DNA of 64,000 nucleotides from Filobasidium wieringae (lineage: Eukaryota > Basidiomycota > Tremellomycetes > Filobasidiales > Filobasidiaceae): contig BCIV01000005.1 in NCBI GenBank assembly GCA_001600055.1, positions 426,611 to 490,610 of the forward strand, in the 5' to 3' direction. The notes under the pieces are model-generated. The model ran no database searches. It was not told where the DNA came from and saw only the letters and a list, made by a program, of their open reading frames with translations. Of this stretch, positions 1 through 64,000 are shown in pieces (position 1 is the first letter of the stretch; each line of letters starts with the position of its first letter). The translations under genes and the position numbers were made by a program.

Positions 1-58
1 TGTGAGGACGGGAATCAGCTTCGGACATCATACACCCGGCAAAGCGACACGGACTGAC

Positions 59-518
59 CTTCATGCTGAAGCCGAAAGAAGAACCTCGTTCTTCACCTTC
101 ACGTTTGAGCATCTCCATCTCCTCGACCGTAGGAGGTCTGAACAGAGCTTTATCGTTCTTCTTCGGTCTTGAAGTGACGTTTTCGCTGTCCTTCTCGGTC
201 TCGAGATCTTGAAACTCGTTGGTCGAGGAGACCTCTTGGTCTAGATCTTGCTGTTCCTGCTCTTCTTCATCCTGCTCCTCCTCCTCTTCATCGTCCTCGC
301 TATCGTCTTGACCGTCATCATCGATCATATCGTCCATCATTGCGGCAGCCATCATTCCGTGCGTCGAACTGGTCTGGCCATGGTACGAGCTAGCTGTCGC
401 CTGTTTCTAAGATCGCGAGCGACGGTTCAGTCGTCTCCGGTCGAGAGGCACACAACACTTGACCGCTCACCTTTACCGAGAAGGAGGAGGAAGTGGCTTT
501 CCTCTTTAGTGCAGGCAT
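59..518 (-). CDS. Acidic N-terminal part of an unknown protein (runs off the window)
   Basis: Partial gene, 5' end inside the window. Exon 1 (518-471) encodes MPALKRKATSSSFSVK and ends at a GTGAGC donor. Exon 2 (406-59) continues in phase and ends at AAG before a GTCAGT donor, so the rest lies left of base 1. The 132 visible residues have a basic start, a Met/Asp stretch (MMAAAMMDDMIDDD), a long Glu/Asp/Gln run, and then a short motif RPPTVEEMEMLK. Acidic tracts of this kind are common in nucleolar and chromatin proteins. The RPPT..EE motif faintly recalls the start of Utp22/Nrap, but this is weak and I would not name it. The gene is divergent from RRN11. Confidence 0.6.
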
Positions 519-834
519 CTCTGTTATGGCCAAAAGAGGGAAAGAAATGGGAACCGTTTTCGCCCACTTTGTGGCTCGAAATTCGAATTGTTGAGCGAAA
601 GAAATCTCGAGGTCGCTTCGGAAATTATGAAATTACGTCAAAGTCGATATCGCTCAAAATGCATATCACGGAGTCGAAAATGCATATCTCCCCTGCCTGA
701 CCCTTTCAGTTCATCCTGCTCGGCGAAGCGGTGGACCCTCTGAAATCTCCGATAAACTCGAAGAGAAACCATGCTTCCACGATAATGGCAACCTCCCTCC
801 CACCACAACCTCGAGCACTACAACAGGACCCAAC
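519..834. promoter_or_regulatory. Divergent intergenic region
   Basis: 316 bp between two divergent genes. No TATA box or repeated operator is evident. It contains a short direct repeat, tcgctcaaaatgcatatca / gtcgaaaatgcatatct, around 648-690. Confidence 0.4.
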
Positions 835-2725
835 ATGTCGGCAACAGGCTTCAAGATCACCTCGATAGAACCCCGTTACTCGAAGCTCTACGTGCACACC
901 ACAAGGCGTATCTACCTGCAAAACCTGATCAACCTGCTCCATGCGAGTCTACTCAAGAGGGACGCTTCCAGAGCCTACAGAGCTTGGGCTATTTTGGTAA
1001 GCGGACCGGGGGCGAGCGGAGTTGTGATATAGCTAAAGCGATCGGTTGTGGACAGATGAGATGTCCGGAAATCGATTTCAAGACCACATGGAAATGGGCT
1101 CTTCCGGTGTTAGACCTCGTCTCCTCTTGTGCTAGTTCCTTTTCCTCGTCTCAAGAGTATCAACCGCAAACGCAAACGCAAACGCAGACTCGAATGCAGA
1201 CCACGTTCAATATCGAAACGATCAGAAGAAGGATCGACGACCAAACGAAAGAGACCTATCTGCGTAAAATGCTTGTCGCAGTGAACCAATGGCAGGTCCG
1301 TCCCTCCGTCTCCACGCACGATCCCACTCCCCTATAACTCACCTCCTCCCACCCGCCCACCGACCCCGACTATGACAGAAATCAGAAATCCTGACGACCC
1401 TGATCATCCATCTCATCTCCCAATCCCAACCCGAACAAGCGTTGGACGAACTGGAATTGTACCTGCCTACTTTCCCGTTCGCCCTGAGCGCCATCATTCA
1501 TACCTACGCCGGACTCTTGAGCTTTTACCTGAGTCAACCTAGGGAGACGAGGTTGGGTGAACAACGGACACAGGGGACACAGGGGACGCAGGGGACACGG
1601 GGAACGGGTTGGGAGGAAAGTCAATGGGCCACCCAGGCCGTCCCCCCTCCCTCCTCCCCCTCGACTCTGGACGAAGAACTCGGTCATCTGAACCTCCAAA
1701 CCCGACCCGCCAAGAACCCTTTTTCGAAACACGATCTAGGGAAACTCAAACAGGCCCTGGTGTATTTCCGGAAAGCGGTGGAGCTCGAGATGGAGGAGGA
1801 GAAACGGACGGACGATCGGTTGGTCCTCCGAGCGAGGGGGATCGGGGGGGACGTCGAGGTGATGAGGTTGAGGAGGGTGGTAGGTAAGAGCGTCGCCAGG
1901 AGTTTCGTCAAGGAGGTAAGCTCTGTACACGTGGTCCGGTCCGGGTCCGGGTTCGGGATCGAAGTTGACCCCGAGGTTGGATAGATCAAATCGATGTTGG
2001 TTGAAGTCGAGGGGAAGGAAGGTGGGGATATGGATTCCTCCGATGTCGAGAGGTTCCCTTTGAGCGAGGAGGAGGAGGAGGAGGAGGAAGACGTTTCGGA
2101 TGATCCCGTCAGCGAGCAGGACGAGGACGACGACGAGGACCATGACGAGGATGAGATGGAGGACGGACGGGAAAGAGGACATACGATCCCCGCTTCCAGC
2201 CGCGCGAGTACCCCGCCGATCCCGACCCCACGACAAACACCCAGACCCAGACCTACACCTAGACCGAGCTCGACGAGAACGCCCCGCAAGTCGGGCAAAA
2301 AGAGTTCCACCTTGCAACCCCCCACCCCCACCCCCACCCCCACCCCTGGTCGACCAAGCTCGACCCGATCCACCCGTAATCCTCAACCGTTGTACCAACT
2401 CTCCTCTCACCCCCTAGACGACCACCCGGACGCACAAGACGAGGAGGCCCCGTTGGGACAGAGGAGCAGACGAGAATCGACCACCGAGACCAGCGAGGAT
2501 GGGGCCGGGAGGACGGATTACCTGCAGATCAGGACGAACGGTGGGAGAGGGGTCAAGCGGAAGAAATCCCGGATGAGACGGACGGGGGATGGACACGAGG
2601 GGGAGACGTTCAAGGACGGGCTTGAAGTGCGGGTCGAACGTGGGGTGAGCGGGTTGCAGGGCGAACCGCGGGGACGGGATGATGAGGATGGGAAGAGCGA
2701 TTATAGTGATCTTTCTATCGGTTGA
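835..2725 (+). CDS. RRN11: RNA polymerase I-specific initiation factor Rrn11 family
   Basis: Four exons: 835-996, 1056-1295, 1379-1915 and 1985-2725, all in phase (559 aa). Rrn11 is a TATA-binding-protein-associated subunit of the RNA polymerase I core factor that directs rDNA transcription in the nucleolus. The family signature is clear. Residues 20-56 give HTTRRIYLQNLINLLHASLL then KRDASRAYRAWAIL and, across the first intron, MRCPEIDF..TWKWALPVL. A helical repeat-like part follows, with DELELYLPTFPF and HTYAGLLSFYL. An in-frame low-complexity insert (TQGTQGTQGT) and a second helical segment come next. The last 250 residues are disordered: a Glu run, Pro/Thr-rich stretches and basic clusters. 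That tail is longer than I expect for the family, so the gene end may vary between species. Confidence 0.85.
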
Positions 2726-3224
2726 AACGCGGGAAGGGGGAGGGGGAACTGTATCCACGGTAGCTTTATATAATTGGTTGTAATTGTCCGATCGTCGATG
2801 GGTTTGTGGTCGGTCCGGGTTCTCGTCTTGGCAGCGTCAGTGAGTCGCCTTACAGCGTTGTAGGAAGGCAAATTGTGAGATTGGCGACGGCCCGGCGTCA
2901 GCGGACCAACAGGCTCGAGATGGTCTCTGGTACTAGCTAAGGATTCGGGAACCCCCCCATGTACCATGTACAAGTTCTTCGGGAACGAAAAATACGTCGA
3001 GCAGCGGAAGGAGCGTTTCAGGGGAAAGCTGTGAAGGACTTGATAACCTGAAGGACACGCAGCGAAAAGGATGTTCTCCCATTCTTCGTCATCGTGGAAT
3101 GATCAACGTGAGGATGTGAGTGCTTCGGTGCACAATGGCCAAGAAGGACATTGTGACCTGGAAGTTCGCTGGGTTTCTGGGGGTGAGGTGACTTTCATAT
3201 TATGTCTTCTGCAAGTCCAGCCTT
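2726..3224. other. 3' region with a relic-like homologous stretch
   Basis: No confident gene. Around 3120-3190 the minus strand resembles the second exon of the related locus at 46293-46355 (both read ...LAIV after a CCAG-type acceptor). The AT-hook gene at 3225-3569 may therefore once have continued here. Confidence 0.35.
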
Positions 3225-3569
3225 TTACCCTCGAATACCAGGAGCGTCATCGTCAGTCTCCCCTCCAGCTTGGACGAATTTCTTAGCATTCTTCTGGCCC
3301 GGACCCCTCGTCCTCTTCTGGAGGGTGGGCTTCTTCTGGACGGGTTCTTCAGTTTCCTCAGGTTCCTCGGGTTCCTCAGGTTCGGCAGGTTCGGCAGGTT
3401 CGGCAGGTTCGGCAGCCTGAGGTTCATCAGGTTTCACAGCAGTAGCATCGCTTTGATCTTTGGTGACCTTCTGGCCGGGCGGCCTGCCCCTCTTCGTATT
3501 GACTTCACTCTGACTGGTGACTCCACCACCTCGCTTCCTCTTCTTATTCTGTTCGTCCTTTCCCGTCAT
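3225..3569 (-). CDS. AT-hook-like basic protein, possibly a truncated gene copy
   Basis: Open frame of 114 codons from an ATG at 3569. The N-terminus is strongly basic (KKRKRGGG) and contains an AT-hook core, KRGRPPGQK, typical of proteins that bind the minor groove of AT-rich DNA. The middle is a Glu/Pro/Ala repeat (PAEPAEPAEPEEPEEPEE). The C-terminal part, GPGQKNAKKFVQA followed by ETDDD, matches a stretch at 46.5 kb (APGQKNAKVVAQA then ETDSN). In the other copy the homology continues in frame as KRLALHSLHKTY. Here the matching KRLDLQ..KT lies in another frame and meets a stop, so this copy looks shortened by an indel. Function unknown. Confidence 0.5.
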   Translation of the reverse strand: MTGKDEQNKKRKRGGGVTSQSEVNTKRGRPPGQKVTKDQSDATAVKPDEPQAAEPAEPAEPAEPEEPEEPEETEEPVQKKPTLQKRTRGPGQKNAKKFVQAGGETDDDAPGIRG

Positions 3570-3978
3570 CTGGGAGTTGTGTTGTGGGATGAGGTGACAC
3601 TATATACGGATAATTGAGGAAGATGAGTGACACGATCTACTTATCAGGACAGACTTTCTTCTTACGAGTAAACAGGGAACGGGGTGCCTTGCCTCGGAGA
3701 GGAGAGGAGATCAGAGACGAGAGGAGATCGAGTGGTAAGTGTCTGGTAGATCCACCTATTTGACTACTGGAGAGCGTCCGCTTAGTAGCAGTATCGATTC
3801 GAGATCAAACAGAAGAGAGATAGTCAAGTACACTGTGGAAGGGTCCTGACCATTCTCGAAAACCGAAAAGGGTTCTTGAAGTACTGAGATATCGTATCAC
3901 GTTCTATAGTCATGATCATCGTCCAATCATTATTCTCAGAGTTGTTACAAAAGGGTTCACCGGTCGTCGAGGGTGATT
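3570..3978. other. Intergenic, no gene seen
   Basis: About 400 bp with purine-rich short repeats (gagaggagat, gagacgagag) near 3700-3730. It would serve as 5' region of the AT-hook gene and 3' region of LSM3. Confidence 0.4.
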
Positions 3979-4542
3979 TTATTTGGTTGGGGAGATCTGT
4001 TACAAGGGGGAGGAAGGATGTTAGCCTTGCGACGGATGGGAAGGGGCCAAGAAGGGGAGAGACGGAGGAGGACCGGGGACTGACCATGATCACTGCATCT
4101 CCTCGTACGAACAACATCTCCATATTCCTCGCAGCCGTCTGCCGGGTGACATCCCGTCAATAAGTCCGTTAAGGTGGAGGGATACACGTAGAATGGGAAA
4201 CTCACTCGGACCCCTTGAGGTGTACCGTCGTCCGCTACGTCTACCAACGTTATCGTCTCCTCTACGTCGGATAGGATGAGGTTCATGTGCGCATCGTAGG
4301 CCTGTCGGGGAGGGGTTCGTGTCAGCGGTTTAGAACGGAGATTAGGGAATGGTACTGACGTGGAGGACTCCCTGTACTGATCGATCTCCCCTGAGCTTGA
4401 TAAAGACTCGTCTGTCGTGGAAGGAAGGGTGGTTGAGTTTGTGCGAGATGCAGTGAATGAACACATGGACTTACTCGCTCAAGGAGAGTTTCACGAGATC
4501 GAGAGGTTCGTTGACTGTGGTTGCTACGTCTGCTGCGTCCAT
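3979..4542 (-). CDS. LSM3: U6 snRNA-associated Sm-like protein Lsm3
   Basis: Five exons on the minus strand: 4542-4475, 4411-4360, 4301-4206, 4138-4085 and 3996-3979. They give 95 aa, the usual Lsm3 size. Lsm3 is one subunit of the Lsm1-7 ring (cytoplasmic mRNA decapping and decay) and the Lsm2-8 ring (binds the U6 3' end in splicing). The Sm1 motif reads EPLDLVKLSLSE then RVFIKLRGDRSVQGVLH, and AYDAHMNLILSDVEETI. The Sm2 motif reads NMEMLFVRGDAVIMI and the protein ends SPTK. Every junction keeps phase with a GT-AG pair. The last coding exon is only 18 nt. Confidence 0.95.
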
Positions 4543-4785
4543 CTTGTCGAGTTGCGAGTCGAATGGAGGGTCACTGCTAGTAGCTATTGTAGTAGTAGTA
4601 GCTATCGTCTGCTGTGACGGTCGATGGAGAGTCAAAGTAAAGTGAACGAGTCGAGCATATGATGAGCGAGAAAGCTGAAGATCTAGATCCTCCTAAGCGC
4701 GTTCTCGGAACTCGACGATTTCGACCGTACCACCACCTCGACTCATCCCTTCATCTCAATCACCAACGACCCATGAATACATCCC

Positions 4786-6029
4786 ATGGAGTTGTCGTCC
4801 CATCAGGCAACAGGGGTTCCCCTCGCCCACCTTTTACCCCCTTCCTCACACGCCCACCCGGACCTCACCTGTCCGACCGTGATATGCGGCCAGATCCCCG
4901 CAAGCAGTCCCTTACATCTGGCCATCGGTCGGAACGTCACGCAGGATGGGTACGACCGTCTGAAAGACTTGAACGATGGGCAAGGGGTTCACGTCCCGGT
5001 GCGAAAGCTGGGGAATGACGGTCCGTCTTGCCTCTTCTCGACGTGAGATCGGTCAGGGTATCTGAACGAGTGTTTAGAAGGAGGGTCGACTTGGATAATC
5101 ACCTCCGGTCGAGCCGGTCTCCATTCCAACTTGGTACAGGAGGATGAACGGTTCTTGAGGGAACATGGGGGACATCCTATCGTCCGCGAAGCGCTGGATC
5201 GCACCGAGATCAAGCAAGTTTAGGCCGTAGCGTGTGATACAGTCCGACATGTGAATAACATCGATTTCTAGGTACTGCTCGACGTTCAACGACTGTCTCC
5301 TCCTCGTACATCTACTCCATCCGAACCCTCCACCGAACTTTCCTTGGGCACCTGTCGTACCGACCCCAGCTCTGCCGGAGACGATGACCCGTCGTCCTTC
5401 CCTCATTCTCATCCACGATGTACTAGGTCTTTGTCTCGCCGGTCCCACCGACCTGGATGCAGAGTCAAAACAAGTCCCTCCCCGTCCGGAGTTCAAGGAA
5501 GGGTGAGTCGTACTCGCTCAACCCTCCCCGTGACCTACTTACCGACGGAAGACGATCAGATTCTCAATGGAACGGTATATGAACCTCATCGCGCTCATCC
5601 GGGGTATACCTCAACAACTACCTGATCCAGCGTGAGCACCCTCGTCAACTCGTCAGATCAATTCATCCCCGTCAAAATCTAACACCGATGACTTTCCACA
5701 GACCCGCCCTGTTGATCCTAGAACCACGCCTGAACTCGCCCGACCTGGACGCACCCTTCCAAACCACCCGCGCTCGATCGGGGTCGGAGGGACCGGATCG
5801 GTACGAGTTCGTACGAGCGCTACGGTGGGTGTTTGGGGACGATCAGGTGTGGTCCATCGACCGTGATCAGACTGACGACGCGGAGGAGACGGACGCTGCG
5901 GTGAGGCGGATCAGACGGGTAGTGGATGGCGTGGAAATGGCTAGGTTCGGTGGGAAATTCGATTTGGAAAAGGGAACGATTTATGGGTGGTCTTGCTCGG
6001 ATAGCAGGCGTAGGTTGTCAGTCGGATGA
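4786..6029 (+). CDS. Unknown protein, several exons
   Basis: The 3' half is well supported. Exons 5272-5502, 5560-5631 and 5702-6029 join in phase by GT-AG introns and read RPSLILIHDVLGLCLAG, then ERYMNLIALIRGIPQQ, then a charged C-terminus (RYEFVRALRWVFGDD, AAVRRIRRVVDG). The 5' half is less sure. A likely first exon starts at ATG 4786 (CPTVICGQIPASSPLHLAIG) and a middle exon lies near 5055-5213 (TWIITSGRAGLHSNL), but I could not make both splice phases agree. The minus strand of 5074-5300 is also open, which weakens the middle part. I do not recognise the family. The gene is convergent with the next one, 18 bp apart. Confidence 0.5.
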
Positions 6030-6047
6030 TCAGACGATGTGACGCGA

Positions 6048-6340
6048 TCAAACCGGATCGGCCGGGATATCGACTTGAGGCCGTCTTGATACTTGGCACA
6101 ACCATTCCAAGGCCATGACAGTTCGAGTCCCGCTCCAGAGATCGGCACGATTCGCTACAAGACGGGCACTGCGTGATACACAACCTCGATGTTTCACCCC
6201 GTGCGGCCTGGTCGTTCATCAGTCGACAAAGCGTCCGCCCATTCGACTGTTGCGAGGCTAGAAACGTCGGCATTGTGAAACTCGTCTCGCTCGTCCGGGT
6301 TGGGGTCATGAGACGGAACGGGAGATCGAGTCATGTGCAT
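6048..6340 (-). CDS. Small unknown protein
   Basis: Two exons (6340-6198 and 6168-6048) give 87 aa: MHMTRSPVPSHDPNPDERDE... then ARLVANRADLWSG and TVMALEWLCQVSRRPQVDIP. Splice sites are GTGAAA and GCAG with conserved phase. The helical, Leu/Trp-containing second exon looks like real protein. I do not recognise a family. An upstream non-coding or coding exon is possible, because an open stretch precedes the ATG. Confidence 0.4.
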
Positions 6341-6661
6341 GTAGTCTGTACCTGAGGTGGTTATCCGGAGATGTTTGTCGCTGGACTTGTAGATCGTCGC
6401 TATCGATTCTCACAGTGTCTGGAGAACACGACATCAGGGAAAGGAAAGTGTAAGTGGTAGCATGTGAGCGTCTATTTGGTGATTGTGTTGTGGGTGAGAA
6501 GTGCCAGAGTATCGGCAACGCAATGAGTCGGTTCTATATCGCACCGACCCAAATCATGGTCGCCAACATCTACACCGATCATGTCGCCATCCTCTCATCT
6601 TTATGTCAATATGTCGTCGCATACTATCTAGACAACCTGATCCTTGCGGCCCGTCTAGAGC
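6341..6661. other. Intergenic, left flank of the mobile element
   Basis: Holds one diverged copy of the tRNA-linked 78-bp repeat (listed separately) and otherwise no feature. It ends at the left inverted repeat of the element. Confidence 0.4.
6448..6512 (+). repeat. Solitary diverged copy of the 78-bp tRNA-Pro-linked repeat
   Basis: Reads gtgtaagtggtagcatgtga, gcgtctatttggtgattgtg, then ttgtgggtgagaagtgccag and agtat. The same order, with few changes, makes up the tandem array at 18.97-19.24 kb. This copy lacks the gcggcctggttg start of the unit and lies about 150 bp left of the mobile element. Confidence 0.75.
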
Positions 6662-6683
6662 CGTGAGCTGGGTCGCGGTCTAA
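6662..6683 (+). repeat. Left terminal inverted repeat
   Basis: cgtgagctgggtcgcggtct followed by aa. It matches the complement of 13364-13385 at 21 of 22 positions. The one difference is C here against T there, in a TCG context. Confidence 0.8.
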
Positions 6684-6812
6684 ACAAAAATGGATTTTGC
6701 ATTTGAATATGAAATCGCAATGACTGTTACATGACCTAAACGTGTAAATTGTATCAATATCATCTCCCCATACACATAGATACCAACATAGTTGCCAATT
6801 CATTACATCACC

Positions 6813-9262
6813 ATGGATACACCATTACCAGAGAACTTCTGTGATTCTTGTGGCTCTGGCCCTTTCTTTCAGCCAGTGGAGATGTGCGGAAGGTGCAATT
6901 ACCTGGAAATGGTTGGCAGGTCAGCGCAGACGGATGGGGTTGCAGCAGTAAGTTATACAGGTCAAGAAGCACTACAAAGCAGCAGTTTCATTTGACGCTT
7001 GTTAGCAATTTACCTTATGTATGCGGGAGGGTGCTATATGCAAGGCAGGTTTGAAGAAATGTGTGGATTGTGCTAAACCTTCAGCGCTTCTCAGCAACAG
7101 TAAATGCGTCCTAAATTCTCACAAACGGGGTTGATACATATGGTTGTATCATAGATACAGGACAAGATGCTGGTGCAACTTACAGCGGCTACTGCAATGA
7201 AGCCAATGCAATCCGTCTCTGGAGGAATGAAGAGGTCCTTTCATCTCAAGGCCAGCAGGCAATTAGAGGAGCTCAGGCAACACGGCAATCCAAATCCTCA
7301 TTGACTGGTTCAAGCTTTTCAAGTGGACCAAATATGGAGATCAGGTTTCAGTATACGGAGAGAAAAGCCTATCTTCAAAAGGTTAACAAGGGCGATGTTC
7401 ATTTTTTGAGTGTCACGAGGGAAACACTCATGAGCAAAATTCTGGAGATGATGGTTTCCATAGTTCAAGAGCGGTACTGGGATAAGCCACAGCTGAATCG
7501 GGATGCTGGAATCATCAATTTGTCAGTAATACTCGGGGCTGATTGTTTCCAAGTAGTAACTGTTGCGTTTTTTAAGGGAAGATGTCGACACGGGAAGATC
7601 TGTTGCAACTCTCTACTTTTCAAACAAGATTATCATTGAACCTGAGCAGATGAAGCTGGATGTCCGCTCTCTTCATTCATGGGCTAAGACAAGCCACCTT
7701 CTCAGCGGAAATGACAATTAACCAAATGCAAACACTTTAGGTCTCATCATAGAAATCAGAGCCGATCTTGTGGAAAGCTTAGAAACACCTGCATACCATT
7801 CCGACTTAGCCATCTTAAAAACCGCAGCTAAATCTGCCATCCAAGTTGGCAAAACGCCTCATGGTGGTGCACCTCCAAAACACTATGTCTCAAGCCTACC
7901 AATGCCATCCATCCTCTGGGCCCCTTCAAATATCCCCGTCTGGCTGAAGACGGCTACACCTATCACAGTTTCGGAACATGTGCCCACATTTAGCATGGAA
8001 CATGCTTGCGTCAATTGGGACGAGACTGTCAAGAAAAGTTACCTCTGGGTTGACCATTCTCGACTTGGAGAGGGTGAATCCAAGATCTGTCATGCAGTAA
8101 GATAGCTCTCAATGTAGCGTCTTGTATGGGCTGACATACATTTTTTCCCGGTCAGGCAAGGTATGCTGATGCGAGGCATCCTGGATCTTTACCGGATGGG
8201 TTTTCTGGCTCTGCTCCGACTGAGCAGTATGTTGCAAAAGTTCTCAGGCCCACTGTGGCGGCCCAAGAAGACTGTGACCTATTTGAGATCATGCAAGCAG
8301 AAGCAGAAGCGTACATCTGGGGTGGCATCTATGCCGATGAATTTCGAAAAGCAGTCAAAGAAAGTCCAGCTGCATCTTGAAAGGTAATTCGTAAGTGATT
8401 CACAAACATGCTTTAGCGTCAAAAGACCTCACTAGACATTTCCAAAATAGCCGTCCTTTTTGCAGATATCAAGCTCGTGATTGAAGCTGTTGCGGAAGAG
8501 GTCAATGGTTATTCTGATGATGAGGACTATGAGCCATCGCTTCTTCTCCCTGGGGACAACACTGGGAAGAGGGTTTGGATGCTGGAACAGTTTCAGACAG
8601 GCGAACCTCTTCGGTTTTCTGGAACACTTGAGGCAGGCGTTGGAAGGAGTCGTGCTGAACTGACAGTTGCTGCCTTTGCACATTTGGCTTACGAGGCCAG
8701 CCTTGAAACAATGGTTCTTTCGGATCTTGAAGGTTGGATCACGTCGGCTGGTATTGTATTGTTTGATCCTATGGTGCACTCGTAAGTCAAATGTTTCCTC
8801 ATTTCCTCACCTGATTAATTGGTTGACCGAGCTAGATCTTATAGCGTGAAGGGTGGTTTGTCCATCGGCGACCTTGGCCAAGCAGGCATTGATGCTTTTA
8901 TTAGTGGACATCAGTGTAACACCATCTGCAACGACCTCGGATTAAAGACACTCAAGATCTCATCGACGGGTGATGATCTGGAGGGTCTCATCACTCAAGC
9001 TCTCCAGCCAATACCCGAGGAGGAGGAGGAGGTTCAAGTCCAACCTGAGAGGCCTCATAAAAAGGCTCAAACACAGAAGGCTGTCAGATCAACGAAAGGG
9101 AAGCGTACAACACCTGTTCGATCCCCCTCTCCCCTTCCTAATCCATCCTTGGCTGTTGATACCCCTGCGGCAGAATTGGTACCATCTTCAAGTGCCTTGC
9201 CACTCATTCAACGCTTTACAAGTAGTGGTCGAGCAGTTGGCAATCCCGTGTATAAATGCTAA
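6813..9262 (+). pseudogene. Zinc-finger alpha-kinase carried by the element (one in-frame stop)
   Basis: Eight exons: 6813-6947, 7030-7099, 7155-7521, 7577-7716, 7741-8096, 8156-8390, 8466-8781 and 8836-9262 (about 681 codons). Alpha-kinases are atypical Ser/Thr kinases of the eEF2-kinase/MHCK family. The domain is unmistakable: DLFEIMQAEAEAY, RFSGTLEAGVG, LTVAAFAHLAYEAS, VLSDLEGW, VLFDPMVHS, LSIGDLGQAGIDAF, and the zinc-binding end GHQCNTICNDLGL. The N-terminus has four Cys pairs or singles (CDSC, CGRC, C..., CVDC) like a zinc finger. The tail is Glu- and Lys-rich. Two defects are visible. TGA at 8378-8380 sits between PAAS and KVIHIKLVIE, where an Arg codon CGA is the simplest ancestor. The intron after 7716 starts AT, not GT. 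Without repair or readthrough the product would lack most of the kinase domain. Confidence 0.85.
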
Positions 9263-9269
9263 GATCGAT

Positions 9270-10902
9270 TCATATGTGCTTGTTTAGGGTTTGCACCATA
9301 CATCGGAAGACTAACCAAACATTTGTCAATGAGATCGAGTTGACAGGAGGATTGAGGTATTGTGTTGCAGCCACATATATCCCTTGTGCCCAGTCTTCTT
9401 CCTCTTGCGTAAGAAAACGGAGCAATCCCGGGTGGTTCTTCTCGATTTCATCTATCCACTTGTCTACTTGTATTAAAGCATGTTCATCGAGCTTTAAGAG
9501 ACAATCTTGCCCTTCACTATTGTATATGGTATTAGGTGACATTCCCGAGGGCAGTGCAGTATGGTGTTGTTTGCGGATGCGTTGACAGTCGGCCATGTGC
9601 ATGTATGCAGCAAGCTCAGAGTCCATGAGCGGTGACATCAAATAAAGATATATGATCCTTGTTACGCAAGAGTTCGATCAGATTGCCTTGAAGATATTGG
9701 TGGAAGGAAGAGAAGCCTCACCGGTGTTGCTCATTACCTGGGACATAGTCGCCTGTGGTCACTGCATTTCGGGTACTCATCACAAATTTGCTATGAAACT
9801 TGTCCACAAGAGGTCCCCATCCTCGTTCGACCGTGATGTTCTTAGTAGATGGCAAGAACCGGTGTGGCTCAGGAGCTGCGGCTAGACCAAGTTCTCGAAT
9901 CAACTCTTGCAAGTCGTTCTCAACCAAGTCACTGTAAATATTGGTAAGCTATTTGCAGCTCACAGTAAATCAACTAAGCTTACCGTAAGGTTGACTGATA
10001 AGCAAAAATGTCCATAACCTTGTTACCATGATCGCTAGTAATATGCAACGGAACACCTGATGTAGATGATTGGTTAACAATTCCAATGTCGAATATAGAA
10101 TCACATACCCTTTAGTTCTTGGATCAATGTTAAGAACAGATAAGATGTTGTGGTGTTGGTCCGGTTGCTGGGTACTGCTTGTAAACACAGCCATTTCCGA
10201 GAGAACTTGTCTCGCATCCCATATATTGGGAATCCCAGTGCAGAAAGTTTGTCATGTCCATCTATGGATAGCTGTTCATTTGGTCCAAATGAATGTATGA
10301 CGGAAGAATGTCCTTTCCTGTTAGAGGCTGAGCGAGCCCTTTGATTGAATCCTTCGGGGAAATGCGTCTTCATGATGTCCCGTACTACATTGCTAAAGTG
10401 CTCCCGTGTCAATAACCTTTACGGTTGATCTTGGAAAAATACTTACCCTCGGATATGGATGCCTTTTTGTCCTAAAGCCATGGCAATCCATGTGGCAGAG
10501 TCCCAATGTTGCGGATCGTGTTGGTTGATATGAGTTACGACAACTGGCTCAGCTTGAAAAAATGTAAAGCCAGCTTTCTTGCTTCCATGAATCCTATAAA
10601 CGTTCATATATTTATTCAAGGTTGTACGGCTGTAAAGGATGTGGTTATGAGCTGAGTTGTAGTATTCATGGTCATTCGGCTTACCCGACCTCTATGCCAT
10701 AGTCTGATCTCAACCTTTTCAGCAGTGTTTCTCGATTGACAATATTCTCTGTGTTCACGAGATGTTGTAGTGCATTCTCAATGTTGTCCTTCACAACTAT
10801 TCGTCTGGTGTAAGGACAGTACCTCATGGCTATGTTGGGGGACCTACCTGTTCGTCCATATTGGGTTTTCCCTTCCGGGTTGCGGTTGAAAGATGCTTGC
10901 AT
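9270..10902 (-). CDS. Integrase-core (DDE) transposase-like protein
   Basis: Six exons on the minus strand: 10902-10685, 10629-10447, 10392-10109, 10056-9984, 9931-9722 and 9657-9270. They give 451 aa with every junction in phase and no stop. The protein belongs to a family of integrase-core proteins that I recall as common in basidiomycete genomes. Catalytic motifs in order are FGPNEQLSIDGHDKL (first D), HITSDHGNKV (second D) and NITVERGWGPLVDKF (E). The N-terminal 130 residues look like a helix-turn-helix DNA-binding part (NRETLLKRLRSDYG). The C-terminus has the RKQHHTALPSG motif typical of the family. An upstream in-frame extension exists but has no ATG, so I start at 10902. It is probably the enzyme that moves the element. 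Confidence 0.85.
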
Positions 10903-11076
10903 CACTCGGCTACGATTGTTGAGCAAGACTACCTCTGTGATGTTGCTGGGGACCTTATCAGCCAGGCAACAGCACAATATAAGTCCAGGATGTGCTTATG
11001 TTCAATAGGGAAGCCACTGTTGTTCAGCGGTGAAAGGGATATTAATCATTATAATACATAAAACTATTCATATTTT

Positions 11077-12364
11077 TTAGGCTTTTTTAAAGACGTCCTC
11101 ATGAGAAAACAAAACAATCGCCTTTCTATTTGACCCCTCAAATGGGGTCACAGCGTGCTTAAGGAGAGCTGAATGGAAAAGGGTGAAATGACCAGGACGG
11201 TATTCCAACGTCAGTTGGAAGTCATCAGTTCCTACCACCAGGTTGCCCCCTTCGTATGAACCCAGGTTAGTCATAGCCACATAGCCTTCTCGGTCATCAG
11301 CATTATCGCGATGAGGTAGAACTCAAAGGTTATGAAGCACAGCCATTCCTAAGGACGTAGTCTTTTTGGTACTCCGGATTGTACGCATAGAGCGAAAACG
11401 CTCAGCCAGTGTATCTAGTTTAGTCTTATACCTATATAACTATCAAATCAGTATCAAGTCTGAAGCAGGAGAGAAGGAACACAACTTACCACTTCTTCCG
11501 TTTAGGCTCAAGGACCTCAAATATGTTTGCGGCAGCTTCTTGTAAAGGGATCATATCGTCAAGGAATTGTTCAACTTTTTCATTGCGGTAGATGTTGTTA
11601 TTGCCATGGCAGTGAACCGAAACATGTGGGTCTTCATGTGCACGTCCCTGTGAATGCCAGAATGCAAAATGCCAAACTCCTGTGTGTTCCTTTGTGTGAT
11701 GCTGACAGGTGCCCTCATAGTCGTGATGACGTCTATCACCTTCACTTGGTCCGGGCAAACGCCCAGACCATCCAGCTCTCAATTTTTCAACCGAGTCATC
11801 TAGATGCTCTGATAGGATTGTACAAATTAGTTGTCCATACCGATGACCCCATCAGCCAATAGACTTACTAAGAAAACGCTCTCTGTCGTTGCTGTGTGGC
11901 CACCCTTCTACAAGGACAGTATCAAGCTTATAGAGCAGGATTTTCCCGTCTGTTGTTTGTATGATGGTGTTGCCTTTAATTACGGGTTCTGATGCAAGTT
12001 GCTCGTCCCACTCTTTGACAGTTTGGTTCCACTTCTCAGCTTCAGCCGTAGTATACTTATGCTGTGCCTTGTGTTTGTGCTTCGACTTAGCTTCATCAAG
12101 AAGTGTCGCATAGCTTATCGAAAGAGTTATAACCTTTGAGGAAGACAGTGCTTGACGGACAACAGTGTCCCAATCAGATAGCTTGCCATCATCCCAGTCA
12201 TAAGGTCCTTGGGGTGTTACAGACGGCTCCTCCTCGAGGTGATGTGTTGGTGTGTATCCTTGTGTTATTTTATCTGTACCGGAGTTGCCATCAGCTATTA
12301 CTATCCAGCTTCTAATAACCAAAGATGACTCACTAAGAATTGTATCCCGGGTAGGTGCCTCCAT
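11077..12364 (-). pseudogene. TET/JBP-type 2-oxoglutarate/Fe(II) dioxygenase (one in-frame stop)
   Basis: Exons 12364-11869, 11808-11490 and 11431-11077 join in phase (389 codons from the first ATG; an upstream exon is possible because the frame stays open to 12409 at an AG acceptor). The family oxidises 5-methylcytosine or thymine in DNA. The C-terminal catalytic core reads LPHRDNADDREGY (Fe ligands H and D), GSYEGGNLVVG, YRPGHFTLFHS, LLKHAVTPF (distal H) and NRKAIVLF (2-oxoglutarate Arg). The middle exon is unusually rich in His and Trp (CQHHTKEHTGVWHFAFWHSQ). TGA at 11323-11325 lies five codons before the HRD motif, between HNL and VLPH. The intact second copy has Arg just before its equivalent LPHVD, so CGA to TGA is likely. 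As it stands the product would lose the active site. Confidence 0.8.
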
Positions 12365-12409
12365 TCCTGACCATAGGATGTTGGGTACTGCAGTTGTATC
12401 CTCGGGCAC

Positions 12410-13363
12410 TAGATAGAATCAAGCTTGTCAGAAGTATTGTATCGGGCATGACGGACTTTTACGGGAGATAATCAGTACGTGTAGGTCAAAATCGGATCAT
12501 AGAAACTGAACCACTCACCGGAAACTCTCGGAAATGGTACCGTTGGAAAGCCCTTGAAAAACTGAGCCAGAAAGAGCCTAAGTTGAAAGGATTTGACCAA
12601 GTATTGCTAAGTCAAAAAGCGAAAATTCAGTGTCCGGCTACCATTTTCCCACCTAAATATTTTTTTGGGGAAATCATATCTCAAGAATGGCTTACTGTAT
12701 CTTCAATCTGTTTTGATATTCCGATAGAGGCACTCCTGTAGGGTACTATTTGATGTTCTGAACAAAAAAAGGGCAGAGTGTAAGTACTTATAGCAAAATC
12801 CGATAAAAAAAAGCGATTTTGAGGCTTACTGTCTTTTCCTAGTTCCACTTTGCTTAATTTAAATGCGGCAATGATGAGGCCTATACCGCTGGAAATCCCT
12901 TTGAAAACTGAGTAAGATAGACTATAAGATCAAAAGTTTTGGATCAGTATTGGCCTTGTAATCAAAATCCGATAAAAAAAAGCGATTTTGAGGCTTACTG
13001 TCTGTTCCTAGTTCCACTTTGCTTAATTTAAATGCGGCAATGATGAGGCCTATACCGCTGGAAATCCCTTGAAAAGCTGAGTAAGATAGGCTATAAGATC
13101 AAGAAAGCGGAGTTAGTATTGACCCAGATATAGAGATAGAAGAAATAAGCGAAAATCGCGTTTTTTAGGCTTACTATGTCTGTTTCCCTTCTTATAAGAT
13201 CGCTTTAAAGAGACAGGGCAGATGGTAGGACCTTCAGGAGGCTGTGTATTGAGTTTAAGATGTCTAGAGTAGTTGATTGTCTAGTAATGAATGATATTGT
13301 AAGGTAATAGTAGTGGTAGTACAAGGGGCAAAATGGAATTGTGCGTGCATATTCATTATTCAG
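12410..13363. other. Non-coding right arm of the element
   Basis: About 950 bp, very AT-rich, with no open frame of note. It has runs of A (ataaaaaaaagcgattttga) and tandem copies of a 169-bp unit. It lies between the start of the dioxygenase and the right inverted repeat, and could hold its promoter and transposase-binding sites. Confidence 0.6.
12794..13131. repeat. 169-bp tandem repeat, two good copies
   Basis: Copies begin at 12794 and 12963 with caaaatccgataaaaaaaag and share long identical stretches such as tagttccactttgcttaatt and ggcaatgatgaggcctatac. A weaker, older copy precedes them near 12530-12790 (taccgttggaaagcccttga against taccgctggaaatccctttga). Further partial homology continues to about 13180. 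Subterminal repeats are common transposase-binding regions. Confidence 0.85.
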
Positions 13364-13385
13364 TTAGACCGCAACCCAGCTCACG
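13364..13385 (-). repeat. Right terminal inverted repeat
   Basis: The complement reads cgtgagctgggttgcggtct then aa, pairing with the left repeat at 21 of 22 positions. Confidence 0.8.
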
Positions 13386-13734
13386 ACCGTACCCGTCCAA
13401 CTCAATCTCCCCGCCGAAGGGACGTTCCGTAGTTGGGTCCTGTCTTCTGGCTTGTGTAGTATCTCATTGCATGGTCCTTCTGTAGGTTATTGGAGCTAGG
13501 TTGTTGGAGCGGCAGCTTGTTTCAATTGCCTGGTGCACACATATCCCAATCGCTATGAAGCCCAGAAGCAAGTTCTCGGTAACGGCAACACTAATAATCG
13601 GTGTTGCCGTTATCGTCTCAAGTCACGTGTTGTAGGTTTGGATCTGTAGGGGTCCTGACCGTACAAGTCCTGACCATACGACTCTGCCAGTCTAGACACT
13701 CCGAATAGACGCCTAGATCTAGATCCTCCAGACT
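13386..13734. other. Intergenic with a perfect 12-bp hairpin
   Basis: No gene. taacggcaacac (13580-13591) is followed, after a 9-nt loop, by gtgttgccgtta (13601-13612), a perfect inverted repeat. It could be a small element remnant or a transcript hairpin. Confidence 0.6.
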
Positions 13735-14472
13735 ATGATCTTGATTCGAGCCATGAAGACCCAATTGGTCCTGCCGACTGCTCATACTCTCTGCAATCCG
13801 GCACTAAGCTTAGCCTTCGCTGCCAGAGTGAATTCCCTGCCAACCAAAGTATGGCGGGAGGCTGCAATGTTGTTACTTGCAAAGGGTGCTAAAGCATACA
13901 TTGAAGCTAGCTATAATCTATCCGCTTTACATGGGGTGTTGAAACAAGCCAAGGCCATCACGCTCAAGGACCTTCAAACAAGGGATCCACAAACATTGCT
14001 ACTCATCAAGGAATACAACTCCAAGTACGAGAGGAACAGAATGATCCTCTTGAGATCCGCTATTGAACAGCTGTGGGGAGCTGGTTGGTCTAGCACGCTC
14101 AAGTATAGGCAAGAACCTTCCAGTCGCCTGCTACTTAAATGTATATTGCACATTGCAGAAGCGTTTCCAGATATTCAACATACTTTACTCTTACTGGAAT
14201 CTATCAAGAGCGCCAGGATGAAGTCTGGTGGTCTGGTGCACAATTGCTCGGATAGTTTCTTCCTGATCGATTTTAAAAAAATGACCGATCGATCGACAAA
14301 CGATGAGAGAAGCGGCAAGAGTATGACTTGTCGAGGGCAGCGTGCCTGTTACGGATACGCTCACGGACATACAACACGGACATCACGTTCGGTACGCTCG
14401 TCACGTGACCCCGGAATTTGCGGGCAGAGTGTCATCCTTATGACGAGCCTCTCCCCCTCTCATTCTCTGTAA
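13735..14472 (+). CDS. Unknown ORF in the repeat-rich region
   Basis: Open frame of 245 codons from ATG 13735, with no recognised domain. The first 180 residues look protein-like and helical (VWREAAMLLLAKGAKAYIEA, LLLIKEYNSKYERNRMILL, LLLKCILHIAEAFPDIQHTL). The last 60 are low-complexity Ser/Arg/Thr and may be read past a missed intron. It lies between the composite element and the second TET/JBP gene, so it may be part of another transposon. Real but unplaced, or a remnant. Confidence 0.4.
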   Translation: MILIRAMKTQLVLPTAHTLCNPALSLAFAARVNSLPTKVWREAAMLLLAKGAKAYIEASYNLSALHGVLKQAKAITLKDLQTRDPQTLLLIKEYNSKYERNRMILLRSAIEQLWGAGWSSTLKYRQEPSSRLLLKCILHIAEAFPDIQHTLLLLESIKSARMKSGGLVHNCSDSFFLIDFKKMTDRSTNDERSGKSMTCRGQRACYGYAHGHTTRTSRSVRSSRDPGICGQSVILMTSLSPSHSL

Positions 14473-15534
14473 CATAGTTGTAGTAGGTCTTCATCTGTTA
14501 TCACCCTTATCTGCTAGAACACAGCTTGGTACAAGTCCCAGTAACTCTGCAAAGGAACTCCCGGCGAGCCTCCCCTAACAGTGCCGTTGATTCAGTACAG
14601 GGTTCCAAGCAGCCCAAGCGGCCGAGGTGAGTATTCTTTGTGCAGAGATTAGAGTCCTTCAAGCATATCAAATAACAATCACGTATACCATAGAAAGGAA
14701 CCTTCAGGAGGTTGCACTGGCAGTCAGTCGAACAACGACAAGGGGAACAGTGGGAGCGACGCACGAGGGGATCGAGCAGCAGGTGATCGAGCAGCAGGGG
14801 ATCGAGCAGAGGCGACGGCAGGCCTCAACAAGGGGTCTAGACAGCAGCCGTTGTGGCCACATTTGGACGAAAATTGCAAGACTTGTGTTGGTTATACTAT
14901 GCACACTACCGATTTGAACCCAATGGCCAACATCCTGCGAGAGCATCTTTCACAAGCTACCTTTATCACCTTGAGCTTCTCTCTGCTGGATGTTATAGGC
15001 TCCTTGTTGAGCACGTACTAAGGTCATATACACGTCATTAGGACCTCTGTTATCACGCGGTTTTCACGGATGGGAGAACTGCCCGTCGGGCAATACAATT
15101 TTACAGGTCATTCATCGACCTTAGGTAGTACAATTGTAGTAGAGTTCTCCATCCGTTATACATCCTCATAGTGTACACCATACACTATACATACAAGTCC
15201 CTGGTACCAGTCCCCTCGGACACACGTCAACGACGTGGTCCTAACAGGTTTGAGGTGGATCGACTTGTTCGACGGAATAGGAGATGGTGTTTCGTGTTGT
15301 ACGAGCAATCCGCGGTACGAGCGGATTCAGTCGACTTTCCCGGAGATCCGGTTGAAACGGGGTCGAACCGAAACGGGGTGGTAGTTTGGTTGGCAGAGCG
15401 AGATTCTACTTGAGCGATGTCTTGATGAAACAATTGTAACACCGCCGTCAACTTCCACACACACCGCAACCTCAACCACCGCAACCTCGGCCAGCTTATC
15501 AATATCGATCGATCAGACCACACATGACCAGGCT
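14473..15534. other. Repeat-rich gap without a clear gene
   Basis: About 1 kb. It contains a direct repeat gatcgagcagcaggtgatcg / agcagcaggggatcgagcag near 14765-14815, an inverted repeat at 15066-15156, and a short palindrome tagtgtacaccatacacta near 15171. The frame of the next gene is open upstream of 15535 but has no ATG, so its first exon may lie here. Confidence 0.5.
15066..15156. repeat. Inverted repeat with 14-15 bp arms
   Basis: acggatgggagaact (15066-15080) and agttctccatccgt (15143-15156) are inverted copies differing by one inserted G. The spacer contains gcccgtcgggc, a further small palindrome, and two acaatt-type motifs. Confidence 0.65.
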
Positions 15535-17507
15535 GTGCGAGTTTGGGAGCTGCTTAAGCCACACAATTGTAGACTGGACCTGGAGACATGTCCTGCAGTT
15601 CTGGCCACTCTGCGTGGTTCGTCTGCGCTTCCTTTGAGCGTGTTGAGAGTTGCATGTGTCGACAACACAGACAACGGCAAGAGCGTTCGTCATTTATGGA
15701 AAGAGCTACAATGCAAGCTGGGCATGGATCACGCTGTTCTTAAAGAGACAATTCCCTGGCTCTACGACTACATCGAGAAGGATTGGTTGAGTGCGGTTCA
15801 AAGAAGAAAGGACCGGAGATGGCATATTATCGCACAACGGTGGGGTTACGATTGGTACAGGGACCTGGGTGGTGACAAGGATGCATTACCGGGTGTCACC
15901 TTACTCACACCAATTCTCACACTGTCCAAACTCAAACCGGACTATGAAACAGCCAAGGCCAAGATTCAAGGTCACATGGAGAGATCACGACAGACAGGCT
16001 TCCCGAGAACACGAGATTTCACAAGGATTGTCGCTGCCATCAGAGGATCATCCGGCTCTCCACTTCCCACCCCTGCAATCTCCATTGTGCTTGGGAAAAC
16101 CGATAGCGACAGTGATGGCGATGGCGATGGCAATAGTCAGGGCCAGCAGAGACAGGGAGGTCGTGATAAACGTAGGGCCGAGGACAACAATCGAGCAGAA
16201 GACGACTCAGACTCACGACTAAACAAGGAGCGGTGTCTTGCGGATTTGCGTCAAAGCAATCTCACTCCACTATGGCGTAGCAAGTCCTCTGTGTCTATGA
16301 ATGTGGAGAAGCCTCTGGTCGACTGGGAGTTCCCGGTTTCGATTCACAGCGGGCCGTTGTCACGTTTCTGTAGGGCGATACTATCGTTACTAAGCCGACC
16401 CAATGCTAGTTTCCCGATACAAGCATTGATGGATATGATCGACCGAGCGCCTTTTGGCCTGTCAAAAGTCAAGGAGTCGCTCAAGCGATGTTATACATCC
16501 GGTAATTACCACGTCGTCCCCCTCCCAATCATGTTCCAAACGATATCAGCCAAAAAGAGGTCGCTTGGTGTTGACAAAGACAAGGAAAAGTATCAAGAAC
16601 GCATCAGAAGATGGGATGAGCAGTGCAAGCGCTTGTCGGCCCATAAGGGTAATGTCATTGTCAAGGCGGCATGTGGTACTTCAGTACTTTACAAGATGGA
16701 GGGAATATTGCAGGAGCGCACCACCACCAATGTCGAGCCCACCACCAATGTTGAGCCAACCGCCACAGACATTGTAGAACGGTTCCGTCGATTGTGGATA
16801 GGGACAAGAGGGTCGTTGCCTCAACCGGCCAAACAGAATTCTCGTTATCCGGATGGCCCTGATGAAGGAGACGTGGCAGTCGAGGAACAGGTGGACACCA
16901 GGACGAGCGGTCTCTTTTCACTTTGCTTGGTGGTATCCTTATTCAACAACGCCCAAGCTCAGCCTGCATCTGGTTTCGAGTTTGGAACACTCGACCGCGG
17001 CGTTCACCCTTCTCCACACGCTTGCCCCTACCCTTCGAAAGATCTCGCAGGTATACAGCATCCTGGAACCTGTCTCACACGACCTCTACTGCAACACCTC
17101 CCAGAAACATATCGAAAAGTTCAAGGTCCCAGCGATATTGAAATATGGTGAAGCCTCGCACGCCTTTATGGGAACGGCGTTGGTGTACAACATCAGGTAC
17201 GTCTAGACTGCAAAGTGAGGTTTGCCCATCTGATACTTGTCCACGCAGGACACTCCCCCATGTAGACAGTAACGACCCAAAAGACGGGTGGACAGCCATG
17301 TTCAATACTGGATATTTTGAAGGAGGAGACTTGATCGCGGGGACGACCGATCACCAGATTCGGATCCCTTACAAACCTGGGGATCTCATTCTATTCAAGG
17401 CCAGAGCACTCATACACGGTGTGATGCCGTTCACAGGAGAACGTCAGTGTTTGGTGTTGTTTGTAAAACCGACTGCTTCTCAAGTCAATCAATATGCTAA
17501 GGATTGA
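15535..17507 (+). CDS. Second TET/JBP-type 2-oxoglutarate/Fe(II) dioxygenase, intact core
   Basis: Three exons: 15535-16890, 16958-17196 and 17249-17507, joined in phase (617 codons). The ATG is not settled. The frame is open before 15535 but offers no ATG, and the first internal Met is at 15724, so an upstream exon is likely. The C-terminal 150 residues are the catalytic domain: FMGTALVYNIR then TLPHVDSNDPKDGW (Fe ligands H and D), GYFEGGDLIAG, IPYKPGDLILF, ALIHGVMPF (distal H) and ERQCLVLF (2-oxoglutarate Arg). The N-terminal 450 residues have no recognised domain; they include an Asp/Gly/Gln-rich linker (DSDSDGDGDGNSQGQQRQG). Expected activity is oxidation of 5-methylcytosine in DNA. No inactivating stop is visible. 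Confidence 0.8.
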
Positions 17508-17884
17508 TATACATAAGACTTGAGAAGCAAAGGAGAAGACTAATAGAAAGAAGCAATGACTATATCATTGTTTTGTACGTACTAGAACGATCAATTGATG
17601 AAGCCTCAACAATGAAAGTAACGCGTTTTCTAACATTGTTCACTCATAACCAACACTTTCGAGAGGCGTTCGATGGTGTAGACTGACGATGGGCCGACTC
17701 GAGTAGTGGATGCAAATGGATGCGACGATTCATGCGACTAGTGAAAATCGATGCGACTAGTATTGACGATCGATGCGACCAGTGACAACCAATGCGACTG
17801 ACGATGGATGGTGGTGAAAATCGATGCGGCTCATGAAAATCGACACGACTGATGATGAATGGATGGACGTGACAATCGATGCGA
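17508..17884. other. Intergenic with minisatellite
   Basis: Lies between two convergent genes. The right half is the degenerate atgcgac minisatellite listed next. Confidence 0.5.
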
Positions 17885-17890
17885 CTAATG
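17690..17890. repeat. Degenerate minisatellite, consensus near tgaaaatcgatgcgactag
   Basis: Seven to eight imperfect units of about 20-30 bp with the shared core atcgatgcgac (for example aaaatcgatgcgactag, gatcgatgcgaccagt, gacaatcgatgcgactaat). It runs into the 3' end of the next minus-strand gene. Confidence 0.7.
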
Positions 17891-18849
17891 AGGGATGCAC
17901 GTATCGCCCCTGATTCTACCGGTAGGGATCCCGTACTCATCGAGCTCATCCTCATCCTCATCTTCCGATTGTCCCTGTTCCTGTTCATGTTCTTCCTGGT
18001 GAGTTGTGTAAACCACCCAGAGGATGTGGTAGTAAATGATGGCTGGGGATGATTCAATGAGCTAATCTCGGTCTTTCCAGTAGTTGGGGCACGTCTCGAA
18101 CCTTTGTCATTGTAATAATTGCACAGGGTCTTGATGAACTTTTGTCTACCTCTTCCAATGTGCTTTGGCAGTTTGCCCACCAATGTGTTCTCCATCTCCT
18201 TCCACTGTAGACCCAAAGAACCACGTTCGAGAATTGCGGCTGACTGTTTGTGATCGTGTTTGTTTAGGTTGTATACTGGCGGAACAAGAGGGGGAGAGGT
18301 GTGAAAGAGATAGGTGAGCGTTCATGTAGAGCGAACCCGGATACCACAGTCAAGCTTACCATAGATGTTCTCTACTCTGGTAACAAACCTGATAGATAGG
18401 GCAACCATCCTGTGGATGAACTCTTCGTCATCCGACCAGAAAGCTATGTTCTTGTGATCGGGCTAATGTACATGCAGACGTTCAGAAAAGGTCGTGGCTG
18501 AGTGTTGATGGCTAAAAGGAGTATTGTACCTTGTTGAGAAGCATCAAACGCAGTGTTTCGATGTGATAGCTATCTCGATGCTGTTGCTTGCATTTGGCCG
18601 CGGACACGGCGAGGACATGGCTTTGGAGGTGTGGATCGGCTGTAGCTTTGGTGTCTGCCAGTGGGAGTGTACGCGAGGTGAGTGTGTCTGTGTGTGATGT
18701 ACGAGGATCAAAGATCAAGTCACTGAGCTTGTCGTGTTGTGGTGTAGAGTGTTGGAGCGGTTTGAAACAGCGTGTAACATACTGCCAAGTTGTCAGTAAA
18801 ATAGGTAAATCAAGTCGGCAGGGGCTGACACACAGATTTGCCGAGGCAT
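17885..18849 (-). CDS. Unknown protein with acidic tail
   Basis: A chain of minus-strand exons: about 18849-18535, then near 18457-18362, 18273-18095 and a last exon ending at 17885. It reads YVTRCFKPLQHS..., PDHKNIAFWSDDEEF with HRMVALSIRFVTRVENIY, VYNLNKHDHKQSAAILERGS, LVGKLPKHIGRGRQKF, and a tail EEHEQEQGQSEDEDEDELDE. Splice phases agree for the middle exons. The 5' end is poor: only MPRQIC is available before the first long exon, next to a tandem repeat and an assembly gap. Family unknown. Position beside a TET/JBP gene in repeat-rich DNA suggests a transposon-linked gene (inference). Confidence 0.45.
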
Positions 18850-18947
18850 GCAATTTTCTGGGTTAGAGGGGATCTCTCCCATTGCGGGTTTTTTATATAT
18901 TGATATATAGATACCATCATGTACCGCCAGAGTAAAAGAGAATATAT

Positions 18948-18964
18948 GGCGCGCGCTGCGCGCC
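18948..18964. repeat. GC-rich palindrome
   Basis: ggcgcgc-gct-gcgcgcc, a perfect 7-bp stem with a 3-nt loop, immediately left of the 78-bp array. Confidence 0.6.
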
Positions 18965-18967
18965 GAC

Positions 18968-19243
18968 TTTTGATGATTCTGTTGTGGGTGAGAAGTGCCA
19001 GAGTATAGCGGCCTGGTTGGTGTAAGTTGTAGCATGTGAGCGTCTTTTTGATGATTCTGTTGNNNNNNNNNNNNNNNNNNNNNNNNNNNNNNNNNNNNNN
19101 NNNNNNNNNNNNNNNNNNNNNNNNNNNNNNNNNNNNNNNNNNNNNNNNNNNNNNNNNNNNNNGCGGCCTGGTTGGTGTAAGTTGTAGCATGTGAGCGTCT
19201 TTTTGATGATTCTGTTGTGGGTGAGAAGTGCCAGAGTATAGCG
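18968..19243 (+). repeat. 78-bp tandem array derived from the tRNA-Pro 5' half
   Basis: The unit contains gcggcctggttggtgtaagt, tgtagcatgtgagcgtcttt, ttgatgattctgttgtgggt, gagaagtgccagagtata. Unit starts (tRNA G1 equivalent) are at 19011 and 19166, and the true tRNA follows 78 bp later at 19244. Each unit copies the tRNA's first ~25 nt (acceptor strand, D arm, A box) with an added base, then a TTTTT run and the tRNA's own 5' flank. Because 78 is a multiple of 3, three minus-strand frames stay open through it, which is not evidence of coding. Confidence 0.85.
19063..19162. other. Assembly gap of exactly 100 N
   Basis: A round 100-N placeholder inside the tandem array. The true array length is therefore unknown and likely longer than drawn. 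Confidence 0.95.
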
Positions 19244-19334
19244 GCCTGGTTGGTGTAGTCGTAGCATTCTCGCTTTGGGTTTTCCTTGCTCAAAATCTTG
19301 CGAGTGGTCGTCGGTTCAACTCCGGCATCGGGCC
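19244..19334 (+). tRNA. trnP(TGG): tRNA-Pro (UGG) with a 19-nt intron
   Basis: Acceptor gcctggt pairs with atcgggc (two G-U pairs), with discriminator C. The A box region is tggtgtagtcg and the B box is ggttcaactcc. The anticodon stem ctcgc/gcgag holds loop tttggg-t with anticodon TGG. An intron, ttttccttgctcaaaatct, sits one base 3' of the anticodon, the canonical place, and its ctcaaa can pair with the anticodon loop. The T stem gtcgg/ccggc closes correctly. There is no clear T-run directly at the 3' end; the first T-run is ctttttg five bases on, which can serve as terminator. Confidence 0.9.
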
Positions 19335-20003
19335 CATCTTTTTGTCTTTCTTTTTCGTTGTTTTCCAATTTAAATCGCTTCCTTTCGCCCCGCTTTTGTG
19401 TCTACATGCAAGATCCTTCCCTTGTCGTCCTAATGAGCCAATGGAGACCTACTGGTACGCCCTGGTCCGAGCGGAATCGACGATCTCGACGCGCGACCTC
19501 CTCATCTTTTTGCCCTCCTTTTCCTTGGGCGGTAGGGATACGGGCCCTGTTTTTGCCTCCTTTTCTTTGTCGCCTTTGCCTGTCCTTCTGTAACCGACAT
19601 CTGGATGCAAGATCACTTTCCGTGTTCCTAGTGCATGAACGGAGATGGTCGTCAACGCTCTCAGCTTTGTCCGTAAACATGATGCTCGCGCGAGATAGGC
19701 TCCATACCCTCACGACACTTGAATATCTACAAAAGGTGGAGCACAGAGGTACCGATATCCATTGAGCGGCAAGTAGACTATCGCCCTGACATACGATTCG
19801 CGACTGCGCAATGCACCCCGCTCTTGCCCACATCCCTGACCGATGTTTCGTTTCGAGCTTGCTCCTCGACTAGACGTTCTTGCACAACTCACGCCGCCCT
19901 TGCCACCACGACGATCCTTATTTCGAGCGACCACCATCGCGCTCTGTATGGATCTATATGACGCACTACCCGGTGATACAACGACGCCGACGCCTCCATG
20001 CCT
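19335..20003. other. Intergenic, no confident gene
   Basis: T-rich just after the tRNA (ctttttgtctttctttttcg). Open frames on both strands overlap each other, none has a recognisable domain, and splice-site support is lacking. Confidence 0.4.
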
Positions 20004-21641
20004 CTACACCCTCCACACCAACACGGCACCATCGTCGCCTGCACTGACGACGACTTCCGCCTTGCTATCCTCCTGACCGTCTTCCAACGCCCATCCTGCG
20101 GGTGCAGACGCCACGGCGACCGCGTTGATGGTCCCGGCGTGACCCTTGTGAGTGGCGATGAGTGCGCCTTGACGAGCGTCCCAGGTTCGAAGGGTCTTGT
20201 CTGCCGAGGCGGTGGTGAACAACCATCGTCGAGGTGCCGGATGGGCGACCACGGAGGTGACGACGTCCTGAGCGCAACGCATCGAATCAACTGGGATGTA
20301 CTACGCTCGAACCCACTCCCTACTCTCACCTCGTGATGAACCTCGGCCCGCGGTTTACCCGTCGTGACGTCCCAAATGATAGCCTTGCCATCGGTCCCGG
20401 CAGAGACCAACAACAACCCCTTTGTACTTCCATCCCCACCGGGTCCCGCGAGCCCCAAAATATCCATAAACGCCAGTCCCTCCACGCTCTCCCCTTGCGC
20501 ATGACCGGGGAATCGTCCGACGACGTTCCCGGCGGGCAAATTGATGATCCTGATCCCGCCGTCCGCTCCTCCGATGGCGATCAAGTTCGAGGCGGGAGAG
20601 ACGGCGAGTGCGGTCAACCCGTCCTCGAACTTGCCAAAGTTGGGAGTCTGGTGCGGTGCTAGACGGAGGAGAGGAGCGTTTTCACGAGGATCGTACACGC
20701 ATAGCGAAGAGTCGGCAGAGATGGTGATGAGGAGTTTACCGTTGGGGGAAAAGTAACCCGACGTCGAGGTCTCGGTGTGAGAGGAAAACACTTGCATGGT
20801 ATTACCCGAGGGTACTGCGAGCGTCGTCAGCTTGCGAACGCGATGGAACAATCACGCAATGCTCACGTTGCCACATCCATACGGTCGAATCGTTACATCC
20901 CGCAGCGAGTACCGGTCCTTTAGGATGCCAAGCGAGCCACTGCAAAGACGCCAACGGGTCAGCGCTCGAATGCCGATCTCGCACCGTGCAAACACCCACG
21001 GTAACCTCGTCACCCGTATCCAGACTCGTCAAAAACTCCCAATTCTTCCAAGCCTCTACTGACGATGCGTCCGCACTGGCGTCCTTCGTTCTCCTCCACA
21101 CCCTGACCTTTCCGTCCATTCCCCCCGTGGCTACAAACTCGCCATCAGCCGAGAACCCAGAGGCGACGACCGAGTCGGTATGTCCCGTCAGTCGGATGGG
21201 CTCAAAGGTGGAGTTGTCGATGGCGCTCGAGGTGGAAGGAGTGAGAGGGGAAAAGATGAAACCGAGGTCGTCTTCTCCTCCCGAGATGGCTAGAGGAGGG
21301 TTAGGGAATTGTGGGTGAAGAGAGACGGAGAAGATGGAGGCTTCATGGTGGACTGCGAGTCGAGTGATTGGTAAGCTCAACCCCGACTCCACCTGGAGCT
21401 CGTACTCACTCGAATGAGCATTACTGTTATCCTCCAAAGGCAAGTTGGCGTTGATCTCTCCGTTCTCTCCCTCCTCCTCCTCATCCATAGGCTCGTTGTC
21501 TTCCTCGGCATCTGACACGACCTCTATATCGTCGTTAGGATCGAGGTACTGCTCGTCTTCCTCTTGCTCGCCGTGCTCATGGTCGTGATCGTGCTCCTCC
21601 TCGGAATGATCGTGGATGTGATGTTCTTCGTGGTCAGACAT
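20004..21641 (-). CDS. SQT1: WD40 protein Sqt1/AAMP, ribosome assembly chaperone
   Basis: Four exons: 21641-21006, 20939-20867, 20814-20330 and 20267-20004 (485 aa). In yeast Sqt1 binds nascent Rpl10 (uL16) and delivers it to the 60S subunit. The first 80 residues are His- and acid-rich (HHIHDHSEEEHDHDHEHGEQ). WD40 repeats follow: ISGGEDDLGFIF, RLTGHTDSVVASGFS with GGMDGKVRVW, WLAWHPKGPVLAAGCNDSTV, YFSPNGKLLITISADSSL, LIAIGGADGGIRI, LVSAGTDGKAIIWD, ASADKTLRTWD and VSAGDDGAVLVW. The WLAWHPKG motif and overall order fit AAMP/Sqt1 rather than other WD proteins. All introns keep phase. Confidence 0.9.
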
Positions 21642-21805
21642 GGTATAAAAAGTGGGTCACTCTGTCGATGAAATGGGAGTCAAGAGGTCGAGAACGTCAA
21701 AGTGCTATCATCGTTACAACTCGTTCAAGCTCAAGGCGACAACTTTTTACGCGGACAAGGTTTATTTCCACCTCGATTGCTCATCAATTCATGTCGACGG
21801 CCACT

Positions 21806-23927
21806 TTACAATCCAGACAACCAATTCTGGAAAGCTTTTCCATCACTGGGTCTACCCAGGAATTGCTCCAAAAGTTCACCGCCATCTCTGCTACCCCCCG
21901 CCTTGAGCATCTCCTTGTAAGCTTTACAGAGCTTCTTGTCGAAAATCCCATCAGGCAAATCCTGCAAGGCCGCAAATAGGTCTTGTGCAACAACCCAAGA
22001 GTGGACATAGCAGTAGTACTACACATCTGGTTCAGCTATTTCCTTCATCAACATGAAAGAGTTGGGTGACTCACTTTTGGTCCATACCCTGCAACAACCA
22101 GATGCACAAAAGACACTTGAGGGTGTGTTCCTTCCACATGTTGATGGTTGTCTGTTTTGTCTGCAACCCTCTTCCAGATAGGATCAGTTCCCTCCTTCAC
22201 TAATTGACCAGGATCCAACTGATAATACTTCAAAGACCTTTGATGTGAGTTCATCAACATCCAGTCTGACAGCGACAGTGAATTCCAACTCACGCCTCAG
22301 CATTAAACAACTGATACCTGATTTCCATTCCTCTTCCAAACACCTGCGCCTTCCTCAACTTCCTGACCAACTCTTCAGGGATGACCACCCCATCATCATC
22401 CCTTGCAAACCTCTCAAGCACATTCATCTGTAACAAGTGCTGTTCCATAAAAGTCGAAGGAGCCTCAACCAGATCCTGTTCCACACTGGTCCCATTGAAC
22501 CTTGCATACTTGTTCTGGCTTGCAAGAAGGTCATGAAGGGCATGTCCATATTCATGGTAGATGGTTTCAAGTTCTGAGAAATTCATGAGGGTTTGGGCAG
22601 GTGGGATGTTCCCCACTAGTACCACTTCACCCAATTTGTGGCCTGGATGTGACTGAATGACGCTTGAAACATAGGCTACTGAGCTCTTGTTGGATCGGAG
22701 GTAGAGCTGTCGAGGTTCATATATCAGTCAAGGGGTTGATTCTAGTCGGTGGGTTTCACTCACATCAGTGTAAAGCCTTCCTAAAAGTGTTTCATCCTCC
22801 CTATCATACACATCATAGACCTTCACCGTCTCTGCCCAAACTGCAATCCCAGGTCTAGCTTCAAACCTGATCCCAAACAATTCTTCTAGGAGGACAGGAA
22901 TTGCCGGCAAGACATTTTCCATCCTCAAGTAAGGCCTGATCTGAGTCACGTCAAAGCCTCCTAGTTCTTGTTGAGATAGTTTCTTCTTAGCCTGGTGACC
23001 TTGCCAAGGCCGCAACTCAGTGGTACCGTATGCCTGAGCCAATGCCATCTTCTCCTTGACAGACTGTTCGTGAACAAGGTCGAGGGTGTTGGTGACGAAA
23101 TCCTGCACCCCTGATACTCCTTTCAAGATGAGCCCCTTGTCACAGAGGTAATGCGCGGCATCCTTGTATCCCAACAATCTGGCCTCTTGATGGCTCAACG
23201 ACAGGATCTGCTTCAAGACAGGTTCGTTGATCGGCCAAGCCACATTATCCCGCTCAATGTAAGCCTTCTTCCTTGTGTCGTCGTTGATGGCAAAGATTCT
23301 GATCATATTGTTATCGGCGATCGAAGTGGTCAGGGTGATCTTCCCATCTTGATCCGGAGGATGATTGTCTAGAAAGTCTCGAGGAACGCCCTCCAATTGT
23401 TCGACGGTAGCTTGCCATTTGCGCTCCCCATCATTGATGTTCCTCCGAAATTCCGTCCTCAAACTGTTCAACTGGGTTCTTAGAGCGGACAGTTCGTGCC
23501 TCTTCTCTTCGGGTAAACGTACCCCTGACCTCTTGACATCCTGCTGACAATGCTCGATGAAGCGTCTATCGAGGCTGTCGAATGCAGGATCTTCAGCAGG
23601 TATCTGGCCGACAAGACGTCCTAGAGGAACACTAAGGTTCATCTGATTCGCCAAACCATCCCAAAGACTCTTCGCAGTTGTGCCCTCGTCTCTCATCTCC
23701 TGGTCCGGATGAAGCGAAACGAACAAGCTGGCTATCTGACCTTGGTCGACCACACTCGTCTGTAAAAGCTCGAATTGTCTTCCGAAAGTGAACAAGGTAG
23801 GAGCCTGATTGAACCCCTCGAGATCCTTTAGAGCTTGCTGAGCGTCGTCGTACGCCTGCTTCCATTGCTGCTTGTAGTTCGTGACGGTCATACCGCCGTC
23901 GAATGTAAAGTCCATGGAGGTTGTCAT
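21806..23927 (-). CDS. M3 family zinc metallopeptidase (thimet oligopeptidase-like)
   Basis: Four exons: 23927-22764, 22706-22294, 22237-22075 and 22018-21806 (650 aa). The zinc motif is LETIYHEYGHALHDLL (HExxH), with the third ligand in EAPSTFMEQHL. LYTDLYLRSNK and the C-terminal SRDGGELLEQFLGRPSDGKA are typical of M3 peptidases such as thimet oligopeptidase, saccharolysin and bacterial oligopeptidase A. These enzymes cut short peptides in the cytosol or mitochondria. No obvious mitochondrial presequence (MTTSMDFTFDGG), so a cytosolic place is more likely. The last three exons are less GC-rich than the first. The ~290 bp upstream of the start shows no other gene. Confidence 0.9.
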
Positions 23928-24221
23928 ATCGATAGTCGCTGGTGATGGGATAGATATTGAGTAAAGATGCGGGTGGATCGGGCATCAGTCATCTGCTCGA
24001 CGAGGTGCACACTATATAGGTGGCAGAGCGAGAAGCTATCAAAGGAGTGCAAACGGGGGGAATCAGGGGACAGCTGTGCCTCTCATCCGTTTCAGCGTCG
24101 ACTGAGATCGGCACTCTCGTATCAAGATTATACAGGATTTCGTAGTTACATTGTCAGGGATATCAAAAAATCAGTACACGTACACACAAGGTTCGACCAT
24201 TCTCTGCGGTTTTCCGACCGG

Positions 24222-27200
24222 CTACTTGCGTCCCCAAATCCAATCAAGCCAACCCGTCTTTCTGCTTTCCGTTGTCGTCGGAACGTCAAGACTCGACGAC
24301 TGCCCGTGTTCGCGTTCGACCCGCTCGTCAACGTCCATCATATCGCCGTCTTCGTCGTCTCTGTCCCGTTCGGCGTACTGTTCTGCGATTGGTTCCGCTT
24401 GTTGCTCAGCAGGAGGTTCAACTTCGACGTCGTCTTCCTTCTTGACAGCTTTTGGAGAACCGTCCACGTCGACTATACGTTTCTTGCTCGAACTAGGGCC
24501 TTCAGACTCGGCAAACTCCTCACCCTCTTCTTCTTCCTCCTCCTTCACCTTTTCCATCTCGTGAAAGAGCTTTGACGGTCTAGGCGTTCCCAAAGTCGAG
24601 GACTCTCTTCGTTTTCGCTTCTTGTCCGGCTCGGCCGTAGACGCTCGTGATCCTCGCACAGGTGTTTGAGGGCTAGGGGTCTGTGAAGTCTTTCTCCTCG
24701 TTCTACTAGATATCGCCGCTTCTGCTTCATCCTCGCCATCATGTACGTGAGGGACACCATCCTCGAGCGGCAATATGAACACTTGTCCTTCACGAATCAA
24801 CTCGCGGCCAACTAACAGGCTGACTTGCTGTTGAAGGGTGGCCGGTAAGGTTCCTTCCTCCTCCGTCTTCATGCGCTCTGTGAAATTATCTCCAAACATG
24901 AGGTTCTGCCTTCGCTTCATCTCCTCTTTCGAAGCGGGGCCGAGATCCTCTGCCTCGGACTGCGAGCGGGTCTCGTACGTATTGACCGCACATCTGGGTA
25001 TGAGCATGTTGTGTGCACTCCTCCCTGATCCAAACCGTACTTTGTGATAAACGCAGTGGGATCGTGTACCACTCGCAGGGCTCTCATTGTTGATAGTATG
25101 GCTCGATGCCATATGGGTAGAACCATGATGATGATGCGTGAGCTGAGTGGACTGAACGCTCATCTCTCGTAACCTGCGTGGAGGCGTTGCCGGTTGGTTG
25201 AAAACATCGTGTCGCTCGCTACTACTATTTGGTTTGAGAGGTTCCGGATGTAACGTCTTTGGACCGATAGAGAAGCGGCTCGAAGAAGTATCACGCGTGA
25301 TCGATGGGGAATCCTGGCGTTCTACGGTATTTCCACGAATGACAGGCGATTCTTGCATCGTGTCGATTTCCCTATCTTCTGCTCTGGTTTCCAGATTGAC
25401 GACGATATCATCCCGATCGTTCGTAACGTGTGAGACAACCTCCTGAGCCTCAGCGTTAGAAGGTTCAGTAGACGCGACTCTAGCCGGAGTATTCGGAACG
25501 GACGATCGCTCTGGTTCGACGACAGCATCATCCGCTGCTGACGACTCTAGAGGCACCTGCTGTGACTCGACAGCAGCATTGTCTGTTCCTACTGGTTCCG
25601 CAGACACCTGCTGCGATTCGACGACAGCATCATCTACATCCGCTGATTCTGAAGACAACCGCTGTGAATCGATGACAGCATTATCTGCTTCGATCGATGT
25701 TGGTTCTATTTCCTGATCACGGTCTGTCCCGTCCATGGAGATGGATGAATCCTCAGCCTCAGACTGTTCGCGCGAGTCGCCAGCCTCGTCTAGCTGGGCA
25801 AGTAACGAGTATCGGTTCGCGACTGTGAACTTTGGCGGAGGGCTCTCGGGAGATAGTTCACGTTTCACCCTCGGAGGTCTTGCCGATTTTAGGCGCAAAC
25901 CTGCTGGGGCCTCCTTGGATTCAAGGGCACCAGTATCTGCTATCAGATTAGTTACCTGCTCGAACGCGCGGACATGTTCCTCCTCTTGCGGGTGTGAGGC
26001 GTGCTGTTCATCTCTGCGATGATGTTCAAGAAGGATCGCGGGCTGGAGTTCTAGTACTGGGTCTACGGTTCGTGTTCCGCTATGGGGAGTAGGGCTTAGA
26101 TCTCCGGAGGCTGGAGCGGAAAGCCCCATGACCGTCTCTTCAAGCAGATCGGTGGATGCGGCAGCGCCGGTCTCGACTGACGGTTGTTGCACGTCATCAC
26201 CTACTGCAAACATGTCTTCGTCTTCACCGTCGGCCGATCTTGGACCGTCTTGCGGCAATGACTCCTGCGGCTCGATATCGGCTTCACCATCTTGAGCTAT
26301 GACCGAGATATCTGCGTCGTGAACTAGAGTAGGTTCATGAGTCTCGCCACCAGATGCGTTGCCTTCGGATGCGGAATCACGGTCGGAGTCGATGGGGATG
26401 AAATCATCTGCGCGAGACTGGTTCATACTAGAAACGAGCTCAGAGAACTGCCCAGCTGTAGCTCCAACGACTTTGACATCTTCCTCGGCAGGGAGAGCAT
26501 CGTGCTTAACTGGTTGCGAATCGATTGCCGTTCCACCGCTTTGTAATGCCTCGAGGTTCTCCGTGGTAAGAAGCGGCTGGTCTTCGATATTCGGTTGAGC
26601 ATCCACCTCTTCAGCGTTCGACTCCACAAGGGGGACATCACGATCAGGAACGGGATCAGTTGCCGAATATACTGGGAGAGTGACAAGTGGAACAGGCGGC
26701 TCTCGCTCGGCAACAGACTGCTCTGCCGGACCTTCTGGTAGGTGATCGTTCTCAACCAAAGCGTTCTCCGCCTCGACAGGCATCTCGTCATCTGCACTAT
26801 ATCCAGGATCCTGTGGTACAATCAACGCTTCTTGTGCTGTACTCGTCCTATCTTCTAACAAGGTTGGAACTGGAACATCTTCAGGTGTCGTATCGACCAT
26901 TAGGTTGGGAGCAAGAACCACAGTCGAGGTCTCTTCATGCTGATCGTTGTCTTCATTGTCGCTTTCGTTTCCCTTATCAGAATGTATTGACGCAGTGTCG
27001 AGATCAGCGCTTTCGTGCAAGTCGAGTTCAGGAGCCGTTTCTGACGCTTGGGTTTGTCCGACTGATTCCTCAGGTGTATCGATTACGGATCGGACAAGAG
27101 GAGGTTCTTGCTGAGGTTCGACGTTTTCAGATATCGCAGCGAGGTCCGGGCTAGGCGATCTTTCAGTGACCAAGGGTTGTTGCAGGACGTCAATATCCTG

Positions 27201-29818
27201 TACACTCTGTTCCATCATCTCCAGGTCCTTTGGATCGGTCTCATCAACCACCTCATCATCTTCATGACCGGGAGGGATCCCATCCACAGCCATCGCACTG
27301 CCATCGTCGTTGTCATATTCCTCCCTTTCCGCTGCATAGACAGCAATTCCATCCTCCGCCATACTGACCGGTTCATGGGATTGAATTTCCTTCAAAATCT
27401 CCTCAGCAGTTTGCGCTTCGGTAGGGATCTGATCCGCGTAGATCTGATCGGAAGCGGGAAGTATAGCATCTTGATCCTCATCAGGGGGAAGCAGTCCGCC
27501 TAAGATCGATAGAAACATCAAGATCAGTTCCGCATGACGATATAGCCTTTTCATACTGTACTAACCTCGGTCGTCATCAGCATATTCAACTCGCTCAGCA
27601 TCTTCCCTCTCATCCGCAGAATATTCCGGATCATGCTGCGAATCCTTATCATCTATGACCAAAGCGAAGGATCAGCGTAGTCTCACGCTTTCCTAGGTCC
27701 TGATATGATCCTCACCTTCCTCCATGGCAACCACCTCATCCATCCCAACTCCCTCTTGAATAACACCATCAATATTATCCACCGCCCCTGTCCAGACTCC
27801 ATCGGAGCGAGAAGAAGTAGGGAGGTCGGGCTGACGAACATCTTGTTCCAATCCTTTATGTTCTGTTCGATCTTCTGCAGAGGGGGATCGTCGGTCTGAA
27901 AATCCCAAGGTCAGGATAGTGCATTTTTTTCGGAAACGAGGATGGACTCACGGCTGCGTTCCTCATGATCTGAAATCTCATCGATCTCATATGGATCAGA
28001 CTGGGCGTCCTCCTCCTTTCTTTCCGGTAGGACGACACCTTCATCTTCCATCTCGACGTGGCTGTCCCTGGTACCATCCACGTCCTGCTCATCAGAATCA
28101 TCATCTTCCACTTCGATCGCCTCACTCAATCCGACTCGAATGACTGGCTCGTCTTGTCCTATCTGATCATCCTCATGCCCCTCCTCCAGCTCGTCCTCGT
28201 CCGATTGATCTTCATCCCCATCTCCAGAACGATCCTCGGCTTGTTCATCCTCATCGGAATTACTACCCCTATCTTCCGATCTACTCTGTACCACCCCATC
28301 CCTCGATCCTTCATCGTCCTCCAACTCATCTTGCTCTGGCTCCTCGGACCTCGGGGATCCCAAACTAGGATCAATCTCATCTCCCTCCTCATCCAATTCA
28401 GGTGCTGGAAGGTGGGTCTGAGAGTTTACGTCATTCTGGATCTGATCGCGGTTCGGACCGTTCGACCTGTCCGAGACCGGAGGTTCATCCTCATCCGAAC
28501 TATCTTGAACGGAGATGATCTCATCTTCTCGTCCCTCTTCCACTTCCTGTTCTTCCTCTGCTTGACTTTCATTATCATCCCCGTCTTGGTCGACTTCACT
28601 TTCCAAATCCGACTGTGAATCCCTCTCTGCTTCCTGTTCTATGAATCGATCCGATCTAGACTCTTCGCTTCCTTCTCGTTCAGATTGGTCGGATTGATCG
28701 TTTCCGACAGAACGATCGGAGTACGATCGGACGGATTGGGGGGATTGTGAAGAACGTATACGAGGGTTATCAGTTCCCATCTCCACATCCTCGTCCACCG
28801 CGTTCAACCCTTCTTGATCTTGATCTTCTTCCTCTTCATCCTGATCTTCTCTAGATAAAATCCCCCCCGCTTGAGCTTCCCCAGTCATTTCTTCATTCGA
28901 ATACTCGGCCTGACGTTCAATTTCAAACGCCTCTTCCCCACCTTGATAAAGCGTAGTAGAGCTCATCGCCGTTCCGGTTAGAACGGTTCCGCTCTCCGAC
29001 TCAAGTGCCTGAACGAAACCAATTGAGGACGAAGAAGCTTGAATATTCGGAGTGACTTCAGGAATGGGGACTAGGGGAGAGTAGGTGTTAGGTGCAAAGA
29101 GAGGATCGAGGGACGGGGTTGAGCGTTCCTCCTCTTCTTCCTCTAATTCTTCATACTCTTCATACTCTTCTTCTAGATCCCCGTCTTGTTGAAGTTCTAG
29201 ATCTTCATCTTGAGCTTCTTCTGGATCTTCACCTTGGATTTCTTCCGGATCGTCATCTTGGAATTCAATAAGAGCTGGATCCAGTACTTCTTCATCTGAA
29301 TAGACTTCTTCTTCTTCCAGCTCAAAGTCGTTATTGCGTCGCGATGGGGAACCCGATTGAGCTCTTGATTGATGATGCGGGGAAGAAGGATGAGAGTTTG
29401 TATACGGGGAAGGGTCGGTTTCGTCGTCTTCTTCTGCTTCTTCCTGTTCTGAACTGAAGGTATGGTCGGCATCATGGTATTGAGAAGAGAGTGGGTTTTC
29501 TTGTTGAGGTGAGATCATCGCTATCGATATCACAAGTAAATCCCCTGAACGACCCATCAGCCAAGTTCACAACTCACCCTGGTCAATCTGTCCCTCTTCC
29601 TGCGTGATGACGTTTTGTCTTTCCCTAGCCAAACTGATCGCCTTCTTTGCATTCTCGCTCAACTCCACCTGGACCTGCCTCGAAGGACCTGGCCTGGCGA
29701 GCTCTTCATCGAGATCATCGTGCAACGTATCTAGCCCATCGATGATTTTGTTCCGTACGGATTCCACCCAAGCGTTGAACTCGGAAGGAGGGAAGGCGTC
29801 GTAAGCTGAGACGGGCAT
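24222..29818 (-). CDS. Very large acidic, low-complexity protein
   Basis: Five exons: 29818-29578, 29544-27952, 27895-27716, 27652-27566 and 27499-24222, all in phase (1792 aa). The first 80 residues are ordered and helical (FNAWVESVRNKIIDGLDTLH). Then about 1,500 residues are dominated by Glu, Asp, Ser and Gln. About 18-residue units repeat near codons for DDAVVESQQVSAEP and DNAAVESQQVPLES. Near the C-terminus are basic clusters (KKRKRRE, SSRTRRKT), a segment around GRELIREGQVFILPLEDG, and a final WLDWIWGRK. I recognise no family. Basic signals in acidic disorder suggest a nuclear protein, perhaps chromatin- or pore-associated (inference). An upstream ATG at 29962 would add a hydrophobic leader; I prefer 29818. 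Confidence 0.7.
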
Positions 29819-30590
29819 TTCAATGGATGAGGAGGAGCATGAGAGATTGTGGATTGTGGATGGTGGATGAACGGTCGAGGTTGGATTATGGAGGAAGAGT
29901 GAATGAAAGTGAAGAAGAATCGTCGAGCTGATGATGAATATCAGGTGAATGTGATAACGCATAGATTGGGAAGTCTGAGGAGATCCGATAACGCATAAAC
30001 GCTTCAGTCGAACGAACCTCGACCGTCTTCGTACCGGATGAGATCAGTGATCTCAGTGAGTGAATGAGTGACCTTAGTTGTTGGTACTCTGAGAAGGCGT
30101 GCTTGGTTTACGATTTGCTATGATAGGTACCTACTTCTCGTGTCGTCACGCCTAGCTGCAAGGGGATCGGAGCAAACGAGACCCATGAACAGGTAATATC
30201 GGGGGTCTTCAATCTGTTGTCCTCCTCGAAATGGAAAAGTCCCCCACCCCCCTCTCCTATTCCTATCCCCTTCTAAAAAGTCCATTCTGACTATCGTCCT
30301 GCAATATCAAACGGGTCTTTCGAGCGATCCACAAGACGAGTCGCGTATCTGGATACGACCACCTACGATCCGCCCAATCGATCCCACTCCGATGTGACAA
30401 TCAGGATTTACCACGACCACTATCACCATCAATCGGAATTCGAACAAACATGTCGAGTCCTCGACGTTCGTAACGAAGCGCAGAGCACGTTACCCTCCGT
30501 ACCTATCCGAAGCCGTCCAACGGAAACCAGACGCAGCGGGCAACGTGAAGAGCGAGAATTGCGAGTCCGAGGCGAAGGCTGACAATCAGG
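29819..30590. other. Intergenic, possible degraded exon
   Basis: Promoter side of the large acidic gene. Around 30390-30580 several frames are open (for example RYPPYLSEAVQRKPDAAG) but none joins cleanly to an ATG. Confidence 0.35.
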
Positions 30591-30862
30591 ACGGTCTGGA
30601 TTAAAGGGACAGGTTACATTCATGAGTGTGATCCTTCACAGTACGATTTGACCGTTCCCCCTGACTCGCCTGATTCCGAATGTCTATCCTTGTGAGAAGA
30701 CGATCTGGAGCGGTTCGCCTTGATCGAGATCACGGCCAGCATCGGATACCAAGTCGCTCTCTTCACCTCTGAGGACATGTCCGAGATGGTTCAGAGAGGT
30801 GTTGCTGCTTTTGATGATGAGCAGAACGATGTTGATCGAGATCACGGTCCGACCGATCCGAG
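30591..30862 (+). pseudogene. Gene fragment with an in-frame TGA
   Basis: Starts after a CTGACAATCAG acceptor-like site and reads TVWIKGTGYIHECDPSQYDL, then SPDSECLSL, stop, EDDLERFALIEITASIG, FTSEDMSEMVQRGVAAFDDE, ending at a GTGAGT donor. The TGA (30693-30695) would be Arg if it were CGA. The text is protein-like on both sides of the stop, so this is either a broken gene or a misread splice. No upstream exon with ATG and no downstream exon could be placed. Family unknown. Confidence 0.3.
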
Positions 30863-31327
30863 GTGAGTCCGCGGGGGGATTCTCCGGTTTGTGGCAAGGA
30901 AGGAGGGGTTCATCCTACACTTGGTAAAGTAGCATCTGTATGCGGAGCAGTGATGACTAGACTATGGTAAATCAGATAGAGAGACTCCTATGTAACGACG
31001 ACATGAAACATCTCGCGTCGATCGCCGTCGAACGCGACAAAAACAACAAACACAGCTGGATCTCAAATTAGCTCGACGTTGAATGCTCTTCTTGCGAAGC
31101 TTGTACCCCACCTTATCGCTCCTTCCTTTCATCTGACCCGCCACCCATTCCCCTCTCACTTTCAGTCATACCACTAGAACACTTGCGTCGGTCTGTCACC
31201 TCTTGCACTAGACTCGAAGGCAACCCTATCGCAACGCTCGTTTTCAAAAAAGATATCGATCCTTGAAACATCCTTATAGAAGTGTAGAGTCGGGATCGAC
31301 CCTTGATCACATCCAACGAACTCCAAC
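30863..31327. other. Intergenic, no gene seen
   Basis: Upstream of the glyoxal oxidase gene. No repeats or clear motifs. Confidence 0.4.
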
Positions 31328-34300
31328 ATGTTACATCCAACTACCTTCCTCGTCACTGGGCTGTATCTCACAAGTCAACTCGGCGAGACAATGGCCCAGA
31401 AGGCTGGGACGTTTGTCGTTGTGGGAGAAAGCGGTGTCAGTGCGCAAATGGTATGTCCAGCACTTATCCTTTCTTCCTCCCTACCCTTCTGACTTGGTTC
31501 TATACCCGGTTACAGATGTTCATGAAGAGTGAAGACAAGGTGTACATATTGGACAAGACGGAGAATAACCCTGCACAGATCAACGGACATCGTATGTGAC
31601 CTTTTCCTGCCTTGGAAGCTTATTCCTCTAAAGGGACTATCACTGCCCCTGTTAGCTGCATGGGGAACGGAATACTCCCTCTCGACCAACACTGCAAGAT
31701 CTTTGGAAGTCATGTCAAACTCCTTCTGGTGCGTCTCTCCGTATCTCCACACAGCCCGATCTCTCTGATCCCTCTCGTTTGAACCCGACAGTGCAGGAGG
31801 AATCGTTCTCGGAAATGGCACTTGGATCACAGCAGGTGGGAACCAAGCGGTCGATAAGGGCGGAGTTTCTTCCACTTCTCAAACGGGGGGTGGGGATTAT
31901 AAGACTTATGATGGAGGAAAGGCGTTGAGGTGAGTTCAATTTGATGGGAAATGCGAAGCCGGGGAGGGGAGCTCATCAGGCCGTCTCGATACGACCGGTG
32001 TACAGGATCTTGGAATGTCAAGGTGATTCTTGTGAATGGGGAGATTATCCTGAACTTTATATGAGCACGAGAAGATGGTACCCCACATTAGAAGTACGTA
32101 AAACCGATCGAAGCACTAGGTGAGGAGTTTAGTCTGATACATTCCTCGTCAGACATTACAAGATGGATCGGCCATCATTGTAAGTCTCAGATCCATCGCG
32201 TTCCCCCTGAAGACAGATCCATTGACTGTCCCCGCAATCAGCTGGGAGGCTGTGAATGGGGTGGATATGTCAATTGGAACAATTACAGGAATAACATCCA
32301 GCAGAACAACCCGACGTACGAGTATTGGCCGTCTAAAGGTGAACCATCCTCGTTACCGATCTTGTTGGATACTATGCCTATCAATCTCTTCCCCTTGACT
32401 TGGTTGTTACCTAGTGGTGAGTTGCGGTAGTCTATTGAATCACCAGCGTTGTACCCTGATTTTCGTCCGATCCTGATCTATGTAACAGGAAACGTGAGTC
32501 TCTCGAATTTATACATTTCCACCGAGGGAAAACTCACCCGTTAAACCCCCACGACCCCAGCTATTCATCCAATCCAACTGGGCGTCGGCCATATTCGACT
32601 GGCAAAACTCGATCGAATACCGGACGAACGATATCCCGCACGCCGTCCGGCTCTACCCCGCCTCCGGGGCGAACACGGCGTTACCCATGACGCCCGCTAA
32701 TAATTGGACGTTGACGGCTATTTTCTGTGGAGGACAGAATTTACAGAGCGATCAGGTAGGTCTTGGTGTGCGTGTTGAGGCGGTTGCACGGGTTGATTTG
32801 AACTGTGGGGTTTTTAGTGGACACCGGATGAATGGAATAGTGAGTCGTGCACTTGAGGGTGTCAAGGATTTGGACTGACGGTCCCGAATCTTCAACCTCG
32901 ACAGTTGCCGGGTGAGTGCGGAAATCTTCGCTGAAGCGCAAGGACGACTCGTTGAGTGAGGATTGTGTACGGCGGATAGATACGCCGGTGATGCTAGTTG
33001 CGTCAAGATCAGTCCCGATGTGGATCTGACGTGGTACGACGAAGACCCACTAGATGTCGGTCGAGTGATGGGTCAGGTGAGTCTACCCCTGGCCCTACGT
33101 GTTTGTTGTTTGGTGCTGATACGGGGGAGAGGATAGTTTATCAACCTTCCGGATGGGAGACTGTTCTTGGTCAATGGGTGTAGTCATGGGACTGCGGGGT
33201 ATGGTGAGTCCAGCTCGATCGATGCGGCCTGTCGGCTGAGGTGGGTATTGAAGGTTGGGTACTATGCAGGTACACAGAGCTGGGCTATCGGGGAGAGGTA
33301 CGTTTTTGCGCTTCGTGACAAGGGTTACCGAGTTGACCAAGATCGAGGGTCGTAGTTACGGTGATGGACCATTACGACAAGCCTGGTCAGTCCTCCCCTC
33401 CCCTCCTGTCCTCTCGACCAGTCCATTAACTTACGTTTCCCACCCCGTGCGTTCAGGTACTTTGACCAGACCCAGCCTTCCGGTTCGAGATGGTCTAAAG
33501 CCGGGATGGGCAATGTGGATCGGATGTACCATTCCACCGCCAGTTTACTTTTGGACGGATCGGTCATCGTCTCGGGTAGTAATCCTAATGCCGATTGTGA
33601 GTCGCGCTCCAGTCCAGCATTCGAATCGAGAGGTAAGATCGAGAACGTTGATCGACGGGGGGTGAGATCAGATGTGGACTCGACCATCGCCGCGGCGAAC
33701 CCGACGAGGAATTATACGTACCTGACGGAATACCGGGTGGAGATCTTTTACCCCGATTATTACGATGATCCTCGACCTGCACCCTCGGGGTTCCCGGGGT
33801 CGATCGCTTATGGCGGAGGGTACTTCAATATGACCCTCAGTAGGGAGGATTTGGGAGGGGATCCGATGAATGTGCTCAAGACGAGGGCGGTGCTTATTAG
33901 GACTGGGTTCAGTACGCATGCGTTTAATATGTGAGTCCGAAGATGGTGGTTGTTGGAAGTAAGGGAGGAAGAGAGAGGAAGCTGATTCCGAGCGACTGCG
34001 GGAGGATAGGGGACAACGTCATGTGGAATTGAGAACATCGTTCACCGTGGCGGAGGATGGATCGGCCGTCTTGCATGTCTCGCAATTACCACCTAACCCT
34101 GCCATTCTCGGTGAGTCCGGATCGTCTCACTTTGACCTTGATCCCTGTGAAGCTTGTTCTGACCTCGTTTCCTCCCTCCTTTACCCATCTTTTGCACGGC
34201 CCACTCGTAGCCCCGGGTCAAGCGGCACTGTTCATCGTGGTAAACGGGATTCCGAGTAAAGGGAAGAACGTGATGATAGGGAACGGAGAGATCGGCACCC

Positions 34301-34365
34301 AGCCCACACAACCGGACGCCGAGTTACCGGGGAATAGTATGCCTGAGAACCCGTCCTGGGCTTGA
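31328..34365 (+). CDS. Glyoxal oxidase (copper radical oxidase, AA5_1-like), 19 exons
   Basis: The enzyme oxidises simple aldehydes such as glyoxal to acids and makes H2O2. Exons: 31328-31450, 31516-31591, 31656-31728, 31792-31929, 32006-32093, 32153-32179, 32242-32416, 32489-32493, 32561-32755, 32818-32839, 32905-32911, 32980-33076, 33137-33203, 33270-33297, 33356-33385, 33457-33596, 33672-33930, 34010-34110, 34211-34365 (601 aa). Family landmarks: VYILDKTENNPAQINGHPAW, NSFCAGG (Cys of the Tyr-Cys cofactor), STRRWYPTLETLQDGSAI, NLFPLTWLLPSGNLFIQSNW, MYHSTASLLLDGSVIVSGSN (axial Tyr and His ligand), RTGFSTHAFNMGQRHVEL, and HVSQLPPNPAILAPGQ. The first 20 residues are a plausible secretion signal (MLHPTTFLVTGLYLTSQLGE). 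Exons 8 (5 nt) and 11 (7 nt) are micro-exons demanded by protein conservation. Confidence 0.93.
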
Positions 34366-34573
34366 TCCTTTGGTCTTAGAGCTTGGGTGAGGGGGAGTAC
34401 CGGAGTGTGGTTGTTAGGATTGTTTTATGAGATGCGATGTGACGAATATCGATGATTTGCTTCCGGTTATCTTCCCGGGGGAACGACCTTGAGATCTTGG
34501 GATGGTTGAGAATCGATTGATGTTCTGACGATTTGACAGGTTTTTCTTGGTTCTTGGTTTGGATTTTTTCAAG

Positions 34574-36259
34574 ATGAACGGACGGAATTTCAATTCAACG
34601 AGTCGTTCGAATCCTGGTCAAACACTTTGGAGACGGGACGATCAACGAATCGAGTCGAGGAAACAGGAGGGGGATGAGGATATTTGGTCTTCCCTATCCA
34701 GATTGAACGTCTCCCCTGAAGCTTCTACTTCTCATCAACAACCTCCAAAGCCATACCGAGCTCCAATCCCCTCTCAACCAGCACCACGAACTCATCCCCG
34801 ATCGTTCCATCCTCCTCAACATGCTCGAACCCCCCTCCCACCGCACGCAAAACCGAACCAAACCTCCTCCTTGGGCTCCCCAGCATCGGATCTGAAACCT
34901 ATGAACCCATCTCAAAAGTTCAAGAAGATGGATGAGATGGAACTTGTTGGGACTTTGAGCCGATCGGGTGGGTCGGGGGATGATAGAGCCGAAGGATTGT
35001 TGGATCTGCAAGTACAGGGGAGATATTGGGTTTGGATTCAGGGGAAGGTATGTCCTGCAGCATCGTCTGGGTGGTGGTGGATGAGAAAGACTGATCTCTC
35101 TATCGAGGGGGGGTAGTTGGAAGAATTCTATACAAAGTTTCCGACGTTCAGAACGGACGAGAACGGTGACCCTGATCCCACTCTCTTCCTCTATCCGCAA
35201 TTCCAACTCGACCCGAAACAAACTGAACGGGAGAAGGAAGGGAAGGAACACCTGAATACGATTTTATTGCAATTACGTTCGTACCCTCCCCCTCCCCCTT
35301 CCTCTCCCTTTCCCACAGTTTATCGGTCGGTGTATTTACGATGAAGAGGATGGCTGATTTTACCCTCGGTGATCGACTTGAACGCGGATAGGGAAATTAA
35401 GGGAAGGGATCTTAGCTACCCGCCGATCTGATTATCTAGCCATCCAAGGTAAGTCAACCCTTCGCTCTCTCTCACTTGTACCCAATTCTCACTTCGAACC
35501 ATCCCATCACGCTCGATAGTGTACGAACTCAGCACACTGCTCGCTCTGAGGGCAGAGAACCATGCTCAGCTCAGTTCGAGCCTGGGCGTCTTGGTTGGGG
35601 GGATGTATGACCGATGTTCTTCCCTTCCCATCGAGACACTGCCCGACTCGACTCATAAGGCGCAGGAACAGGAAAGGGAACGAGAACTCGTTAACGGAAG
35701 GAGAGGGTTGTTCATCAGCTTGAGCTTGGTCTATGCTATTGCCCACAGAGAATCGGGGCTGGATTTCTGGACGGGGTATTTCCGATGTACCAAGACTCAT
35801 CCGGGGGTCACGTCAAGCCGGACCTCCAACCCGAATCCGATCAACGAACCACCCGATCGGGGAAAGGTTCTGGACCGGACGGATCCCCACCTCCAGACGG
35901 CCATGCGATTCTATACCGCCCTGACGAGCCCCGATCCGGTCCTCTTCCATACCCTACTCCGATCCCCTCGCGTCCATCCGGCTTTGAGACGGATGGGTCG
36001 GTTCGCTTGGGGGAGCGGGTACGGAGAGCGCGTGTGGGATTGGTTGAGGGTCGGGTGGAGGGGAGGGGTCGGGGTTGGGTTTGCGGGGAAGGTCTTGGGT
36101 GTTGAGCTGAGTGGGATGGATCGTGAGAAGAGGGAAGCGCAAGAGGACGAGTGGGAACGGACCCTGAAACGGGATGAGGGGAGGGGGGAAGAAGTTTTGG
36201 GATCCGTCGTAAAGAGTCTCGGCGGGAGGATGGAGGGGGGGATGGTACTCTTCAAATGA
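34574..36259 (+). CDS. SAC3/GANP-like protein (tentative)
   Basis: Exons 34574-35047, 35117-35276, 35392-35448 and 35520-36259 join in phase (476 aa). The N-terminal 130 residues are disordered and Pro/Ser-rich. The core reads GLLDLQVQGRYWVWIQGK, EEFYTKFPTFRTDENGDPDP, KLREGILATRRSDYLAIQVY and ELSTLLALRAENHAQLSSSL. The pattern of a basic turn, then a conserved VYE helix and an ALRAENHAQ helix, resembles the SAC3/GANP/Thp3 domain of mRNA export and transcription-coupled complexes, or another PCI-type protein. The match is by pattern only. The long intron 35277-35391 is needed to join the two core pieces. Downstream of TGA at 36257 nothing continues the frame. Confidence 0.6.
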
Positions 36260-36630
36260 AAACCGATGGGCCAGTGAGCATGGAGCACCAGATCGGGGGG
36301 CCTTCTAGCCTGAGATATGGTCAGAAGCATGAACTGAGATGGGGAGATATCCGGCAGCTGAGACCGCTGGACGGGTACCCGCCTTCCGACCTCCCGCACG
36401 CTCGTTCACCGGCGGGCCGCTTGGAGCAAGAAAGATGCATCGAGCATTTTTTTTCTGGACTCTTCGAACTCCTCTCGCGCTGGGACTTGGGTACTATCCA
36501 ATACATCCGTCCATATCTTTCTGAGGGAAATGATGCGCCGTTCGGGATTCGGGAGGAGATAGGGGGAGGTGAACCTGAAACGCGGGATCAACGGGTGGCG
36601 GGTCGAGGGTTCTTCCTTCCCTCTCGATTC
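36260..36630. other. Convergent 3' regions, no gene
   Basis: Between a plus-strand gene and a minus-strand gene. Open frames here overlap on both strands and lack splice support. Confidence 0.4.
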
Positions 36631-37007
36631 CTATTGCTCTTCTAGTTTGGACTCCTGGTTGGCTTGCAAGACGGATCCTAGGGGTTCTGGGAAATCGTGG
36701 GGTTCGAAAGTGCATGGGTGTTCGTACATTCCCGCGCCACTTGATTGTGGAGTGTCGATTCCGATAGCTTCGATGATGGTTTCCACAATCAGATCGCCTT
36801 TAGTAAAGGTTCTTGCCTTGAACAAGCATGCCCATCCATCCTCCAGGTCTTTACTATCCAGATGGGGTAAGGGGTGTTTTTAGGTATTGTACAGGTCAAA
36901 ATGGGGTCCTGGATATTGAGGTTCAAAATGGCGAAAAAAATACCCTCCTTTTGACTAGAAATTAAGGGAAACGCGATAAAAAAGAGATACTTTCCGTCTT
37001 TCTTCAT
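36631..37007 (-). CDS. Small unknown protein
   Basis: Two exons: 37007-36991 (MKKDGN) and 36853-36631, joined in phase (79 aa). Text: DLEDGWACLFKARTFTKGDL, IVETIIEAIGIDTPQ, GMYEHPCTFEPHDFPEP. It is compact with a few aromatic and Cys residues. I recognise no family. The intron (137 nt) is long for this window and the first exon is only 17 nt, so the 5' end is uncertain. It is divergent from the C3HC zinc-finger gene, about 105 bp apart. Confidence 0.4.
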
Positions 37008-37112
37008 GACGAATAATCGCTCGAATGCGTCGAATAGATCGAAGGAAACGTATTGAACCCTTCTCAACCCACGTTACAACGCTTTTCTCAATCCTTATTC
37101 GATTCTGGGAAC

Positions 37113-38665
37113 ATGTCGCTCGATCTGGAACTGCAGAAAGATCTACATGAGGCTTTTAAATTGCTCTATGATGAAGAACCGGACGATTTCGATTTCGATC
37201 AAGAGGACGAGGAGGAGGAAGAGCTGGACGAGATCGTCAACGAGTCACCGGCTGGAAATGGTCGAGGTGTAGTCAAGAGCAGACCTATAGATCGCAACAA
37301 GATCTCCAAGGTGAGGGCCTGTGTGGCGGTTACGACTTGGGCTTGTTGGCTGATCGGAACGACGTAGAGACGGTTACAAGAAATGCTAGAGATCCTTATC
37401 CCCTCCGACCCGCTCAAACCACCTCGACCCAAACGAAGAAGACTCCTCCCCTCCCTTTCACTCCCCGCTTCATCCCCTGATACCACCATCTCTGACACCC
37501 CAACGACATACTCCCCACACAACCTCTCATCCTACCGCGCCAGACTACTCACCTATTCCTTACGGACATATCACTCCAAATCTCTTCCCCTGAAACCACA
37601 GAACGTAGCCCGCTTCGGCTGGCGTAACCCTGCCAGGGAGACTTTGGAATGCGATACCTGTGGAGCTCGATGGGTCTTGAAGGGGTTGGATGGACAGGGG
37701 AAGAGAGGGGGGAGGATCGTAGAGCTTTATACAGAGGCACTGAGTGGGGCACATAAGGGCGGTTGTCCGTGGAGAGTGGTATGTTCTCTCGACCCTTTGC
37801 TTGACTAATCACTTGAACTGATTTGGCCCGTTATTTATCATGGTTTAGCAAGTATCGCCAGGTCAGTCCCACTCGCTCCTTCCTCTTCGTCGAGAAAATC
37901 CCGACTCATCCCCCCCCAATCCCTATGTAGAATCCATCCATAAACAACTCCTAAACCTCCACCCACTCCTCTCCTCCCGTATATCAAGTATCTCAATCGA
38001 AATTCAAAAACAACTCTCCACCCTCGAACAATCCCCCAACCCAATCCGAGTGAAAAGCGCACTGGTAAGCTCTTCATCGTTCTCCGAGTCGAGGATCGTT
38101 CTTCTTCCCGATCCTAAAATCGTGCATCTTTCAGAGGGAAGAAGAGTCAGATCATCTGGAACGATATCTACTGGAAGCGATGGAGTATGATCGACCAGAG
38201 GAACCATCAGGATTGCAAGAAGTTTCTAGGAACTCGATGGTCCTAGCTTTCTTCGGTTGGATCCCACTCACGGTCCCATCGTCATCATCATCAACAACAT
38301 CCTCAACATCATCTTCCGTTCCCCCATTTTTGGAGACTGGAACGGGGACAAGAACGACGATCAACAACGTCTTGACCTGTTCCATCTGTGAACGCAAACT
38401 CGACCTCCTCACGTTCCTGCGCAAGGGGATCGAACTGGATCCGATCAAGGAACATAAAGAATTCTGTCCTCTACTCGTCTACGCTCGATCGAGCGATGGG
38501 GATGGGCAAGGGGGGATGGACGGGAAGGGTTCTTGGTGGGATGGGTCCGTCTTGTTACGGGCCGGGACGGAGGTGCCGCTGGGGTTGGATCGGAAGGACG
38601 TGCTCGGGAGGATCGGACGGCTTTTAGGAGGGTTCAAGGGAGGATGTACGACCGGGCCGGACTGA
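37113..38665 (+). CDS. C3HC zinc-finger protein, Rsm1/NIPA (ZC3HC1) family
   Basis: Exons 37113-37310, 37368-37778, 37849-38064 and 38135-38665 (451 aa). In fission yeast Rsm1 takes part in mRNA export; vertebrate NIPA/ZC3HC1 sits at the nuclear basket. The first C3HC module reads SLPLKPQNVARFGWRNP, LECDTCGARWVLKGL and GAHKGGCPWRV. The second, Rsm1-type module reads MVLAFFGWIP, LTCSICERKL, LDPIKEHKEFCPLLV. The N-terminus is acidic (FDFDQEDEEEEELDEI) and a basic patch (PKRRRLL) may be a nuclear signal. All introns are in phase. Confidence 0.85.
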
Positions 38666-38886
38666 GGGGATGGGGAAGGTTTTGCGTTCGTTGGATGTAT
38701 GGCTGTGCTTTACTAGAGATCGAGAGTCGAACCTTTTAGCGATACGGTCATCCTGCAATCGAACGGTCATATACTTTCGTCCCTGATAGACGGGAGGATC
38801 CGGATTTGACCACAAGCGATCAGACCACACCAGGGCTTCATCTAGATCCCGTCCGAACCGTGTGATCGTACATCTATAAATCTCGT

Positions 38887-40120
38887 TCATATCGATTTAA
38901 CGAATTCCTCTACCACCCCGATGAAAACCTCTTGAGGTCCTTCTTGTTCCACCTGATGCCCAGCCCCCTCGATTATCTTCATTTCCATACGGAGATCTTT
39001 CCCTGCCGGGCTCTTACGGGCGGCCTTTTCCCACCCGGCGAACAGCGTCGAGGGGGAGGTCAGGTGGAATGGGAAGCTCTCATCTTTCGCGCCAAAGACG
39101 AAGAGGAGAGGCGGAGTGGAGCTGGGGAGGGAGCCGAAGGTTTGGGATAGGGGACGATGTTTAGGTTCCTAGAGCGGTCAGTGAAGAACGGTCAGGAGGG
39201 TCTCGTGCTGGATAAGTGCGTGATGCGTGATCGGGCTTACCGAGTTGAGGCCGATGCAGGATTCGTCGGGTGGTAGGTCCGAACTGAAATAATCGTCGTC
39301 CCCGCTGTACGTATCATCGTCCCGAAGATCAACATCACCTATCGCCGTATGGCTTGCGGGCTAGCGGAGCTCGTATCACGACGTACCCGATACAAAGTAG
39401 ACTCCATGCTCTATAAGCCGTCATATGCTTGACCCCGCATTGGTTCGCCAGATGTACAGGGACGAGCTCATCCCCCTTGCCAGCCTTGACCATCCGTTCC
39501 GCCTCTCGGCTGAGATCGGGAAGATCGATGGCTTCCCTATCGGAGATCGGAGCTTGGAAGATGGCCCCATTGACGGGAGTCGATGTTTGCGCAGATAACA
39601 TGTAGAGGAGCAGGTCTTGACAACCTGTCGAGGAACCGATGAGGATGATCTTTGACTTGTCTACTCGATGGGAAAGGCAAAGATATGCTCGGGTGAGCTC
39701 ATGAGCGATTGGGATTGATCATGAACACGAGACGGACCCTGTGCTTTCAAGTGTTTGACGGCCGATTCCAGCTCCAAAACGTCTTGTTGTAATGAACTGG
39801 TGGCATACCCATCATAGGCACTTGTCCAATGAGGTTGAGCACTGGTCCAACCGATGTATGAGCTCGTTGTCGAGACGCTTTTTCGTTCAGGTCTGGAGTC
39901 CAGGTCACAACCGTACTCACAATGTCCATCCGTTGTTCTCGCAAAGCTGAGTGAGGGCTTGGTGATAAGGAAGGGATACCATACCATTCGTAAGACCGCC
40001 GATCGCCAGTATGGCCGTGTTACTACTCGTGTCTCCCGTCAGGAAGATCGGTAGAGATTTCCCTCCGGGCAGACTGTAGAGCTGCAGCGAACCATGAAAC
40101 GAAGGAACGGGAGTGGTCAT
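38887..40120 (-). CDS. DUF1749 alpha/beta hydrolase-fold protein
   Basis: Exons 40120-39921, 39841-39738, 39660-39387, 39304-39241 and 39168-38887 (307 aa). The fold is read from GGLTNGMVSLPYHQAL, QPHWTSAYDGYATSSLQQDV, KIILIGSSTGCQDLLLYM (Ser nucleophile elbow), NGAIFQAPISDREA, LLFVFGAKDESFP (Asp) and IIEGAGHQVEQ (His). This order, including APISDREA and the FSSDLP segment, is the DUF1749/UPF0613 family found through fungi and plants. Substrate is unknown. Likely cytosolic. Confidence 0.85.
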
Positions 40121-40376
40121 CAGGTTGGTTGCTACGAGATTGGAAGAGATGCCGATCGCTGAGAGGAATATCCAAGGTCAGCTGCACTTGTGGGCGACGA
40201 TATCTCTTGACTGATATTGTTACTATTCGTTATCTGATTACCCGGCATCCAGGCTCTGACTCGCGGACATCCATGCATACTATGTCCGTTCACTTCCCCG
40301 CCTCCTCGAACTGAGCCTACATACATCGCCTCGCATCTCATGCACCCAACCCGCAAGCGGTCTCCCGACCACGAAC

Positions 40377-41719
40377 CTAAGCGTGCACCCTCAACTCGAA
40401 CAGATCGGGCCTCGAGTAATGCCCCGTCACGTCCAGGTCGAATTTCGACTTGACGATCATGTCCAGATCCAGTTGTGCGGTCAAGATGCTTCGTACGTAA
40501 AGGACATCGGGAACGATCGGATGAGCATACGAGCATGGGATCGTCGTCTGGGTAGAGGAGATGAATGGCTCTCGATCTGGGGATTCGACTCACCCTTCGG
40601 ATTCACGAAGAGGACCCGCCAAGATGTTGCCTAACGGATCGACTATCATGCTTCCACCTGCGATCATGATCTCCTCTTCATCTGGCGTTTCCGTAGCAGA
40701 TCTTTCAACCGAAGAGATGGGGGCGGTCGAGGTAGAGGGGACGTGATCTTTTCTTCTCGAAAAGTGTTATTTACCAATGAACAATCAGATCCCCATCGGC
40801 CCGCAACCGCCACAATGAAAGTAAAAGATCGAACATCAGCCCCCCAGCTTTACAGCTCGACTCCTCTCGTTCAGTCCAAAGACTCATCTGATTGGCACTG
40901 AGCACGAAACATCTTCCCTCCAACGCGACATGCCTCATCGTGCTCCCCCACTGTTCCCTCCCATCGACCGTCGGGGCGCAATAAACCTGGACCCCCTGGG
41001 TGTACAAGTGCGTGCGGAGGAGAGGCATGTAGTTTTCCCAACAGATCGTCGCGCTTATCTTCACCGGGGTCGGATGGGAGGGGAGCGGGGTTGTGGTCAG
41101 GGTGATATCTTGAGAGGTACCTTGTGACCAAATCAGCTTTTCGCCTGCCGTAGGCATCAGCTTTTATGTGAAATGTAAAGATGATCTCTCTTTCAACTCT
41201 GGGAAGTGATTCGACAGGGGAAGGATCCACACGGGCTCACCTTTCTTCGTTTCCCAATAACCCCTCGTTCCGGACAAACCCAGATGACGGAACACCATAA
41301 ACTCCCCCCACCTTCTTCCCTCTCTACCACGCCCGTGACGATCATGACGTCGTTATCCCTCGCTATCCCTTCTATACGTGCGGTAGCCGGTCCAGGAATG
41401 GGAATGGCGCTCTGATGGTAAAGGAAATAATCATCTCGACCTGATTGTTCCCGGAACCCTATAGGGGCTCCGAACGTCAGACCTTTCGGGTACCCGCCTA
41501 TGCTGTGCGAGGGAAACGTGGGAATTGTTTCAGCGATGAGATGTCTGCCTAGATGGGGGTGATAACAGGTGCTGACAATGCTTCGGGAAAGACGACCAGT
41601 TGAGCATTATCACGGTTCTTGGCGAGTTGGACGTAATGCGTCATCTTCTGTAAAGTCTGGTCGAGATCGTACTTGACTGTACATGCTTGGACTACCGAGG
41701 CTGTTATAGTGTTGGACAT
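40377..41719 (-). CDS. Nitrilase (C-N hydrolase)
   Basis: Exons 41719-41577, 41502-41241, 41160-40854, 40747-40594 and 40488-40377 (325 aa). Nitrilases turn nitriles into carboxylic acids and ammonia. The Glu-Lys-Cys triad is visible: LVVFPEAFIGGYPKG (Glu), GKRRKLMPTAGEKLIW (Lys) and SATICWENYMPLLR (Cys). QVYCAPTVDGREQW, CFVLSANQM and the end LDLDMIVKSKFDLDVTGHYS with RPDLF are typical of fungal aliphatic or aryl-nitrilases. The frame first runs into a stop after the NQM motif. The intron 40853-40748 removes it and keeps phase, restoring GGSMIVDPLGNILAGPL. The gene starts 90 bp from the divergent membrane-protein gene. Confidence 0.9.
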
Positions 41720-41809
41720 GGCTGATGTCACTGAGAGGCTGAGAGGGATATCCAGCTTTGAGAGGTACGAGGTGCTGAATGAAGGTGACCTAGCTCTTCA
41801 TCAGGAGAT

Positions 41810-42539
41810 ATGACGAAACGAGTCAACCGGCCGGGAGATGCCGGTTATCTGACCTCGGACTTGACGCTCACCACGGGCATCAAGAGGATATTCACCGAGG
41901 TAGTCCTTCATCACAGCCTCGACCTTTCTTCAGCCTCGTGCTCTTTATTTAGAACGGCGCATCATCTCCGTAGAGCACTCCCTCCATGATCAATCGGACA
42001 TTAGCTGTCTCGGCCATAGTGGTGATATACATCCTCATCGCTTGGTCCATCGGGATCCCTCTACCTCCAGACCCATGGTTCACCATCATCCTCATCCTCT
42101 TCTCCCAACTCGTCCTCTGCATGAACGAGGCGAAAATCGCTCGCAAGATCTGTGCGGCTTCAGGAAACACTGATATTTCCGAGGTCTCCGTCACACACCG
42201 GATCTTGAACGCGGTCATCATCGTCTCCTCGACGGCTCTTTCCATCGGGAAGCTCTTCGTTACAGATGGCAAATGGGACGCTTCCCAGTCAGGCGAAGGT
42301 GAAAAAGTAATAGCATACGTCTGGGGATTATTCAACTTAGTGGCACTAGGGATATCGACGGCAGGTGAGTGATCGAGACTTAGTCGCTTTCTCAGTGCGT
42401 TGCTCAGTGAGCGATCGACTGTTCAGTCATCCATGATCATTACGTGGCGCTGGCAAATGCTCAGCAATCGCAAAGCCTTCCGCTCCACAACGTTTCTGTA
42501 TCCCCCGAGATCCCTGCTGATAACAAACAGTCCGAATGA
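41810..42539 (+). CDS. Small multi-pass membrane protein, unknown
   Basis: Exons 41810-41899, 41974-42364 and 42427-42539 (197 aa). After a 34-residue polar N-terminus come three hydrophobic segments: LAVSAIVVIYILIAWSIGI, WFTIILILFSQLVLCM and ILNAVIIVSSTALSIGKLF, with a fourth near VIAYVWGLFNLVALGI. The tail is polar (NVSVSPEIPADNKQSE). The minus strand of the middle exon is also open, but the plus-strand model has good splice sites at both ends. I recognise no family. Confidence 0.55.
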
Positions 42540-43305
42540 TGATGGGATCAGGATCAGGTCTCATCGCCTGAAGAACGCCGCTCGCCCAGTGTGGACTATC
42601 GGGACGAGCGTCTTCCTCGTCACGTTACATTGATATCCGTCCCCGTGGCTTCAGAGTTAGACAATCTCGGTGAAGAACCTGTGGATTTGTACGTGTAGTT
42701 GTATCTATATCGCATCCATCTCTTTTGATACGCTTGACCAATCCATACGGACCTTCTGTATACAATACGATCTACAACCCTCAACAACGTCAGAATCACG
42801 ATTTCAAAGGTCGACCATTTTTCCTCTGGCCGGGTAGGGCTGAGTATGCTCAAACGCTCGGAGTACGCCATGTGGTGTCTGGGAACGACTGATCTACCTG
42901 CAACGACGTTTCGAGATACGATGAAAACCTTCATCATATCGTGCCAGGCTCAGACAATGCGCTTGACCCTTAAAGGAAAGCGAGTGCAGGTTCCCGCTGA
43001 GGTATATCGACGTTGAGCTGAGGTGGATGATAGGACAACCATGATGCGGCGAATTGGAGAAGATGCTGCGCTTCCAGTCAGGGACGACGATTGCCATTTT
43101 TCTCCTGCATCCAAGCTTTTTTGAGAAATCCTTATAGGTGGTACGTGATCGTACGGGAATCGAAATCGAGATGCGAAGTGAGATCGAAAGCGGCACGTTT
43201 AGCTGAACAGATGGATGTAGCGAGGCTTCGGGACGCCTTGTTGAGGAGTTCCCGCTGGGTTTGTCGAAGAGGGAAAAGTGATCCATCCATCCCGATCAGA
43301 TCGAT
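42540..43305. other. Intergenic, no confident gene
   Basis: Open frames on both strands, none with a domain, signal or splice support. It contains the 3' regions of two convergent genes. Confidence 0.4.
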
Positions 43306-43898
43306 CTAGATATCCTTCGCTGTTTCTTCCTCAGCTTTCTTCACTGTAGGTCAAAAATCGTACACTTCAGTATCTACTCGAGGATAGAGCATGAAGGAAC
43401 AGCACGGACCTTGGAGGTTGAATTCCTTCATCGAAGCGTACCCTAATAACAAGGTCGTACCGATATATTTCACCTAATGCCATAAAGGATAGGTTTGGGC
43501 CCGATTTACGAGATATGTTGAGGTCGGATGGCTTTGCTTACGCTGGTAGTGAAGGAGCAGTGGTACTTGACACATTGGGACAAGGTGTAAATCGCTTCTA
43601 CCGTATGCTGCAGGAACTTTATTAGCGATCAGATTTGAAAGGTTGTAGGAAACAGGGGTGGGGGACGTACGATTCCGACTATAATCATCCCACTGGCTTT
43701 CAAGAGATACCTTCCTAGGACATTCTCGATAATCCTCCTCGTGTCCAGAGCGAAAGGTTGGGTTGAATTGTGGATGTAGATGAGGGAACCGACCGTGAGG
43801 AGGAAACCTGCTGGACCGGGGAAGAACTTGGGGGCGAAATAGCGAGAGACTCGGATGGGTCGATGAGGAGTGGGATTGCGGGGGTCTTGAGGTTGCAT
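43306..43898 (-). CDS. Small membrane protein, DUF4499/TMEM254-like
   Basis: Exons 43898-43671, 43607-43542, 43473-43410 and 43343-43306 (131 aa). Three hydrophobic segments: FPGPAGFLLTVGSLIYI, YLLKASGMIIVGIHTVEAIY and KYIGTTLLLGYASM. The C-terminus is a charged tail (KKAEEETAKDI). The spacing of the segments, with HTVEA inside the second and a hydrophilic loop with Cys, resembles DUF4499 proteins of the endoplasmic reticulum. This is a pattern match only. All splice phases agree. Confidence 0.65.
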
Positions 43899-44379
43899 GA
43901 TTGTGTAGTTTGAAGTTCGGCTAGAGTACCACAGCCTACAGAGTGACTACAGAGTAGATCTGGGTCAACGAGGATAGACAGGATCATCGAACAGATAAGG
44001 TTGATCGTTGATGTCCGCGTACCATCCCAGCTTTGATCTTATCAACCGCATTTCCCTCCATCTACGGTCCCGGATCTCTTCCTGCCTCGACTGCTTCTCC
44101 TGATCATCCTATCTGAGAGTACGATCCTATCCAACAAGATCCGGTATGGCATGGTATCGCCATCGAGCTACGGGACAACGGAACGGAGCTCCTGCGATGA
44201 CTCAACGGGAGATAGCGAGATAAGCAGCACGAGGACTCTGCACCTTGACGGTATACAATGATCTCGTAACCTGGCAACCTGATCGTATCTGGACTGGAGT
44301 ATCGACATCTTTAGTAGAGTACCGCCATATTTTCAACGCCTAGTCAATCTGACTTTTGGCAAGTATCGTCAATCAAACT
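43899..44379. other. Divergent intergenic region
   Basis: Promoter region between two divergent genes. No strong motif recognised. Confidence 0.4.
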
Positions 44380-45600
44380 ATGAACCCCCTTGAATTCGTA
44401 TTCAAAAAGGTAGACGATCTGGAGATCAGTCTCGATGTCTACCTCCCAGCCTCGGCTACCAAGGAGAACCCCGCGAGTGTATGTCCTTGGTGGCATGGTG
44501 GTGGTCGTAAGTAGTCAATTTAAAGATGGTTACATGAGAGCTTGACACTGACTGTTCGTTACTGTTACAGTCTTCCAGGTCAGTCTGCTCCACAGGAGGG
44601 TTTGGGACAAAGTTACTTACCGATCATGCACCTCAACCGCATTCTAGGGTACAAGGAAGGGTTAGTATTTTACTACTCAGCGTTTAAACCCGGTTACGAT
44701 TATCAAATCTGATTCATGTTCTTACTCCTTGACAGTCTGTCCACCCAACATGTTGACCCTCCCCGAAACTAGCAACATAGCCTTCATCTCCGCCGACTAC
44801 CGTCTAGCACCTCAATCCAATATCAACCTTATCCTAGAGGACACAGTCGACGCCGTCAAATTCATCCGACAAACACTCCCCGGTCTGGTAGAGGATCGGA
44901 TCAACCCGGAAAAACTGGCCGTATCGGGTGGGAGTGCTGGAGGTTGGTTGGCCCTCCTGGCGGGGATTCCGCTGGATGGACAACCAGGTTCGGTCACCCC
45001 GCCTGTTACTTGTATGGTTGGGATTTATCCGATTACGGATGTCGATACGGATTTCTATACGAGGAAACAGAGACCGGTTTCGTACTGGCCTGCGGGGATG
45101 TGAGTACGAGCGTTCTCCTTTAAGGGTTGAGCAAGACTGATGGAACCTCCTTTCTTTTGCGGCCGTATAGCATCCCTCACGCTCAAGCTGAACCTCATCT
45201 GGACCCTTCAAGTCCGGCGCTGGTCTCCTCCGGGACAACCTCTCCCCGTTCCATCGTGTATCACTATGCACTGCAAGAAGCTCTCTGGCATCACTTATGG
45301 TTCACCAACTCTCCCACTCAATCCCCCACCTCCCCGACCGATCCGAAAGCATTCAACATCTCTTCCAGGATCTCGCAGGCAAAGGAAAAGAACATCGCTT
45401 TACCTCCCGTTTTCATTGCGAGCGGGACGGCGGATGATAAAGTCGACCCTCGTGGTGCGGCCGAGTTGGCCAAGCAGTTGACGCAGGCGGGGTACGAGTT
45501 CGAGTGGGATGAGAGGGAGGGGGCGGATCATCTTTTCGATCAGGTACAGGGGGAGCGGATGGTGAAGATGCATGCGTTTTTGAAGAGATGGTTAAATTGA
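44380..45600 (+). CDS. Alpha/beta hydrolase-3 (HSL-type esterase)
   Basis: Exons 44380-44506, 44571-44578, 44648-44660, 44736-45099 and 45171-45600 (313 aa). Oxyanion motif WWHGGG lies just before an 8-nt exon (LFQ) and a 13-nt exon (GTRK). Next come ISADYRLAPQSN, LAVSGGSAGGWLALLAG (Ser nucleophile), FIASGTADDKVDPRGA (Asp) and EGADHLFDQVQGERM (His). This is the full catalytic triad of the hormone-sensitive-lipase family. No signal peptide, so probably cytosolic. Substrate unknown. Confidence 0.88.
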
Positions 45601-46292
45601 TCTTGTTTACGGGGATGAGGGGGATTGTAATTACATGCTCAGTTACGCCAGGAGATGCAATGTATGGTCAATAGTAAGCTGATCGTGCCTGTTGTCAAAT
45701 CCCTTTCCCCTTCATACCCTTCCACCTCAGCGAGGTCTTTATGCCCCAATCTTGCCTGCTCCCTCATTATATCCTTGTTATCCAAGACCGTTTTATCATG
45801 TCTTGCGTTTCGCACCACCTTACAGCGGAAAGTCAAATCAAACCAGTCGTCAAGTTGTCATGACCCCGCAGATGAGAGCGCGATGGCTGTGGCGTTTGTT
45901 CCATACTTACCGCTCATGCTGTTATACGGATCTAGACAAATGTATCTAGGCTTTGTTGAATAATCGGATGGAATCTCCTGCAAGGAACACACTTGACTGA
46001 CTGGAAATTCAGGAAGTTTTCATCATTGATTGCTTCTGGTCGAGAAGAACATCAACCTGCGCATGCATATGCGTAGGTCTCTTTCATCTGTAAAGATGAC
46101 GGGTTCGACAAAGAAGATCAGATTTCACCTTTACTCAGCTTGATACTTGAGTAGCAAAGAGCGATAGAGAGGTATAGATCAGAACAAATCAGAAAGTCAT
46201 GACTATGCGGATAGATGCGGATTTGAATGGTATAGGGGTAAGAAGGAGATTTTGGTACACAGGAATCACCCATCATGACTTCACCAACGTAC
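45601..46292. other. Intergenic, no gene seen
   Basis: AT-rich, with short open frames on both strands and no recognised motif. Confidence 0.4.
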
Positions 46293-46575
46293 CAGTCAGC
46301 ATACATCTTCTGATGCATCTCTTGGTCCATCTTTACAATGGCTAAATAGGCCATCCTAGCCTGGAAATTTGCTTGGTTTCAGGAGGTGGCTTGGGAGTTC
46401 AGGAGACAACAATTAGAGTTACTATACTTACCTCGGTGCCACACCTTCACGGTATGTTTTGTGCAAGCTGTGCAGGGCAAGCCTTTTCTCCCCGTTGCTG
46501 TCAGTCTCCTCTTCAGCTTGGGCAACTACCTTAGCATTCTTCTGGCCCGGAGCAGGTGATATCAGAAAAGGGGAA
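46293..46575 (-). CDS. Partial relative of the 3.2-3.6 kb AT-hook gene
   Basis: Minus-strand exons up to about 46575-46432 (APGQKNAKVVAQA, ETDSNGEKRLALHSLHKTYR, EGVAPR) and 46355-46293 (MAYLAIVKMDQEMHQKMYAD, W) join in phase. The DNA around PGQKNAK is nearly identical to the copy near 3300. I found no upstream exon with ATG and no downstream exon after a GTACGT donor. Either only the middle of a larger gene is visible or it is a remnant. Function unknown. Confidence 0.35.
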
Positions 46576-47036
46576 AAAAGCAATCTCTGGAGATAGGGGC
46601 AGAACGAATTGGAGCCTTGAGTATAGAAGATCAATTGAACTGACCTTCAACAGATGGAGTCGAACAAGCGAGTCACCAGACAAAGGGAACAAAACAAAAA
46701 GCAAAAGAGGACCACGAGATCACGAAGCGTACCAACCTGCCAACGTTGTGACAGGATGATCGGTTGATCCTCGAGATGCAACGTGAATGCCGTCGAAAGG
46801 CGCCCCTCTACACGACGAGCCGATTCTCAAGTTGTCCCGGACTCATGGTGGTAACGCAGAAGGGATCCCAAATCCCTACGCCAACTCGACATCTTATCCA
46901 ATCATTTAAACAAGAGATACACGGACCATTACCAATCATTATCATTCCTACACGAAAACCTCTATAAGAAAACCATCTATCCAGCCTTATCCCAACCGCC
47001 CTCCTCCCGACCTCTCACCAAACCCGACGCACGGGT
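46576..47036. other. Intergenic, no gene seen
   Basis: Between the remnant-like locus and the 3' end of the transporter. No clear motif. Confidence 0.4.
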
Positions 47037-49741
47037 CTAACTGATATAACGGAAATTAGGATGATGGAAACCCAACTCCTCCTGATGTTCCTTTTGCAAC
47101 CGATAATCCCTCCCACCACGATCCCGGAGCGCGTTCTCTCGTCTCTGATACAACATGAGAGCGATACTGACGAGGATCACCGAGGCTCCGGTACAGCAGT
47201 TGAGGTAGTTGCCGATCTTGTATCCGGTCGATGCGTCCGTGGGGATATAAGACCAGCTGTGGGTGCGCGTGGACGGTACGGTGTGTGGTGTGATGCGTGG
47301 TGTCAGTGAGGAACGAGGAGCGTAGCGTAGGGACGGGCGGGTGAGACTCACGTAGCGGCGATGGAACCGATACATCCTACACCGGTCACGATGGCACCGG
47401 TCATGGCACGTACGGTATCAGGAGCCGCATTCGAAGCTGCCCAACCCATCACGATGGGCTGCGGGGAGGGGAGAGCGGTGGGGGGAGGGGGGTTAGGGAG
47501 AGGGATGGACGATCAACAAAGGTACGAACAAAAGTGATCTCCTCACCCGAGACTCACCCCGTAGATGAAACCCGAAGCGGTATTGACGAAAACGGCGAAA
47601 TACCTGACTTTGACCGCACTAGCGTCCGTCCCTGCCCAGACTGCCAAAAGTCACGCACGCACGCACGTACGAATCATCAGCCCCGTCCGCTCGTTGGTTT
47701 AGCCAGCTCGGGCGCGGAACTCACTTCCGTACCCAATAACAGACAACGACGCTCCAAAGATCGTCACGTACCCGTGTGCGCGGGTACGCATCGCGACGTA
47801 ACAAGCGACGAGGGCGATGATGGCTGCCACGATGGACGGAGCTACGGCGAGGAGTTGGATCTTGACGGTCGATGAACCTGGGTAGTTCAGGCGTAGGATG
47901 GAGGGGGTGAAGATGCTTAATCTAGGAACGCCGGTTGTGGTTGTGAGCGGGGTGATGAAATGGGTAAGGGGGACGGAATGCTTACCCTTGGACGGTAATG
48001 TTATCACCTAAAACCCAGTGCGCATGCGAATCATCAGCTCCCCCTCTTCCTCTCATTCCAATCTCAAGCCCATAAACGCGACTCACATATATACATATAA
48101 GTACAAGCCATGGTATTCACATTGAAGAACGCCTTGAAGATCAACCTCGCGCTCGTCTTCTCCGTCCGGACCTCACCGTCGGGGGCGTCCGAGGCGAGAC
48201 GGGAGAGGACGAGTTGGCGTTCGCTAGGGGAGAGCATGCGGGTGGTGGTTATGTCCGCGGGGAAGAGGTAGATCATGACGCTGTCCGCGAGATGGGTAGG
48301 AGGGGAAGGGGGGGCGTTAGTACGGCCAAGGTTATGGGAAAAACCAGTCCACACGTACATCCCGAAGAAAGTCGTGATGATCCCTTCCACCACTGTGTCC
48401 GCAATCACGAAGACCAGGCGAATCGAGACCGCATCAGCCCCCATCCCCTTGACCCCAACCCAACCCCAGAAAGGAGAAAAGACGCACGGAAGATGGTCCT
48501 CCACGACTTGACGCTCCCTATACTGCCGAGGCTTAGGAGCCCGCTGCTTAGTAATCCTCCGACTGCAACGAGGTGGGGGTTAGCAGGGGTCTGCGCGAAC
48601 GTTGGGAAACATGGGAAAGAAGGGAAAAAAGAACAGAGAGAGCCAGACGTACAAGCCTGAGCGAGACCTGCGGCGGAGAGCATGAAGAACCCGATCCGGG
48701 CTGTTAGTTCTGATCGTTTGTAGTACTGTTCCCCGCCGAGTTTGACGCGAGACGCAGAACGCAGGACGCAACATGCAGGACGGAAGACGCAGAAGAACGG
48801 AAAAAAGCAAGAAAGCAAAGGAAGAAAAGAACAGAAAGCGAAAGAGAGAAAAAGAGAAGAAAAAAGGATCAGCCCTCCTCCTCAACCCCTCGTCAACCTC
48901 GCCCACCGCCAACTCACCCGTGACATCAAATAAGCCAACCCAGGCATAGTCGCCGCCTCCCCTATGCCCAAGAAACAACGGACGGCGAAAAACCCGGACC
49001 GGTTGGTGAGCCACGTGGTGGAGAGCGTTATGAGGCCGAAGAGGGTTATCATCAGGGGGACGAAGAGGAAGCCGAACCGCTGTCGATTGGGCGTGAGCGA
49101 GCGAGGGAGCATGGGAGGGGAGAATGGGGGAAAGGGGATCAGATGCGATTCGATGACACCGGGAGAGACGCGGGGACCGACCTTTATGGCCAGACTACAG
49201 GGGATCTCGGCGATCATGTACATGACGTAGAAGAGACAGGCGCCTATGTTGAAGTCGTACCCGCGCAGGCCTAGGTCCGCCTCTAGCCCGGCGATACGGG
49301 CGTTTCCTGGGAGGGGAGCGAGTATGGCATATGGCGAGTGTAGTATGTATTGCGAGAGGGGAGGTAGTATGTATGGCGAGAGGTGAAGGTAGAGGTAGCG
49401 AGGTATCAGCCGTCCCCACTTGCCACTTGAGCCGCTCGACACTTGGACCTACCGATATTACTCCGATCGAGAAACAACAAGAAATAGGCGAACCCGGCGA
49501 TGGGCAATATCCTCACATCCAGTTTCCTCATCACCGCCTTTTCCGCTGCGGCGTCCCAGTTCGGGTCCGCCTCGGGGTCAGCGTTGGGGTCAGTTCTCGG
49601 GTCATTATGGGTGGAGGGCGAGGCTGGATGGTGCGTGTCGTCGAATGCGATGGAAGGGACGATGGGCGATGAGGCGTAGGGGAGTTTTTCTTTCTCCGAG
49701 GATGAGGGGGTGGTCGGGCTGGGGCTGGTGGTGGTGTTCAT
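47037..49741 (-). CDS. MFS transporter, anion:cation symporter (Dal5/allantoate-permease-like) family
   Basis: Twelve exons: 49741-49453, 49306-49182, 49079-48918, 48725-48653, 48562-48488, 48416-48353, 48280-48087, 48007-47986, 47921-47725, 47640-47558, 47458-47352, 47256-47037 (536 aa). It imports small organic anions across the plasma membrane. Landmarks: KLDVRILPIAGFAYFLLFLD then RSNIGNARIAGLEADLGL, GACLFYVMYMIAEIPCSLAI, RFGFLFVPLMITLFGLITL, RCFLGIGEAATMPGLAYLMS, YYKRSELTARIGFFM, NITVQGLSIFTPSIL and GSIAATWSYIPTDASTGYKI. Every junction keeps phase, but the intron before 48416 has no AG acceptor where homology requires it. Close to two aromatic monooxygenases, so import of an aromatic acid is a fair guess. 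Confidence 0.88.
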
Positions 49742-51060
49742 CTCGGGGGGATTTATGGCCAGTGAGTGTGAGTGCGAGTGCGAGTGATTCGAGAGCGAGG
49801 GAGGGGACGTGCGTGGGAGTCAACGACGGTCAACGTTGAAGAGCAGGGTATATAAACGCCCGAGCATATCCTTTCGGATGATGACTAGCATGACTAGCAG
49901 CTATCTGATGAGTGATCGCAGTTGAAACGCTCCCCCCCTTCCCGTGCTTATCCCCTCGGATCGGGTATCGTGTGGGGTGTGTCATCGAGCATCACATGTG
50001 CCCCGTCCCATGCCGAGCAGTGGGTGGTTAGTGGGGTGTTATCTTCAGGCCGAGTATCACCTTCCCTTCCTTTGGTCGCAACTACGCTGGGACGCTCTGC
50101 AGTTATCTTCCAGGTTTCACTCTGGACAATAGAAGCAGTGTGTAGGCGATCAATCCGACCCGTACTCGACGCGCTCACACGCTCGAAGGGGTAATAGCCG
50201 AGATCCTGCCGTGTGTACCTCGTCTGAACGCTTTTGTTCCGACAGCGACAGCGACAGCGATAGAGGGTTTGATGGATGACAAAAGAAAGGGTTTGATAGA
50301 TTGGATTGATGGATTGGATTGTAATATGTGATATCGTATCCCTTATCCCTAGCGATCACGGGATCACGGGTCACAGATTAGCTACGAGCTACGAACTACG
50401 AACTACGAGCTAGCTACGATCCGAACTGATAGAGTTGAACTCTGTCTGAACTCTTGGTCAACGGGAATCGAGCATAGGACTCTACGCGCTCGGTCGGACA
50501 CGTGAAAAGCAGGTCGAGCGGGTTAGAAAGTCAGGTTTATGTAGTGTCAACCGTCAGGCGCCAAGAGGGCGAGTACTCAGTAGACAGTAGGCAGGCAGGC
50601 GAGTAGCAAGCAAGCAAGGTAAGGACCACACCGTGATCTTCATCTAGAACCACGGCGAGGAACGAGTCGTCCTCCAACGTTTATCGGTGGGCAGACGAGT
50701 CACGTGACTCCGGTTCACCGGGGCTCGATTGGGGTGGAAGGTGAGGAGGGATGGGGTTCTTGTGGCTTGGTGTGGTAGGGAAGTTTTAGGAATTTGGGTG
50801 TTAGGGATTCGGGCGTTAGAGACTTGGGCGTTAAGGATCTGGACGTTACGGGCTAGGGTTTATGGGTTGGGGCGAAGAGGGATCAAAGTAAAGCGAGATC
50901 CGCCATATCGGTAGGTGTACAAGGGTCAAGGATTTAGGGGTTAGGGATTTAGGTATTTTCAATGAAATGTATAGTCCGTATGTATCGTCGTTGAGAACAC
51001 AACCATCCTCCATCCCGCGCCCCCTCTCCCCCATCCGCCCGATCCGCCCAACAACCGACC
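49742..51060. other. Long intergenic region with short tandem repeats
   Basis: About 1.3 kb. It holds the transporter promoter, purine/pyrimidine repeats such as gctacgagctacgaactacg near 50381 and aggcaggcaggcgagtagca near 50590, and the 15-bp repeat listed next. No convincing gene. Confidence 0.5.
50786..50860 (+). repeat. 15-bp tandem repeat, consensus ttagggattTgggcg
   Basis: Five units in register: ttaggaatttgggtg, ttagggattcgggcg, ttagagacttgggcg, ttaaggatctggacg, ttacgggctagggtt. A related stretch, gatttaggggttagggattt, follows near 50930-50955. The core resembles TTAGGG telomere repeats but the period is 15. Confidence 0.75.
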
Positions 51061-52868
51061 CTAACCCCGCCTGCAAGACTCGGGCACCAACCCCTCCAAA
51101 TGCGAACGCATATCGTACCCGTTGATCTCCTCGATCGTCAACCTCTGATGCCCCGGGATGGGCTTGGCCGGGCCGGAGGTCGCGCTCCCTGGCTACGAAA
51201 CAGCCAGGGGGTTAGTGGGGAACAATCTCGGAGATGTGGTGAAGAAAGAACCGGCACGCTCACTAGACTACTAAACCCGATCCGCTCCCTGATATCCTCC
51301 GTGGCCAACGCGCTACAAAAGGCTACCCTATCCGCCCGTGGTTTACGCAGTTCTTGATACTTTGCCAACCCTTCGGGGATGTCACGGGTGTATTTGTAGT
51401 GCGGGGAGAAGATTAGGGATAGGGCGGAGGCGTCTTCGAGCGCTTGGCAGGCTCCTCTACGGCGGGAAAAGGGGTCGGTCAGGTGATGACTGGGATTTGT
51501 TCAAGAACAGACGGGCACGCTGGGACTCACTGGCTCTGATGAGGAAACATCGCATGGCAAGCGTCCCCCAAAAGCCCTACCCTTCCCTTCGTCCACCCCT
51601 TCAGGGGAGCGTGTTTGTATAACCTCCACGGTTTACGATCGACTGAGGCGTTTAGCATCTTCAAGCAATCCGGATCGAGGGTGGGGTAGGGGGCGAGGAG
51701 AGTGGGGATGGGGATGGAAGCGGTTTCGAACCCTTCTTTGGAGGTCGTCGCTAGTTCTGCCTGTGAGCGTGAGGCAGGGTCAGTCAGGGGCGGTCTCTTT
51801 TGTCTCGATTTGGATTTGGATCTGTTGACGATGAACCCGGACTCACGGGGAAGAAACAATAAAAGGAGATGAGTGATCCTCCGTTACAGGGAGCCATGAC
51901 GATCTTGTTATACTTGTTCACGTCTTCCGTCTCGAACCCGCCCCAGAACTGGATCGCCGGGCTATCCGCGAGGGGAAGGGGGTTTCGTATCGCCACTGAT
52001 CAACATTTCGGATCGAGTGGAAGAGATATGTGGCGGACTCACTCGGCGTAGTGGGAAAGACCGAGGGCGTCTAGGTCGCTACGGTGGACGTTGCAGCGGT
52101 AGCATGTCGAGGAGGCGGGAGTTATTTCGGGTTCCAGATCCATCAGTTTTCTGGTCTTGCTCTATCGACTCGCGGGGGTGTTGGTACACGCTGATGGCGA
52201 GGGAGATGAGAAGGACGGGACTTACGACGACTCCGTCTGCACCGATGATGAGATCTGCCTCGATACTATTCCCGTTGGTAAAGTCCACGCGACCTTGCTC
52301 GAAATCGATCGATTCGGCTTCATGCAGCAGTTCCAACTTTGCACTCGGTCCGATCCCGGTGGAAGAGAGGGCACAATCGATCAACATCTTGAGCATATCT
52401 TGTCGATGACTGTTTACGCATCGGATGGGGATGAGAAGGTCAGGCAAGCGGACAAGCATTTCCCCACACCCGCGCGACTGACAACATGTAATAAGGGAAA
52501 CCCCATTTCGCTTCGTACCCCGAAAGATCATAGTCCATATCGACGGAACCGGTCTTGTAATCCCTCATGGTCAACTTTTGGAGATCGATAGGGAGACCGG
52601 AAGGGATATCGACCCCCCATTCGTGCAGCCATTGTCCACCGTCTAGCATCAGAGGTCAGCTTTTCGCGCGCGGGGGAAGAGACGGGGATGGGGATGACTG
52701 ACTCTTGGCACAGGAAATACTGTTTCCCACTTCGGCGGCGATGTTGCGTTTCTCGTAGACGGTGACGGTATGGCCTTGACGACGCAGGGCGATGGCTGCT
52801 GCGAACCCGCCGAGACCACCGCCGATGATGGCTACCGTGAGGGGAGTGAATTGATCGTCGATCGTCAT
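51061..52868 (-). CDS. FAD-dependent monooxygenase, salicylate-hydroxylase-like
   Basis: Eight exons: 52868-52703, 52642-52483, 52409-52226, 52155-52043, 51961-51847, 51760-51531, 51456-51264, 51192-51061 (430 aa). Class A flavin hydroxylases add one oxygen to an aromatic ring using NAD(P)H. The FAD dinucleotide motif is VAIIGGGLGGFAAAIAL with VTVYEK. The second site reads DLIIGADGVV. The FAD-ribityl motif is GRVGLLGDACHAMFPHQSQG. NGGQWLHEWGVDIP, SPAIQFWGGF-like and WRLYKHAPLKGW stretches fit the salicylate/6-hydroxynicotinate monooxygenase group. The start ATG 52868 is preferred because the dinucleotide fold follows 11 residues later. Divergent from the phenol-hydroxylase-like gene. Confidence 0.88.
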
Positions 52869-53256
52869 TACCGGATGGAAGAACGTGTGTCGGTCTGGTT
52901 GTAGAGCATGGAACGTCGACAAGTATAGCCCTCACGTTGTCCATTTATATAACGACTCTGATCGCTTCAACAACGACGATATCTCGGGACGTCCGTCAAA
53001 CCCGGTCGACGCTTGTTATCTCGGATCAACGGACGGAACTGACGGACCTCGGAGTCGGAACTAAATCTTGCCTACCGGAACTAAAACGAGAACCTCGGCA
53101 TTCGGCATCTCGCATCTCCTGCTGTCGCTCGATCAAATCGACTCGTACAAAAGAAACAAATAACATCACTTTCTCCTTTTTATCAACAAGTCCAACTCGT
53201 CATCACTCTACATTCAACACTGCGCACCACACTCAATCACCCTCGGACAGCTCAAG
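52869..53256. promoter_or_regulatory. Shared divergent promoter of two monooxygenases
   Basis: 388 bp between the two start codons. It holds cgg/ccg triplets (cggacgg, ggacggaact, cctcggagtcgg, taccggaac) of the kind Zn2Cys6 factors bind, but no single clear inverted pair. Confidence 0.5.
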
Positions 53257-55609
53257 ATGACGGTGGAAATCAACCTCGCTACCACGCCGATGGACCAGCC
53301 TTCCGTAGAGACAAACACGCACGAGAAACTCCCATCAGAAACCGACGTGTTGATCATCGGAGCAGGTCCGATCGGATTGTTATGTGCCTACCAATTGAGC
53401 AAATTCAGTAATGGCAAGATCAGGGTCGTGGTTGTTGGTTCGTCATCGCATCATCGTTGCTCAGACGTATGGAAAGCTTATGACGAGTACCACTCAGACA
53501 AAGAAGAGAAATCGACACTCCCGATCTATGGTAGAGCTTGTACCATCCTTCCCCGAACTTTGGAGATGTGGGATCAACTTGGGATCCTGGATGAGATGTT
53601 AGACGAAGGGGTCGTCAGTAAGACCGGGTATAACTTTAAGGAGCAAGTATCGAAACCATCCGAGCCTTTTACGACGAGCTGACGTGGATGAGACTTTAGT
53701 GGACAGATCGTCAAGGGAGGTCTCTCTTTCTTACACAGGATGGATCGACATGGAGATACAAACTTCAACTTTGCGTGAGCACCGTGTTAGTCCGTATCAC
53801 TTGAAGTTCCCCGCTCAACTCTGTTCGTTGCTATCCCAATTAGGCTACACCTTAGACAACGTATCATCGAACAGATAATCGAAGCTAAATGGCAGAAATC
53901 AACTGGACAAAAGGTCTTCCAGGGACACGAGTTACTTGACTACACGGACGATTCAGAGACGGGCGCAACAGGGTATCCTATCAAGGCGACCATCTCGAAT
54001 AACAAGACGGGGGAGAGTGGGGAGATCAGAGCGTGAGTCGAGGTTCCTTCCAGGGTGGTTGATACGCACATCGACTCACCTTGAATGCTGGACTTTAGGA
54101 AATACATCATCGGTTCGGACGGAGGGAAATCTAAAGTGAGAAAGATCGCTGGGATTCCTTTTACAGGAACCAGCTCGGCTTATAAATGGGTTCGAATGGA
54201 TGCAAGTCAATCCCTCCCCTCGCTCCGTCCAAATCGGACCGTCATTCTGATGTCACATTACTTTCTGCGGCATACAGGCGGTGGTGAAAACCAACATGCC
54301 CTCTCCTCGATGCCTCAACTCGGTCCAATCGACAGATCACGGTCTCCTCCTCTGGTGTCCCATCGATAACCGTCGAACCCGAATCGGCTACGTCTTTTCC
54401 AAAGAGATCCAAGATAAATGGGGCCTCTCGGGGGAGGGAGAGGGGGTGACGAGAGAGGCGGTGGAGACGGAAGCCAAGTTGGCGGTTAGACCGTTCGAAT
54501 TGGAATTCGAGGAGACGGATTGGTTCACCGTTTACGTGAGTTGAGAGCGGAAGGCTGGGTGAGGGAATGGGAAATTGATGCGAGTCGGTTATGATCCGTT
54601 GTAGGGGATTGGACAGAGGATCGCTCAGGATTTCGTTAAAGGGAGAACCATCTTGGTCGGGTGAGTAACACCGGATCCATTTGCGAAAAGCGATCGTTGA
54701 CCGTTCTTATACCGCTCACAGAGACGCCTGTCACACTCACTCAAGCGGGTCTGCTCAAGGTCTCAACACGGGTTCCCACGACGCTATCAACCTCAGCTGG
54801 AAACTCTCTCTGATCCTACAAGGCCTTGCGGGTCCTAAACTCCTCGAATCATATGCCAGGGAACGTAAAGCTATGGTCCAGAAAGTGATCGATAACGATA
54901 CGATCGTCTCCACCCTGATCAGCGGAGAGTATCCTGAAAAGTACAAGGATCGGGCGTCTAGTCAGACAACGAAGGAGATTCTGGATGAATGGTTCGAGAA
55001 TACTTCCAACTTGAGCTTCACTTTGGGCTTGGGCGTTGCTTATGGTATGTTCGCTCGCTGTCCGAAAAGGGGGACCCGAGACTAAATATATCTTCTCGAT
55101 GAATAGAAACCGACGACCTGCTCAACGTTTCCGCAGACAAATCGATATCGACCGTATCCAGCATCGCACCCGGTCATCGAGGGCCTAACGCGGTCGTGTC
55201 ACGAGTCGGTACCGGCGAGGAACTCATGTTATCCAGTATCATACGTAACGGAGGGAAATTCAACGTGGTTGTCTTCACCGGAGATCCTCATCATACCAAA
55301 AAGGCGTTGAAGACCCTGCGTGAGGAATTGGGAGTCCCGCGCGAACCGACTGCTCTGGACCCGTATGTTACCTTCACCACCCTCGTTTTGGGTCAGGGGA
55401 TTGGATCGGGAGAAGTCATGGGCTGTCAACCTTTCGGAAGAGCGTACTTTGATCATAAACGTCAAGCTCATGAAGCGTACGGGATCGATGACGGGAGAGG
55501 TGCCGTGCTGGTCTTCAGACCTGATGGTCATCTCGGTGTTGTGCTGGACCTTGCTGCGGGACACAAAGGTCTAGTTACGTACCTGGCAGGGTTCTCAGGA
55601 AAGATATAG
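53257..55609 (+). CDS. Phenol 2-monooxygenase-like flavoprotein
   Basis: Eight exons: 53257-53627, 53700-53774, 53844-54032, 54099-54201, 54278-54535, 54605-54660, 54722-55044, 55107-55609 (625 aa). Phenol hydroxylases turn phenols into catechols. The FAD motif is DVLIIGAGPIGLLCAYQL. YIIGSDGGKSKVRK, RMDAVVKTNMPSPR, GRTILVGDACHTHSSGSAQG and LNTGSHDAINLSWKLSLILQ are hallmarks of the family, and the C-terminal thioredoxin-like domain runs from FNVVVFTGDP to VLVFRPDGHLGVVLDL. The intron after 54201 has a GCAAGT donor (GC-AG type), required to keep RMDAVVK in frame. Induction together with the divergent partner is likely. Confidence 0.9.
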
Positions 55610-55689
55610 GAGTTCAGGCTGAAGGGCGCTAGAGGATATGAATTATAGATATATACCATTACGAAACTCTACAACTGTTCCTTTCATCG

Positions 55690-58600
55690 TCAAGTGGTTC
55701 GTCCTAAATCATACAAAAATGAGGTATCGAAAAGCGCGCGTCGTATATTCAACTGTTGGTGATCGCTATCCTGCATCGTGTCCATCAGAGGTGTGTTTTC
55801 CAACGGGAGTGAATAATTTACAGGGTATCCTCTTTCGTTCTCGTTGAAGACGATCTCAAGTAGTGAAGAAATGTCCTCGTCCAGATGAGCGGCAGGCATG
55901 AGCTGGCTGTTGCGCATGTCGTCAAGGCTGGGCTGGCCATTCCCGATTTGAGAGGTTCCCCTCACAGACATGTGTTCGATTTGATCTGTTTCGTCAAAGT
56001 TGTTCTTCCCTCGCGACCACAGAGTCTGCTTGTTTTCGAAAACGGGGACAGGAAGACCTTCAACGGGTGGCGTCTGTCGGCTTCTCTTGGCCGAGCGATC
56101 CCGCTCCATATCATCCCCTTCGAAGGATCGTTTGTGGGATTGATGGCCGGTACTGAGAACGAATAGTATTGTCTTAGCGCGTATGATATCATGGTTGCGG
56201 TAGGATGGACTTACTTTTCTCGACTGCTTTGCTGGGTCAGTCGAGCGTGACATAGCCTTAGCAATTTGTGCACGATGAAAGCCGATTTCTCTGCTCCTCT
56301 CCAAATAGGCTCGAGGTCGAGCAGAATATGGTAGCAGTTTTCAGCTTCGCCGACCATATCCATGGCAAGGTTATAGTCTGTCAACCAGACTGTACACCTC
56401 AACAGGATGGCCGCGCTGATGGTAAGGTAGTGCACAACGAATTGGCAATAGTGAGATGCAGGGATGATCTGCACGACCGTCATGTCAGCTAAAGCCAGCG
56501 ATGCGTTCTAACGCTCGAATCCGCACCTCTTTGATCTTGTCCCCTATCCTGATACACCCTTTGGCTGCACTGACACACTTCATTAGAGCCGTCATATCAT
56601 GAGGCGTGCAGATATTGTCTGGCATGAGGGGACGGTCTGATTTTGGTAAGATTCAGCACGGCAGTTCTAGTGCAACGTTCAAGACGAGCGACCCACGCAG
56701 ATTGATTGTGGTGGCGAACAAGGTTATGCGGCTCAACATCGCCAACAAGAAAGCTCCCTGTCTATCGGGCAGGCTTTCTAGGGACCTGATGCATTCAGGC
56801 CACTCGGCAACCCAATTATCCATCTTCGAATCCAAATACTGCACGGTCTGCTTGAGTACATTCCGATGATCAGGTTGATCGTACGCTCGAATAGCCTGTA
56901 CGGAGTGAGCCGACCGTTCGACTTCTCCAGCGAGCGTATAAAGTCTAGTCAACTCCAGGAATGCGGTCAGGGCACTCGGATGATCGGGCGGGCCAAAGTC
57001 GTCTCGATATTTCGATGATCCTGCAAAGCCCGATGCTGATCATGACGATGGACAGGTCAGGGAACGAGACTCGGCCAGTAAATGATCGTGATACTTACGA
57101 TACTCGACATCGCTAGAATGGTCAATCTGTCAACTCCTCGATACTACACAATTCAATACCTTTTCACTTACGAATCCGCATCGTTACACGCCATCGGGCG
57201 ACCCAGAGTGATGGACAATGACCGATCCAGACCATAAACGCACCACCATACCAATCGACGACGATTCTTCGCCTCTTCCGAGATATCCAGTCGTTCAGGG
57301 CTTCGCTGGAAGCGACGATTCCGGTCAGTGGCACGAACGGAGGATCGAAGCTTGTTAATCTCACGTGAAGACCGATATCCTGAGCCGCTCTACAGGCTTG
57401 ACCGGCCAATAACCATGCCTGAGATAGAGCTAAAGGGGAGAAATACCAGGTCTACTCAAGACCGGTTCGAGATGACGAAGAACCGGTTGATCTTACAGTT
57501 CCAACCTGCCAAAGCGGATGAAACCAGGGCCAATGAGCTGACGCTGTGTGAGACGAGGGACGATTAGTCGCGGTTCACGGTGTAGGGCAAAATCGAATGG
57601 GAGTTACTGTTCCACCGTCATCTCCCTTTGGCAATACCGATCAGTCAATGTTCCTGGTACGAAGAACGCTGCAAGCTCACCTCGAATCGTGCCATAACAA
57701 ATACAAAGTCTGTTCATACAGTTCCAAACCGGCAGTTTGCACTAAACCCACTCCCGCGATCAGTATCACTACATTTCCCTCGAGCCTGTAGAAAAACCGT
57801 TTGACTGACAGCTCCAATCCAATCCTTCCTGTTCACGCATATGATTCCGAACGATCCTCGCCACGGCGGTGAATACGGCAAAGATTGTACTGAGGAACCC
57901 GTTGTCCGTATGGGACGAGGCGATCTCTTTCGAGTCCATTCTAAGGGAACAAGAGGGTGGTGGTTCATGAGCCTTCCAGCCAGTCAACCAATACTCGGGA
58001 GACTTACATCTGGATATATTTCTCCAAGAACGTCGCTCGGTCTAAAATCGGGAACCTAACGTGGAAGCGTCAGTACCCCGATATACCCTGACGTACAAGG
58101 TATCGTCGACTCACGTAGAGTGAAACTGCGTGAAATAGGTCTTTACGAGGAAATCGCAGATCTTTCTCGGTGGGAATTTCGCTTGGGTCACGGAAGGTCT
58201 GTCCGTGGATGAGCCTCAGTGCCGCGTGATGAGGGAGCGGGGAAGAGGAAAGGTGACTTACAACCCTCGAAGTTCCCTGAATTGAGCCTGGTCCACCGAG
58301 AGTAAAGATGGTTGACGATTAGTCCCCCCCTTCCTCCCTCTTCTGAACGGGATATGGCTCACCCAAGGTTTGAAATAAAGATCATCCAGATCGACCCCTT
58401 CCCCCTCTCCCTCCCTTCCCTCCTCACTCTCCCCCTCCACACCCGCACCTTGGGCACCTTGTCCATCCGACCCAGAGATCCGTCCCCGAACCGCCCCCAA
58501 GTTGGACCTGACGTTCCCACCCGGTTGATCCCCCTCCCGATCGTTCCGAAGGGCATCGAACGCGTCGGATAGTAAGAACGTCGCCGGGCCTCCGTGGAAC

Positions 58601-60418
58601 CTACGTTGGTGGGGCGGGGTGGTCGGAGTGATGAACGGGAAGAATAACGGAAGATCAGTCGTCTACGAGATCGATCCGATGGAAGCGGGAAAGGGACAGC
58701 GCGGGAAAGGGACGTACTTCAAATGCCCCCTGTTATCGAGTGCCAACCTCCCACTCAACCTATCCTCCCACCTCCCCGTCTTGCCCTCCTGCGGCCCCCG
58801 ATTCGCCTGATTCGCCTGGTTCGCCGGCGTCGAGGTCATCCCCATCATCCCCGTCGAGCTGAGGGTCGTCCCGTTGACACCCCCGGTACGTTCCGCCATA
58901 GATTCCCCGAGCGGTTGGAAGGTGGAACGGGGTGTAAAGGCCTGGCCTGGGTTTCGGGAAGTCTGGTTCGATGGGTCGCCCTGAGCGTGGGCATGGGCGT
59001 GAGCGTGAAACCGAGCAGGAGCAGGAGCAGCGACGTGATCGGGGAACCCAACCCCATACCCCCCCTCCATCCCCGTTGCGTAACTATACCCCTCATTCTC
59101 CACCCCATACTCGCTCGAAGGGTAAAGATCCGGGCCATGCGAGGGGTAAGTTACGGTGGGACCGTGCGGGTGGTTTGGGGTAGGGTTTGGGGGTTGGGAT
59201 TGAGCCGGGTTGGGCCCGGGGGGGAAGGTTGGGGGTCGGGCGTGATTCGTCCTGGGGGTCTTTGAGGGTGGGATATGAGGGTGGGTGTGCCCGGCGTCGT
59301 TTCCGTTTCCGTTCCTGTTGACGTCGAGGTTGGGGTTGACGGTGCCGTTCCGGTCCACCTGGGTGTATCGGCTAGACCCACTGAGGGATGGAGGAGGGGG
59401 GAGGGAGGTCCAGTGCCCTTCTTCCGGGTGGGTTGGATGAGCTTGGTGAGCGGGGAAGGGGGTTGAGCGGAATGGAGCTGCAGGTTGGGGGCTAATTCGG
59501 GGGGGAAGGATAAGGAGGGGGAGATGGGGAAGGTTATTAGTCGACTTGATATCGGATAGCGAAAGGGTATATTTACGATGATTGTGTCCTTGGAGACGTG
59601 GGGTTCGTGCTCTGAGGATGTTGGTTGGGTTGGAGGAGAGGTGTGTTCCGGATGGACGGGTGGGTCTCTGGGGTTCGATTGGGGAGGTTGGTCTGGACCG
59701 GGTTCGTCGGTGCAAGGGGACCAGAGGAACCGGAAGAAGGAGGAGGAAGGTGATGACCAGGAGCCAACCCAAACCCCCCCTTCCCGGACCCATCTCCCAA
59801 CTCATCTCCCTGTCCATCCACCTCGCCCGCTCTCAAAGGAGCGGACGGGGAGGAAGAGGAACCGGACGGAGGAGCCCATGTCTTGACCAATTCCGCCAGC
59901 GGGAGTAACCCTGTGAGCAGGGATTCGAGTCGGTCCAGACGATGAGAGACGGTGGACGACTGAGCTCGGGATTTGGCGGCGTTGTCGAGTGCTTCAGCGT
60001 CTGCGAGCGCAATGAGTGAGGAGAGGATGAGTGAAGGGAGCGACGGAGGGAGGAGCGTGTACGCACATGAACAATCCTTCTCGTTGAGGGTGCAGAAATC
60101 ACAAGGCAACTTGCCATCGCACTTTATCTTTCTCTTTCTGCAGACTTGACATGCTTTCCACGTTCGGGCCTTGTTCGACTGGGGTTGCGGCTGTTGCTGT
60201 TGCTGTTGCTGTGGCTGCGGGGGGGAGTAGGATGGGGGGAAGGAGGCCGAGCTGGGACGTGGGTGGGTTGGGTTCATCACGGGTGGGTGGAGCAGACTAG
60301 GGAGGGGGAGGGAGGGTAGACTAGGGGGAGTAGGGAAGGGAGGTTGGAGTAGGGGAGGGAGGGAGGGAAGGGAAGGGACGTACGTTGAGGGTTCGAAGGT
60401 GGTTTGATCCGCTGCCAT
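55690..60418 (-). CDS. Zn2Cys6 transcription factor with fungal_trans domain
   Basis: Many exons (about 15). Exon 1 (60418-60067) carries a Pro/Gln-rich start and the binuclear cluster CQVCRKRKIKCDGKLPC-DFC-C, C-x2-C-x6-C-x5-C-x2-C-x6-C, which binds CGG triplets. Then come a long Pro/Asn/Gly-rich linker (58718-59491), a KFHGGPATFLLSDAFDALRN segment, and the regulatory domain: WLLAGQACRAAQDIGLH, ISEEAKNRRRLVWWCVYGLD then RSLSITLGRPMACNDADS, and NLHRPLMPDN. The last exon (about 56170-55690) is polar, with SHKRSFEGDDMERDRSAKRS. One junction near 58115/58055 does not agree in phase in my model. It most likely controls the neighbouring monooxygenases and cupin gene. Confidence 0.85.
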
Positions 60419-60559
60419 CGACGTCGTCGCATCAGCTTCGGATCGGATCTCGGCCCGTTCTGATAACAAAAAGCGACATCAACTCGCTCGACAAGCGACT
60501 CGAACGTTCACTCGACCTCGCCACCTGGCCCAACAACCATCGTCGACGGATCCACCACC
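60419..60559. promoter_or_regulatory. Short divergent promoter between regulator and cupin gene
   Basis: 141 bp between the two ATGs, with several cgg/ccg triplets (gatcggatctcggcccg, gacggatcc). Confidence 0.45.
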
Positions 60560-61670
60560 ATGGCCCTCGCCTTGTTCTTCCCAAACGTACGTCCAGCAGG
60601 CCATCCCACTTCAGATCCTCCCCGTGGACCCGTGCACTGACGATCCCCCGGGCACGCACGCACCCGCAGTACAAACTCACCCCGCCCACTTACGACGCGG
60701 AGGACGGCTCGTACAGTTACTTTGGGGGCGATTTCAAGACGTGGGACGTACCCACATCCACCCCGGGGGAATTCACAAGTCGACAGTTGTTCAAGGCTGG
60801 CTCTCCTCATACCGTGAGTCCCATCGTCCATCGTTGACACACTAGCTCGGATCAACGGCTCATCAGACTCACTCTGCACCCTGCTGCACTCTACGCCGTT
60901 CGCCCTCCTCTAGGGCTCGGGGAGAAACTCCACAGCGACTCCTCCTTACCACTATCACTACTACCAGACCGAACGCTTCCACGTCCTCTCCGGCCAACTC
61001 GCCTACCTCATCGAGGGCCGCACGGGCATCCTCCGACCGGGGGAATCCATCACCACCCCCACCTACCGACGACACACGTTTTGGAACGATCAGACTACGG
61101 GCGGGGATCTGGATGTGCAGATCACCGTCAGTGGGGGGACCAACGACGGGTTCTCGGACGATTTCGTTCATAATTTCTACGGGTACTTGAGCTGTGAGTC
61201 TCCTCCTCTCGTCCTCTCGTCCTCTCGTCCTCTCATCCTCAACCTGAACCTTCCCTTCCCTAGCGGTCACGATGCAAGGGAAAACCCCAAACCCATTCCA
61301 AATGCTCAGGTTCCTCCATTCCGCAGACGTAGCCCTCGCCGACGTCCCCTTCTGCTTCTACCTCGCCCCCGTGGTAAATCTCGTCTTCGGTGAGTCCCGC
61401 CCGCGTTCTTTCCCTTTCCTTCTTTTTGCCTTGTCTTGCCTTTCCTTTCCTGTCCTTTCCTTTTCTTGGGTTTTGTTTTGTTTTGTTAAGTTTCCTCTTC
61501 TTTCGTTTCCTCTTCTTTCGTTTCGTTTCGTTTCCTTTCGTTTGTCTATTGTTCTATGGGGAGAAGGCTGAACCGTTTAACGTACACTTGGCGCGATAGG
61601 GAAATGGGTGGGGCAGTACTTGGCTGGGTATGGGACGAGTTACAAGGTCTTTGATCAGGCGGCCAGGTGA
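60560..61670 (+). CDS. Cupin-domain protein
   Basis: Exons 60560-60586, 60670-60813, 60914-61193, 61264-61389 and 61600-61670 (215 aa). Cupin motif 1 is complete: HYHYYQTERFHVLSG, i.e. HxH-x4-E-x6-G, which binds Fe, Mn or Ni. A second-strand His lies in PTYRRHTFWND. TTGGDLDVQITVSGGTNDGF and VHNFYGYLSS follow. The C-terminal 70 residues contain a hydrophobic stretch (VPFCFYLAPVVNLVF). A dioxygenase, isomerase or decarboxylase role is possible; given two ring hydroxylases nearby, an oxygenase acting on their product is attractive (inference). Confidence 0.8.
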
Positions 61671-63322
61671 GGTCCCGTTCGTGCTGGGGGTGGGAGTGGG
61701 AATGAGGGGGATGGGGAGAGGATGAGGAAGGGGGAAGGCGCGTTGTAGCTTGAGAAATCCCTTTGGTCTATTTTGAAGATCAGATCCGGTTTGGAACGTA
61801 GGAGATCGGGCCCCGAAGTGGGTCGGCTGGGTGGACCGTTCTCAATCGAATGCCTATTCTGAGTAAGGACTGTGATACTGAACGTCGAATCGGGTCCAAC
61901 CGGACTTCTAGCGTCCAAGGATCTTAGTGAGGCTCGGGAACGCCTAGTTTCTGTCGCGGTAGAGAACGCATCAAAATCGTTCATGGGAAACCTAGTGTGA
62001 AGGTTCCTGTCCCATCCATCACACACTCGTCTGATGTTTGATTCGGGCGATATGAGTGAGCAAACGTTGGGTGAGTTTGATCGATGTAGTGGCAGGTGTT
62101 CTCAAAATATATCAGGGACTTGACATGATCGCGTGGTTTAAGTGGGTTTGCCTGTGAGGGCGCGTGCGGGTCAATGGTGGCTTCCGGATCAAAATACCTA
62201 AACTGAGCTTGTAAGGTACGTCGAGCTTGGCTGGTCTTGTACAAATGGCTATGTGCACGTTCTTTATGGGTTTGATGTCTGCATTCTAGCTCACTTCATG
62301 AGCCAGCAGAGGTAATGAACGACGCGCACCGCATAAGACTTGTTGGGATGCACTCGGTATGTCGAGTTTCGGCTTGAAATGCTCGGTCTGAGGAGGGTAG
62401 GATTTGGATGGCTTGGTATGTATGGGTATTGGCTGTCATATGGACAGAAATTGTGCGATGACATCGCAAAAGCCGAGACATCAACGTGGAAGAGCGGTTG
62501 GGACGCGCGACTTTCGAGACCCATGCGACGCCCTTTCGATAAGTTTACGAGGTGTCTGGTCAGCAGGAAGCTCGGACCAAGTGTTCTGTAATTTCTAAAA
62601 ATCAAGAATTGTCCCATTCGATGGATACGGCTCGTCCGGGGCTTCCTATTGTAAAGCACAATACAATACGAGCGTTACTATATCGCGGTGCGTCTTCTCT
62701 AATGGCTCAGGACGTCTCGAATTCATATCCATCGAACCAATCAGCTATACTTGACGGCTGTAAAGAAGAACGCATCCGCTTTACATGAGCGATTGTGTTC
62801 AATTTCATCTCTGTCGGATCTCACCCGAAGTTGGTGACCAATCTCGAGGTATAGGCCTCGGTGCCACATTATGCAGGCAAAACGCATGCAAACTGAATTG
62901 TAACCTTCGATAACCTTCCAATCGAGTTCACGTTACGCTCGAGATGGCTGCGTTGTCGAGAGGTCGCTGTAATCATATCTAGACCTGATGTGCGAGGCTT
63001 CACAATGTTCGATGCTCTCAAGCTCAACCGTACGGAATACTTCGCTGTGTAACCGCACTGTTGAAAGTGGGAGTTGGCTGTTAGGATAGGACAACTAGCA
63101 CGGATACCCCACTTGCTACTGGAACGCGACTATAATCCCATAGATCCTAGATCGGTTTACCTAGTTCGGACTAGCTCACTCAACTTTGTGTATTTTTAGT
63201 TAGATGCGCTAACCTTGCGCTAATAAGGGCTAGATTCGGATGTAGATAGCGGGCATGTGATGGGCTCTGAGGTATCGACTGCGGTACTCTGATATAAGAC
63301 GTCGAAGGGATTCTTTTGGACG
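61671..63322. other. Gene-poor stretch
   Basis: About 1.65 kb. Open frames exist on both strands but lack splice-site support or recognisable domains. No repeats seen. Confidence 0.45.
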
Positions 63323-63742
63323 ATGTTATTTGCAAAGACCTTCTCAGCGCCTTCTCGATATCACTTGGTGAGTGACTTTGGGCAAATTTAAAGTGATGAC
63401 TGAGACTGGTTTCTGATTGCCAATGTCCTGTGAACTCGGACTACAGTCATCGAGACAACTTCGTTCATCTGCTCTCTAAACATGCACCACGAACCCGGCC
63501 CATATTTTACCATGGAACCATACTTTAAATGGTTTGTAACACTACCGCCCAAATATCTCATCGCATACGGCGTCGAGTTCTATACCGCTCCGCTTATCAT
63601 AGGGCATCAAGTCTGGAGATGGACCCATCGTAATTACCTCGCTGGGATCGTAGGCGTCGGGCTTGGGGTCTTGGTCAATACTGGGTGCTTATGGATGTTG
63701 ACGCCGAAAGCTGTGAGAAAGGCTTGTTTCGTGGCTAACTGA
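63323..63742 (+). CDS. Small single-pass membrane protein, possibly mitochondrial
   Basis: Exons 63323-63367 (MLFAKTFSAPSRYHL) and 63455-63742 join in phase (110 aa). Without the first exon the ATG at 63482 gives 86 aa. The C-terminal part reads KWFVTLPPKYLIAYGVEFYT, HQVWRWTHRNY and a membrane segment LAGIVGVGLGVLVNTGCLWML. The first exon looks like a short mitochondrial presequence. Family unknown. Confidence 0.4.
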
Positions 63743-64000
63743 TGCGAGAGACGAATTAAGGAAATCCATGTACGCGTGGGAAAGTCGAAATCTATATCAT
63801 CCTAGATCATGCAGTTTCTGCAAACGTCCCTGTACAAGTGAGGAGGTTGTGGTCACATCGGTCTCCAGTAAACCGATCACAGTAAATCGTCTGATAATGC
63901 GTCCATGTCAACCTGTATCGTCCCCTGGGTCACCTGAGCGGAATCGAAAGCTACCTCAGGGATATCGAGTACTGGCCGCCGGTTATTCAACGAAATAACC
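63743..64000. other. Window end, no gene seen
   Basis: About 260 bp with only short open frames. Confidence 0.4.

Follow-up and report, generated by a model that had tools for sequence, protein, structure and literature searches.

The window, a stretch of 64,000 nucleotides from the genome of Filobasidium wieringae, carries one insertion of 6736 bp at positions 6656-13391, in which an alpha-kinase gene, a DDE transposase gene and a TET/JBP dioxygenase gene lie between inverted ends. The original prediction had placed a kinase, an integrase-core transposase and a TET/JBP enzyme between inverted repeats at 6662 and 13385. All three genes are present, and the repeats are not a chance match: the window has 2 matches, whereas 100 shuffled versions averaged 0.00. 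The features are, in order along the forward strand:

6650..6655: left target-site duplication CCCGTC, identical to 13392-13397
6656..13391: complete transposon insertion, from its 28-bp inverted ends, 6-bp target duplication and relative on C6
6656..6683, plus strand: left terminal inverted repeat, kinase side, starting TAGAG, 24/28 identical to the right repeat
6813..9262, plus strand: alpha-kinase gene, 7 exons in the model, with N-terminal paired cysteines (GT-AG gene model; PF02816, 1.3e-20)
9270..10902, minus strand: DDE transposase gene, 7 exons, 434 aa, no internal stop (GT-AG gene model; PF24764, 2e-10)
11077..12408, minus strand: TET/JBP dioxygenase gene, 3 exons in the conserved part (PF12851, 3.1e-8, spliced)
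12794-12933 and 12963-13102, plus strand: two subterminal direct repeats, 96% alike (self-match of the element)
13364..13391, minus strand: right terminal inverted repeat, TET side, ending CCGTA, 24/28 identical to the left repeat
13392..13397: right target-site duplication CCCGTC, identical to 6650-6655

Ends of the element and related loci

The true ends lie 6 bases outside the repeats at 6662 and 13385, on each side; the element opens with TAGAGCCGTGAG from 6656 and closes with CTCACGACCGTA to 13391. The core of the terminal inverted repeat measures 28 bp, and a looser inverted match, 40 nt at 78%, extends inward from 6662. That the three genes travel as one mobile unit, as had been proposed, is borne out by inverted ends that sit within a perfect 6-bp duplication and by similar ends around a kinase-transposase pair on C6.

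The pair on C6 belongs to a second complete copy (C6:642494-650394), which has similar ends and is flanked by a separate duplication, CTAGGG. Both complete copies have the termini TAGAG...CCGTA, and the expectation that a related locus would show the inverted repeats holds here, with closely similar ends flanking the same kinase-transposase pair. Complete copies were sought by end sites with at most 3 mismatches, a search that may miss more diverged ends. While the kinase and the transposase are present in the C6 copy, unrelated frames fill the TET slot; these frames matched no family above cut-off and have no other copy in the genome. TET is thus found in one of the two complete copies of the genome and the kinase in both. 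Relatives of the right end were found at C4:474979 and C18:603110, and a stretch related to the subterminal direct repeats lies on C4 at 478179-478689. The C4 locus was considered as a third full copy and rejected, as it consists of a right end only, interrupted by nested insertions and Copia-like remains, and no kinase, transposase or TET match lies in the 20 kb examined there. Nested insertions are held by the C6 copy as well as by the C4 remnant; labels such as Gypsy-type, Copia-like and solo LTR rest on visual inspection of reading frames and ends. On C27 there is a DNA match only.

The three genes and their relatives

Alpha-kinase family matches in the genome number two, both within the window and C6 elements, with E-values against PF02816 of 1.3e-20 (window copy, queried with X at the in-frame stops) and 2e-23. 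The window kinase contains at least one in-frame stop, TAA at 7719-7721, and a second close to the exon end at about 8378, which is itself uncertain. A profile of three kinase relatives aligns with eEF2K (PDB 7shq) at 1.9e-16, and the alpha-kinase signature residues line up with it: D-(L/I)-(E/Q)-G, DP..H and H-x-C-N-x-x-C. We take the catalytic Asp and the zinc-binding H/H-x-C-x3-C to have the roles that these residues play in the alpha-kinase family. The kinase had been predicted to carry a zinc finger; the N-terminal paired cysteines are there, and are kept in both genome copies, but no Pfam model matches them. C26 carries a short kinase-like fragment consisting of two 16-17-residue runs.

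The transposase has the catalytic residues D161, D220 and E271, three acidic positions that are invariant in 5 aligned sequences. Its strongest Pfam match is rva_4 (PF24764), in agreement with the earlier proposal of an integrase-core (rve-like) mobile partner instead of a KDZ transposase. This match comes from spliced models only: a six-frame genome search for rva_4 did not return the window and C6 elements. A relative from Filobasidium floriforme, P0001, is 65% identical to the C6 copy and matches the NCBIfam models for IS481 (7.3e-5), sigma-54 (0.0013) and IS3 (0.0055), the IS481 and IS3 matches lying far below the model cut-offs; no NCBIfam model matched the C6 transposase. In the window the kinase lies on the plus and the transposase on the minus strand, convergent and with stop codons 7 bp apart, and on C6 both orientations are reversed alike. 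A 66-residue stretch at C5:307403 is 36% alike to the transposase. Protein searches reach relatives with common short exact words, within a length range, and for the kinase the best 8000 candidates were scored. In viral contigs no relative of the transposase or the kinase was found, the tblastn check confirming none of the 37 and 23 pattern matches, respectively, and a search with the end motif gave 0 matches; in prokaryote genomes no transposase relative was found, 30 pattern matches failing the same check.

The first model of the TET gene begins at an ATG at 12364, its true start being uncertain, and an in-frame TGA lies at 11323-11325, just before the H-x-D motif. With its introns removed and X in place of the stop, the element TET scores 33.5 bits against PF12851, for a cut-off of 34.9, and TET-like relatives on C10, C24 and C8 exceed that cut-off. 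The H-x-D motif, the distal H and the R are common to the element TET and the C8 and C24 paralogues; presumably these are the iron- and oxoglutarate-binding positions of the superfamily. The motif reads H-R-D in the element, H-Q-D in the C8 paralogue and H-R-D in the C24 paralogue, and none of the three has the PE-type H-x-E. By profile, the best relative of known structure is CcTet, at an E-value of only 0.025. TET-like genes outside both elements lie on C8, C24 and C10, and one lies directly to the right of the window element. The element TET is 40% identical to the C8 gene, which has an open frame, 38% to the C24 gene and, across 73 residues, 46% to the right-hand neighbour. In a six-sequence tree it groups with C8 and C24/P0005, apart from the neighbour and C10, the branching among the element, C8 and C24 being open in this tree, one row of which is less than half filled. 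A recent local capture from the neighbouring TET-like gene was rejected on these identities and the tree. The window copy is probably defective in both helpers and partly dead, because its kinase and its TET have in-frame stops.

CpG depletion and possible host methylation

The observed/expected ratio of CpG is 0.61 in the window copy and 0.51 in the C6 copy, where it falls to 0.45 once both strands are counted and the nested LTR is removed. A control set of 198 further 1-kb windows averages 0.956 (sd 0.131); it includes some LTR elements and TET-like loci and leaves out windows with N, any window that overlaps one of the two elements, and C4 starting at 474000. TpG and CpA are raised in the depleted elements. 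Depletion is also seen elsewhere, in the Copia-like remnant (0.12), the C10 TET-like locus (0.49) and one host window (0.21), and old repeats are in general CpG-depleted. One C5-cytosine methyltransferase match was found in the genome, on C1, with a stop inside the matched stretch that is perhaps an intron. The CpG depletion and the methyltransferase match fit a past methylation of both copies by the host. They also lend indirect support to a putative action of the element TET against methylation. A role of TET as an anti-silencing factor is plausible.

Interpretation and comparison with known elements

The original prediction knew of no description of the unit, yet it is already in print, mainly from rusts: the portion of Kojima 2025 (PMC12730594) used here reports TET-bearing IS3EU transposons from seven Pucciniales species and Tuber indicum, every family combining a transposase, a TET and an alpha-kinase, with the TET between the other two. 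IS3EU families are described in PMC10045372, in the passages drawn on, as having TA..TA termini and usually 6-bp duplications, and we place the element in IS3EU because its ends and duplications fit, TA..TA termini and 6-bp duplications (CCCGTC, CTAGGG) occurring in both of the two complete copies. Judged from sequence, the whole is likely to be a class II (cut-and-paste) IS3EU transposon with TET and alpha-kinase as helpers. The transposase would pair and cut the TA...TA ends and insert them with a 6-bp stagger, the TET would oxidise 5-methylcytosine on the element DNA and so keep the element genes on in a repeat-methylating host, and the alpha-kinase, as a second constant helper, would phosphorylate a host or an element protein.

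It is rather unlikely, though it deserves to be weighed, that the TET was picked up by accident, as a fragment of the host's multi-copy TET-like family that plays no role in the life cycle and is decaying. Its presence in only one of the two complete copies, its in-frame stop and the TET-like genes elsewhere in the genome, one of them directly right of the element, would all agree with this. However, the metal- and cofactor-binding positions are kept, the identities of 40%, 38% and 46% given above speak against a recent local capture, and TET recurs in IS3EU of other fungi in the account excerpted from Kojima (PMC12730594). As for the assignment itself, the strongest Pfam match, rva_4, was not tied to IS3EU by any result here, the left terminus is TAGAG where TET-bearing IS3EU are given as TAYGG, and Kojima's tree does not separate IS481EU from IS3EU. 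Even so, we regard it as improbable that the element is a member of a different or new integrase-core superfamily (e.g. Ginger, IS481EU) and is merely IS3EU-like, given the TA..TA termini and 6-bp duplications in both complete copies and an alpha-kinase partner such as Kojima's account (PMC12730594) gives to all TET-bearing IS3EU families.

That the three genes are chance neighbours brought together by nested or serial insertions is scarcely credible. Nested insertions do occur in this genome, in the C6 copy and the C4 remnant, but exact 6-bp duplications stand outside matching ends at two loci (by chance about 1 in 4096 each), and in both copies the kinase and transposase converge in the same order, their stops being closely spaced in the window; the C6 copy largely contradicts this explanation.

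Returning to an IS3EU transposon with helpers, the kinase is the more constant partner here (two of two complete copies, against one of two for TET). A joint proposal, which we offer tentatively and think doubtful as a whole, is that IS3EU is modular in this lineage, with a constant tail-to-tail transposase and alpha-kinase and, upstream of the transposase, an exchangeable counter-silencing slot holding the TET or, on C6, another protein; TET would have entered independently of the rusts, and the kinase would be an obligate second factor of transposition or stealth and not cargo. The genome is small: two complete copies were found in it along with a single methyltransferase match, and in CpG decay the elements contrast with most other DNA examined. 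All this would make the proposed opposition of TET and host methylation directly testable.

Among known systems, eEF2 kinase and myosin heavy chain kinase A share the alpha-kinase signature with the element kinase, which differs in its N-terminal part (paired cysteines and a conserved stretch). KDZ (Kyakuja-Dileera-Zisupton) elements with TET likewise bring TET/JBP cargo into a basidiomycete transposon. However, KDZ duplications are of 7 or 8 bp in the part of PMC12730594 consulted, against 6 bp here, and the element's transposase matches an integrase-core family; an assignment to KDZ was rejected on both counts. With IS3EU/GingerRoot (PMC10045372), compared through that paper's description, the element has in common its TA..TA ends and its 6-bp duplications; its DDE transposase may also be weakly like IS481/IS3, a likeness seen here for the relative P0001.

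The closest likeness in composition is to the Pucciniales TET-bearing IS3EU, as characterised in the sections of PMC12730594 relied on: transposase, TET/JBP and alpha-kinase within one element, the transposase and kinase on opposite strands, 6-bp duplications, and a ...CCRTA terminus that the right end CCGTA fits. In contrast to those elements, the order here is kinase, transposase, TET, with TET outermost and upstream of the transposase; the left terminus is TAGAG in place of TAYGG; the 28-bp core of the inverted repeat compares with repeats over 30 bp, the looser 40-nt match leaving its length open; and the host is a tremellomycete. The differing gene order suggests an assembly separate from that of the rust elements. 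The joint presence of transposase, TET and alpha-kinase, known from rusts and one truffle, is extended to a tremellomycete.

Two complete copies of the element

The element in the window is probably an IS3EU-type transposon carrying an already known protein trio in a different arrangement. The inverted repeats that the original prediction placed around the three genes proved real, and comparison with a second end pair on contig C6 of the same genome (33 contigs, 19.76 Mb) shifted the borders outwards from them.

Features of the two complete elements and TET-like loci (C numbers are contigs)
6656-13391, window element; 28-bp inverted ends, 24/28 identical; CCCGTC flanks both sides
6813-9262, + strand, alpha-kinase gene; PF02816, 1.3e-20 (query with X at stops)
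10902-9270, - strand, transposase gene; 434 aa, frame free of internal stops, seven exons separated by 51-64 nt GT-AG introns
12408-11077, - strand, TET gene; 33.5 bits, E 3.1e-8 (spliced, X at stop), slightly below Pfam's 34.9
13735-17465, + strand, TET-like pieces adjoining the element's right side, inside the window
C6:642494-650394, second complete element; inverted ends likewise 24/28 identical; CTAGGG flanks both sides
C8, TET-like locus; open frame of 476 aa
C24:28002-38012, TET-like locus, split relative to P0005, an uninterrupted TET-like metagenome protein
C10, TET-like locus

At repeat positions 10 and 11 the two elements differ from each other, while within each element both ends agree. 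Six end-like sites were found genome-wide with up to three mismatches allowed (none with a reversed control pattern), and the two outside the complete elements are both right ends: C4:474979, a remnant split by other elements, and C18:603110, at a contig end.

Gene content and decay

The kinase and transposase genes lie tail to tail in the window, their stop codons 7 bp apart. Both genes are present in both complete copies found, and TET in one of the two. Alignment with eEF2K shows that the catalytic and zinc-binding positions correspond in the kinase. Paired cysteines at the kinase N-terminus are common to the window and C6 copies and matched no Pfam model; in P0004, the Tremella relative, this part is missing. 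The nearest named kinase relative is from Tremella mesenterica (32% over 68% of the query). Alpha-kinase family matches number two genome-wide, one per complete element (C6 kinase, 2e-23), and C26 holds a short kinase-like fragment.

The window transposase has an acidic triad (D161/D220/E271) and matches the integrase-core family rva_4 at 2e-10; its kinship with IS3EU is weakly supported. Its nearest named relative is from Filobasidium floriforme (65% to the C6 copy), the three protein searches for relatives having returned 3, 1 and 1 proteins. Together the named kinase and transposase relatives suggest a tremellomycete host, with the caution that genes on mobile elements can move between hosts. 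A second set of rva_4 genes with stronger Pfam matches lies at C3:604901-605523, with two loci like it on C13 and C19; the genome-wide family search placed no alpha-kinase match beside them.

The window copy has probably lost part of its function. Its kinase carries an in-frame TAA (7719-7721) and a further stop near 8378, at an uncertain exon end; its TET gene has a stop at 11323-11325, with three codons between it and the H of the H-R-D motif. Arg stands at the position of this stop in P0005 and the C24 paralogue, Gln in C8. For the C6 kinase, the model is free of internal stops and its start is uncertain. A 627-bp stretch with TG..CA ends, 97% identical to C19:409498-410123, breaks into the C6 transposase gene and looks like a solo LTR. 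The C6 TET slot (about 1100-3200 of the extracted piece) instead holds other reading frames, for which the family search gave nothing above cut-off and the genome search no other copy. Elsewhere, the insert splitting the C24 gene looks like a Gypsy-type LTR element, and the pieces right of the window element comprise an N-terminal part within 13735-14472 (about 25% to P0005), followed at about 16585-17465 by a TET-domain part.

CpG depletion and possible past methylation

The observed/expected ratio of CpG stands at 0.61 for the window element and at 0.51 for the C6 element (0.45 by two-strand count minus the nested LTR, itself at 1.03-1.05), against a mean of 0.956 (sd 0.131) in 198 other 1-kb windows of the sequence examined, of which 1% and 0.5%, respectively, lie at or under the elements' medians. 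There is an excess of TpG and CpA, together with a deficit in each of the four NCG contexts that is smallest for CCG; this differs from the TCG pattern of Pucciniomycotina quoted in PMC12730594. Depletion is absent from three LTR-type elements that have long open frames (1.07, 0.92, 0.96) and strong in a Copia-like remnant (0.12). Values elsewhere are 0.65 for a nested stretch on C4, 0.89 and 0.75 for two rva_4 loci, and 0.80 (C8), 0.93 (C24), 0.49 (C10) and 0.83 (beside the element) for TET-like loci. Such values are in keeping with methylated CpG having been lost by deamination from old repeats generally; they suggest that both elements were once methylated, and give no indication that TET protects the elements. 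The C5-cytosine methyltransferase family has one genome match (C1:256144, E 4.6e-32), with one TGA, perhaps intronic, inside the matched stretch.

The lowest value among the 198 windows, 0.21 at 22001-23000, is below both elements. By motif this host window presumably holds an M3-type metallopeptidase gene, and past methylation of old repeats leaves its low CpG unexplained.

Working model and known IS3EU transposons

The transposase likely would move the element by ordinary cut-and-paste. That TET aids it against host methylation we put at an even chance, and the kinase is predicted to be a further helper alongside TET. PMC12730594 proposes that transposon TETs counter methylation-based silencing; according to a 2026 review, transposon-encoded TET/JBP enzymes are not yet functionally characterised (PMC13297926). 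Alpha-kinases are described in PMC4469406 as greatly expanded in rusts and absent from Microbotryomycetes. To us, this distribution would be in keeping with a link to IS3EU.

The host class is probably one without mention in the main text of Kojima 2025 (PMC12730594), where 'Tremell' and 'Cryptococcus' do not occur; among the open-licence PMC papers searched, none was found combining 'IS3EU' and 'Tremellomycetes'. IS3EU transposons have TA..TA ends and usually 6-bp duplications (PMC10045372), and the element shows both features as tested. PMC12730594 describes TET-bearing IS3EU in seven species of Pucciniales, where the duplications measure 6 bp and the ends read TAYGG..CCRTA, and one in Tuber indicum; it states that in every TET-bearing family transposase and alpha-kinase are oppositely oriented and TET lies between them. 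Because the element departs from this group in gene order and full termini, we file it as a variant.
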